A stretch of 36,877 bases of DNA, taken from NCBI GenBank assembly GCA_016932035.1, contig JAFGDR010000029.1, positions 1-36,877 on the forward strand, given 5' to 3'. The notes below the pieces were generated by a model, which made no database searches, was not told the DNA's origin, and saw only the letters and a program-made list of their open reading frames with translations. Below, piece after piece: positions 1 through 36,877 of the stretch. Within the stretch, counting starts at the first letter, position 1; the number at the start of each line of letters is the position of its first letter. Source of the DNA: Candidatus Cloacimonadota bacterium. Lineage in GTDB: Bacteria; Cloacimonadota; Cloacimonadia; JGIOTU-2. A program made the position numbers and the translations under genes.

Positions 1-741
1 ATATTTATTCTGGCAATTGTCCTGTTTTTATTTACATGCAGTTATGACAAGGCAGAGAATTATGATTTGATCCCTCCGTCAAAGGTAGAGATGACACCCC
101 ATAAATGTGACCCGGGCGATCCTGGTTGCCAGTATACCGATCAGAACAACGGAATCGATGCATATCCTGCTGGCAGCCTAAACTACAACTGGATGAAGAT
201 ACAGTGGGATGATACTCCCCTGCAAAAAGATGGAGACATTCATCATATTGATATCTGGCGATTCAACGAGTACGGTGATACAACATTCGTAGAACAAATA
301 CCTTTTATACCAGACTCATCTCTATATTACGATAAATTCATTGGTTATGAGGAACCAGTCATACAAAAAACATGGTCGTATTTTATTGTCCCATTTGATG
401 AAGCAGGAAATTTCACAAACTCAGATACTGTCTCGTATCGATTGATCGAAGTGCCCGGTTTGCAGGCACCAGCAGATGGCAGCACTTTCTCTGTAAATGA
501 CCCAATTGAATTTTCATGGGATGGAACCGGTTACACATACCGCATTCTCTTTTACGATACCAGTCACAATCTAATCTTTTCTGATGATCTCATCCCTGGT
601 GAAACCAGCATAACGATCGATGAGATTGAATTCGTACCGATCCCGAGCATTAGTTATATCTGGCGCATTGATGCATTCTTTATCGTAGGAGACGATATCG
701 GATCTGAATCCGAAGAACGTATCATACATTTTACTCAATAA
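1..741 (+). CDS. Putative lipoprotein with fibronectin III-like modules (5' end missing)
   Basis: The open frame runs from the first base of the window, so the start lies upstream. The TTG at 67 is only an internal codon. The visible N-terminus is a hydrophobic stretch ending in a lipobox, with Cys encoded at 37-39 after LFLFT, so the mature protein should be lipid-anchored. The rest reads as one or two beta-sandwich modules: WxxIQWDD, HHIDIWRF, a WSYFIVPFDEAGN strand typical of FnIII-like domains, and a second FSWDG/YRILFYD/YIWRIDAF module. There is no catalytic motif. The gene precedes an SLBB protein and a polysaccharide co-polymerase on the same strand, which makes an envelope or exopolysaccharide role plausible. 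That role is inferred from context only. Confidence 0.7.
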   Translation: MFILAIVLFLFTCSYDKAENYDLIPPSKVEMTPHKCDPGDPGCQYTDQNNGIDAYPAGSLNYNWMKIQWDDTPLQKDGDIHHIDIWRFNEYGDTTFVEQIPFIPDSSLYYDKFIGYEEPVIQKTWSYFIVPFDEAGNFTNSDTVSYRLIEVPGLQAPADGSTFSVNDPIEFSWDGTGYTYRILFYDTSHNLIFSDDLIPGETSITIDEIEFVPIPSISYIWRIDAFFIVGDDIGSESEERIIHFTQ

Positions 742-802
742 ATAAATTGACGGAAAATTATCTTTTGAAAATTTGCATCCACACTAGTAAAGGGAGTTCA
801 AT

Positions 803-1303
803 ATGAAACACCTTTTTGTAATAATAATGAGTTTTATTCTCTTAAGTACTGCCTGCCTTGCTCAGGACAGTCCACCGATCACTCCGTCGACCAGTAGTTC
901 TGCGTATTCATACTCAGGAACTATGGGAGATGAAGAACAGTTGAGAATTTATACACAAATTTGGGGTCAGGTGCGCAAACCCGGTTTTTATCTTGTCCCT
1001 GATGACACAGATCTTTTAACGCTGCTGTCACTTGCGGGTGGACCTACAGAAGACGCCAAACTTTCCAAAATAAGGATTGTTCGACCCAGCCAGGAAAACC
1101 AGCAAGGTGAGGTGATCTGGATTAACCTTAAGAAATATCTTGATACTGGCAATTATGATATCGTGCCTGTGCTGAAAGCAGGAGATACCATAGTCGTATC
1201 CGGAACAGTATTTTATGGGATGGAGCGAGTCGCAGACTTTCTTGCAAAATTCGCAACTGTACTGAGTATTTATAATCTTTATTTAACCATTCAATCAAAA
1301 TAG
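803..1303 (+). CDS. SLBB-domain polysaccharide export protein
   Basis: This 166-residue protein starts at an ATG preceded by GGGAG at good spacing. It has a Sec signal peptide (about residues 1-20, hydrophobic core followed by CLAQ). Residues about 48-115 form one SLBB domain: the IWGQVRKPGFYLV strand pair, then LLTLLSLAGGPTEDA and a KIRIVRP strand. SLBB domains occur in Wza-type outer-membrane exporters, but the N-terminal poly-export domain of Wza is absent and the protein is less than half Wza length. A weakly hydrophobic tail (MERVADFLAKFATVL...) could be a membrane helix. It lies 15 bases upstream of the Wzc-like kinase and probably works with it as a periplasmic or outer-membrane partner in polysaccharide export. 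The substrate is unknown. Confidence 0.75.
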   Translation: MKHLFVIIMSFILLSTACLAQDSPPITPSTSSSAYSYSGTMGDEEQLRIYTQIWGQVRKPGFYLVPDDTDLLTLLSLAGGPTEDAKLSKIRIVRPSQENQQGEVIWINLKKYLDTGNYDIVPVLKAGDTIVVSGTVFYGMERVADFLAKFATVLSIYNLYLTIQSK

Positions 1304-1318
1304 ACTGAGAGATTACAT

Positions 1319-3610
1319 ATGATGCAATTCCCCGAACAAGAGCAAGAACAAGAGATTAAACTACGAGATTATTATAGAATAATTCTTCGTCATATAAAGC
1401 TCATTATAATCATCTTTTTTGTGGTCATGGCAGCTACGATTTATTACACTGCTCGTGCACCAAGAATCTACGAAAGCAGCGGAAAAATACTACTAGAGCT
1501 CAACAAACAAACCGACCTTTTTTTTAGTACTGGTGGTTTTGGACGCAATGACGTTAACAACCAGATGGAAGTTATTAAAAGCCCCTCGGTCATGGAAAAC
1601 GCTGTCTCAAAGCTTCAAAGAAATCCTATCGCTGAGAATTTCCCTATTCTTTCTTCCGATGTACCCCAAAAAGAATTAACAAAAAATATCGAAGTATCCG
1701 CAGAGCGTGAAACGGATATTGTCGATGTGTCATTTAAATCAACAAGCCCAGAAGAAGCTCAAGCAGCAGTCAATTCTGTTATGGATAGCTATCAGGAAGA
1801 GAGTTTGAAATATGCCCGTGCAGAAGTAACTAGTGTCCGAGAATTCCTTGAAAAGCAACTTGATGTCACATCAAAGAAACTTGCCATTTCTGAAGAAGAT
1901 CTTCGGGCATATAAAATAGCAAATGAAGTATTTGCTCTTTCCGAAGAAACTAAAGAGATGATCACAAACATGGTTGAGTTTGAAGCACAACTCAGTTCTG
2001 CACAAACAGAGTTGCAGGTTGTGGAAAACAAACTCAATTATCTAAAAAGCGAACTAACAAAGATCGACGAAGCCCTCGGCGAAGAAATGGAATCAATCTC
2101 TTCCCCGGTTTCAGAACAGTTGCGTCAAAAACTCATTGAAAATGAAAGCAGGCTTGCGATCCTCATGACAAAAGAGGGATATACGGAAAACCACCCTCAG
2201 CTCGTATCTCTGAGAAGTGAAATCGAGAATATTAAGCGCCAGATGAAGGCAGAAATCGATAAAATTTTAGAAGTGAACAAATACTCCTTTAATCCCCTTG
2301 ACAGACGTCAGGAGCTTTTTGTTGATATTATTAATACAGAAGTTGAATTCCAAACCGCAACAGCTAAAGTAAATGGTCTCGAAACGGTCGTAGAAGAATA
2401 CTCTGTAAGAATGTCTGGTCTTCCAGACGCCGAGCTGGAACTTGCACGATTGGAACGCTCTAAAGCAATCAATGAAGAAGTCTATAGCATGCTTGTTCAG
2501 CGATATGAAGAGGCAAAAATTTCAGAAGAGGGAAAACTGAGTAATATTCGTATTATCAATCAGGCTAGTTTACCCAAATCTCCAGTCTCACCGAAAGTAA
2601 AAATGAATATCCTTATAGGATTGCTTCTCGGACTTGGTCTGGGTATCGGTGCAGCATTCCTTCTTGAATCTCTTAATACGAAGATCAATAATCTCTCTGA
2701 TGTTGAGCGATATGTTAAGCTGCCCATCCTCGGCACGATCCCTGATATTCCACTTGATGAAAAACAACTTGCTGATATCGAAGATATGATGAGTAAAATT
2801 AAAGATCAAGAGAAATTGAAGGAATTAACAACGACTCAGCGGCAGATGGTTGCACGTCTCGTACCGCATTACAGTCCTAAATCGCCAATTGCTGAAGCAT
2901 ACAGAACCTTCAGAACTAATGCGGTGTCGCTTCCTTCGAAAGTACCTGGTAGTGGTAGAATCTTCCTTGTAACCAGTTCCGGTCCGAAAGAAGGAAAGTC
3001 TACCTCCAGCAGCAACCTTGCCATAACGTTGTCCCAGATGCGCTCAAAAACTGTACTTATTGACTGTGATATGAGACGACCAATGGTTCATAACCTGTTC
3101 ATGGTCTCGAGAGAGAACGGACTATCTCTATATTTAACAAAAGATGATATTGATATACACGATATTATCAAACCTTCGGGCATGGACAATCTGGATATCA
3201 TCACCGCAGGTCATGTTCCACCGAATCCCTCAGAGTTGCTTTCATCGAGAAAGATGGATGAGCTCTTTGCAAAACTGCGCGAAGAATATGATTATGTCAT
3301 TGTCGACTCTCCACCTATCATTGCTGTTACTGATGCCTTGATCCTAGCAAAGAAGGTTGATCAGCTTGTACTCGTCATACGTATTAATTCAACGGAGAGA
3401 GAGATCATAGAACAAGCCAAAAATCTCCTGCGAAATATTGATACCCAGGCAGCCGGAGTTGTTGTTAACGGAATCGAGGTAAAGAAATACTACAGCGGAT
3501 ATAAATATTACTATTACTACTATTATTATTACTACGCTGACGACGAAAAAGGTGCAAAAAAGAAAAAGAGAAAAAGTAAAGGTCACACAAGACTCACCAG
3601 CAAAGCTTAA
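1319..3610 (+). CDS. Wzc-like polysaccharide co-polymerase / BY-type tyrosine autokinase
   Basis: This 763-residue inner-membrane protein is of the PCP-2a/BY-kinase class, which controls chain length and export of capsule or exopolysaccharide. It has a Wzz domain with a first membrane helix (about 29-48) and a long periplasmic coiled-coil region (about 150-410). GNVR-type residues follow, then a second helix (about 430-450). The cytoplasmic kinase has Walker A GPKEGKST (about 555-562), Walker A' VLIDCDMRRP (about 579-588) and Walker B YVIVDSPP (about 660). The C-terminus is a tyrosine cluster, residues 724-739, with 13 Tyr in 16 positions including ten in a row (3506-3535), followed by a Lys/Arg-rich tail. 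Trans-autophosphorylation of such clusters regulates Wzc. Two ATGs lie in tandem (1319 and 1322). The 3' end overlaps ispE by 59 bases. Confidence 0.93.
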   Translation: MMQFPEQEQEQEIKLRDYYRIILRHIKLIIIIFFVVMAATIYYTARAPRIYESSGKILLELNKQTDLFFSTGGFGRNDVNNQMEVIKSPSVMENAVSKLQRNPIAENFPILSSDVPQKELTKNIEVSAERETDIVDVSFKSTSPEEAQAAVNSVMDSYQEESLKYARAEVTSVREFLEKQLDVTSKKLAISEEDLRAYKIANEVFALSEETKEMITNMVEFEAQLSSAQTELQVVENKLNYLKSELTKIDEALGEEMESISSPVSEQLRQKLIENESRLAILMTKEGYTENHPQLVSLRSEIENIKRQMKAEIDKILEVNKYSFNPLDRRQELFVDIINTEVEFQTATAKVNGLETVVEEYSVRMSGLPDAELELARLERSKAINEEVYSMLVQRYEEAKISEEGKLSNIRIINQASLPKSPVSPKVKMNILIGLLLGLGLGIGAAFLLESLNTKINNLSDVERYVKLPILGTIPDIPLDEKQLADIEDMMSKIKDQEKLKELTTTQRQMVARLVPHYSPKSPIAEAYRTFRTNAVSLPSKVPGSGRIFLVTSSGPKEGKSTSSSNLAITLSQMRSKTVLIDCDMRRPMVHNLFMVSRENGLSLYLTKDDIDIHDIIKPSGMDNLDIITAGHVPPNPSELLSSRKMDELFAKLREEYDYVIVDSPPIIAVTDALILAKKVDQLVLVIRINSTEREIIEQAKNLLRNIDTQAAGVVVNGIEVKKYYSGYKYYYYYYYYYYADDEKGAKKKKRKSKGHTRLTSKA

Positions 3611-4424
3611 TCTCTTTCTTGATCTCCTTCATAAAAGGGATGACGGCTTTCATGAAATAGAAACTATAATTGCGCCTATTACCCTTGCAGATCATCTTAT
3701 ATTTAGATTGACAGATAAAACAGAGGTGAAAATTTATTGCACCTCTGAAACACTTCAAGAATCAGAGAATATCATCTACAAAATCGCTCGTTATTTAAAA
3801 GATACATATAATGTGAAAAATGGTGTTGAAATTAAACTAAAGAAGAATATCCCAATTGCCGCAGGCTTGGGTGGCGGTAGTTCAAACGCAGCTACGACAA
3901 TTGATGTTTTAAATGAAATGTGGAATCTTGGTTTATCCCACAATGATTTGCATGAGGTTGTCGCACGTTTCGGAAGCGACATCAATTTCTTTTTAGAAGA
4001 CCAAACTGCATTCCTGTCGGGTCGAGGTGAAATTACCAAGGAAAGATTCCCAAATCCGCACATTGAACATATTCTCCTTGTTAATCCCGGCATTGAGATC
4101 GCAAGCAGAAATGCCTATTCCTGGTCTGTTATAGAAGATACTCACGAGAAGCAGAAATCAGCAATGATCAACGCGTTCTCTGTTAATGATATTGAGACAA
4201 TATGTAAGAATCTGTATAACGGACTCGAACAGGGTGTTTTTGCCCACTACCCTCTTTTACAGGAAATAAAAACTCAATTAATTGATCAAGGTGCATTGGG
4301 AAGCCTTATGTCTGGGAGTGGTTCGACTATTTTCGGCATTTTCCCATCCCGCGAGAAGCTTCAAATGGCAAAAAAGTATTTCAAGAAATATAATTACTGG
4401 GTTTATGAAACCAAAATTGGATAA
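3552..4424 (+). CDS. ispE: 4-diphosphocytidyl-2-C-methyl-D-erythritol kinase
   Basis: IspE phosphorylates the 2-hydroxyl of CDP-methylerythritol in the MEP isoprenoid pathway, in the cytoplasm. Family marks are present: SPAKLNLFL near the N-terminus (Lys18), the GHMP-kinase phosphate loop PIAAGLGGGSSNA (residues 101-113), the catalytic Asp in FGSDINFFL (Asp143), and the C-terminal SGSGSTIFG loop. The 290-residue length is normal. GTG at 3552 is the only usual start codon before the conserved SPAK motif in this frame. This places the start inside the tyrosine-kinase gene, in a 59-base overlap, so the two are probably translationally coupled. The first ten codons encode a basic stretch not typical of the family. 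A non-canonical start slightly downstream cannot be excluded. Confidence 0.93.
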   Translation: MQKRKREKVKVTQDSPAKLNLFLDLLHKRDDGFHEIETIIAPITLADHLIFRLTDKTEVKIYCTSETLQESENIIYKIARYLKDTYNVKNGVEIKLKKNIPIAAGLGGGSSNAATTIDVLNEMWNLGLSHNDLHEVVARFGSDINFFLEDQTAFLSGRGEITKERFPNPHIEHILLVNPGIEIASRNAYSWSVIEDTHEKQKSAMINAFSVNDIETICKNLYNGLEQGVFAHYPLLQEIKTQLIDQGALGSLMSGSGSTIFGIFPSREKLQMAKKYFKKYNYWVYETKIG

Positions 4425-4439
4425 TCAACGGAACATATT

Positions 4440-5402
4440 ATGAAATCAAAAATTCATATCTTTACGGGAAATTCAAATCCCGAATTAGCCCTGAAGGTTG
4501 CTGAACATGCAGGACTGCCGCTGAGTCGTGCCGAGGTTTTTAAATTCTCCAATGATAATACTTTTGTTAAAATCCTCGATAACGTTCGTGGAACAGATGT
4601 GTTCATTGTTCAGCCGACATGCATTCCGGTCAACGACAATGTCATGGAACTTCTTATCATGATCGATGCCCTGCATAGAGCTTCTGCAGGAAGAATCACT
4701 GCGGTCATACCTTATTACGGTTATGCTCGTTCTGATAAAAAAGACCAGCCAAGAGTTCCTATCACTGCAAAGCTTGTGGCAAACCTTTTAACGGTTGCCG
4801 GTGCAGACAGGGTTGTTACTTTTGACCTTCACGCCGAGCAAATCCAGGGATTCTTCGACATACCCGTTGACCACCTTTCGATGCTTCCAATATTCCTCAG
4901 CTATTTCCAGCCGTTGAACCTGAAAGATTGCGTTGTTGTAGCACCAGATACAGGTGGAACCCAGCGAGCACGTATGCTTGGTAAAGGGCTCAACGCAACA
5001 ATTGCAATTGGTGATAAGCGTAGGATCGGAAATCGCGGCAAACTGGAACTGCTAAATGTAGTTGGAGATGTTAAGAATAAAAACACCATAATCATTGACG
5101 ACATTATCGATTCTGGAAATTCTGTCATCAAAATGGCTGATGCACTTAAGAATGAAAGTGCAAAAAAAGTCTATTGCGCATGCACTCATGCAGTACTGAG
5201 TGGTGATGCGATCGAAAGAATCGATAGGTCAAATATACACGAACTTGTTGTCACTGATTCAATTCCTCTGGGAGAAAAGAAGCACAAAAGCTCAAAAATA
5301 AAACAGCTTTCAATTGCATCTCTTCTTGCTCAGGCAATCCTAAGAATTCATAATGAGGAATCGGTCAGTGTCCTATTCAAAATAGAAGATGAGGTTACAT
5401 AA
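4440..5402 (+). CDS. prs: Ribose-phosphate pyrophosphokinase
   Basis: This enzyme makes PRPP from ribose 5-phosphate and ATP for nucleotide, histidine and tryptophan synthesis. The 320 residues match the class I family length. Recognisable motifs are FTGNSNPELA at the N-terminus, the PYYGYARSDKKDQPRVPI loop (the family usually has YARQDRK), the metal-binding TFDLHAEQIQGFF segment, VVAPDTGG, DKRR, and the PRPP loop IIIDDIIDSGNS. The ATG lies 15 bases after ispE. The order ispE-prs-rplY-pth is frequent in bacteria and supports all four assignments. Confidence 0.96.
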   Translation: MKSKIHIFTGNSNPELALKVAEHAGLPLSRAEVFKFSNDNTFVKILDNVRGTDVFIVQPTCIPVNDNVMELLIMIDALHRASAGRITAVIPYYGYARSDKKDQPRVPITAKLVANLLTVAGADRVVTFDLHAEQIQGFFDIPVDHLSMLPIFLSYFQPLNLKDCVVVAPDTGGTQRARMLGKGLNATIAIGDKRRIGNRGKLELLNVVGDVKNKNTIIIDDIIDSGNSVIKMADALKNESAKKVYCACTHAVLSGDAIERIDRSNIHELVVTDSIPLGEKKHKSSKIKQLSIASLLAQAILRIHNEESVSVLFKIEDEVT

Positions 5403-5404
5403 AC

Positions 5405-6055
5405 ATGAAAATTAAAGCAGTAAAAAGAGAAACTGGAAAAAAGGCTGCCAAAAAGACGCGCAGTGAAGACAAAATTCCAGCAATTCTGTATGGATCTGAT
5501 ATGGAATCCATGCCCCTGGAAATTAATTATTCCGATTTCTATCATTATTATAAAGAGAGTCTTGGTCATCAGAGCTTTATCTTTCTTCAGATTGGAAGAA
5601 AGGAGCACCGGTGTTTAGTTCGAGACATGCAGATCGATCCGGTTACGCGAGAAATTGTACATCTTGATTTTATGGAAGTTTCCGCAGGACATAAACTCGA
5701 TGTTGATATCCCTGTTGTTACACTCGGTGATGCCCCCGGTATCAAAGAGGGTGGCATGCTTGAATCAGGAATTCGTGAACTCCAGGTGAGATGTTTACCC
5801 AAAGACCTACCGGACGTTATAGAAATAGATGTTTCCCAGCTTCAAATTGGTGATTCTATTCATATTGAAGATATCCAGGAAAAATATCCTGATGTCGAAT
5901 TCCTTCAACCCCTGAATACAACCTTGGTCTCAGTCCTTATACCTAAGATGGAGATTGAAGAAGCTCCTGAAGAGGAAGAACTGGCTGAAGGTGAAGAACC
6001 TGCTGAAGAAGCTGAAGAAAAGAGTGCAGAAGATTCTGAAGAAGAATCTGAATAA
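5405..6055 (+). CDS. rplY: 50S ribosomal protein bL25 (general stress protein Ctc form)
   Basis: This is the 5S rRNA-binding large-subunit protein in its long (TL5/Ctc) form: an N-terminal L25 beta-barrel (about 1-92, with IPAILYG and HLDFMEV) followed by the C-terminal TL5 domain (about 95-185, with VDIPVVTLGDAPGIKEGG). The last 30 or so residues are almost entirely Glu, Ala and Ser, giving a strongly acidic tail that is common in this form. The gene starts 2 bases after the prs stop, with GAGG upstream. Length is 216 residues. Confidence 0.95.
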   Translation: MKIKAVKRETGKKAAKKTRSEDKIPAILYGSDMESMPLEINYSDFYHYYKESLGHQSFIFLQIGRKEHRCLVRDMQIDPVTREIVHLDFMEVSAGHKLDVDIPVVTLGDAPGIKEGGMLESGIRELQVRCLPKDLPDVIEIDVSQLQIGDSIHIEDIQEKYPDVEFLQPLNTTLVSVLIPKMEIEEAPEEEELAEGEEPAEEAEEKSAEDSEEESE

Positions 6056-6069
6056 TAAAAAAAACATAC

Positions 6070-6657
6070 GTGAAACTCATTGTCGGGCTTGGTAATCCGG
6101 GACCTGAATATCAATTCACACGGCACAATGTCGGATTTATGGTTCTCGGTGCACTGTGTGAAAAACTACGGGTTCCTCGGTTTAAAAAAATCAAGAACTA
6201 TCTCCTTGCTCGAAAAGGTGAGTGGCTTTTTCTCAAACCGCTCACCTATATGAATCTTTCAGGACTGGCAGTTTCAGCAGTCATGGAAGAATTCGATGTA
6301 AAAAAAAGCGATCTTTTAATTATATTAGATGATGTGTATATCCCGCTGGGGAGTTTAAGGATTCGACGGCGCGGTTCTGATGCCGGACATAATGGTCTCA
6401 CATCAGTGATCGAAGCCCTGGATTCAGAAAATTTCCCCAGAATGCGTATTGGGATTCTTCCTGAAGGTTTTGAATCGGCTTCCGGGTTAGATATGCCCTT
6501 GGAAGAATTTGTTCTCATGAATTTTTCTGATAACGAAACGAAGCGTATAGAGGAAGTAATCCCTACAGCCGTGGAACTCACATCATACTTTATATATCAA
6601 AATTATGAAAAAATGAGTGCTGCATACAGCAGACTCTGTTCCTTATCCGTGGAATGA
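6070..6657 (+). CDS. pth: Peptidyl-tRNA hydrolase
   Basis: Pth releases tRNA from peptidyl-tRNA dropped by stalled ribosomes. The catalytic set is present: Asn9 and His19 in GLGNPGPEY...TRHNVGF, Asn62 in KPLTYMNLSG, the Asp pair at 87-88, and Asn108 in GSDAGHNGL. The 195-residue length is normal. The start is GTG at 6070 because the family begins immediately with a MKLIVGLGNPG-like strand. No good Shine-Dalgarno is visible, and an A-rich tract precedes the start. The gene lies 14 bases after rplY, and this rplY-pth pairing is very common. Confidence 0.95.
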   Translation: MKLIVGLGNPGPEYQFTRHNVGFMVLGALCEKLRVPRFKKIKNYLLARKGEWLFLKPLTYMNLSGLAVSAVMEEFDVKKSDLLIILDDVYIPLGSLRIRRRGSDAGHNGLTSVIEALDSENFPRMRIGILPEGFESASGLDMPLEEFVLMNFSDNETKRIEEVIPTAVELTSYFIYQNYEKMSAAYSRLCSLSVE

Positions 6658-6664
6658 CGGATTG

Positions 6665-6697
6665 CCTTCCGCTTTGCGGAAAATAAAACCGAAAGGA
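6665..6697 (+). promoter_or_regulatory. Candidate S6:S18-binding leader hairpin sequestering the rpsF ribosome-binding site
   Basis: The rpsF leader folds as an upper hairpin, TTCCGC (6667-6672), loop TTT, GCGGAA (6676-6681). A lower CC(TT) at 6665-6668 can pair with (AA)GG at 6693-6696. Between the two helices on the 3' side is an unpaired stretch containing ACCGA (6688-6692). The lower 3' strand is also the Shine-Dalgarno (AAAGGA) of rpsF. A hairpin with a CCG-containing bulge just before rpsF is the published layout of the bacterial S6:S18 autoregulatory mRNA motif. That S6:S18 binding would occlude initiation here is inference. Confidence 0.45.
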
Positions 6698-6702
6698 ATG
6701 CT

Positions 6703-6993
6703 ATGAAAAAATCATACGAATCGATGATCATCATCAAACCTCTATCTGAAGAAGAAACAAACCAGACACTTGACAAAGTCAAAAATTTCCTTACTGAACA
6801 TGAAGCTGAGATCGATAATGTGAATATCTGGGGATTACGTAAACTCGCTTATGAGATCGAAAAGCATAATGAAGGCTTCTATGCCATCCTCTATTTCTCA
6901 CTTGATCCCAGTCACATTAAAGCTTTGGAAAATTTCTACCGATTGAACGAAAACATCATAAGATTCAACGTTATTAAAAAAGAAAAAGACTAA
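6703..6993 (+). CDS. rpsF: 30S ribosomal protein bS6
   Basis: This 96-residue small-subunit protein pairs with S18 on the platform. MKKSYESMIIIKPL is the usual first strand, followed by WGLRKLAYEIEKHNEGFYAILYF and FYRLNENIIRFNVIK, which match S6 throughout. ATG at 6703 has AAGGA five to six bases upstream. It heads the classic rpsF-ssb-rpsR cluster and is preceded by the possible autoregulatory hairpin. Confidence 0.96.
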   Translation: MKKSYESMIIIKPLSEEETNQTLDKVKNFLTEHEAEIDNVNIWGLRKLAYEIEKHNEGFYAILYFSLDPSHIKALENFYRLNENIIRFNVIKKEKD

Positions 6994-7051
6994 AAAACTA
7001 CCTTTTCTTTCTAAATTGCATTTCATGCAGTTTAGAGGAGGGAGGAAAAAA

Positions 7052-7471
7052 ATGGCAAAAAAACTAAATCTGCCGAGAATTAACAATGTGATCGTCTCAG
7101 GACGATTAACACGGGATGTCGAACTCCGATATACCGGTTCTGGAACACCTGTTGCCACAATGAGTATTGCAGTGGACAGAGTGTACCGCGATTCCGATAA
7201 CAACTGGCAAACAGACACGAGTTTCTTTCGTGTCGTTGCATGGGCTCGTCTTGCTGAACGCGTCTCAGAGACACTGTCCAAAGGTTCTCCTGTAATTATT
7301 GAAGGTACGCTTCAGTCACGAACCTGGCAGGACAAAGACGACAATAACCGCACCTCAACTGAGATCGTGGCAAATCGTATACAGAATCTTGAGCGCGAAG
7401 CCCAGGATGGTGAGCAGGAACAAAGAACCGAAACGTCAAATCAGGAACCGGAAGACGACATACCATTCTAA
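7052..7471 (+). CDS. ssb: Single-stranded DNA-binding protein
   Basis: This SSB of 139 residues protects single-stranded DNA and recruits repair and replication partners. The OB fold covers about residues 10-112 (NNVIVSGRLTRDVELRYT, TSFFRVVAWARLAERV, GSPVIIEGTLQSRTWQDKD). A short acidic linker leads to the partner-binding tail ending DDIPF. The ATG at 7052 is chosen over an in-frame ATG at 7016 because a strong GGAGGGAGG lies just before it and the protein then starts as in homologues. It sits between rpsF and rpsR, as usual. Confidence 0.95.
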   Translation: MAKKLNLPRINNVIVSGRLTRDVELRYTGSGTPVATMSIAVDRVYRDSDNNWQTDTSFFRVVAWARLAERVSETLSKGSPVIIEGTLQSRTWQDKDDNNRTSTEIVANRIQNLEREAQDGEQEQRTETSNQEPEDDIPF

Positions 7472-7494
7472 ACAAAACGGAGATCTATTAGAAC

Positions 7495-7710
7495 ATGAGA
7501 AAAAACATAAGAAAAAGATATTGCAAATTCTGCAAGTATCCTGAAACAGAAATTGACTACAAGAATACTGACGTACTGCGCAAGTACATCATTGAATCCG
7601 GGAAGATCATTCCAAGAAAGATAACCGGCACCTGCAGTAAACACCAGAGAAAACTCGCTCGAGAAATCAAAAGAGCCAGACAAATGGCTCTCATTCCCTA
7701 TATCGGCTAA
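7495..7710 (+). CDS. rpsR: 30S ribosomal protein bS18, zinc-ribbon-like form
   Basis: This 71-residue basic protein is the S6 partner on the 30S platform. The core [28 protein letters not shown] and the [11 protein letters not shown] end are diagnostic. Cys10, Cys13, Cys47 and His50 (CxxC and CxxH) form the zinc-binding set seen in the C+ form of S18, so this organism keeps the metal-dependent version. It lies 23 bases after ssb. Confidence 0.96.
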
Positions 7711-7724
7711 TTGATCTACTACCG

Positions 7725-8612
7725 ATGATCCTGTACTGTGTTCTCATTGCAGTTGTAGCGCTTTTCTCCAGATTTTTTGCGCTTCTTATTGCGGTTCCTT
7801 TTGTCACAAAACTGATTTTTGTAACTGATGGGCAGGAGATTGAAACAACATCAAAGTCTCCTGCTCTTCTCCAATATCTGGGGATATTTACAGCGATCTG
7901 CGCACTGCTAGTCATTGTTAATGTGCTGCCATTGATCCAGGCATTTGAAATATGGATCAGTGTTGGCGTGAGCCCTTTGGTTTTTGCTTCGGCACTTCTT
8001 AAATACAAAAAATACGAGCCTGCGTTTCTACTCACAATGATACCAGGATTGCTTTTCATCGGTTTGAAAAATCTGTTCTTCTTCCCCTTTATAAAATTAG
8101 TGGCAGAAGAAAGCACACAACTCTTTTTGAGCAGCATCGAGAATGTTTTTTCACCAGAAATGCTGGAGTCGATGTATCCGACATTCGAAAAAATGCAGAA
8201 TATGATGATTTACGGAAATGCCTCGATCTGGATGACGAGTATTGTTTTCGGCGTCTTTTTTGGCGCATTACTCTTTTCAAGAAGAAATTCACTGAAATGG
8301 CATTTCAACAGCATCAAATTTCCATACTACATACAGATTGGTATCGCGATTGGATTGATATTATTCATTATAAAATTCAGAGCTTTCAGCTACAATGTAC
8401 TCTTCATTGTTGGTTTAATCCTTCTTATCCAGGGCTATTCTGTACTGTACTGCTATGTGGAAGCCATTCTGAACCGAAGTAAATTCCTTGGGATCATTAT
8501 GCTGATAATTCCGCTTTTCAGCTATATATTATTACTTGTTATCTCAGTTGCAGGGCTTCTTGACAACTGGTTACCATTACGAAAATTTGCACATCATAGA
8601 GGAGATACATAA
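7725..8612 (+). CDS. DUF2232 (YybS-like) polytopic membrane protein
   Basis: This 295-residue protein has about seven or eight hydrophobic helices and short loops, and no catalytic motif. Position supports the DUF2232/YybS assignment: that family is repeatedly found in the rpsF-ssb-rpsR-rplI neighbourhood, and here the gene sits exactly between rpsR and rplI. The stop and the rplI start overlap by one base (TAATG at 8610-8614), so rplI is probably translationally coupled. The Shine-Dalgarno before ATG 7725 is weak. Function is unknown; a transporter-like fold (ECF-type S component) has been suggested for the family, but nothing here tests it. Confidence 0.6.
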   Translation: MILYCVLIAVVALFSRFFALLIAVPFVTKLIFVTDGQEIETTSKSPALLQYLGIFTAICALLVIVNVLPLIQAFEIWISVGVSPLVFASALLKYKKYEPAFLLTMIPGLLFIGLKNLFFFPFIKLVAEESTQLFLSSIENVFSPEMLESMYPTFEKMQNMMIYGNASIWMTSIVFGVFFGALLFSRRNSLKWHFNSIKFPYYIQIGIAIGLILFIIKFRAFSYNVLFIVGLILLIQGYSVLYCYVEAILNRSKFLGIIMLIIPLFSYILLLVISVAGLLDNWLPLRKFAHHRGDT

Positions 8613-9064
8613 TGAAAATAATTTTAAAGAAAAATTTAGAAAATCTTGGGTCTGTCGGCGAGATCGTAAAGGTCGCAGACGGCTATGCCCGAAACTTTCT
8701 CTTTCCAAAAGGTTTTGCAATTCCTGCAACCGATAAGAATAAGAAATTGATCGAAAAATTCAAAGAAGAAGAGGAAAAACGTCTTGCCGAAGAACTGAAG
8801 ATGGCAGAAATGGTCATGAAGCAAATCGAAAAGACATCCATCCTTTTCACGCGTCTTTCTGATGAAAACGGACACCTGTATGGCTCGGTAAATGAGCAGG
8901 ATATCGTGAATGAACTCAAAGAAAAAGATTTAATTATTGACAAGCATAACGTCAAAATGGAACAACATATTAAAGAGCTTGGTGATCATGAGGTGACCAT
9001 TGAGCTCAAAGGTGATATCAAAGGAACCTTGAAGATAAAGGTTGAAAAAGAAGAGAAAGAGTAA
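8612..9064 (+). CDS. rplI: 50S ribosomal protein bL9
   Basis: This 150-residue L9 has an N-terminal domain with LENLGSVGEIVKVADGYARNFLFPKGFA, the long connecting helix (about 45-75, rich in Glu/Lys) and a C-terminal rRNA-binding domain ending in IKGTLKIKVEKEEKE. The start overlaps the preceding stop by one base and has AGAGGAGA about six bases upstream. Confidence 0.96.
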   Translation: MKIILKKNLENLGSVGEIVKVADGYARNFLFPKGFAIPATDKNKKLIEKFKEEEEKRLAEELKMAEMVMKQIEKTSILFTRLSDENGHLYGSVNEQDIVNELKEKDLIIDKHNVKMEQHIKELGDHEVTIELKGDIKGTLKIKVEKEEKE

Positions 9065-9067
9065 AAA

Positions 9068-9619
9068 ATGAGAAAAATCATCAGCATTATCAAAGAAGTG
9101 ATCATGTGGCTCGTTATCCTGTGTGCCTTTGCAGCGATAGGTTTTGCAAGTGACGATCCTTATCGCACAAGCATCATCTGGGTAATCGTTGCGATCGTGA
9201 TCTTCGGTGTTGGATTTTTTATTAAAAAGCATACAAAACGCAGAACCGTTACGACAAAAAGCCAGATCATTATAAAAAAGGTCATTGGCATGATTCTCCT
9301 TCTTATTGGCTGCTTGCTCCCTGCACAGGTTTTTGGAAATTTCGGATTTCCCTTCATCACACTGCTTCTTATCTTCGTTTTTGCATTAGTTCTTGTTGCC
9401 CTTGGCGCCATTGCTATTCTCATTATCAATAAATTCGGTGGAATCATTGCTGTTCTTGGCTATCTCTTGCTGCTTGTTACTGCCTTCCTTCCTGCACTTG
9501 CCATGTCCGGATACGACCTTAGTTACGGCGCTCTCAGCACAGTTTACTATCTGGTTCTGTTGCTTGCGATTTTCTCTTGGGTAGGACTTTCCATGGTCTT
9601 TGCCAAGAAAATCGAGTAA
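9068..9619 (+). CDS. Membrane protein of unknown function
   Basis: This 183-residue protein has about six predicted membrane helices: two near the N-terminus, a basic cytoplasmic loop (KKHTKRRTVTTKSQ, about 53-66), then four more. No recognised domain and no charged pair suggesting transport is visible. It sits 3 bases after rplI and directly abuts the DUF721 gene, so it is expressed with the ribosomal and secretion genes. The name is descriptive only. Confidence 0.7.
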   Translation: MRKIISIIKEVIMWLVILCAFAAIGFASDDPYRTSIIWVIVAIVIFGVGFFIKKHTKRRTVTTKSQIIIKKVIGMILLLIGCLLPAQVFGNFGFPFITLLLIFVFALVLVALGAIAILIINKFGGIIAVLGYLLLLVTAFLPALAMSGYDLSYGALSTVYYLVLLLAIFSWVGLSMVFAKKIE

Positions 9620-9931
9620 ATGTCCTCATTTGTAAAAATTAGCTCAGTAATAGAAAACCTTATTCAGAACCTTTCTGATAAAGGATTTTCTCGTGAAATA
9701 AAAATAGCGTTCCTCTGGAGGAGAATTGTCGGAGATATTCTCGATAACAAAACCAGGATCCTGAAATTTGAAAATGGCATTCTGTACATTGTCGTCGAGA
9801 ACAATATCTGGCTTCAGGAACTTGTGCTTAAGAAAACTGAAATCCTTGAACAGCTTAATGGACAACTTGACCCAACCCATCAGATCAAGAACATTATTTT
9901 TTCTCTTTCGGGCAAAAAAATAAACGCATAA
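9620..9931 (+). CDS. DUF721 / DciA-like protein
   Basis: This small protein of 103 residues has the DUF721 pattern: an N-terminal helix pair, FLWRRIVGDIL (about 28-38; usual form W.x.IVG..ia..t), then strands FENGILYIVVENNIWLQELVLKKTEIL matching the family core GtL.v.v.s..w..eL......il. DUF721 includes DciA, which helps load the replicative helicase in bacteria lacking DnaC/DnaI. The ATG follows the previous stop without a gap, so translation is likely coupled. Helicase loading is inferred from the family. Confidence 0.7.
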   Translation: MSSFVKISSVIENLIQNLSDKGFSREIKIAFLWRRIVGDILDNKTRILKFENGILYIVVENNIWLQELVLKKTEILEQLNGQLDPTHQIKNIIFSLSGKKINA

Positions 9932-9941
9932 ATACACCTCT

Positions 9942-10586
9942 ATGAAATATAAGATCGCTGCTTCGATTCTATCATCGGATTTTCTTCATCTTGAGAAAGA
10001 AATCAAAGCCGTTGAATATGCCGGTGCTGACATGCTTCATCTCGATATAATGGATGGCCATTTTGTACCGAACCTGACCTTTGGTCCCGGCATTGTGCAA
10101 CAAGTGCGTTCAATTACCGAACTCCCACTCGATGCACATCTTATGATCACAAACCCTGCAGATTTTATTGATATCTTTATCGATGCTGGAGTCAACTACC
10201 TGTCCTTCCACATTGAAACCGATTCGAACTACATTACCTTATTCAGACGCATCAGACAACGCGGTGTAAAAGCAGGTATTGCGATAAATCCAGAAACTCC
10301 CCTTGACGCTCTTCCCTCTGTACTCAGTGAAATTGATTATGTGCTTATAATGTCCGTTCATCCGGGCTTTGGCGGACAGTCATTCATTGAAGATTCAGTT
10401 GAGAAAGTGAGAAAAGCAAAGCAGATCATCGGAGATCGACAAATCGAGATAGAGATCGACGGTGGTGTAAATTTTGAAACTGCAAAACCGGTAAAGGAAG
10501 CCGGGGTAAACATACTCGTGGCAGGAAGTTTTATCTTTAAGAGCATTAACTACAAAAAAACCATAGCAGGACTTCGCAATGTTTGA
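9942..10586 (+). CDS. rpe: Ribulose-phosphate 3-epimerase
   Basis: Rpe interconverts ribulose 5-phosphate and xylulose 5-phosphate in the pentose phosphate pathway. This TIM barrel of 214 residues keeps the metal and catalytic residues: His33 and Asp35 in MLHLDIMDGHFVPN, His66 in LDAHLMI, and Asp173 in EIDGGVN. The MSVHPGFGGQ phosphate loop and the final ILVAGSFIF strand are present. The end overlaps ffh by 8 bases. Confidence 0.96.
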   Translation: MKYKIAASILSSDFLHLEKEIKAVEYAGADMLHLDIMDGHFVPNLTFGPGIVQQVRSITELPLDAHLMITNPADFIDIFIDAGVNYLSFHIETDSNYITLFRRIRQRGVKAGIAINPETPLDALPSVLSEIDYVLIMSVHPGFGGQSFIEDSVEKVRKAKQIIGDRQIEIEIDGGVNFETAKPVKEAGVNILVAGSFIFKSINYKKTIAGLRNV

Positions 10587-11901
10587 ATCACTGACCGATA
10601 AACTCAACGCCGTTTTCTCAAAACTCAAATCGCGAGGCAAACTATCCGAAAAAGATATCAGGCAAGGGCTTCGCGAAATCAGGCTTGCGCTCCTCGAGGC
10701 AGATGTCAATTATAAGATCGTAAAGGACTTCACAAAAGCTGTCGAGAAAAAAGCTCTTGGAGAACGAGTTCAAAAATCTCTTACACCAGGACAGCAGATC
10801 GTCAAAATCGTCAATGAAGAACTTGTCTCATTGATGACACCTGATACGGAAGAAAAGCCGCTTCCTAAAAATAGGACATCAAAAATGATGATCGTTGGAT
10901 TGCAGGGTTCTGGAAAAACAACTGCCTGCGGCAAACTTGCATTGCATTTTAAAAAGCATGGTTATGAACCATTACTCGTTGCTGCAGATGTGTACAGACC
11001 TGCTGCCATCAAACAACTTCAGACACTCGGGAAATCAATCGATATTCCGGTCTATACAGAAGAAACAGCGAAGGTCACGAGAATTGCAAAAGGAGCTTTG
11101 AAGTTTGCAGAAAGAGAATTTAAGAACCTTGTGATCTTTGATACTGCGGGTCGTTTGCATGTTGATGAGAGAATGATGGTCGAGGTGGAAGAACTTGCAA
11201 AAGCGATCAAACCCGACCAGATACTTTATGTTGCTGATGCAATGACCGGACAGGATGCAGTCAACAGTGCTCGTGAATTCAATGAACGGCTCGACCTTTC
11301 GGGTATTATTCTTACCAAGCTGGATGGCGATGCTCGTGGGGGCGCAGCACTCTCTGTTTTGGCTGTTACCGGAAAACCAATACGCTATGTCAGTGTCGGG
11401 GAAAAACTCAGCGACCTTGAAGCGTTCCACCCAGACAGAATCGCATCGCGTATTCTCGGCATGGGAGATGTACTTTCACTTATCGAAAAAGCAGAGGCGA
11501 CCTTCGAGAAAGAGGAAGCTGAAAAACTCGAGAAAAAACTCCGTAAAAACCTCTTCACTCTCGATGACTTCCTTGATCAACTCAGAAAAATGCAAAGCAT
11601 GGGTCCAATGGATGAAATACTGAAAATGCTTCCGGGCAGCAATTCAAAAATGATGAAGAATATCAAAGTGGATGAATCCGAGATCAAGCATATCGAGGCA
11701 ATTATTCTCTCCATGACACAAAAAGAGCGGGAGCATCCTGATATCATAAACGGCAGCAGACGCCAGCGAATTGCGCAGGGCAGCGGCACTTCGTTGCAGC
11801 GTGTGAACCAGCTCCTTAAACAGTTCGATCAAATGAAAAAAATGATGAAACGATTTAACAAAGGTAATTTCAATATGGGAAAAAAGATGTTCCCGATGTA
11901 A
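10579..11901 (+). CDS. ffh: Signal recognition particle protein (SRP54 homologue)
   Basis: Ffh binds signal sequences and 4.5S RNA and delivers ribosomes to FtsY. The 440 residues are N domain (1-90), G domain with P-loop GLQGSGKTT (107-115), DTAGRLHVD, TKLDGDARGG and GEKLSDLEAF, then a methionine-rich M domain (about 325-440). The M domain holds the RRQRIAQGSGTS RNA-binding motif and a KKMMKRFNKGNFNMGKKMF tail. It overlaps rpe by 8 bases, suggesting coupling. Confidence 0.97.
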   Translation: MFESLTDKLNAVFSKLKSRGKLSEKDIRQGLREIRLALLEADVNYKIVKDFTKAVEKKALGERVQKSLTPGQQIVKIVNEELVSLMTPDTEEKPLPKNRTSKMMIVGLQGSGKTTACGKLALHFKKHGYEPLLVAADVYRPAAIKQLQTLGKSIDIPVYTEETAKVTRIAKGALKFAEREFKNLVIFDTAGRLHVDERMMVEVEELAKAIKPDQILYVADAMTGQDAVNSAREFNERLDLSGIILTKLDGDARGGAALSVLAVTGKPIRYVSVGEKLSDLEAFHPDRIASRILGMGDVLSLIEKAEATFEKEEAEKLEKKLRKNLFTLDDFLDQLRKMQSMGPMDEILKMLPGSNSKMMKNIKVDESEIKHIEAIILSMTQKEREHPDIINGSRRQRIAQGSGTSLQRVNQLLKQFDQMKKMMKRFNKGNFNMGKKMFPM

Positions 11902-11912
11902 GTAAGGATGAC

Positions 11913-12401
11913 ATGAAAATTAAGATCTATGTAACCGGCGGAACCTTTGATAAGGAATACAATGAACTCACAGGTGAGCTTTTCTTCCAGGACACGCATA
12001 TCCAGGAAATGCTCCTCCTCGGACGATGCAAACTCGATCTTAAGATCAGAACGCTCATGCTCGAGGACAGCCTGAGTATGACGAATTCGGACAGGAAGAT
12101 CATCTTGGAGCACTGTCTCGATTCTGAGGAAGATAAAATTGTCATCACCCACGGCACGGATATGATGGTTGCCACCGCAAAAGTCCTCGGCGAGGCTATT
12201 AAAGACAAAACAGTTGTGCTTACCGGTGCAATGATCCCTTATAGGTTCGGCAGCTCGGACGGGCTCTTCAACCTGGGCAGCGCACTTGCGTTTGTTCAAA
12301 CCCTGCCGCATGGGGTGTACGTCTCTATGAACGGGAAATATTTTGAGTGGGATAAAGTGGTGAAAAATAAAAAGACGGGAATCTTCGAAGATATCGATTA
12401 A
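11913..12401 (+). CDS. Half-length asparaginase-like protein
   Basis: This 162-residue protein corresponds only to the N-terminal catalytic domain of L-asparaginase (full enzymes are about 320-350 residues). It keeps TGGTFD (Thr11), the THGTDMM motif (Thr82, Asp83), LTGAM and a VYVSMNGKYF...DKVVKNKKTGIFE segment where the family's active-site Lys lies. The C-terminal domain, which completes the active site of the neighbouring subunit in full enzymes, is missing. The gene does not look broken: it has AAGGA before the ATG, and its TAA overlaps the next ATG by one base. Stand-alone asparaginase-domain proteins of this size exist. The activity is unproven. Confidence 0.8.
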   Translation: MKIKIYVTGGTFDKEYNELTGELFFQDTHIQEMLLLGRCKLDLKIRTLMLEDSLSMTNSDRKIILEHCLDSEEDKIVITHGTDMMVATAKVLGEAIKDKTVVLTGAMIPYRFGSSDGLFNLGSALAFVQTLPHGVYVSMNGKYFEWDKVVKNKKTGIFEDID

Positions 12402-12823
12402 TGAAGATAATATTTAAGATTTTCATTTCAATCCTTTTACTTTCAGTATTTTCAATTGCGGGTTGTTATCAGGATGTTCCTGTAAAAAATGGTATTCAGG
12501 AACTCTCCGCAGAACCGGCACATGCACTTATCGAAAAGAATGCAGCCAATCAGGATTTTATGATCATTGATGTACGCTCAGAAAATGAGTTCGAGAGGGA
12601 AAATATCCCGGGTGCTTTAAATCTGCTTTATACAGATAAGGATTTTACAGATAAAATGCTTCATTATGGCAAAGATAAAATATACATATTCTATTGCCTT
12701 TCCGGTGGTCGTAGCAGATCAGCGATACAAAAACTAATCCCACTTGGATTTACACATGTATATAACTTGGAGGGTGGAATTGAAGATTGGAAGGATGCAG
12801 GTTACGAGGTTGTTTCGGAATAA
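12401..12823 (+). CDS. Rhodanese-domain lipoprotein
   Basis: This 140-residue protein has a lipoprotein signal (hydrophobic 1-18, lipobox SIAGC, Cys22) and one rhodanese domain: MIIDVRSENEFERENIPGALNL, then the active-site loop CLSGGRSRSA with Cys99, and GFTHVYNLEGGIEDWKDAGY. Single-domain rhodaneses carry sulfane sulfur on the active Cys; here the site would face the periplasm. It overlaps the asparaginase-like gene by one base and is the last gene of the + strand run. Its substrate is unknown. Confidence 0.88.
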   Translation: MKIIFKIFISILLLSVFSIAGCYQDVPVKNGIQELSAEPAHALIEKNAANQDFMIIDVRSENEFERENIPGALNLLYTDKDFTDKMLHYGKDKIYIFYCLSGGRSRSAIQKLIPLGFTHVYNLEGGIEDWKDAGYEVVSE

Positions 12824-13061
12824 ATTGCAATTATTACTATAAACAAGTATTATTTCCAAATTGTGCTCAGGAACGATTAAACTTCAGACACGTTTTCCTA
12901 AAATTGGGCTTAATTTTAAGCTCCTGCTATTGCGATATCTATAGTTGGGAAACTTTACACTTACAGAAAGTAAAGTCTGCACTGTTAAATGCTTTCTCCG
13001 TGCTCTCTGTGTTCTCTGTGGTAGGATTTGCTCTTACGAATGACCTGTAACGACTCATCTC
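12824..13061. other. Convergent intergenic region with perfect palindrome and 9-base tandem repeat
   Basis: These 238 bases separate two converging gene runs and hold no convincing gene. At 12908-12921 is the palindrome GCTTAA-TT-TTAAGC, without a T-run, so it is a poor terminator. At 12996-13022 are three 9-base units, CTCCGTGCT, CTCTGTGTT and CTCTGTGGT. Confidence 0.6.
12996..13022. repeat. Tandem 9-base repeat, consensus CTCTGTGNT, three units
   Basis: Three adjacent nonamers (CTCCGTGCT, CTCTGTGTT, CTCTGTGGT) differ at one to three positions from each other. They lie between convergent genes, outside any supported coding frame. Confidence 0.75.
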
Positions 13062-13952
13062 TTACAACAACTTCTGCCGCTTGATCAAATACGCGAACAG
13101 CACTTTGTCATACGAAGTGGAAGTCGTAACAGGTACGTAATCAATATAAGAAGTGTGGCACTTAGAGGAATAATATGCCTTCATCTCCTTGATCTTTTTC
13201 TGGTAGGTCTTCTTGATCTCCCATGGCTGCGTGATGATCTCTTCTCCCGTTTCCATATCAACGAAACGCGTTTTCTTATTATAAGAAAAGTCTATTTCCT
13301 CCTGATCGAGAATATGAAATAAAACGACTTCGTGCTTTTCATGCCGGAAATGCTGCAAACCGAGTATCACTTTTTCAGGATCATCCAGAAGGTCGGTGAT
13401 GAGGATTATCAATCCCCTCTTCTTGATCCTATCTGCAAGATTATGTAAAATTTCCGGTGTGTTTGTCGTGGATCGCGGTTCTGTTTTTTCAAGTTCTTTA
13501 AAAATAGTATTAAGATGCACGGATGTCGATCGTGGTGGAATGTATGAATGGATCGTATCGGAAAACGTTAAAAGTCCTACCCCGTCTTTCTGGCGGATCA
13601 TCAAATATGTAAGAGCAGATGCAAGAGTCTTTCCGTATTCCAGCTTTGATATTTTCTGTGAACTGAATTTCATCGAGTTGCTGCAATCGAGCAGAATGTA
13701 TGCTTTGAGGTTCGTCTCTTCTTCAAATTTTTTAATGTAATATCTGTCCGTTTTCCCGAACACTTTCCAGTCGATGTGCTTGATGGAATCACCGGGCAGG
13801 TATTCTCTGTGCTCCAGGAACTCTACACTAAATCCATGATAGGGCGACTTGTGCAGTCCGGTAATGAATCCTTCCACGATCAGGCGTGCCCGAAGCTCAA
13901 ACCTGTCGAGTTTTGCTGCTATCTCCGGCGCAAGGTAGTCTTTCGGATTCAC
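13062..13952 (-). CDS. DUF58 family protein with von Willebrand A fold
   Basis: This 296-residue cytoplasmic protein has the DUF58 signature REYLPGDSIKHIDWKVFGKT (residues 49-68) leading into a vWA-like domain with MIDAS-like residues Asp89, Ser91 and Ser93 (DCSNSM). DUF58 proteins accompany MoxR AAA ATPases and Bat proteins in operons thought to act in assembly or stress tolerance. The start is GTG at 13952 and overlaps the upstream BatA-like stop by 4 bases (GTGA). No MoxR gene is present in the window, which is unusual for this cluster. Confidence 0.9.
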   Translation of the reverse strand: MNPKDYLAPEIAAKLDRFELRARLIVEGFITGLHKSPYHGFSVEFLEHREYLPGDSIKHIDWKVFGKTDRYYIKKFEEETNLKAYILLDCSNSMKFSSQKISKLEYGKTLASALTYLMIRQKDGVGLLTFSDTIHSYIPPRSTSVHLNTIFKELEKTEPRSTTNTPEILHNLADRIKKRGLIILITDLLDDPEKVILGLQHFRHEKHEVVLFHILDQEEIDFSYNKKTRFVDMETGEEIITQPWEIKKTYQKKIKEMKAYYSSKCHTSYIDYVPVTTSTSYDKVLFAYLIKRQKLL

Positions 13953-15952
13953 TTGTTAAGAAACCCTTTTCCTGAATACGCGAGTGCCATCTCGATAACA
14001 AGAAGCACAAGAACGATCCATAGTAGTTGCTTCCAGAATTCATAACCGTAACGAGATGTTAAGATGTTTTCTTTCCAGTCTTCTTCCGTGAGGAAATGTA
14101 AATTCTTCAAGTCATTCTTCATCTGCTCTTTCTTCACAGAACTGAGTAAGGAAAGATCGCTTTCTTCACGAGTTGCATTATAGGATAGAACTTTCACAAG
14201 CCCGTAATCATCGTATATAAAATAATGTCCCTGCTGGTCTGTCTGCATGAAAGCCCTTTCACTTCCGCTAAAGGTCAAGGGTATCCTTTCACCATCCGGC
14301 ATCTGGCAGAGAAAATCCCCCTCAAGATCGAGCTCTGCTGGCGTGCTTCCAACCGTATACTGAGTAATCTCTGAAGCCGGGTCTCCCAGGTAGTATCCAA
14401 TATTATAAAACAGCACAGGAAATACGGTCTGGTAGATAATATTGCTCCAATCGCTCGTGAAATCTATTGACGAAAGAAGCAGGTTATCCCTGATTATTAG
14501 AATAGGATTTCCATTGTCGGTTGAGATAAGGGGAACAAAATTTGGTGCTTTCACCTGCCACGACTTATTTATATCGACAGATTGAAAATGATCCTTGTTG
14601 ATCACTGCGCAGATCGGGTGTGCGTTATTAACAAAACCGATGACCGAATGTTCCTCTTCAAGCTCTAGGTAATGAACATCCTTCCTGATAAGCCACTCTT
14701 TCATGTCTTTGTACTCATGCATGTTTCCATGAGGTAGCAAAAAAAGAGTTTTACCATTTTGCAGAATCTTATCAGCATAAAAATTCATCTTATCATCAAA
14801 GTCGTTGGATGCATACACAATGAAAAGTTCATTGTTATCGATGAACTGTTCGCTCATTTCCTGTGATGCAACATGCTCCCATTGCTGCTGGGTGATGACA
14901 TCTAAAACAAACGAAAGGGCTTTCGGTATCTCCTTGGAAGAGATGACGCATATTTTTGGATTGCTCTGCACAGGAAAATTGAAGTAGAATACATTATCAT
15001 CGGGAAGCATCTCATCTTTTACGTTCACTTCTCCAAAATAAAAACGTTCTCCTTGCTCGGGTACCTCGAAAGTGAGTTCCTTTGGTTGGTAAGGATTAAG
15101 ATCAACAGCAGTTTCCGCACGTGTGGTATTATTCAAAACGAGTGAGACGATGACATCCGAAGCTGGAGTTGGAGAATTGTTCTTAATCGATGCTTTTATG
15201 ACCGGATTGTTGGTTTCGCTTAAAATCCCCGGAACATAGCGCGCACTCACCGAGCTAATATTCTGTTTTATACTGTCTGAAACTGCAGGGATCACGAAAA
15301 GTTCCTCGACGAGTTCAATGTCCTGGATATCCTGCCACGGATATTCCTGCTCATCGGTGATAATGTATATTTCCCTGTTGATCATATCTGTTTGGGCTAT
15401 ACTCGGCGTAATGTCTGTCACTACTTTTGACAGGGAAGTCGTATTATCTGAAATCACAAGTTTGGCAAGCTCAACTTCAGCTTCGTTTGGAGATGAAAAG
15501 AAGCTGTGAGATGAATTATATGAAGGACTGAGAGTTAAGAGCATCACCCGGTCATTATCATTCAACACGGTGAGAATATCCTGTGCTTTCTGCTTGGCAA
15601 TATCAAATACTGATTCATCTTTTTCCAGATAATTCATACTATAGCTATTATCAACTATTAGTGCTATCGCAGTTGGTGCATGTGATGTGCTCTTCTGGGG
15701 AAGCAGGGCTTGAATGACCGGCCGTGCCAGTGCAAGTATGAAAAAGATGATTATAAGTATTCGGGTGATCAGAAGGAGGAGTTCTCGCAATCGAAGCAAT
15801 CGTGATTTCTTTTTCTGAACCTCTTTCAGGAATCGTAATGAACTGAAATAGACAATCTTCGGTTTGTACTTGATGAAGAGATGGATCAGGATTGGGATAA
15901 GCGCTGCAACCAGCCCGATGAGAAAAAGGGAGTTCAGAAAAGATAAATTCAT
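13949..15952 (-). CDS. BatA-like membrane protein with vWA domain
   Basis: This 667-residue protein begins with the BatA N-terminal domain: a first membrane helix (about 8-28), the FSSLRFLKEVQKKKSRLLRLRELLLLITR segment, and a second helix (about 58-80). A vWA domain with MIDAS-like Asp101, Ser103 and Ser105 (DNSYSM) follows. The long middle is beta-rich and periplasmic, and a last helix near 642-662 returns to the membrane. This N-BatA / vWA / long extracytoplasmic / TM layout is common in Bacteroidota-like genomes beside DUF58. It overlaps the DUF58 gene by 4 bases. Its exact role is not established. Confidence 0.85.
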   Translation of the reverse strand: MNLSFLNSLFLIGLVAALIPILIHLFIKYKPKIVYFSSLRFLKEVQKKKSRLLRLRELLLLITRILIIIFFILALARPVIQALLPQKSTSHAPTAIALIVDNSYSMNYLEKDESVFDIAKQKAQDILTVLNDNDRVMLLTLSPSYNSSHSFFSSPNEAEVELAKLVISDNTTSLSKVVTDITPSIAQTDMINREIYIITDEQEYPWQDIQDIELVEELFVIPAVSDSIKQNISSVSARYVPGILSETNNPVIKASIKNNSPTPASDVIVSLVLNNTTRAETAVDLNPYQPKELTFEVPEQGERFYFGEVNVKDEMLPDDNVFYFNFPVQSNPKICVISSKEIPKALSFVLDVITQQQWEHVASQEMSEQFIDNNELFIVYASNDFDDKMNFYADKILQNGKTLFLLPHGNMHEYKDMKEWLIRKDVHYLELEEEHSVIGFVNNAHPICAVINKDHFQSVDINKSWQVKAPNFVPLISTDNGNPILIIRDNLLLSSIDFTSDWSNIIYQTVFPVLFYNIGYYLGDPASEITQYTVGSTPAELDLEGDFLCQMPDGERIPLTFSGSERAFMQTDQQGHYFIYDDYGLVKVLSYNATREESDLSLLSSVKKEQMKNDLKNLHFLTEEDWKENILTSRYGYEFWKQLLWIVLVLLVIEMALAYSGKGFLNK

Positions 15953-15976
15953 AATACCTGTTATAAGAAATGTTTA

Positions 15977-17107
15977 TTAAGAAAGCTTCTTGTCGTATAC
16001 GCGGTAGGTTTTATACACCTTGCCGCCCATGCGTTCTATGGGACGGCACATCCGGAGGTTGTCTTCAAGAATCCATGACAACTCACCTCGGGGCATTCCT
16101 TTACGCACACTTTCTTTAATGGTTTCATAATACAGCACTGTGTCGATGCCGATATTTTTATAATTTTTCACAATCCCAAGTGTAACAACCCGCACCTGGT
16201 TGATATTCTTCATTGAAAGAAGAAGCTTGAGCCATCCAAATGGCAGAAGCCGTCCATTCCTTAGTTTGATAAGTGCCTGATTTACATCCGGAAGCGTCAG
16301 TGAAAAGGCGATCGGTTTTTCGTCAATATACACAATGTATGCAAGATCAAAATCGATAATATCTTTTAATTCTTTGGCGAGATATTTCATCTCATCCCGG
16401 GTCATTGGTACAAAACCCCAATTATACTGCCAGGCATTATTATATATCTCAAAAACCGTCTCGACGTCTTCCAGGAAATGCTTCTTGCGGAGTTTTTTTA
16501 TCGTGAATTTCCTGCGTTCTTTTATCCGGTTGATAGCACTATCAAGCCGTTCCGGCATTCCATCAATATTAATAAAATACGCAAAAAGATCTTTTGCTTT
16601 TTGGAACCCGAATTTTTTGATAAAACTTTCATAATACTGGGGATTGTACGTCATCATCACAACGGGCGGAACATTGAATCCATCTACGAGGAGACCGCAT
16701 TCGTCGTTCGTCGAGTAGTTCATCGGTCCGCGTATGGTATCCATACCTCGCTCTTTCAGCCAACCAGATGCAGCGTGGAAGAGAGCTTCAGCAGCTTCAT
16801 AATCCGGCATGCACTCGAAAAATCCGAAAAAGCCGACCTTATCTTTATGGAAATTATTGTGTGTATGATTAATATGCGCTGCGATCCTTCCAACTGGTCT
16901 GTCATCACGATATGCAATATAGAACTCGACTTCTGCATTTTTGAAATATGCACCTTTCTCAGGATCAAAGCGCTCTTTTTCCATGCTGATCAAAGGAGGT
17001 ACCCAGTTTTTGTCGTTCTTATACACACTCCAAGGAATCTTGATAAATGTCTTAAGGTCCTTCTTTGATGATATGTTCTTGATTGTTATTCTTGTTGTTT
17101 CTGTCAT
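15977..17107 (-). CDS. GNAT-fold N-acetyltransferase-like protein
   Basis: This 376-residue protein reads as a GNAT-related protein: VEFYIAYRDDRPVGRIAAHINHTHN (about 60-84) matches the central strands, and a second half repeats an acetyltransferase-like pattern (DFDLAYIVYIDEKPIAFSLTLPDVN and VVTLGIVKNYKNIGID). WVPPLISMEKERFDPEKGAYF near the N-terminus is characteristic of this uncharacterised family. The start ATG directly abuts the stop of the PlsY-like gene, with no base between them, suggesting co-expression and perhaps a joint lipid or envelope job. The substrate is unknown. Confidence 0.7.
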   Translation of the reverse strand: MTETTRITIKNISSKKDLKTFIKIPWSVYKNDKNWVPPLISMEKERFDPEKGAYFKNAEVEFYIAYRDDRPVGRIAAHINHTHNNFHKDKVGFFGFFECMPDYEAAEALFHAASGWLKERGMDTIRGPMNYSTNDECGLLVDGFNVPPVVMMTYNPQYYESFIKKFGFQKAKDLFAYFINIDGMPERLDSAINRIKERRKFTIKKLRKKHFLEDVETVFEIYNNAWQYNWGFVPMTRDEMKYLAKELKDIIDFDLAYIVYIDEKPIAFSLTLPDVNQALIKLRNGRLLPFGWLKLLLSMKNINQVRVVTLGIVKNYKNIGIDTVLYYETIKESVRKGMPRGELSWILEDNLRMCRPIERMGGKVYKTYRVYDKKLS

Positions 17108-17701
17108 CTATATCCCACTACTATGTCTTCTTGAAATTAAAAAATTAACCACTCCCATCGCAACAGATGCCAGTAATAAGTACATGACCGGGATCTTCGT
17201 ATTTTTTAAGGGATTATAAAAATAACTCACCACCGGAACCATAACTACCATGAGATATTTGGAGAAGCGGATTTGCTTATATGCAAGAATGATGATGCTC
17301 GAAATTAAAGCAATAATGAGTGTTGGAACTGGCGCAAAATATGCAAGTAACGCAAAATATGGCACGATGCTGTACCCGCCGAGGAATCTGTGTATGATCG
17401 GGAAATAGTGTGCTATGACTGCTGCGAGTCCTACCAGCATAAGCAATACTGGTCTGTCTCTCAGGAAAAAATATTGTGTGAGGAAAAGGATAAGATACAC
17501 GCGCATAAAATCGATGAGCCAGCAGAGAATACCGATTGGTTTGCTCACGTGTCTGTACACATTCCCTGCATCGGCTGTAAAATTCCCTGCTTTGTAAATA
17601 TTCACTTTGCTGTAGAAACGGGTAAACAAACGCGCAAAGGAAAAAGAACCCAGTATATACGAAGCGATGATCAACAGAATTTCTTTAACTAATATACTCA
17701 T
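17108..17701 (-). CDS. Divergent PlsY-like acyl-phosphate:glycerol-3-phosphate acyltransferase homologue
   Basis: This 197-residue protein has about five hydrophobic helices and the PlsY layout: IASYILGSFSFARLF at the N-terminus, then AGN...GNVYRHVSKPIGILCWLIDFMR, and GLAAVIAHYFPIIHRFLGGYSIVPYFALL. In PlsY the second region normally reads SGNxGATNxxR and the third GFKGGKGVA. Here the first carries a short insertion and the third has lost both lysines (LGGYSI), so catalytic competence is doubtful. True PlsY makes lysophosphatidate in phospholipid synthesis. This may be a paralogue with another acyl donor or a non-enzymatic role. Confidence 0.65.
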   Translation of the reverse strand: MSILVKEILLIIASYILGSFSFARLFTRFYSKVNIYKAGNFTADAGNVYRHVSKPIGILCWLIDFMRVYLILFLTQYFFLRDRPVLLMLVGLAAVIAHYFPIIHRFLGGYSIVPYFALLAYFAPVPTLIIALISSIIILAYKQIRFSKYLMVVMVPVVSYFYNPLKNTKIPVMYLLLASVAMGVVNFLISRRHSSGI

Positions 17702-17778
17702 ACGTAATGCCCAAAAGCTTGGATAAATGTCTTAAAGTCAAGTATTTCGCATGTAATGCGCAGCTGTTCACGTTGTCT

Positions 17779-19719
17779 TTACTCGCTGTTGTTTTCAGAA
17801 AAATCTCTGAATTGGATATCATGCAATTTCTTATACAGATTACCCTGCCCGATCAATTCTTCGTGAGAGCCCTGTTCTGCAATAATGCCTTTGTCGACAA
17901 CCACGATCTTAGTACAATTTCGGATTGTTGAAAGTCTATGTGCTATGATCAGGGTCGTTCTGTTCTTCATAAGACGATAAATTGCTTCTTGAACCTGGTA
18001 TTCGGATTCTCCGTCCAGGGAAGATGTTGCTTCATCAAAAATAAGAATTTGAGGATTTTTAAGGATGGCGCGTGCAATAGCGATCCTCTGCTTCTGCCCT
18101 CCAGATAGTTTTACACCTCGCTCCCCGATAATCGTATCATATCCGTTTTCAAGCTCAAGGATAAAATCGTGGGCATTCGCTGCTCTGGCTGCATTGATGA
18201 TATCCTCTTTTGGCGCATCGATTCTGCCGTATGAAATGTTGTGCTCGATGGTATCATCAAACAGGATAACCTCCTGTGTGACCATGCCTGTTAGATTCCT
18301 GATATTCTCAATCTTGTATTTCCTCATATCGGTTCCATCGACATTGATCTTACCGCTGGTTGGGTCATAAAATCTGAGTATGAGATTTATAAGCGTCGAT
18401 TTTCCACCTCCGCTCGGACCAACGAATGCTACTGCTTCTCCCTTCTCAATCGTCAGGTCGATGTCTCTCAGTACAATGTCTGAGGTCGGGTATTTAAAGC
18501 TGACCTTATCAAAGACAATGGAATCGTTGAAGCTCATAATAGGAAGCGCATCTTCACTATCTTGTAAAAGCACGGGCTCGTCGATCACATCAAAAACTCT
18601 TTCGGCTGCAGCAAGCCCCTTATTGATCTCGGAATACACTCGTGCAATCTCCTTGATTGGATGTAAACTGGAAAGTAAAGCAACAAGGAAGAGCGAAAAT
18701 TTTCCGGCAGTCATTGCATTGGAGGGATTCAGAACAAGCAATCCTCCATACCATATGATGACAAGCGTGATCATCACAGACATGAATTCTGTAAATGGTG
18801 TCACAAGCTGACCAGCTCTCATCATATGTACTGATTTTTTATAAAATTTCCTGTTTTCCTTCATGAAGCGAGCTCGCTCGTAATTGCCCATTGCAAAGGA
18901 CAATACAATGCGTATATTCATGATGGTTTCCTGCAGGATCGAGGTTATGTCGGCAAATTTCTGCTGCACCTTTCTGCTCCGCCGCTTCAGTGCATTGGAG
19001 ATCAAGCTCACGACAATGGAAATTGGTATGACCACAAAAAGTGTCATCAGGGACATTTTGGGACTCACGGAGATCATCATAATAACATACACAGTAATGA
19101 GCAGAAGGTTCCTGATAAGACTCGTGACTGCATTCAGTGTCATACCCCGAACAAGTTTAACATCATTGACTGCGCGTGAAATGATCTCACCCAGCTTATG
19201 GCTGTGGAAAAATTCTATCGGTTTTTTTAGGAGTGCTTCATAGAAATCATTCCTGATAAACATGATCACTTTTTCTTCGATCTGTTTAAAGATGATCTGC
19301 TGTCCATACATCGAAAGACTGCGAACCAGGAATAGTATAACAGCAAGCACAAGCAGCAGTTTGAGGATCATGCTTTTTGAATTCCGCTCAGCAAATTCTT
19401 TTAGCGAAACACTGAAGTCCTCTTTAATTTCCTTGAACCTGTCCTTTTCATGCCAATTATCTTTGACTGCCTGAATGCCCTGCCCGAAAAGCCATCCCGT
19501 TTCTTTAAAAACATAGGAAATATTTCCTGACTCCCTGTTCACCTCATCTGCCTTCCACTCTTCAGCGGTCTGCTTAACAAATATCTCATCCACCACTGGA
19601 TACACCATACCAATGGAAACTCCGCTGAAGGATGCGAAGATAATAAGCACAATAAGTCCAAGAATGACTTTTGGCCAGACCTTCTTCAGGTATGATAGAA
19701 TGCGCAAAAAAAGTTTCAT
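17779..19719 (-). CDS. MsbA-like ABC exporter (fused membrane and ATPase domains)
   Basis: This half-transporter of 646 residues works as a dimer in the inner membrane. The membrane domain (about 1-390) has six helices, with an unusually long extracytoplasmic insert between TM1 and TM2 (about residues 50-115, charged, KQTAEEWKADEVN...). The ATPase has Walker A GPSGGGKST (from residue 434), the LSGGQKQR signature (near 537), Walker B ILIFDEATS and the IIAHRLSTI switch His. Lipid A, lipid-linked glycan and peptide exporters share this form. The nearby outer-membrane barrel and PlsY-like gene favour an envelope lipid, but the substrate cannot be read from the sequence. Confidence 0.92.
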   Translation of the reverse strand: MKLFLRILSYLKKVWPKVILGLIVLIIFASFSGVSIGMVYPVVDEIFVKQTAEEWKADEVNRESGNISYVFKETGWLFGQGIQAVKDNWHEKDRFKEIKEDFSVSLKEFAERNSKSMILKLLLVLAVILFLVRSLSMYGQQIIFKQIEEKVIMFIRNDFYEALLKKPIEFFHSHKLGEIISRAVNDVKLVRGMTLNAVTSLIRNLLLITVYVIMMISVSPKMSLMTLFVVIPISIVVSLISNALKRRSRKVQQKFADITSILQETIMNIRIVLSFAMGNYERARFMKENRKFYKKSVHMMRAGQLVTPFTEFMSVMITLVIIWYGGLLVLNPSNAMTAGKFSLFLVALLSSLHPIKEIARVYSEINKGLAAAERVFDVIDEPVLLQDSEDALPIMSFNDSIVFDKVSFKYPTSDIVLRDIDLTIEKGEAVAFVGPSGGGKSTLINLILRFYDPTSGKINVDGTDMRKYKIENIRNLTGMVTQEVILFDDTIEHNISYGRIDAPKEDIINAARAANAHDFILELENGYDTIIGERGVKLSGGQKQRIAIARAILKNPQILIFDEATSSLDGESEYQVQEAIYRLMKNRTTLIIAHRLSTIRNCTKIVVVDKGIIAEQGSHEELIGQGNLYKKLHDIQFRDFSENNSE

Positions 19720-19732
19720 GATAGGTTATATG

Positions 19733-21490
19733 TTAATCAAATCTGTAGGAAAGTAAAACTGAAAGTGTTTTCTGAGTAAAATCACTCTTATAATACACGG
19801 GATTCACATACTCGCCCTGCTCGGCAAGCGTTATGTTATGTTTGTTGACGTCGCAGTCCGTATATTTAAAGCCAATTTCTGCTTCCAGTTCGGGTAAGAG
19901 CTCATAAGAGCAATTGATGGAAAAAGTGTTTTTTGTATATTGATGCCCGTACATGAACTTCTCAACTGGTGGTATCTTATATTGGTATTTGATGCTATCC
20001 TGAGCACCCTTCCGATAGATAGAATAATCCATGGATAGCTTGCATTTCGTATTGACCTGGAAGTCAATCCCAAAATACAGATTGTCCGCATTCTGCCCTG
20101 TCCAGTAACCCATCCAGTAATCATCAGAAGTTGCATAATTTATAGGAAACTTATGCGTATAGACCCAGGGATTAACGTGTGTATATTCGATGCGGAAATC
20201 GAGTCCCGTCATAAATGGTTCAACGATATAAGCGCCAAGCTGGTATGCCACATAGTTATGGGACTCATTCTTCTTGAATATCTTCGAAAGGGCTATTTCA
20301 TCGATCAGCAACGAGCCGTAGGTTTTGAGGCCCAGGAACGGAATCCATTCATAATCCAGCCCAATCATTTCATTGTCCTGGTCGTTGGTATAGCGTTGAG
20401 CTGACCAGAAAAGCATGATCGGTATAAAATACACACATTCCGCATCCCGTTCACCATAATAGAGGAGTTCACTCAGCCCGAAGCTGAATCTGTCCGATGG
20501 TGCGATTTCCAAACGATGCGCAGCAACATACTTTTTCTTATAAAACTCTCTATCAAATGTCTGGTCTTCTTCATAGTGTATCAAATAGGAGGTGCTGTCA
20601 TCGAGGATGTTGCTTTCCAACCAGCCATGAAAATAGACGAAACGCAGCCAGTCGCTGAACTTTGCCCGAACCATGACCTGCGGATATGATGGAGCTTTAT
20701 TACTCAAGGATACAGATCCAGTATGACCACATCCCCAATAATTTGAAAATCTTCCAATCGTCAGATCAGCATACTTGGTTGAAAAAGAAACTGCCGCATC
20801 AACTTCTTCATAGTAATAACGACCCTCCCTTTCATGCTCGACACCGATTCCTTGATCAGAACAATCGATCTTCTTCACATCAAAAATGTTACCGTTGACT
20901 GCATTATTCACCCCATCAAAAGAGAAACCTATATTATCGCCAAGATAGCCAAAGATATAACCGCCACCAGTAAGCCGCTGGTAATTTTCGGCAAAGGTGG
21001 CTGTATCACTACTGTTCACATTATGCTCTGCTTGGAATTTCGGCTCAAAAGAGATATAACTGTCTCCAGAGTAAAATTTGTAGGGGAATTTCAGAAGCTT
21101 CCATTTTTCTTCTTCAGTATATGTCGTATCTGCATCTTCATCCAAAAGCACATTAATAAATTCTTCAATGAACCGGCTGGATATCTCTTCTATGCTCGGT
21201 GTGTATTTGCTTTCATAGGAAAATTCATCGAGAAATCTTTGAAGCTGCTCGATATCATGAAGAGATAGGTTTGCATATTCGTCGTAATCATCGATATGAA
21301 CGAGATATTCACGAATATCCGTCCTCGGCATTGGTTTTATCCCGTCAAAATAACGCCCTGTCATACCCTTGACCTGCATTCGCTCGAGGAAGTCATAGAC
21401 ATCATTATCCAGAGGAACCAGTACAACCTGTGCAACGAGAGCTGTACTGAAAACTAATAAAAATATAAGCAGGCAACTTTTCTTTTTCAT
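19733..21490 (-). CDS. Wzi-like outer-membrane beta-barrel protein
   Basis: This 585-residue protein has a Sec signal peptide (about 1-20, ending VAQ), a charged periplasmic N-terminal segment, and a long series of amphipathic strands ending in LSVLLSYRFD, with a terminal aromatic-x-Asp as in barrels. The blocks DLTIGRFSNYWGCGHTGSVSLSNKAPSYP, FHGWLES and HRLEIAPSDRFSFGLSELLYYG resemble the capsule-assembly Wzi family, which anchors surface polysaccharide. Length and topology fit. Its ATG has AGGAAA upstream, and it is the first gene of the - strand run. A generic outer-membrane porin is the alternative. Confidence 0.65.
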   Translation of the reverse strand: MKKKSCLLIFLLVFSTALVAQVVLVPLDNDVYDFLERMQVKGMTGRYFDGIKPMPRTDIREYLVHIDDYDEYANLSLHDIEQLQRFLDEFSYESKYTPSIEEISSRFIEEFINVLLDEDADTTYTEEEKWKLLKFPYKFYSGDSYISFEPKFQAEHNVNSSDTATFAENYQRLTGGGYIFGYLGDNIGFSFDGVNNAVNGNIFDVKKIDCSDQGIGVEHEREGRYYYEEVDAAVSFSTKYADLTIGRFSNYWGCGHTGSVSLSNKAPSYPQVMVRAKFSDWLRFVYFHGWLESNILDDSTSYLIHYEEDQTFDREFYKKKYVAAHRLEIAPSDRFSFGLSELLYYGERDAECVYFIPIMLFWSAQRYTNDQDNEMIGLDYEWIPFLGLKTYGSLLIDEIALSKIFKKNESHNYVAYQLGAYIVEPFMTGLDFRIEYTHVNPWVYTHKFPINYATSDDYWMGYWTGQNADNLYFGIDFQVNTKCKLSMDYSIYRKGAQDSIKYQYKIPPVEKFMYGHQYTKNTFSINCSYELLPELEAEIGFKYTDCDVNKHNITLAEQGEYVNPVYYKSDFTQKTLSVLLSYRFD

Positions 21491-21507
21491 TGATTTTCCT
21501 ATACAAT

Positions 21508-21589
21508 GTAAGCAACATCAAAGCGCATATATTTGTTGTCAACAAAATCAATCCCCCTAAAATGTTGTCATTCAATGAAATCTGGGGAG
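21508..21589. promoter_or_regulatory. Divergent promoter region with shared palindrome
   Basis: Between the divergent starts at 21490 and 21596, TTTGTTG-T-CAACAAA (21532-21546) is a perfect inverted repeat. On the + strand it overlaps TTGTCA (21536-21541), followed after 16 bases by TAAAAT (21558-21563), a good -35/-10 pair for the Eis-like gene. On the - strand the same palindrome supplies TTGACA. The - strand -10 is not clear. A strong GGGGAG (21584-21589) precedes ATG 21596. Joint regulation is inference. Confidence 0.45.
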
Positions 21590-21595
21590 AAAAAC

Positions 21596-22777
21596 ATGAA
21601 AGTTCGTGCTTTTACAAAAGGTGATGTAGAGAGTTATGCTCAGATGGTGAGATATTGTTTCAATATGTCTCAAAAAGATTCTGTGCAGTATGCCAAGGGC
21701 ATTACAACATTTTGTCGGGGATTTGTAGCTGAGGACAAGGGGAAGACATATTCCGCATCTTTTTACTATCCATTTCATCAAAATATTCATCGCAACAAAT
21801 TTAAAATGGCTGGTATTGGTGGTGTGGTGACAATGCCCGAAGCTCGAAACCAGGGTATGGTGCGGGAGCAATTCAAGGTTATGCAGAAAGATATGAAGAA
21901 GCAGGGCTATGTTACATCATGCCTTCAACCCTTCAAGCCGACCTATTATCAGAACAAATTCGGCTGGGCAAACGCATCACAACGACTTCAGTGCAGGATC
22001 GAAGTATGTGATATCGCACCTGCAAACGAGGAATTTGAATTCATTCGGATTGACAAAGCCTTACCAAAGCACTTTTCCGATATTGAGAAGAAATTCGCTT
22101 CACTGTATAACGGCTCATCATACATGGACAAGCACTTCTGGACAGAAGAGATCATGTTCTGCTGGGGACAGACAAAAGAGCTTTACTCCTACCTGATCAG
22201 ACATAATGGGAAGGATGTTGCATACGTTATCTTTTCGTACAGGGAATCAAAGAAGGAGTATGGCGTTGACCTGATCGTTCGAGATTATGGATATATTGAT
22301 TATATTGGCGCAAAGGGAATTTTTTCACTTATCAGGAAGCACAGAGATCAAACCGGCGAGGTTGTCATTTCACTCCCGGAAAATTTCGACCTCTATCATT
22401 TTGCTCCCTGTAATCTGCATAAAATTATGTGGAAATCCTTTATGATGTTCAAAGTGGTGGATGTGAAAAATGCGATGCTGCTCTATAAGATTCCCAAAAA
22501 TCTCTCCTTCGATTTTCAATTAGAGATCGAAGATCCGCTTGAAGGAGATCAACCCTTAGCTTACGCTTTCTCAATTGAGAATGGTGAAATAACATTAATA
22601 GAAAAATCTGATTATATCATAAAATGCCAGATCGATTCGTTCTCTCGGATGTTCATCGGCAGAAATTCCATACACGATCTGATCACCTATGGGGAAGTTG
22701 ATATATCAGAGAAAATTTTAGAATATGTTAACCAATTGTTCCCAAAGGACATTGTATTTATAAAGGATATGTTTTAA
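21596..22777 (+). CDS. Eis-like GNAT family N-acetyltransferase
   Basis: This 393-residue protein has the Eis-type domain order: a GNAT domain (about 1-150) with the acetyl-CoA loop GIGGVVTMPEARNQGMVREQF and SCLQPFKPTYYQNKFGWANAS, a second degenerate GNAT domain, and a C-terminal sterol-carrier-like domain (about 290-393). Eis enzymes acetylate amines, including aminoglycosides and protein lysines, in various bacteria. ATG 21596 is preferred to an upstream in-frame TTG at 21533 because GGGGAG lies seven bases before it and the family begins with a short strand such as VRAFTKGD. The substrate is unknown. Confidence 0.85.
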   Translation: MKVRAFTKGDVESYAQMVRYCFNMSQKDSVQYAKGITTFCRGFVAEDKGKTYSASFYYPFHQNIHRNKFKMAGIGGVVTMPEARNQGMVREQFKVMQKDMKKQGYVTSCLQPFKPTYYQNKFGWANASQRLQCRIEVCDIAPANEEFEFIRIDKALPKHFSDIEKKFASLYNGSSYMDKHFWTEEIMFCWGQTKELYSYLIRHNGKDVAYVIFSYRESKKEYGVDLIVRDYGYIDYIGAKGIFSLIRKHRDQTGEVVISLPENFDLYHFAPCNLHKIMWKSFMMFKVVDVKNAMLLYKIPKNLSFDFQLEIEDPLEGDQPLAYAFSIENGEITLIEKSDYIIKCQIDSFSRMFIGRNSIHDLITYGEVDISEKILEYVNQLFPKDIVFIKDMF

Positions 22778-22785
22778 GGAGTACC

Positions 22786-23859
22786 ATGAAAAGTAAGGTC
22801 TATTTTATCGATTTTCACACAACCTTTCAACGTTCGATTTTTGATAAGATCGGAGATGCGCTTTCGCAGGCAGGATTTAAGGATACCGTTCGCGAATATG
22901 ATAAAGTAGCAGTAAAAATGCACTTTGGTGCAGAAACCAACTTCGGTGTGATCAATCCCCGGTATGTTCGCTTTTTTGTAAACAGGATACTCAATTTGAA
23001 TGCTCGTCCCTTTTTGACAGATACGAACACCCTATATGCCGGACAGCGTGTCAATAGTGTCGATCATACCAACCTGGCGATCCAGCATGGCTATGCACAT
23101 TCAGTGGTCAATGCTCCGGTTATAATCGCTGACGGTCTTGTTGGACAAAGTGAAGAGGTTGTGAAGATAGAAACCAAAGAAACCAAAGAAGCATATATTG
23201 GAAGTGATATTCATCATGCGGATGCCATACTTGCGCTCTCACATATGACAGGGCATGAAGCAGCAGGTTTTGGCGCAGCGATCAAGAATATCGGTATGGG
23301 ATGTGCGTCCCGTAAAGGAAAGCTTGCCATGCACAGTACATCCAGACCGCTCATAAGTCCGGACAGATGTATCGGGTGTGCTCGTTGCGTACAATGGTGT
23401 CAGGTGCAAGCGATCAGTATTGGAGAAGATAATAAAGCTCACATTAATGAAGATCTTTGCACCGGGTGCAGTATGTGTATTTCAGTATGTCCATTCACTG
23501 CTATCCGGATCAAATGGAATACCTCAGCCGATTTCCTTAATACTAAGATCACCGAATATGCTCATGCGGTACTGTCTCACAAAAAGGACAAAATGTTTTA
23601 TGTAAACTTCCTCAATAACCTTACCAGCCATTGTGACTGTATGAACATCCACGGAGAGCATCTCATGCCGGACATCGGTATTCTTTTTTCAAAAGATATT
23701 GTAGCAATAGATAGAGCGTCGATCGAACTTATGAACGAGAAAGCTGGAAAAGATCTGTTTAGCGAGCTCTTCCCGGACATTAATCTGGAAAAGGTGTTTT
23801 CATATGCTGAGGAACTCGGCATGGGCTCGCAGGATTATGAGCTAGTGAAGATAAAGTAA
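22786..23859 (+). CDS. DUF362 protein with two 4Fe-4S clusters
   Basis: This 357-residue protein has a DUF362 domain: VAVKMHFGAETNFGVINPRYVR, then DTNTLYAGQRVNSVDH, and LSHMTGHEAAGFGAAIKNIGMGCASRKGKLAMHS. A ferredoxin insert carries CIGCARCVQWC (about residues 195-205) and CTGCSMCISVCP (about 226-237). Both have the C-x2-C-x2-C-x3-C spacing for [4Fe-4S]. The residue after the fourth Cys of the first motif is Gln instead of Pro. DUF362-ferredoxin proteins are widespread in anaerobes and of unknown reaction, so this supports an anaerobic host. It begins 8 bases after the Eis-like gene. Confidence 0.9.
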   Translation: MKSKVYFIDFHTTFQRSIFDKIGDALSQAGFKDTVREYDKVAVKMHFGAETNFGVINPRYVRFFVNRILNLNARPFLTDTNTLYAGQRVNSVDHTNLAIQHGYAHSVVNAPVIIADGLVGQSEEVVKIETKETKEAYIGSDIHHADAILALSHMTGHEAAGFGAAIKNIGMGCASRKGKLAMHSTSRPLISPDRCIGCARCVQWCQVQAISIGEDNKAHINEDLCTGCSMCISVCPFTAIRIKWNTSADFLNTKITEYAHAVLSHKKDKMFYVNFLNNLTSHCDCMNIHGEHLMPDIGILFSKDIVAIDRASIELMNEKAGKDLFSELFPDINLEKVFSYAEELGMGSQDYELVKIK

Positions 23860-23864
23860 ACCTC

Positions 23865-23906
23865 CCGCCTTCACCCCTTCACTCTTTCGCCCTTTTACGC
23901 TTTATC
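23865..23906. repeat. Pyrimidine-rich degenerate tandem repeat
   Basis: Directly after the DUF362 stop, units such as CCTTCACC, CCTTCAC, TCTTTCGC and CCTTTTACGC follow one another with a 7-10 base period. They lie outside coding sequence. The unit is irregular, so this is a weaker case than the repeat at 12996. Confidence 0.4.
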
Positions 23907-24065
23907 GATTTCACATTTAAAACTAAAACGAAAATTTATTTGTCAAAATCAACCTCATCCTTAGGTTATCAGTATGCAAAAAATTAGGTATATTAATAAT
24001 TTGACAGAAAATCATCATATTCAAAATCTGTGTTTTAAAACAAGTAAGAAAAAGGAGTTTCTACT
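23907..24065 (+). promoter_or_regulatory. Upstream region of the foldase gene, possible promoter
   Basis: This AT-rich stretch contains TTGACA at 24001-24006. The best -10 match downstream is CAAAAT (24022-24027) at a short 15-base spacing, so the promoter call is weak. AAAGGAG (24051-24057) is a good Shine-Dalgarno for ATG 24066. Confidence 0.3.
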
Positions 24066-26111
24066 ATGATTCGAATCACTCGATCTCTGATACTTGTCTC
24101 TATAGTATCGATTTTGATATTAGCAGGATGCGAGCTTGGAGAAAAGCAGAAAGATACATCGCAAATCCTCGCACAATGGGATCAAGGCACGATCACTGAA
24201 AAAGAATTTAACGCTCGTGTTGACCAAATCCCTGAATTCTACAGACCGCGCGGCGGATTTACCGTAGAACAAAAGCAAAAATACCTCGATGATTATGCAA
24301 TCGAAGAGATCTTTTATCTTGAAGCGCTGAGCAAAGGAATGGACAAGACCCAGAATGCAATGGACTTCTATCGCCAGAATGCTGAGAGGATCATTCTTGA
24401 TCAGTATAATAAGGATGAGATCAAAGATAAGATCAAGCCAACCGATGCTGAACTCATGGCATTTTATGAAGCTCATAAGGATGACTTCTATAAAAAATCT
24501 CCTACTGCAACACTTCTGTACATCGAAACCAAAACAAAGGAAGATGCAGATGCTGCTTACCAGGAACTTCTTTCTGGCAAAGATTTTGAGCAAGTCATGA
24601 ACACGTATTCCGTCAATGAGAATATCAATAAAAAGGGCGGAAAGATAACGAATATCAGAAAAGGCGGTTATATCCCGAACATCGGCAGATCAGAACTTCT
24701 GGACTCCCTAATATTTATAGCTCAAGTCGATGACATCATCCCCCCAGTCGAGTTCAATGATTCATTCCACCTTGTTCAAGTTGCAGAGCTTGATCTGAGT
24801 ACGATCCGTCCATACGATCAGGTGGAAAAAGATGTTCAAAGCCGCTACATGAGCGAAAAAGAGCAGGAACGCCGTCAGGAAATCCTGGATAAATTATCTA
24901 AAAAATATGCGATTTCAATCGATACACTTGCAGTGCAGGATATCAATTTTGAAGAGGCAGACATATCCGAAATTGCAGGAAGCGTTGTGCTGATTGCATC
25001 ATCTGATCCAGAGCTAGTGTACACAGCTGCCGATTTTGCACATGAAGTTAAGAATTTCCCTGCAGAGAGAAAACAACTCTTTGTCGAAGCACAAGCCAAA
25101 GTAGATTTTGTTACCGAAAAGGCTAAGAATAACCTGATCTATCACGATGCGATCAAAAAAGGTTATGAGAAGCATCCTGAAATCGCAGAAGATCTGAGAA
25201 GAGCAAAGATGATTGGTGCACTTCGCGAATATTATCAGCAATTTGTTGTTGATGCTGCCGTGGTCCCTGAAGATGAGATCGTTGCAGCATACGAAGCTGA
25301 TAAAGACAAACGATATCTGAACAAGCCGCATGTAAAAGTGCAGGAGTTCGCATGTGAAAACCAGGTCACCGCAGATTTTGTCCTCTTTAAAGCCCAGGAA
25401 GCAACCAGTGAAGATGAACTCAACTCCCTCGTTCAGGAATACTGTGTAAAAACAAAGAATAACGGTATCATCGGTCCTATCTATGAAGGCGGCATCATAC
25501 CAGCAGTTGGCAAGGACGATACCTATCTTGAAAAAGTATTCTCCACTCCGGAAGGTTCCTTTAGTGATGTGTTTGAAGACGTTAAAGGAAACTGGGTTTT
25601 CTTCAAAGTCGTTGAATACACACCAAAATCCTATCGAAGTCTCGACGATGTGCGCAATGAAATTGAAACCAATCTTATGAGAAAAGCTCAGCAGGATCTC
25701 TTTGAGAACCTCAAAACTGAAATGCGCCAGAAATACAAACTTGTGGTCTATCCAGACCGCCTTGAAGAAAAGCTGCCTGTCGATTCCCTGTTTACACTTG
25801 CAGAAGAAGCAATGACACAGAAGAACTATGCTCGTGCAAACTACTATTATGACAAAGTGATCGCAGACTATGCAAACGGACAGGATGATTATAAAGCCAA
25901 ATTCATGAAGGGCTTTATTTATTCCGAATACCTGAAGAGAGATGAAGCAGCTATCGAGATGTTTGAAGAAGTGCTAACCTATCCAAAAGAAGGTGCGGTT
26001 ACAGACACAACCCTTCATCCATCTGCACGTTATATGCTCAAAGCATTAACCGGCGAAGAAGACATTCTCGAAAAGATCAATCAGCAGTCTTCACAACCGG
26101 ATACTGAGTAG
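24066..26111 (+). CDS. SurA/PpiC-type peptidyl-prolyl isomerase lipoprotein
   Basis: This 681-residue periplasmic foldase candidate has a lipobox (LILAGC, Cys22), an N-terminal SurA-like helical chaperone part (about 35-140), then two parvulin-type domains. The first is around residues 145-250 (TATLLYIETK..., GGYIPNIGRSELLDS). The second is around 425-525 (HVKVQEFACEN..., EGGIIPAVG, FSDVFEDVKGNWVFFKVVEYTP). The C-terminal 100 residues look like TPR helices (ARANYYYDKVIADYANG...). Proteins of this class assist outer-membrane protein folding. Lipid anchoring and the TPR tail differ from E. coli SurA. Whether both parvulin domains are active is uncertain, since key active-site residues are not obvious. 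Confidence 0.82.
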   Translation: MIRITRSLILVSIVSILILAGCELGEKQKDTSQILAQWDQGTITEKEFNARVDQIPEFYRPRGGFTVEQKQKYLDDYAIEEIFYLEALSKGMDKTQNAMDFYRQNAERIILDQYNKDEIKDKIKPTDAELMAFYEAHKDDFYKKSPTATLLYIETKTKEDADAAYQELLSGKDFEQVMNTYSVNENINKKGGKITNIRKGGYIPNIGRSELLDSLIFIAQVDDIIPPVEFNDSFHLVQVAELDLSTIRPYDQVEKDVQSRYMSEKEQERRQEILDKLSKKYAISIDTLAVQDINFEEADISEIAGSVVLIASSDPELVYTAADFAHEVKNFPAERKQLFVEAQAKVDFVTEKAKNNLIYHDAIKKGYEKHPEIAEDLRRAKMIGALREYYQQFVVDAAVVPEDEIVAAYEADKDKRYLNKPHVKVQEFACENQVTADFVLFKAQEATSEDELNSLVQEYCVKTKNNGIIGPIYEGGIIPAVGKDDTYLEKVFSTPEGSFSDVFEDVKGNWVFFKVVEYTPKSYRSLDDVRNEIETNLMRKAQQDLFENLKTEMRQKYKLVVYPDRLEEKLPVDSLFTLAEEAMTQKNYARANYYYDKVIADYANGQDDYKAKFMKGFIYSEYLKRDEAAIEMFEEVLTYPKEGAVTDTTLHPSARYMLKALTGEEDILEKINQQSSQPDTE

Positions 26112-26135
26112 TACTTAATAACCCCCTATACATAT

Positions 26136-26169
26136 GAAGCGAGGCACAAAGCTGTCTCGCTTCTTTTTT
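26136..26169 (+). terminator. Rho-independent terminator after the foldase gene
   Basis: An 8-base perfect stem, GAAGCGAG (26136-26143) with CTCGCTTC (26156-26163), encloses a 12-base loop and is followed at once by six T (26164-26169). It lies 25 bases after the stop codon. Confidence 0.9.
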
Positions 26170-26184
26170 ATGCTGTTATAAAAC

Positions 26185-26216
26185 TTGACACACCATACCG
26201 CAGGAAAACATAGAAA
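26185..26216 (+). promoter_or_regulatory. Possible promoter of the MalK-like ATPase gene
   Basis: TTGACA at 26185-26190 is a perfect -35 box. The -10 candidates are poor: TAGAAA (26211-26216) at 20 bases, or CATAGA at 18. It stands between a terminator and a gene, so a promoter is expected here. Confidence 0.35.
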
Positions 26217-26239
26217 TAAAAAAATCTCAGGAACAACTT

Positions 26240-27343
26240 ATGGCAAAAGTGCAATTAGATAAAGTTACAAAAACATACGAGAACGGTTTCGTGGCAGTTG
26301 ATAAAGCTGACGTAACTGCCGAAGATAAAGAATTTGTCGTATTGGTCGGTCCTTCCGGTTGCGGAAAAACAACCACACTGCGTATGATCGCAGGACTCGA
26401 AGACGTTACTTCCGGTGATATCTATATCGGCGATAAGATCGTGAACAATGTACTTCCAAAAGACCGAGACATTGCAATGGTGTTCCAGAACTATGCACTC
26501 TACCCGCACATGACCGTCTATCAAAATATGGAATTCGCTCTTAAGTTGCGCAAAACTCCAAAAGATGAAATAGATGGCCGCGTGAAAACCGCAGCAGGAT
26601 TGCTTGGTATCGAGAAATTACTCGATCGAAAACCAAAGCAGCTTTCCGGTGGTCAACGCCAGCGTGTGGCACTGGGAAGAGCGATTGTGCGGTATCCCCA
26701 GGTCTTCCTGTTTGACGAACCACTCTCAAACCTTGATGCAAAGCTCCGTGTACAGATGCGTGCCGAGATCATTAAGCTGCATAAGAAGCTTGAAACAACT
26801 ATTATTTACGTTACCCATGACCAGACTGAAGCTATGACAATGGGAGACAAGATCGTTGTGCAAAAAGATGGTATTATTCAGCAGATTGATTCTCCCATAA
26901 ACGTATATAATCATCCGACTAATAAATTCGTTGCAGGATTCATCGGAAGTCCCGCAATCAACTTTTTTGACGGTAAGATAAGAAAAGAGAGCAAGAAACT
27001 TTTCTTTGATTATGGGAGCTTTACTGTGGAGATTCCTGATACTTATGATGATTCTCTCAAAGAATATGTAGGAAAAGATATTGTTATGGGAGTTCGTCCA
27101 GAAGATGTCTATCATAAGAAATATTCCTCAAATGCAGAAATTCCCGCAGAGATGGAAGCCATAGTTGAAGTCGTTGAACCGCTGGGTTCGGAATTTGTCG
27201 TTAATTTTAAAACCGGTGATACGATCTTTACTGGCAGACTGGAACCAAAGGAACAACCCAAAATGGACGAAACAATGACACTGGTTTTTGATATGAAAAA
27301 AGTGCACTTCTTCGATAAAGAGAGCGAAGAAACGATCATATAG
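26240..27343 (+). CDS. MalK/UgpC-type ABC transporter ATP-binding protein
   Basis: This 367-residue ATPase belongs to carbohydrate importers of the CUT1 kind. Walker A is GPSGCGKTT (37-45), followed by Q-loop VFQNYALYPHMTV, signature LSGGQRQRVALGRA, Walker B FLFDEPLSNLDA and the switch VTHDQTEAMT. A regulatory C-terminal part has a TOBE domain (about 240-360, FIGSPAINFFDG and MGVRPEDVY). No permease or binding-protein gene accompanies it. Such orphan ATPases often serve several sugar importers elsewhere in the genome (as MsmX does in Bacillus). It has its own promoter region and a preceding terminator. Confidence 0.93.
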   Translation: MAKVQLDKVTKTYENGFVAVDKADVTAEDKEFVVLVGPSGCGKTTTLRMIAGLEDVTSGDIYIGDKIVNNVLPKDRDIAMVFQNYALYPHMTVYQNMEFALKLRKTPKDEIDGRVKTAAGLLGIEKLLDRKPKQLSGGQRQRVALGRAIVRYPQVFLFDEPLSNLDAKLRVQMRAEIIKLHKKLETTIIYVTHDQTEAMTMGDKIVVQKDGIIQQIDSPINVYNHPTNKFVAGFIGSPAINFFDGKIRKESKKLFFDYGSFTVEIPDTYDDSLKEYVGKDIVMGVRPEDVYHKKYSSNAEIPAEMEAIVEVVEPLGSEFVVNFKTGDTIFTGRLEPKEQPKMDETMTLVFDMKKVHFFDKESEETII

Positions 27344-27344
27344 G

Positions 27345-27379
27345 AAATTTCAAATATCTAATTTCTAATGTCGAATGGG
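27345..27379. repeat. Degenerate 7-base tandem repeat, five units, at the integron border
   Basis: Heptads AAATTTC, AAATATC, TAATTTC, TAATGTC and GAATGGG follow each other without a gap, one base after the ATPase stop. The consensus is close to WAATNTC. They mark the left edge of the AT-rich accessory segment. Confidence 0.65.
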
Positions 27380-27408
27380 TTAAGATGGAAAAATATATGA
27401 AGGTTTAA

Positions 27409-27555
27409 ATGAAACAAGGAACTGATCTCAGGTTTATACAAGAATTATTAGGCCATAACAGTTCAAAAACTACTGAAATTTACACTCACGTATCGAAGAA
27501 ATCAATCTCCGAAATAAAGAATCCTGTAGATGATTTTTATGAAAAAGAAGTTTAG
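27409..27555 (+). pseudogene. Truncated integron-type tyrosine recombinase (C-terminal remnant)
   Basis: The 48-residue frame encodes only the last part of a tyrosine recombinase: [25 protein letters not shown], with the box II His (LLGH) and the catalytic Tyr (IYTHV), ending in [16 protein letters not shown] stop (TAA 27406-27408) lies just before the ATG, and the upstream Arg and HxLR motifs are absent, so it cannot be an active recombinase. The tail IKNPVDD resembles the V(R/K)SPLD end of integron integrases and not XerC/XerD tails. It lies on the same strand as the cassettes. Calling it IntI is inference; membership in the tyrosine recombinase family is secure. Confidence 0.8.
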
Positions 27556-27579
27556 AATGATAAAAGAAAAATATACACC

Positions 27580-27618
27580 ATTGTTGTTATACCACCAAAT
27601 TGGAGGAATAACAACAAT
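27580..27618. repeat. 39-base near-perfect palindrome in the presumed attI region
   Basis: ATTGTTGTTAT (27580-27590) is exactly complementary to ATAACAACAAT (27608-27618). Inside, CC and CC pair with GG and GG, and the centre AAATT closes it. Only two A/A mismatches occur in 19 pairs. It has no T-run. It lies 25 bases after the integrase stop and 16 bases before the GTTAGCGGC site. Confidence 0.85.
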
Positions 27619-27633
27619 AGATGTTACACACAC

Positions 27634-27642
27634 GTTAGCGGC
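27634..27642 (+). promoter_or_regulatory. Crossover site at the left end of cassette 1 (attI-like GTTAGCGGC)
   Basis: GTTAGCGGC fits the GTT-type core where integron recombination cuts after the G. No matching CTAAC arm lies upstream, so this is a simple site as in attI rather than an attC. Its nine bases are the exact complement of the R'' box of cassette 1 (28405-28413). Confidence 0.7.
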
Positions 27643-28534
27643 AAGCATTCAAGAGCTTGATTGAAACTAAATACAGAAAAGAATATTAAGAAGAAAGAAA
27701 AATGATAATTGATACAACATTCAATGTTTATACAGACGCAAATGGCGGCGACCCTGACAGCACAAGTCCTACACTACGTACTTATCATAAATTATTGTGG
27801 AGTAAACCATTGCCGAACGGAGAACAATTCGTATTAGTTGACAATAAAAGCGGTACGTATTTACATCACAAATCAGGATTTGGAGAATATTTTTTAGGAA
27901 GTGATGCAATTACACATTCTTATAGAAATCATAAACGTAAGTCTTGGCTGACACACCAAATACAAGACGAAGTAAAAAAATTATTTGATACAGGTTCAAC
28001 TATTGGAGCATATACGCTTTTCCCAAACAATCGAGTTAATGGAAAACATACAATAAATCAAGCACGTGGAGTAAACAGTTTCATAGATGATAGATTTGAT
28101 TTGACTTTGGAGTGCATACGTCTTTTTTACTTGGGACAAGAAAGTCCGCTTTATGACACTTTTTTAAGATACAAGAACTTTTTCGACTTGTTTGAGAATT
28201 TTTCAGGTTATATCAATTTCTTTTTACTCAACGACCTTGTTGGAGAGAACGAAAAAATTAAGTTTTACTTGCCATTTGACAACTTTAAAACAAAACCAAC
28301 ATTTGCAGACATTGACGAATATTTAGTTTATAAAGAAAGAGTAATGAACTTTATAGAAGCACGGAACAAAAGAATAGATAAATGGACGAAAGAACAGAAT
28401 GCCAGCCGCTAACAGCAAGTCAAACTACATGCGGGTTTTGGTGGTTTGCTGACAAAATATTATCTTAGTAAAGTTGTTCAACGGTGGATAATGAAACGCG
28501 GCGAAATCCCGCACGATAGTTTACTTGCGAGCCG
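27635..28534 (+). mobile_element. Integron gene cassette 1 (DUF6994-like gene plus attC)
   Basis: About 900 bases between two GTTAGC crossover sites hold a single gene and its attC. The stop codon TAA (28410-28412) lies inside the R'' box, the compact arrangement typical of cassettes. Confidence 0.82.
27702..28412 (+). CDS. Cassette-borne hypothetical protein, DUF6994-like
   Basis: This 236-residue soluble protein has no signal peptide and no membrane segment. The N-terminal pattern MIIDTTFNVYTD...DPDSTSPTLRTYHKLLWSKPLPNG, followed by GEYFLGSDAITHSYRNHKRKSWL, matches my recollection of the DUF6994 family, whose role is unknown. Aromatic residues and charged helices dominate the C-terminal half, and no catalytic motif stands out. 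The coding sequence is AT-rich compared with flanking chromosomal genes. The ATG is preceded by AAGAAAGAAAAA, a weak ribosome-binding site. Carriage in an integron cassette points to an accessory role (defence, stress or metabolism), which is not demonstrated. Confidence 0.8.
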   Translation: MIIDTTFNVYTDANGGDPDSTSPTLRTYHKLLWSKPLPNGEQFVLVDNKSGTYLHHKSGFGEYFLGSDAITHSYRNHKRKSWLTHQIQDEVKKLFDTGSTIGAYTLFPNNRVNGKHTINQARGVNSFIDDRFDLTLECIRLFYLGQESPLYDTFLRYKNFFDLFENFSGYINFFLLNDLVGENEKIKFYLPFDNFKTKPTFADIDEYLVYKERVMNFIEARNKRIDKWTKEQNASR

Positions 28535-28542
28535 TTAGCACC
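28405..28542 (+). repeat. attC recombination site of cassette 1
   Basis: R'' is GCCGCTAAC (28405-28413) and R' is GTTAGCACC (28534-28542). L'' reads GCAAGT-C-AAACTA (28415-28427) and pairs with TAGTTTACTTGC (28517-28528), leaving only the C at 28421 unpaired: the extrahelical base of attC sites. Five bases separate CTAAC from GTCAAA. The inner stem continues with TGCGGG (28430-28435) and CCCGCA (28508-28513). The total of about 138 bases is near the size of the long Vibrio-type sites. Confidence 0.9.
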
Positions 28543-30180
28543 AATTAAGAATTTTATAACCTCAAATAAAAAAAAATGAACAATAAATTATTAGGTTTTG
28601 TAATGTTGATTACATTTTTTTCTTTAATCAATTTTTCTTGTACAGAAAAAAGAAACAGCAAAAATGCAAAAATTGATGAATTCATTAGTTATTGTTATGA
28701 GAATGACTTATTTAATGGCGCGGTATTAATCGCTCAAGAAGATGAAATTTTATATAAAAATGCATTGGGATATTCTAATTTTACTTCGAAAGAAGAATTA
28801 AATCTTAATTCCGTTTTCTGCATTGGCTCTATTTCTAAACAATTTACTTCAATGGCTGTAATGATATTGAAAGAGCAAGGAAAACTTACTTACGAAAATA
28901 AATTATCTGATTTTTTCCCAGATTATCCTAATTCAGATCAAATAAGTATCAGACATTTATTGAATCACACATCAGGTATACCCGAATGGATGGATTTTAG
29001 TAATTTCAGAGTTAAAAGTAGGCCAGGTGATTTTATTGATGATATTACTAATCAGGATGTTTTTGATTTTTTAGTACAATTAGACTCCCTTGACTTTAAC
29101 CCTGGAGAAAGATATTCTTACTCAAATAGTGGTTATATGTTACTATCAATGATTATTGAGAAAGTCTCAGGAAAGCCTTTCAATGAATTTGTAAAACAAT
29201 ATATTTTTGCTCCTTTAGATATGCAAAATACTATGGCATGGAATAAAACAAAACCAAATATACCTTATAAAACAACAGGTTATAATGATTATGGGGATAA
29301 AGATGATTTTAATATTTTAACAACAGGTGCTGGTAGTATATATTCAACTATAGACGATTTATACAAATATGATCAGGCGCTTTATACTAACAATCTTGTC
29401 TCTAGAGCTACATTAAAAGAAGCATGGACTCCAGGGCTTTTAAATGACGGGACTTCTATTCTTACAAGTGATTCAATCTGGGGCTATGGATTTGGTTGGC
29501 TTTTAAGAAATACCGATAAGTATAATATAGTATGGCATGATGGAGGATTTAACGGATTTAGTGCAATATTTTATCGTGAATTAAATAACCACAATGTTAT
29601 AATCCTTCTTTCCAATAAGGGTACAAATGGTCCTTTGTATCCAATTCAGGAGGCAATTCTAAACATATTGAACGATAAGCCATTTAACTACCATCAGGTA
29701 CCGATTGGGATAAAACTAAAGAAGCTGATTGATGAAAATGGAATAGCTGTTGCAGTTCAAAAGTATAACGTACTAAAAAATAAAGATGCAAATAAATATG
29801 ATTTTTCCATAAACCAACTTAATAACCTTGGTTACTACTATTTAAATAATCAAAAATTTGAGGAAGCTAAGGTTGTTTTAAACCTGAACATTGAAATGTT
29901 TCCTTCGGATGCTAATGTTTACGATAGTTACGGTGAAGCATTAATGCTTAATGGTGAATACGAACTTGCTATAAAAAACTATAAAAAATCAATTGAATTA
30001 GATCCAAATAATGAAAATGGAAAGCAAATGCTTAAGTATATTGAAGATAAAATGGAAAAAGAATAAATATTGTTGTTTTATTAGTTGCCAAAAACATGAG
30101 TTGTTATGAATTTCAGGTGCTAACAAAGGCTCAAAAAGCATAACCGCCCTGCTGGACGGCAACGCTTTTTAGCCTAATCG
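28535..30180 (+). mobile_element. Integron gene cassette 2 (serine hydrolase gene plus attC)
   Basis: About 1646 bases, with one gene and one attC. The first bases (GTTAGCACC, shared with the R' of the preceding site) are the exact complement of its own R'' at 30116-30124. The gene starts 42 bases inside the cassette. Confidence 0.82.
28576..30066 (+). CDS. Lipoprotein serine hydrolase (class C beta-lactamase family) with TPR repeats
   Basis: The 496-residue protein has a lipoprotein signal (hydrophobic core about 6-20, then NFSC, Cys22) and a beta-lactamase/DD-peptidase fold (about 30-375). The nucleophile motif is SISK in CIGSISKQFTSMAV (near residue 95), the YSN motif is in RYSYSNSGYML, and HDGG takes the place of KTG. 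The last 110 residues hold TPR-like helices (NNLGYYYLNNQKFEEAKVVL, YDSYGEALMLNGEYELAIKNYKKSIELDPNN). This family includes peptidases, esterases and few true beta-lactamases, so resistance should not be assumed. An A-rich tract precedes the ATG in place of a Shine-Dalgarno, as in Bacteroidota genes. It is AT-rich. Confidence 0.88.
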   Translation: MNNKLLGFVMLITFFSLINFSCTEKRNSKNAKIDEFISYCYENDLFNGAVLIAQEDEILYKNALGYSNFTSKEELNLNSVFCIGSISKQFTSMAVMILKEQGKLTYENKLSDFFPDYPNSDQISIRHLLNHTSGIPEWMDFSNFRVKSRPGDFIDDITNQDVFDFLVQLDSLDFNPGERYSYSNSGYMLLSMIIEKVSGKPFNEFVKQYIFAPLDMQNTMAWNKTKPNIPYKTTGYNDYGDKDDFNILTTGAGSIYSTIDDLYKYDQALYTNNLVSRATLKEAWTPGLLNDGTSILTSDSIWGYGFGWLLRNTDKYNIVWHDGGFNGFSAIFYRELNNHNVIILLSNKGTNGPLYPIQEAILNILNDKPFNYHQVPIGIKLKKLIDENGIAVAVQKYNVLKNKDANKYDFSINQLNNLGYYYLNNQKFEEAKVVLNLNIEMFPSDANVYDSYGEALMLNGEYELAIKNYKKSIELDPNNENGKQMLKYIEDKMEKE

Positions 30181-30188
30181 TTACAAGA
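30116..30188 (+). repeat. attC recombination site of cassette 2
   Basis: R'' is GGTGCTAAC (30116-30124) and R' is GTTACAAGA (30180-30188). AGGCT-C-AAAAAGC (30128-30139) pairs with GCTTTTTAGCCT (30164-30175), leaving only C30132 unpaired, which is the extrahelical base. Again five bases separate CTAAC from L''. The apical stem is CCG/CGG with CC/GG around a TGCT loop (30144-30159). The total of about 70 bases is a standard short attC. Confidence 0.9.
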
Positions 30189-30512
30189 CATTATCCTCGT
30201 CTGACAGCATTTATAAGGATGGCCATCTCAGGCGTGATAACAGCGCAATTAAAAACAGAAACAAGCAAGTAGAAAGAAAGATAGCAAATACCAAAAAACA
30301 TTTCGGGTTTTAACCCCAGAACTGGGACTAAAGTCCCTTAGTTTTAGTTTGCCCATGTATCCACGAGCTAACCAGGTGGAATATTGCTGCGGAATTCCAT
30401 ATGTCAAGAAGCACGTGGCAATTCAAAAAAGGAATTTAAATCATATGAAAAGAGAATTAAAAATGGAAGAAAATAATCAATACAAGGCCCAGTTATTTGT
30501 ACACTACTCAAT
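30189..30512. other. Non-coding tail of the integron region with palindromes
   Basis: No convincing gene is seen. GGGTTTTAACCC (30305-30316) and GGGACT-AA-AGTCCC (30324-30337) are two adjacent palindromes. A 55-codon open frame (30355-30522) starts at ATG and runs into the end of the opposing ROK gene. It has no clear ribosome-binding site or recognised motif and is probably not a gene. No further attC is seen: the CTAAC at 30367-30371 has no partner. Confidence 0.5.
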
Positions 30513-31622
30513 CTATAAATAATTCAGTTTCTGGATTGCAAAGGTGTACGCACCAATAGCAGCTGCTCTACTCGTGCCAAGGTGTGAAATTCCTACCCCA
30601 ATTTTTTTCTCTGTGTTGTAGGGCACTTTTTTTGAACTAAAAGGAATCGAGATCATCCTGATGTCTTCATGTAAAAATTTCTTCAGGTCTTGTTCATTCA
30701 GCAGATTATAAGCCATCATCTCTATACGTGCGATATGACATGATTCAAAGGATTTAAACGCAGTGTTCATTTCTTTTATAAGTGCTGGCATAAAGAGTTT
30801 CCACGCACCAGAAAGTCCTCCGCCGATCACGATAAGCCCATCGATGAGTGTTGCTGCCTGTGCAAAGGCATTTCCTGCAGCCCTGCCGAGTTCTTCGTAT
30901 GCTTTTTGAGCTGCTAATTGATCTCCTTCCTTCAAACCCAAACCGATCTCATATATCTCTTTTGCAGTCGGGGTATCATCTGCTGTGATATTTGCTTCCC
31001 GCATATAGACACGCTGAACACCTTTGCTGCTAACGCTTTCCTCTACGGAATATTCGGGATAAAGGTGATTCCACATACGATTGATCTCTGCCTGAGCTGA
31101 ATTATCTCCGACCAGCATGTTGCCACCGAGGGCTATACCCCCGCCAAAGCCAGAGCCAAAGGTGCCTCCGATGAGATTGTTGTATCGTCGAGAACTGCCA
31201 TGCTTTTCTAATAAAGAATTTATATGAGGAAGAAATCCCGCCATAGCTTCGCCATAGGTAAAGAGATCCGCATCATTATTAATAAAAACAGGAATGCAGA
31301 AATATTCCTCCAGCATTGGTCCCAGTGCTACGCCCCCTCTGTACGCAGGCAAATTTATCAGGTCGCCGATGATACCGTTATTATAATCTGTGGGTCCGGG
31401 AAACCCGAAGCTTATCGCAACCGGATTTTCAGTGAGTTGTTCCAGGATTTGAGAAAAACCAGAGATGATATTCTTCAAACTTTGGTCGAGATCATGTCCG
31501 CAGGTATTTCTGTGAATCGGATTTACTACTTCCTTTCCGTCTCTTAAAGCGGAAAACCGCAAGTTCGTTCCCCCTGCATCAAGGGTCATGACAATTCTCT
31601 TGTCTGGTTGATAGCTTCTCAT
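30513..31622 (-). CDS. ROK family sugar kinase-like protein
   Basis: This 369-residue protein has the ROK/ASKHA fold: the phosphate-1 motif DAGGTNLRF (15-23), the sugar-binding GFPGPTDYNNG and the catalytic ND pair at 116-117 (FINNDADLFTYGEA). A GGTFGSGFGGGIALGG loop and the adenosine motif IVIGGGLSGAW follow. The Cys-rich zinc motif of canonical ROK glucokinases (CxCGxxGC) is missing, and the protein is longer than the usual 300-320 residues. It is therefore a divergent member, possibly a kinase for glucose, fructose or an aminosugar. The stop faces the integron tail. The downstream-strand neighbour is the GAF gene, 5 bases away. Confidence 0.85.
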   Translation of the reverse strand: MRSYQPDKRIVMTLDAGGTNLRFSALRDGKEVVNPIHRNTCGHDLDQSLKNIISGFSQILEQLTENPVAISFGFPGPTDYNNGIIGDLINLPAYRGGVALGPMLEEYFCIPVFINNDADLFTYGEAMAGFLPHINSLLEKHGSSRRYNNLIGGTFGSGFGGGIALGGNMLVGDNSAQAEINRMWNHLYPEYSVEESVSSKGVQRVYMREANITADDTPTAKEIYEIGLGLKEGDQLAAQKAYEELGRAAGNAFAQAATLIDGLIVIGGGLSGAWKLFMPALIKEMNTAFKSFESCHIARIEMMAYNLLNEQDLKKFLHEDIRMISIPFSSKKVPYNTEKKIGVGISHLGTSRAAAIGAYTFAIQKLNYL

Positions 31623-31627
31623 AATAA

Positions 31628-32101
31628 TTATAAAAGCCCCGACACTTTCTTTGCAAGCATGTGCAGAAATACCTCATCTACATCAGAAAAAGCTGCGATA
31701 GTATGAGAATCAATGTCGATTTCACCAATGAATGTGCCGTCTTTAATTATCGGTACTACAATTTCAGACTGAACATTAATGCTGCAGGAAAGATAATTTT
31801 CTTCCTGTGCTGTATCCTGCACAATGCGGGATTTTTTATCTTTTGCAACCTGACCGCACACGCCCTGCCCAAATGGGATGCGCGTATGTTCAGTTGGTGC
31901 TCCTTCAAAGGGACCGAGAATAAGTTCACTATGATTCTCCCTATCAACAAAATAAAATCCAACCCAATCATAATGTGCGGCGTCCTCTTTGAGCAGCTTA
32001 CAGATATTCTGCAGCTTGTTGAGCATACTCGCCTTTTTCTGAAGAATCTTATCAATCCGATGCTCGAGTTCTGTAAAGGTATTCTTATTTTTCTTGGTCA
32101 T
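31628..32101 (-). CDS. Free methionine-(R)-sulfoxide reductase-like GAF protein
   Basis: This 157-residue single GAF domain reads YDWVGFYFVDRENHSELILGPFEGAPTEHTRIPFGQGVCG, then SCSINVQSEIVVPI and GEIDIDSHT, which is the fRMsr pattern. Of the three Cys of the E. coli enzyme (84, 94, 118), Cys82 and Cys106 correspond to 94 and 118 with identical spacing. The position of Cys84 is His72. fRMsr repairs oxidised free methionine using thioredoxin. ATG at 32101 is chosen; a TTG at 32119 would extend it by six codons and deepen the overlap with the CxxC gene (17 bases as given). Confidence 0.85.
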   Translation of the reverse strand: MTKKNKNTFTELEHRIDKILQKKASMLNKLQNICKLLKEDAAHYDWVGFYFVDRENHSELILGPFEGAPTEHTRIPFGQGVCGQVAKDKKSRIVQDTAQEENYLSCSINVQSEIVVPIIKDGTFIGEIDIDSHTIAAFSDVDEVFLHMLAKKVSGLL

Positions 32102-32441
32102 TTGTGTTTTTGAGTTCAAGCCAGGTTTTTATGGCTCTGCGCAGATGTGGAATCGTGATCGTTCCTCCGACAACAAGTCCGACTGAAAGTGCTTCGTCCA
32201 GTTCTTCATCGGTAACGCCCTGTTTTTTGCACTCAATGAGATGATAGGATATACAGTCATCACACCGAAGCACAAAGGATGAAACAAGTCCGAGCAGCTC
32301 TTTCGTCTTCTTTGGAAGCGCACCATCCAGATAAGCATTATGATCGAGATTGAAATAACGCTTGACGATCTTTCCGCTGAAATCGAGAACCTTCTTGTTC
32401 AATACTTCTCTTTCCTTATTAAATTCTTCAATCGAGTTCAA
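32085..32441 (-). CDS. AhpD-like carboxymuconolactone decarboxylase-family protein
   Basis: This 118-residue all-helical protein has the AhpD-type redox motif RCDDCISYHL (Cys60, Cys63, His67), followed by GVTDEELDEALSVGLVVGGTITIPHLRRA. Such proteins act as peroxidase partners or disulfide reductases. The start is TTG at 32441: no ATG fits, and AGGAG lies exactly six bases upstream, inside the last codons of the DUF3795 gene. Its 3' end overlaps the fRMsr-like gene, which suggests a shared role in oxidative-stress repair (inference). Confidence 0.88.
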   Translation of the reverse strand: MNSIEEFNKEREVLNKKVLDFSGKIVKRYFNLDHNAYLDGALPKKTKELLGLVSSFVLRCDDCISYHLIECKKQGVTDEELDEALSVGLVVGGTITIPHLRRAIKTWLELKNTNDQEK

Positions 32442-32444
32442 GCG

Positions 32445-32795
32445 CTACTCCTTTATGGTCTCCCGTATTAAATCCAACTCCGTCTTTGCCTGAGGTACCA
32501 TAATAAAAAGCCCTTCAACTTTTTCACAAGCGTAATCTCCACAGTATGCACAATTAGGAATATTTTTCTCTTGAGCACATTTTCGTATCTCGCACTCGTA
32601 GCAATGGCTGAAATACTTTTCTCCTTTTTCCATACAACCGTCACAATAAATACTATCTGCAGGAATCGTTGCACCGAACATCTTTGACCATTCGGCTGCT
32701 GTCTTTTCTCGTAATGCCTGGTCATCATTTTTTGTTGCGATATATGCAGGGCATTCAGAGCAAATGATTCCGCAAGCTGCTATTATTTTTTCCAT
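32445..32795 (-). CDS. DUF3795 cysteine-rich protein
   Basis: This 116-residue protein starts MEKIIAACGIICSECPAYIAT, the DUF3795 hallmark (Cys8, Cys12, Cys15). Further Cys pairs lie in YCDGC, SHCYECEIRKC and CAYCGDYAC. The regular CxxC spacing points to metal or Fe-S binding. DUF3795 is common in anaerobic bacteria and archaea, with unknown function. It is 3 bases from the AhpD-like gene, whose Shine-Dalgarno it contains. Confidence 0.88.
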   Translation of the reverse strand: MEKIIAACGIICSECPAYIATKNDDQALREKTAAEWSKMFGATIPADSIYCDGCMEKGEKYFSHCYECEIRKCAQEKNIPNCAYCGDYACEKVEGLFIMVPQAKTELDLIRETIKE

Positions 32796-32835
32796 GATTT
32801 CTCCCTTGTCGTTTATGCGTCTTTCAATTTATTAT

Positions 32836-33987
32836 TTACTTTGAGTCCAGAATTTTGCATTCAGTTAAAAATGGCGAATTGAATTCTGTAACATCTCCTG
32901 CTTTCTTTCCGGGAACAGGAAACAAACGTGCAGAAAGTGGTTTGTCCAATTTCATACTCAAGCTTGCGACGTCAAAGAGGATGTTTTCCAGTTCCTGTGC
33001 TGATATATCTCCCGGAAGAGGAATACAGTCCAGTCCTGTTCCGCAGACAGCAGAATATGCAAGAAGTTTTTGAACATCGACAAGACCTTGCCCACAACGA
33101 GCTGCGAGTCCAACATCTTCGAGCACCGGCAGCATAAGCCCGTTATATCCACACTTACGGATCGGGAGCGATTTCAATACACCAGTTACCATTGCAGCAA
33201 TTGAGAGTGTGCCCGGCTCACCAAATCTGTTCATGCCGAGTTTTTCGAATCCAAATGCAATACTTTCATTTTCTTCGAGTGATGGTGCCACAGAAACATC
33301 GATACCTTTGAAGCCAACACCCGTATCGTCTTCGATCATGATGCCGATTTCCTCAAGTGGTTTTAGTTCTGAAATATATAATTTCCTGAGATTTTCCCGT
33401 GCTTCATGGAAGGAATGACTCACCTCGAACGCTCTATTAACAAGGTCGCTGCATTCCAGCCCGAGCGTAAAACAGTTTTTCCAGACATGGTAACTTGCAG
33501 GATAAAAAGGAATATCCGGCGGACAATTCGCAATAGCTGCAAATCGGAAGTTGCCGTAACCCTGCTCCGTTTCTCTGGATATTTTCGTGATAACCTTCGC
33601 TGCCTGCTTGAGCCCCTCCGCATTAAAGCCCGTAATATCATCGACCATCGTAATAGTGGTGGAAACACCTTTTGTATTCTTGATGATATCGGGGATCATT
33701 CCCATATATGCTGACTCTTTAACAGTACCGATACTTGTAAATTCGATTCCTTCGTCAGAACAAATCTTTTCGAAGTTCTGAATAGTACGGATAATCTCAT
33801 CTTTATCTAAATGTCCGAGAAATTCAGACCAGGAATTCGTTGTAATACGAGGTTCCTGGACCTCATAGCCCTGTCCTTCAAAGATTTTACGAGCATTATT
33901 ATTAAATGCTGCAGCATCTTTTACCACATGTTCGTCTATAGGATATGAAAGCGTCATTCCATGAGTTATTGTTCGTATTTTCATCAT
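32836..33987 (-). CDS. DUF711 family protein
   Basis: This 383-residue protein of the DUF711 (PFL-related) family reads MKIRTITHGMTLSYPIDE, VQEPRITTNSW, RFAAIANCPPDIPFYPASYH, GVGFKGIDVSVAPS, RCGYNGLMLPVLEDVGLAAR and YSAVCGTGLDCIPLPGDIS. Relatives have a fold related to pyruvate formate-lyase and are found mainly in anaerobes and archaea. The reaction is unknown. The first ATG overlaps the CCA-type gene stop by 4 bases; a second ATG follows directly. Confidence 0.85.
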   Translation of the reverse strand: MMKIRTITHGMTLSYPIDEHVVKDAAAFNNNARKIFEGQGYEVQEPRITTNSWSEFLGHLDKDEIIRTIQNFEKICSDEGIEFTSIGTVKESAYMGMIPDIIKNTKGVSTTITMVDDITGFNAEGLKQAAKVITKISRETEQGYGNFRFAAIANCPPDIPFYPASYHVWKNCFTLGLECSDLVNRAFEVSHSFHEARENLRKLYISELKPLEEIGIMIEDDTGVGFKGIDVSVAPSLEENESIAFGFEKLGMNRFGEPGTLSIAAMVTGVLKSLPIRKCGYNGLMLPVLEDVGLAARCGQGLVDVQKLLAYSAVCGTGLDCIPLPGDISAQELENILFDVASLSMKLDKPLSARLFPVPGKKAGDVTEFNSPFLTECKILDSK

Positions 33988-35492
33988 TTTTCCTTGAGTA
34001 ATTGCTGAAGACGTCGAAGTGCATCTTCCGATGAGATCTGCATCCTGATATATTCCAGAATATCCTGTCGCGCATACTCTTTGTCATCTCGGAGCTGGTT
34101 TGCCACCTTAATGATACTGCCAAAAATCGGATCGGGGCTAAACCCTAATGCGATCAGATCTTTACCTTCGATAACATTTTCCGGCTTGTCCCGGTCAACA
34201 TTAAGCTGCTGAGACCGTTCGATGAGCCACTGTCCGGATTTGAAATTAGTATCATGGTCCCGCAGACGAGTGCCTTTGCCAAGATAATCAGCTTCTGATA
34301 CAAGCGTGAGTTCGTATATCGTTGCAGGATAGAGCCGTCGTGCCAGTCTCCTGATAGCGCCATCGGTAATCTTTTCTTTCTTCTGAAATTCCGCTTTATA
34401 AAACGAGAATGGCGCAAGATGATTCTTCACAAGGGGAATTACTTTCTCTTTTGTGTCATTATCCACACCTATTCTGTTAAGAAATTCACGGGTTGGCACT
34501 TCTCCTTCGGATTCATGCTCTGGTGTGGAGATGCGGTCATCTGCTTTTATGGTCGTTGAGGGTTTCCCAAAATCATGGCAAAGAATACTGAGCATGATAA
34601 CAAATGCTTCTCGAACCCGCATCCGCTCGCGGTGTATGATCTGTGCTCCGGCATTCAGGCAAAGGAGCGTATGTATCCACGCATTTCCTTCAGGATGCCA
34701 GAGAGAGTCCTGTTCGGTCCTGTTCAATTCAAAAAGCTCGCTATGATATCTTTCTATAATTCCAAGATCCAGCATGGTCTTTAATCCCAGGGAGGGTTTC
34801 ATTGATTTGAGCAGCAATTTTTTCCACTCCATCTGAATGCGTTCCTTTGGAAGCTCTGAAAGGCATGGCACCATTTTTTTCATTAAAGAAAAACTCTTCA
34901 GTTCGACGACAAGATCAAAGCGTGCAATGAATTGAACACCTCTCATCACACGGAGGGGATCCTCTCCAAATGTCTTCTCATCGACCACTCGAAGCACCCG
35001 TTTTTCAAGATCTGCAAGCCCGTGGAACGGGTCGATGAGTACTTCTGTAACAGGATCATACATCATGGCATTAATAGTGAAGTCCCTTCTGCGGACTGCT
35101 TCTTTGATATCCATAAAAGGATCGGTATCAACTGCAAATCCCCTGTGCCCTTCACCAACCTTAGAATCCTTTCTGGGAAGAGAGAAATCTATCTCCAATG
35201 TACCGTCATAATATTTCAGCACCCCAAAAGATTTGCCCACCTCCATGACCTTGCCGTACTTTTCTACAATTTCCTGAATCGTATCCGGCTGCATGCCATA
35301 CACTTCGATATCCAGGTCCTTTGTGGGCTTTTTCCCCAGCAGCATATCACGTACACTGCCGCCGACCAGAAATGCCTTGCCGCCCTGTCCGTCTATTTCT
35401 CTGACAATATCAATAACGGTCTGCGGAATAGTAGAAAGTGCCGGTGTGAAAAAGCGTGGTATTTTCTTGATATAGGAATTCGGTATCTTCAT
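33984..35492 (-). CDS. CCA tRNA nucleotidyltransferase / poly(A) polymerase-like protein with HD domain
   Basis: This 502-residue class II nucleotidyltransferase has FLVGGSVRDMLLG (41-53) with the catalytic DxD at Asp59 and Asp61 (KDLDIEVYG). The RRDFTINAMMYDP motif (about 134-146), ERIQMEWKKLL and an HD phosphohydrolase domain (CHDFGKPSTT, about 290-300) follow. HD-bearing members add CCA to tRNA 3' ends and trim cyclic phosphates. Length is greater than the E. coli enzyme (412). Poly(A) polymerases share the head domain, so specificity is not certain. It overlaps both neighbours by 4 bases (ATGA). Confidence 0.88.
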   Translation of the reverse strand: MKIPNSYIKKIPRFFTPALSTIPQTVIDIVREIDGQGGKAFLVGGSVRDMLLGKKPTKDLDIEVYGMQPDTIQEIVEKYGKVMEVGKSFGVLKYYDGTLEIDFSLPRKDSKVGEGHRGFAVDTDPFMDIKEAVRRRDFTINAMMYDPVTEVLIDPFHGLADLEKRVLRVVDEKTFGEDPLRVMRGVQFIARFDLVVELKSFSLMKKMVPCLSELPKERIQMEWKKLLLKSMKPSLGLKTMLDLGIIERYHSELFELNRTEQDSLWHPEGNAWIHTLLCLNAGAQIIHRERMRVREAFVIMLSILCHDFGKPSTTIKADDRISTPEHESEGEVPTREFLNRIGVDNDTKEKVIPLVKNHLAPFSFYKAEFQKKEKITDGAIRRLARRLYPATIYELTLVSEADYLGKGTRLRDHDTNFKSGQWLIERSQQLNVDRDKPENVIEGKDLIALGFSPDPIFGSIIKVANQLRDDKEYARQDILEYIRMQISSEDALRRLQQLLKEK

Positions 35493-36337
35493 GGATTCAA
35501 TTCTAATCTTTCTTTCTTCATTTGTAAAGCCAGTTTGTACACCCGATTTCTCGAGAGTTTATGCTCCTGAGCCAACTCCCTGGCAGCACTGCTTACAGAT
35601 TTATTATGATGAAATTCCTCTGTGATAAGTTCTCGAAGCTCTTCATCAGAAAGGACTTGCTCCTTCGCGCCCTCCACAACGATTACAAACTCGCCTTTCA
35701 GTGTTATTTCGTTAAAATTCTCAACGAAATGCGAAAGCTTTCCGCGATAATGTGTTTCAAACTTTTTTGATATTTCTCTGGCAATGCAGATTTGCCTATC
35801 TTTCAGGTATTTGATTAATTCTGCCAGTGTTTCATGCAAACGATGCGGCGCTTCGTAAAAAATTAGCGTATCCTGATTATTCTCAAGATTTTGCAAGAAC
35901 TCTCTGCGCTCGGATTGTTTCTCCGGGAGAAATCCAACAAAATAAAATTTCTCCGTATAAAGACCGGAAGATACAAGCGCGGGAATGAGTGCGGTCGCTC
36001 CCGGAAGTGTTATTACTTCTATTTCCTGTGCAATCGCTTCTTTGATGAGAATACCTGCCGGATCAGATATACCGGGAGTGCCTGCATCGGAGATGATGGC
36101 AATATCTTCACCATTTTGCAACTTCTCAATGAACTCATCAAGGCGTGCTCGCTCATTGAATTTGTGATAACTCACCAGAGGTGTCGTAATATTATAATGA
36201 TCGAGCAAAACCCGCGAAGTGCGCGTATCCTCAGCGCCGATAAGTACTACTTTCTGTAAGATTTCAACTGCCCGGTAAGTCATGTCGCCGAGATTGCCAA
36301 TGGGTGTAGGCACAATATAGAGTGATCCGTTTTTCAT
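35489..36337 (-). CDS. rsmI: 16S rRNA (cytidine 1402-2'-O) methyltransferase
   Basis: RsmI methylates the ribose of C1402 in the 16S decoding centre. SLYIVPTPIGNLGDMTYRAVEIL at the N-terminus, AEDTRTSRVLLDHY, SDAGTPGISDPAG and LPGATALIPALVSSG are diagnostic of the tetrapyrrole-methylase fold. The C-terminal helices are usual. I take ATG 36337 (282 residues) because the family starts close to the LYIV strand. A TTG at 36355 would add six residues. It overlaps the CCA-type gene by 4 bases. Confidence 0.93.
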   Translation of the reverse strand: MKNGSLYIVPTPIGNLGDMTYRAVEILQKVVLIGAEDTRTSRVLLDHYNITTPLVSYHKFNERARLDEFIEKLQNGEDIAIISDAGTPGISDPAGILIKEAIAQEIEVITLPGATALIPALVSSGLYTEKFYFVGFLPEKQSERREFLQNLENNQDTLIFYEAPHRLHETLAELIKYLKDRQICIAREISKKFETHYRGKLSHFVENFNEITLKGEFVIVVEGAKEQVLSDEELRELITEEFHHNKSVSSAARELAQEHKLSRNRVYKLALQMKKERLELNP

Positions 36338-36355
36338 GATAGAGAAGTGTTTCAA

Positions 36356-36400
36356 ACCATAAAATTTCTGGCAATATTTTTATGAAAGAAGAAGAGAGAA
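36356..36400. other. Short spacer upstream of rsmI
   Basis: AT-rich spacer between the divergent rsmI and antitoxin genes. No clear promoter box for rsmI was found. Confidence 0.3.
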
Positions 36401-36401
36401 G

Positions 36402-36422
36402 TCAGAATTCAGAATTCAGAAT
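36402..36422. repeat. Perfect 7-base tandem repeat TCAGAAT, three units
   Basis: Three identical head-to-tail copies lie between rsmI and the toxin-antitoxin module, outside any supported gene. The copies also form overlapping GAATTC palindromes. Confidence 0.8.
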
Positions 36423-36456
36423 TTGTTATTATCTTTTTTAACTACATGTAAAAAAC

Positions 36457-36485
36457 TTGACCTGCCGTACGCCATTGCGTACTTT
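36457..36485 (+). promoter_or_regulatory. Toxin-antitoxin promoter with operator-like inverted repeat
   Basis: TTGACC (36457-36462) and TACTTT (36480-36485) are separated by exactly 17 bases. The perfect inverted repeat GTACGC-CATT-GCGTAC (36467-36482) fills the spacer and overlaps the -10. YefM-type antitoxins bind palindromes with a GTAC core to repress their own operon, so this is the likely operator (inference). Confidence 0.65.
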
Positions 36486-36510
36486 TGTGAAAAATATTTC
36501 GAGGTGCTCT

Positions 36511-36753
36511 ATGCCAACATTATCAGCAACAGATGCGCGTGCAAAACTGTATCGCCTTATTGATCAAACGCATTCCTCTCACGAGCCGATCGTGATCACG
36601 GGCAAACGGGGCAATGCAGTTCTCATCTCCGAGGATGATTGGCGTGCTGTTCAGGAAACTCTGTACATTCTAAATATACCTGGCATGAAAGACTCTATCA
36701 AAGAAGGGTTAGCCACACCGATAGATGAGTGCGATGAGGAAATCGATTGGTGA
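36511..36753 (+). CDS. YefM/Phd-family antitoxin
   Basis: This 80-residue protein reads MPTLSATDARAKLYRLIDQTHSSHEPIVITGKRGNAVLISEDDW, the Phd/YefM DNA-binding dimer domain. The acidic C-terminal tail (EGLATPIDECDEEIDW) would wrap the toxin. The start ATG has GAGG upstream; an in-frame TTG at 36457 lies inside the -35 box and is rejected. The stop overlaps the toxin start by 4 bases (GTGA). Confidence 0.9.
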   Translation: MPTLSATDARAKLYRLIDQTHSSHEPIVITGKRGNAVLISEDDWRAVQETLYILNIPGMKDSIKEGLATPIDECDEEIDW

Positions 36754-36877
36754 ACTGGCGAATCGTTTTTACAAAACAGGCACAAAAGGATGCAAAAAAA
36801 ATAGCTCTTTCGGGACTGAAAAATAAAGCTGAAACTCTTATTGAAATACTTCGTGAAAATCCATATTGTAAACAGCC
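36750..36877 (+). CDS. YoeB/Txe-family toxin (3' end beyond window)
   Basis: The visible 42 residues start at GTG 36750: MNWRIVFTKQAQKDAKKIALSGLKNKAETLIEILRENPY. This matches the N-terminal half of YoeB/Txe, ribosome-dependent endoribonucleases of the RelE fold. The catalytic C-terminal residues are outside the window. The four-base overlap with the antitoxin gene implies coupled translation. Confidence 0.88.
   Translation, partial: MNWRIVFTKQAQKDAKKIALSGLKNKAETLIEILRENPYCKQ

Follow-up and report, generated by a model that had tools for sequence, protein, structure and literature searches.

A conserved palindrome in the attI-type site behind a non-IntI tyrosine recombinase of Cloacimonadota

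The attI1 site of class 1 integrons consists of a simple L/R site together with the accessory direct repeats DR1 and DR2, which favor recombination between attI and attC (PMC8946536). Co-evolution with the cognate integrase is assumed for attI sites (PMC8946536), which are regarded as less well conserved than attC and as more difficult to predict (PMC3607928). Integron integrases need an additional insertion for activity, as stated in the title of Messier and Roy 2001 (cited in PMC2426708).

Here, we describe an attI-type site in a window of 36,877 nucleotides (the whole stretch of DNA that was analyzed) from a Candidatus Cloacimonadota bacterium. Like attI1, it has upstream accessory repeats beside a GTT crossover at which the first cassette enters, and a short open reading frame (ORF) with a Shine-Dalgarno sequence runs across the crossover, as ORF-11 does (PMC8876359). 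Unlike in attI1, the accessory element is a 39-bp inverted repeat instead of the direct repeats DR1/DR2 (PMC8946536), the recombinase gene lies upstream in the same orientation, and the enzyme belongs to a clade without the IntI insertion. Recombinase, attI and cassettes share one orientation, as in Treponema-type chromosomal integrons (PMC3607928), whereas the enzyme of the latter is IntI and PMC3607928 mentions no palindrome for their attI. Cassettes bearing an attI-type site are also known from resistance arrays; those sites derive from attI1 or attI2 and are recombined by IntI1, while here a promoter-attI module, sometimes with a recombinase, starts at a GTTATGCC-type boundary. The 277-aa relative of the recombinase resembles XerA/XerC/XerD-type enzymes (NF040815) in scoring above their cut-off and in lacking the IntI insertion, and differs from them in its association with attC cassettes and with a palindromic site behind its own gene. 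Going by the open-access literature, a palindromic attI of a non-IntI clade is new; subscription journals and preprints may hold more.

The palindrome and its cassettes in the window

The palindrome, ATTGTTGTTATACCACCAAATTGGAGGAATAACAACAAT, has arms of 19 nt that are complementary at 17 of 19 positions, the two mismatches, both A/A, falling at arm positions 12 and 15; the features around it are listed in Table 1. An earlier sequence-only reading had judged this symmetry to be far beyond chance, and the statistics bear it out: as single-stranded DNA, the surroundings have a folding energy of -12.7 kcal/mol, where shuffled versions average -4.2 (z -4.93; 0 of 200 shuffles equal), and the pattern matches once in the window and never in 100 shuffled ones. 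That reading had also placed the palindrome between an integrase remnant and the first cassette, as the coordinates of the remnant and of the crossover confirm, and had proposed a search for further copies in the same genome; in the 2.44-Mb assembly, of which the window is contig 29, the palindrome is present once.

Table 1. Coordinates of the features at the capture site and in the first two cassettes
Feature	Position	Strand	Remark
ugpC/malK-like ABC-transporter ATPase gene	26240..27343	+	Fixed left neighbor of the capture locus throughout the genus
C-terminal remnant of a non-IntI tyrosine recombinase, 48 residues	27409..27555	+	PF00589 match
Short leader ORF, 35 codons, spanning attI into cassette 1	27557..27664	+	Codon-position test negative
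39-base palindrome (putative IR1 of attI)	27580..27618	.	Arms TTGTTGTTAT/ATAACAACAA flanking CC-AAATT-GG
15-nt spacer AGATGTTACACACAC, consensus GGTGATACACACAA, before GTT	27619..27633	+	27/29 copies; probable core side of attI crossover
GTT crossover; conservation ends, cassette starts	27634..27636	+	Information profile
Gene cassette 1, DUF6994 gene 27702-28412	27635..28534	+	PF22507 E=1.9e-90
attC of cassette 1; R'' 28405-28413, R' GTT at 28534	28405..28536	+	Inverted pair
Gene cassette 2, beta-lactamase-fold serine hydrolase with TPR, 28576-30066	28535..30180	+	PF00144 E=9.3e-54
attC of cassette 2; R'' GGTGCTAAC 30116-30124, R' GTTACAAG from 30180	30116..30187	+	Read directly

Several readings of the palindrome were discarded. 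An intrinsic terminator was dropped, in agreement with the earlier view that this is not a standard one: a GC-rich stem with a T-run was not found, the stem being AT-rich, without a T-run, and followed by AGATGTTACAC. A LexA-like operator had been suggested alongside an integrase operator; the LexA half was abandoned after direct inspection of the letters of 27580-27618 found no CTG-N10-CAG box, and a recombinase-binding inverted repeat remains as our preferred candidate mechanism. The palindrome region has no Rfam match, and a known RNA family was dropped as well; the sole weak Rfam match, to tmRNA (13 bits against 47), falls inside the gene of cassette 2. Between the palindrome and GTT there is no direct repeat of the arms in the window type; the repeat is inverted instead.

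The start of cassette 1, GTTAGCGGC, is matched by R'' GCCGCTAAC of its attC, and that of cassette 2, GTTAGCACC, by R'' GGTGCTAAC, the L''/L' pair of the second attC being AGGCT..AAAAAGC/GCTTTTTAGCCT. The TPR of the cassette 2 product is C-terminal, and by eye the protein has a lipoprotein-like signal sequence. Further along the window, a YefM-like antitoxin ORF lies upstream of rsmI (35489-36355); in G006 and G004, the gene immediately preceding rsmI, and oriented like it, is a true IntI gene (L101 and L103).

Conservation up to the crossover and exchange of cassettes behind it

A block of about 80 bases (27556-27636) recurs at roughly 80-90% identity in many genomes of the same class, and the match stops at the cassette boundary. 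The class is represented by 125 genomes, and a covariance model built on the block detects it in 27 of them. G028 gives the most matches, 12, including two that repeat a counted site on the reverse strand, which leaves about ten copies. An exact-pattern scan of named genomes gave 13 stretches, mostly in Cloacimonadota, including Celaenobacter and Tenebribacter, with single metagenome-assembled genomes (MAGs) labeled Marinimicrobia/Neomarinimicrobiota, Peptostreptococcaceae, Bacteroidales and Desulfobacteraceae; some of the labels outside Cloacimonadota could be binning errors. No exact match to the palindrome occurs in viral_contigs, and three recombinase relatives from IMG/VR (46-47% identity) have no such site; a phage origin was dropped on these grounds.

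The information profile of 29 well-scoring copies stays high across the palindrome and stands at about 2 bits at GTT; past GTT it falls to at most 0.8 bits, as in each of the next seven positions, a conserved AT about 10 bases on being the exception. At 16 of 45 copies, the first nine cassette bases have their reverse complement further downstream, as R'', against 0.49 expected when cassette starts are swapped between loci; the crossover was chosen after alignment, and the swap control used the same choice.

The genus to which the window belongs offers an orthologous comparison, as all eight of its genomes have a ugpC ortholog and share the downstream layout wherever the locus extends past the gene. 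The recombinase is intact in G007, a remnant in G000, G003, G005 (twice) and G002, and lost in G001 and G006; the G004 contig ends before the site and was left out. In every readable genome, ugpC is followed by a palindrome, then RTT, then a differing cassette: a DUF6994 gene in G000, a SAM-dependent methyltransferase in G001 and an MBL-fold protein in G006 (the latter two named by eye), with attCs showing R''/R' complementarity in G001 and G006 also. G000 and G003 have a palindrome of the window type, and G001, G002, G005 and G006 a second type, TTGTCGTATAC..CC-AAATn-GG..CGCGACAA, then GGGGATACAGAC/RTT or similar. A palindrome and RTT with changing cassettes at one orthologous position identify the site as attI, and its position, crossover, cassettes and conservation can be read directly from the loci. 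The sequence-only reading had entertained an unusual, symmetric attI, which the spacing of 15 nt in 27 of 29 copies, the end of conservation at GTT and the cassette differences now uphold.

Some single loci deserve mention. The G003 contig C24 (L026) stops at position 1, exactly at the crossover GTT, as would be expected if cassettes differ within the population. By eye, the first cassettes in G007 (L131) and G005 (L135) seem to encode TIR-like or other defense-type proteins. The methyltransferase-like cassette of G001 (L132) starts with TTATGCC, has its own TTGACT promoter and Shine-Dalgarno sequence, and ends in an attC with R'' AGGCATAAC; its 5' block is the same as in the attI modules described below.

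The recombinase clade and the arms of the palindrome

The remnant is 84% identical to residues 234-277 of the nearest intact enzyme, a 277-aa recombinase of the Phage_integrase family (L039/L051). This protein passes NF040815 (229.8 against a cut-off of 220) and fails TIGR02249 (204 bits, in two stretches, against a cut-off of 265). In an alignment, the IntI-specific insertion is absent from the clade and present only in the IntI of L101, L103, L104 and L105; among the 125 class genomes, only 7 have a true IntI. Set against the features of integrons, the clade thus lacks the IntI-specific additional domain, while attI adjoins the recombinase gene with its crossover at GTT, and the cassettes end in attCs with complementary R''/R', both at 16 of the 45 copies and in the two window cassettes. 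The site works like an integron platform, and it is on the IntI domain that formal integron membership fails. Given that the clade is without the insertion on which integron integrases depend, the cassettes could have been loaded by a different enzyme.

The earlier reading had proposed looking for the palindrome beside related integrases. A significant inverted repeat lies at most 120 bp from the stop codon in 26 of 41 recombinase relatives (recombinase ends with at least 40% C-terminal identity) against 1 of 12 controls (five IntI and seven Xer-like), and a CCAAATnGG-like center in 24/41 against 1/12; by the same score, 15 of the 41 relatives have no significant inverted repeat. The palindrome is therefore associated with this clade. 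One control, L102, carries an unrelated inverted repeat. True IntI was dropped as the cognate enzyme, no such palindrome having been seen after the IntI genes examined.

Within the clade the arms vary, with TTGTTGTTAT, TTGTTCTTA, TTGTCGTATAC, GTTCGTATAC and GGTCGTATAC among them, and a further group has XXXX-ATAACT..AGTTAT-XXXX followed by AACTATAGGTTAGTTATG and a hairpin. This further group comprises L090, L092, L097, L098, L119, L120, L122 and L127, and its hairpin ends in ATATG/TTA; L090 and L092 stand in tandem with an upstream recombinase, and that upstream member has no palindrome. In the second group, the arm motif recurs beside the crossover within the same locus more than between loci (0 of 5000 permutations, with segments delimited by hand and loci that are related). 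Compensated arm changes number 24 of 146 against a null mean of 9.5 under a column shuffle that ignores relatedness, the best of 2000 shuffles reaching 26. One example is GTTGTTAT..ATAACAAC becoming GTTCTTAT..ATAAGAAC in L044, with a similar pair in L142. In G028, a near-complete genome with copies L031, L032, L041, L043, L044, L065 and L070, three copies within 10 kb share or half-share this compensated change.

We consider it probable, at roughly two chances in three, that the palindrome is a recombinase-binding inverted repeat (IR1) in the attI of a non-IntI tyrosine recombinase clade. IR1 would form the upstream, symmetrical part of an attI-type recombination site serving the recombinase encoded immediately before it in the same orientation. 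The inverted arms would be accessory or topological sites, probably occupied by two recombinase monomers, a part played in attI1 by the direct repeats DR1 and DR2, and cassettes would insert at the GTT 15 nt further down; the arms differ from one recombinase to another, which is what a cognate binding site would lead one to expect. Both the binding of protein to the palindrome and the chemistry of strand exchange are what we infer from sequence. With the recombinase now reduced to a C-terminal remnant, and with no intact clade member found in this genome, the site here would be inactive unless a recombinase acts in trans. G028 likewise has no intact member of the clade.

The position of the palindrome directly behind the stop codon would also suit a terminator, or a protector of the 3' end of the recombinase mRNA, that lies inside attI by chance, and some relatives (L090, L097) do have a T-run after it. 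We regard this as very unlikely: the T-run is absent here and in most copies, the second-group motif is repeated near the crossover, and orphan copies retain the palindrome between promoter and cassette, a place in which a terminator would shut the cassette off.

Dispersed promoter-attI modules and the leader ORF

The block before the intact recombinase of L039 (ATTATGCCTATTTTCAGTAT..TTGACA..AAGGAGATT) matches the block directly before the leader ORF of orphan copies, and a similar block precedes an 80%-identical recombinase in L137. Among 52 listed copies (L050 and L061 being one contig), the 5' end is exactly TTATGCC or TTACGCC in about a quarter and nearly so in three more; about a third of the copies have a GTTATGCC-type boundary accompanied by a promoter. 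An attC-like end precedes this boundary in several copies, and the end found there in L042, L053 and L072 is attI-like and resembles that of the ATAACT group. In L028 (oriented 742-910), the right half of a partial attI is joined to the next module (GGCATAACAACAATAGGTTATACACACAA/GTTATGCC), and the junction shows perfect R''-like complementarity to the next start. Sequence comparison suggests that the promoter-attI module, sometimes with a recombinase, may itself move as a cassette. Such movement would leave junctions of the form GATACACACAAG/TTATGCC, and a circular junction of the module could form a compact attC, the right arm GGNATAAC pairing with the left end GTTATGCC at 7 of 8 positions, which is suggestive. 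A search for an empty/filled pair of the module found none.

Many dispersed copies unrelated to integrases, which the sequence-only reading would have taken as the mark of a generic repeat, do occur in genomes such as G028, but they directly precede genes with cassette-type starts and are therefore orphan attI sites. Its suggestion of a scar from another element survives in altered form: a generic scar finds no support, while dispersed, integrase-less copies of the whole promoter-attI module exist. That the module is a separate mobile element, a MITE-like derivative of a recombinase-encoding element with only incidental cassettes nearby, would account for up to 12 copies without recombinase in one genome (G028) and for the 5' promoter block that orphan copies share with the intact recombinase. 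We hold this to be very unlikely, as the module ends, on its 3' side, at the cassette crossover, where 16 of 45 sites have an attC with matching R'', and the orthologous locus keeps its site while the cassette changes.

A stronger competitor, though still unlikely, is that the cassette mRNA has the palindrome as a hairpin in its leader, which, together with promoter, Shine-Dalgarno sequence and short leader ORF, attenuates or couples translation of the first cassette gene, as do ORF-11 and the attenuators of class 1 integrons. In most copies a leader ORF across the crossover opens with an ATG at position -23 relative to the palindrome, and a GGAG usually precedes it; conservation begins near this ATG, the stop is supplied by the cassette, and in L038 and L050 the leader is in frame with the cassette gene (fused ORFs of 405 and 379 aa). 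The arrangement parallels that of ORF-11 in attI1 (PMC8876359). Promoter-like TTGAC boxes, which could represent the cassette promoter Pc of integron platforms, lie upstream of orphan copies, and none is established in the window. Persistence of the palindrome in orphan copies whose genome (G028) has no cognate recombinase would fit a role in expression too. Against this, codon positions 1, 2 and 3 vary by 0.12, 0.15 and 0.11 before the palindrome, giving no coding signal; the frame is broken in L036, L041, L043, L047 and L065; L052 and L055 keep the palindrome without a leader ORF; and palindromes also follow recombinases whose att sites lack one (L116, L118, L119, L097). A conserved leader peptide was dropped after the negative codon test, and with the frame broken as well, only the initiation region could matter; in ORF-11, too, amino acid changes are reported to matter little (PMC8876359).

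Returning to the reading of the palindrome as a recombinase-binding repeat, we tentatively propose a wider picture, which we think somewhat less probable than its opposite: a separate, non-IntI branch of cassette capture may exist, in which every recombinase would recognize a palindromic attI by an arm code of its own, and whose promoter-(recombinase)-attI unit would itself be a cassette, entering the sites of other integrons and so seeding new capture sites across the genome as nested integrons. The fixed spacing and shared center of the palindrome make such attI sites searchable. Should attC cassettes indeed be moved by this non-IntI recombinase, cassette capture has a route other than the extra IntI domain, and the descent of integrons from Xer-like enzymes can be tested directly. 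Capture sites would also be seeded in a new way, by attI modules dispersed as orphans.

Follow-up and report, generated by a model that had tools for sequence, protein, structure and literature searches.

A small integron-like cassette array beside the remnant of a XerA-like recombinase gene in a Cloacimonadota genome

Results and Discussion

Organization of the Array

The window, i.e., the whole stretch of 36,877 nt analysed here, is contig C29 of a 2.44 Mb, 95%-complete genome that groups with the Cloacimonadota (FCB group) in a phylum search, in agreement with the FCB-type chromosome of the original prediction. From 5' to 3', the array consists of a recombinase remnant, an attI-like hairpin, a cassette junction, a DUF6994 gene, a first attC site (attC1), a gene for a serine hydrolase with TPR repeats, and a second attC site (attC2); it is flanked by a MalK-like gene and by a convergent gene for a ROK-family protein (Table 1). 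Orthologues of malK with 87-93% identity occur in other genomes of the genus, and this gene is a conserved neighbour of the integron across the genus; in the congener G109, malK and the ROK gene also bracket an array, in the same order on one contig. The stop codon of the DUF6994 gene falls within the R'' box of attC1. Rfam and tRNA scans of the window produced no match.

Table 1. Coordinates of the cassette array and its flanking genes within the window; a slash marks the inferred joining point.
Feature	Position	Strand	Basis
MalK-like ABC transporter ATPase gene (left flank)	26240..27343	+	Pfam ABC_tran, OB_MalK, TOBE_2
ATGAAGGTTTAA, probable relic of resident integrase gene start	27397..27408	+	seven related contigs compared downstream of malK
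Recombinase C-terminal remnant, 48 aa	27409..27555	+	PF00589, E 1.1e-7
attI-like site, whole	27580-27642	+	
attI-like site, hairpin part (ATTGTTGTTAT ... ATAACAACAAT)	27580..27618	+	fold z -6.1
attI-like site, core with cassette junction, TTACACACAC-G/TTAGCGGC	27624..27642	+	family junctions compared
Junction ACACACAC-GTTAGCGGC	27626-27642	+	
Cassette 1, 900 bp, CDS and attC1	27635..28534	+	5' end complementary to own R''
Gene of cassette 1, DUF6994 protein, 236 aa	27702..28412	+	PF22507, E 1.9e-90
attC1, 138 bp	28405..28542	-	family covariance model R2
Cassette 2, 1646 bp, CDS and attC2	28535..30180	+	5' end complementary to own R''
Gene of cassette 2, TPR-bearing serine hydrolase of beta-lactamase fold, 496 aa	28576..30066	+	PF00144, E 9.3e-54; TPR models
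attC2, 73 bp	30116..30188	-	covariance models R1 and R2, bottom-strand fold
ROK-family protein gene (right flank), convergent	30513..31622	-	PF00480

Complementarity of Cassette Ends

An integron cassette travels as a circle; once inserted, it keeps its own first bases (TTNNNN after the core G) at the 5' end and its R'' box at the 3' end, and since both stay with the inserted cassette, they should be complementary to each other at a gene's length apart. The 5' end of cassette 1, GTTAGCGGC (27634), is the exact complement of its R'' box GCCGCTAAC (28405-28413; 9/9), and the 5' end of cassette 2, GTTAGCACC (28534), is equally the exact complement of R'' box GGTGCTAAC (30116-30124; 9/9). The motif GTTAG occurs five times on the plus strand of the window, and is followed by its 9-nt reverse complement 300-2500 nt downstream only at the two cassette starts. 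The R' box beside attC1 (GTTAGCACC) comes from cassette 2, and its pairing with the R'' box of attC1 extends over GCTAAC only, as expected for a joined array; the 9-nt complement to a cassette's own R'' is an integron signature.

The same rule recurs at loci that encode relatives of the window recombinase. A 9-nt partner is present in 49 of 77 such loci, compared to a mean of 1.6 in swapped controls. Where at least 1500 nt remain in a family locus, 39 of 47 first cassettes follow the rule (shuffles: mean 1.5, maximum 6), as do 66 of 81 internal cassettes (shuffles: mean 2.7, maximum 8). Chaining each site to the next cassette yielded 115 sites in 47 loci, with up to 7 per locus; as a positive control, the same cassette walk recovers the aadA-type attC in class 1 integrons. 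Long palindromes directly after stop codons could also represent terminators, or REP-like or MITE-like repeats between ordinary genes, instead of recombination sites; this reading appears extremely improbable, since terminators offer no reason for a 9-nt complement between gene 5' end and 3' repeat across dozens of loci, the site sequences vary while their structure covaries, and the junctions end exactly at GTT; the lack of an Rfam match speaks neither for nor against it.

Structure of the attC and attI-Like Sites

Both inverted repeats lie where the original prediction had placed them, and an independent pairing recovers the single unpaired C in the L'' arm of each, at 28421 (attC1) and 30132 (attC2), in both cases 7 nt past AAC; in the bottom-strand fold this extra top-strand base corresponds to one extrahelical G per site. 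The predicted length of 138 bp stands for attC1, and that of attC2 is corrected from about 70 to 73 bp; the spacer between R'' and L'', thought to be five bases in both sites, is 1 nt in attC1 (before GCAAGT) and about 3 nt in attC2 (before AGGCT/GGCT). The R boxes (CGCTAAC, TGCTAAC; GTTAGCA, GTTACAA) fall outside the canonical RYYYAAC/GTTRRRY pattern. Compared to dinucleotide shuffles, the bottom-strand fold of attC2 is pronounced (z -5.0, 0/200) and that of attC1 moderate (z -2.2, 6/200); the bottom strand is more stable than the top strand in both, as it is in 90 of the 115 family sites.

The family sites fall into two subtypes offset by one base, and since a mixed alignment gives a poor consensus fold, a split (A2) or a full-length alignment (A4) was used. 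In the common subtype (n = 24), 93.7% of stem cells are paired, with a covariation of 0.751 against 0.174 after shuffling; in mixed-subtype sites (n = 32) the corresponding values are 90.9% and 0.726 against 0.168 (0/500). At the extrahelical position, 52 of 115 sites carry a C-A mismatch and 26 an L'' bulge; a G-T wobble (A-C on the other strand) is nearly invariant (24/24 and 31/32 sites).

Two covariance models were built, both with the window sites excluded from training and with E-values that rest on a shortened calibration. R1, trained with the loop cut out, matches attC2 (E 0.004) and fails to match the longer attC1; it was replaced by R2, trained on 32 sites from arrays beside insert-less recombinases (see below). 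R2 locates attC1 at 28410-28537(-) with 51.9 bits (E 7.2e-10) and attC2 with 24.4 bits (E 0.0016); apart from these two sites, it finds nothing below E 9 across the window, and over the whole window genome attC1 alone passes E 0.01. It gave 1-40 matches per genome in 22 of 22 genomes, all chosen for carrying the recombinase, and no match in four class 1 integron regions and two Xer loci. By these models the sites are conserved in structure and variable in sequence, with an AAC/GTT core. The original prediction of shared structure with unrelated sequence is borne out to the extent that one covariance model matches both window sites, which are hence not structurally unrelated. In the congeneric loci L122 (3562, 5679-5810, 6600-6700), L136, and L137, attI and R' have the core ATT, not GTT (for example CAGAACATTAGTGG), together with an R'' box that is still CCACTAAC; these sites escape model R2, and may reflect either a change of the crossover base or an attC subtype that has diverged.

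The hairpin and core of the attI-like site directly follow the recombinase remnant, an arrangement that corresponds to an attI beside an integrase gene, with joining at G/TT; neither the remnant nor this site was noted in the original prediction. In most of the related loci, too, a hairpin lies behind the recombinase gene, with a core such as TATACAAGTT, beyond which the sequence varies by locus. In the 80 nt up to and including GTT, the window and locus L010 (Ca. Tenebribacter mawsonii) are 0.86 alike, and to the right of GTT the likeness is at a background of 0.48; in a second between-species pair, the attI of L021 and L022, the values are 0.99 on the left and 0.52 on the right. The comparison points to a crossover between G27634 and T27635. 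A Bacteroidota-type -7 motif, TAnnTTTG, lies 75-130 nt before the attI GTT in 33 of 76 family loci (3.1 expected), and is a candidate cassette promoter.

The Recombinase Family

The 48-aa remnant, all that the window holds in place of an IntI-family integrase with an additional domain, has lost the upstream catalytic residues and keeps LGH..TTEIYTH; it is inactive, and 75-84% identical to the C-termini of recombinases of ca. 280 aa. Neither a full-length family copy nor a canonical IntI was found in the 95%-complete window genome by a TIGR02249 scan, which matched the remnant and two other proteins. These two (C12 and C34) were considered as the missing integrase and rejected, as they look like Xer proteins in ordinary neighbourhoods.

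A search of the genome collection with the remnant returned 80 loci, mostly from Flavobacterium and other Bacteroidota, and also reached Neomarinimicrobiota, Cloacimonadota, Calditrichota, Spirochaetes, Campylobacterota, and others; as a caveat, many loci come from MAGs, and single-phylum outliers may therefore be binning errors. Most of these loci encode a recombinase of about 277-450 aa, and the full-length relatives retain the catalytic residues. Their best family match is NF040815 (recomb_XerA_Arch; XerA-like), with 6 of 6 full-length relatives above the 220-bit cut-off (221-245); TIGR02249 remains below its cut-off and aligns in two stretches (about 7-180 and 239-315), skipping the middle. 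The distance from GLR (the first catalytic arginine) to HxLRH is 91-92 residues in all measurable family members (n = 66), compared to 133 in three canonical IntI, among them IntI from the genus of the window; the family recombinases lack the IntI-specific insert (I2 region). The arrays are assigned to the insert-less recombinase on the basis of adjacency and a shared site family, and folded attC is likely to be recombined by this enzyme.

A quick tree places canonical IntI in a single group, distinct both from the family and from another group of recombinases that occur in pairs and fall among the family; the branches are long and the deep order is unsafe. The paired group derives from adjacent tyrosine recombinase genes (~360 + ~300 aa) in Cloacimonadota (G066:C75, G072:C341, G073:C337, G074:C172, G095:C93, G099:C3, and G101:C5); one member of each pair belongs to a clade of its own, and the pairs possibly represent a separate two-recombinase element.

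History of the Locus

The sequence after malK was compared in seven contigs of six congeners, where a relic integrase and/or attI is present. In G110, malK is followed by an intact 371-aa integrase gene, attI, and a cassette start; an internal deletion has fused the start of the integrase gene to its end in G109 (two contigs) and G113; the integrase gene is gone and attI kept in G114 and G115; and G111 matches the window in remnant type and in attI. Among the congeners, the first cassettes differ. This comparison indicates that the integron has long resided at this site, and that its integrase was repeatedly lost while attI and cassettes persisted. The start of the intact G110 gene, ATGAAGATTGAAA, is the counterpart of ATGAAGGTTTAA in the window, which is probably a relic of the resident integrase gene start. 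Movement of the cassettes may by now require an integrase supplied in trans, which seems to be missing from the window genome. Within this one genus, loci L122 (3260-3580), L134, L135, L136, L137, and L138, all downstream of malK, have kept attI and cassettes and carry different integrase deletions at one integron site.

The remnant looks like the ~280-aa recombinases found in other taxa and not like the 371-aa G110 gene at the same place, and the first bases after malK resemble the resident gene start; on this basis, a foreign integron piece (integrase 3' end, attI, and cassettes) could have been imported into the resident malK integron by homologous recombination, and have been inert since. 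Such an import is possible but rather unlikely: the arrangement predates the species of the window, as G111 shares its remnant type and attI, and the same picture would result if there had been two resident integrases, the second with a nested deletion. It concerns the origin of the array, and is compatible with the explanation preferred below.

The DUF6994 gene has a 77% identical homologue in G117, ahead of a different attC of the same site family. In G105 (L124 2280-3230), a DUF6994 gene was observed in a cassette-like setting, with GTTATGCGC before and TCGCATAAC after it, where the attC-like repeat is built differently from the family sites. These occurrences fit a mobile cassette gene, and the G105 setting suggests that it was exchanged between integron types. 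Canonical IntI genes were noted in two congeners (G112:C2:74-1015 and G115:C4:8531-9469) on the same contigs as the ROK orthologue; in these genomes, integrons of two types may thus lie close to a single operon.

Could the array then be an ordinary CALIN, a group of attC sites with no integrase, that was made by a canonical IntI, with an incidental Xer-like remnant alongside? Full TIGR02249 matches to IntI (365-497 bits) exist in Cloacimonadota, including G112 and G115 on their ROK contigs, and the IntI of a related species could have moved the window cassettes; the single extra L'' base of the window attC sites is like that of canonical sites, and the different-looking DUF6994 cassette of G105 is also in keeping with this possibility. 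However, the window genome yielded no canonical IntI in the TIGR02249 scan, the attI-like site matches the attI of the insert-less family, and the model trained only on arrays next to insert-less recombinases detects both window sites and no site in the four class 1 integron regions; we therefore consider a canonical origin improbable.

The sequences themselves show the limits of the cassettes, the anatomy of attI and attC, the covariation, the asymmetry between strands, and the loss of the integrase. The best explanation, with a probability of roughly 0.86, is a small chromosomal integron-like array at a genus-conserved malK site, whose integrase has decayed to a 3' remnant, and which belongs to a widespread, FCB-centred family with XerA-like, insert-less recombinases. 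From the sequence record, we infer recombination itself, the use of a single-stranded substrate, and the position of the cut: a full-length recombinase, lost here and acting earlier or in trans, would bind attC folded from the bottom strand; the GTT core would be cut between G and TT; and the cassette circle would be joined into double-stranded attI just after G, bringing its own TTNNNN 5' end, to which R'' would stay complementary.

Comparison With Integrons and Xer Recombinases

The array resembles sedentary chromosomal integrons (CALINs when intI is absent) in having an attI beside a tyrosine-recombinase gene, gene-attC cassettes in one orientation, an AAC/GTT core, a bias towards bottom-strand folding, and cassette 5' ends complementary to their own R''. 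In contrast to sedentary chromosomal integrons, the family recombinase is without the I2 insert, the R boxes are conserved as YAAC/GTTR only, most family sites have a C-A mismatch and not a bulge at the extrahelical position, the G-T wobble is near-invariant, and the family attI carries a long hairpin. With attI, attC, and cassette logic all in place, the system is predicted to work like an integron; by membership it is not a canonical one, because its integrase family is without the IntI insert and its R boxes are looser. For the same reasons, the "genuine integron" of the original prediction has to be qualified, and its attC sites are well supported as sites that end mobile cassettes.

Cassette capture is held to need the I2 helix, which is also credited with having created single-strand recombination, and missing evolutionary intermediates have been named as an obstacle (Escudero et al., 2020; PMC7790495). 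In the sections of Smyshlyaev et al. (2021; PMC8138268) that concern the "integron-like" subgroup of tyrosine recombinases, the insert is incompletely conserved within this subgroup, and is called essential for integron function; since it is not fully conserved there, insert-less proteins may already sit in this subgroup, and the same sections describe no insert-less integron with attC arrays. A search limited to the open-access literature found no description of an insert-less integron-like family; a large family of this kind in Bacteroidota and their relatives is apparently undescribed. Surveys that require the IntI-specific domain (IntegronFinder) report almost no integrons in Bacteroidetes, and a single complete one in Salinibacter ruber, in contrast to the up to 40 sites per genome in the recombinase-carrying genomes sampled here; standard integron finders would miss the family, because its recombinases are without the IntI-specific insert.

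We lean towards a wider reading, in which these arrays represent an integron lineage of major extent, with its centre in Bacteroidota and members in Cloacimonadota and other phyla, whose recombinases never had or have lost I2 and would yet recombine folded, single-stranded attC. If this holds, integron recombination can proceed without I2, and a different recognition code has evolved in the sites, consisting of a mismatch or bulge, the invariant G-T wobble, and strand-asymmetric mispairs; if active, the lineage would open an extensive, unrecognised path for genes to be exchanged in Bacteroidota, and would allow the origin of integron integrases to be tested in a natural setting.

The family is like XerA, XerC, and XerD in that NF040815 is its best family match, its best PDB sequence matches are 4a8e and 5hxy, and the IntI insert is absent; however, Xer proteins resolve chromosome dimers at dif, without attI and cassette arrays behind them, and many family members differ from Xer by a HARP-like N-terminal domain. 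This extra domain of ~60 residues, with an invariant Trp pair (RWSQ..WH.P), occurs in most family recombinases, including those of L018, L033, and G110 (L133), and is absent from the ~280-aa clade nearest to the window remnant. The best PDB match of its profile is the HARP domain of SMARCAL1 (4o66, E 0.0087); Pfam assigns HARP in 3 of 14 cases (best E 3e-4) and DUF5710 in 7 of 14. HARP domains act on branched DNA, and by analogy the HARP-like domain might help to hold the folded attC.
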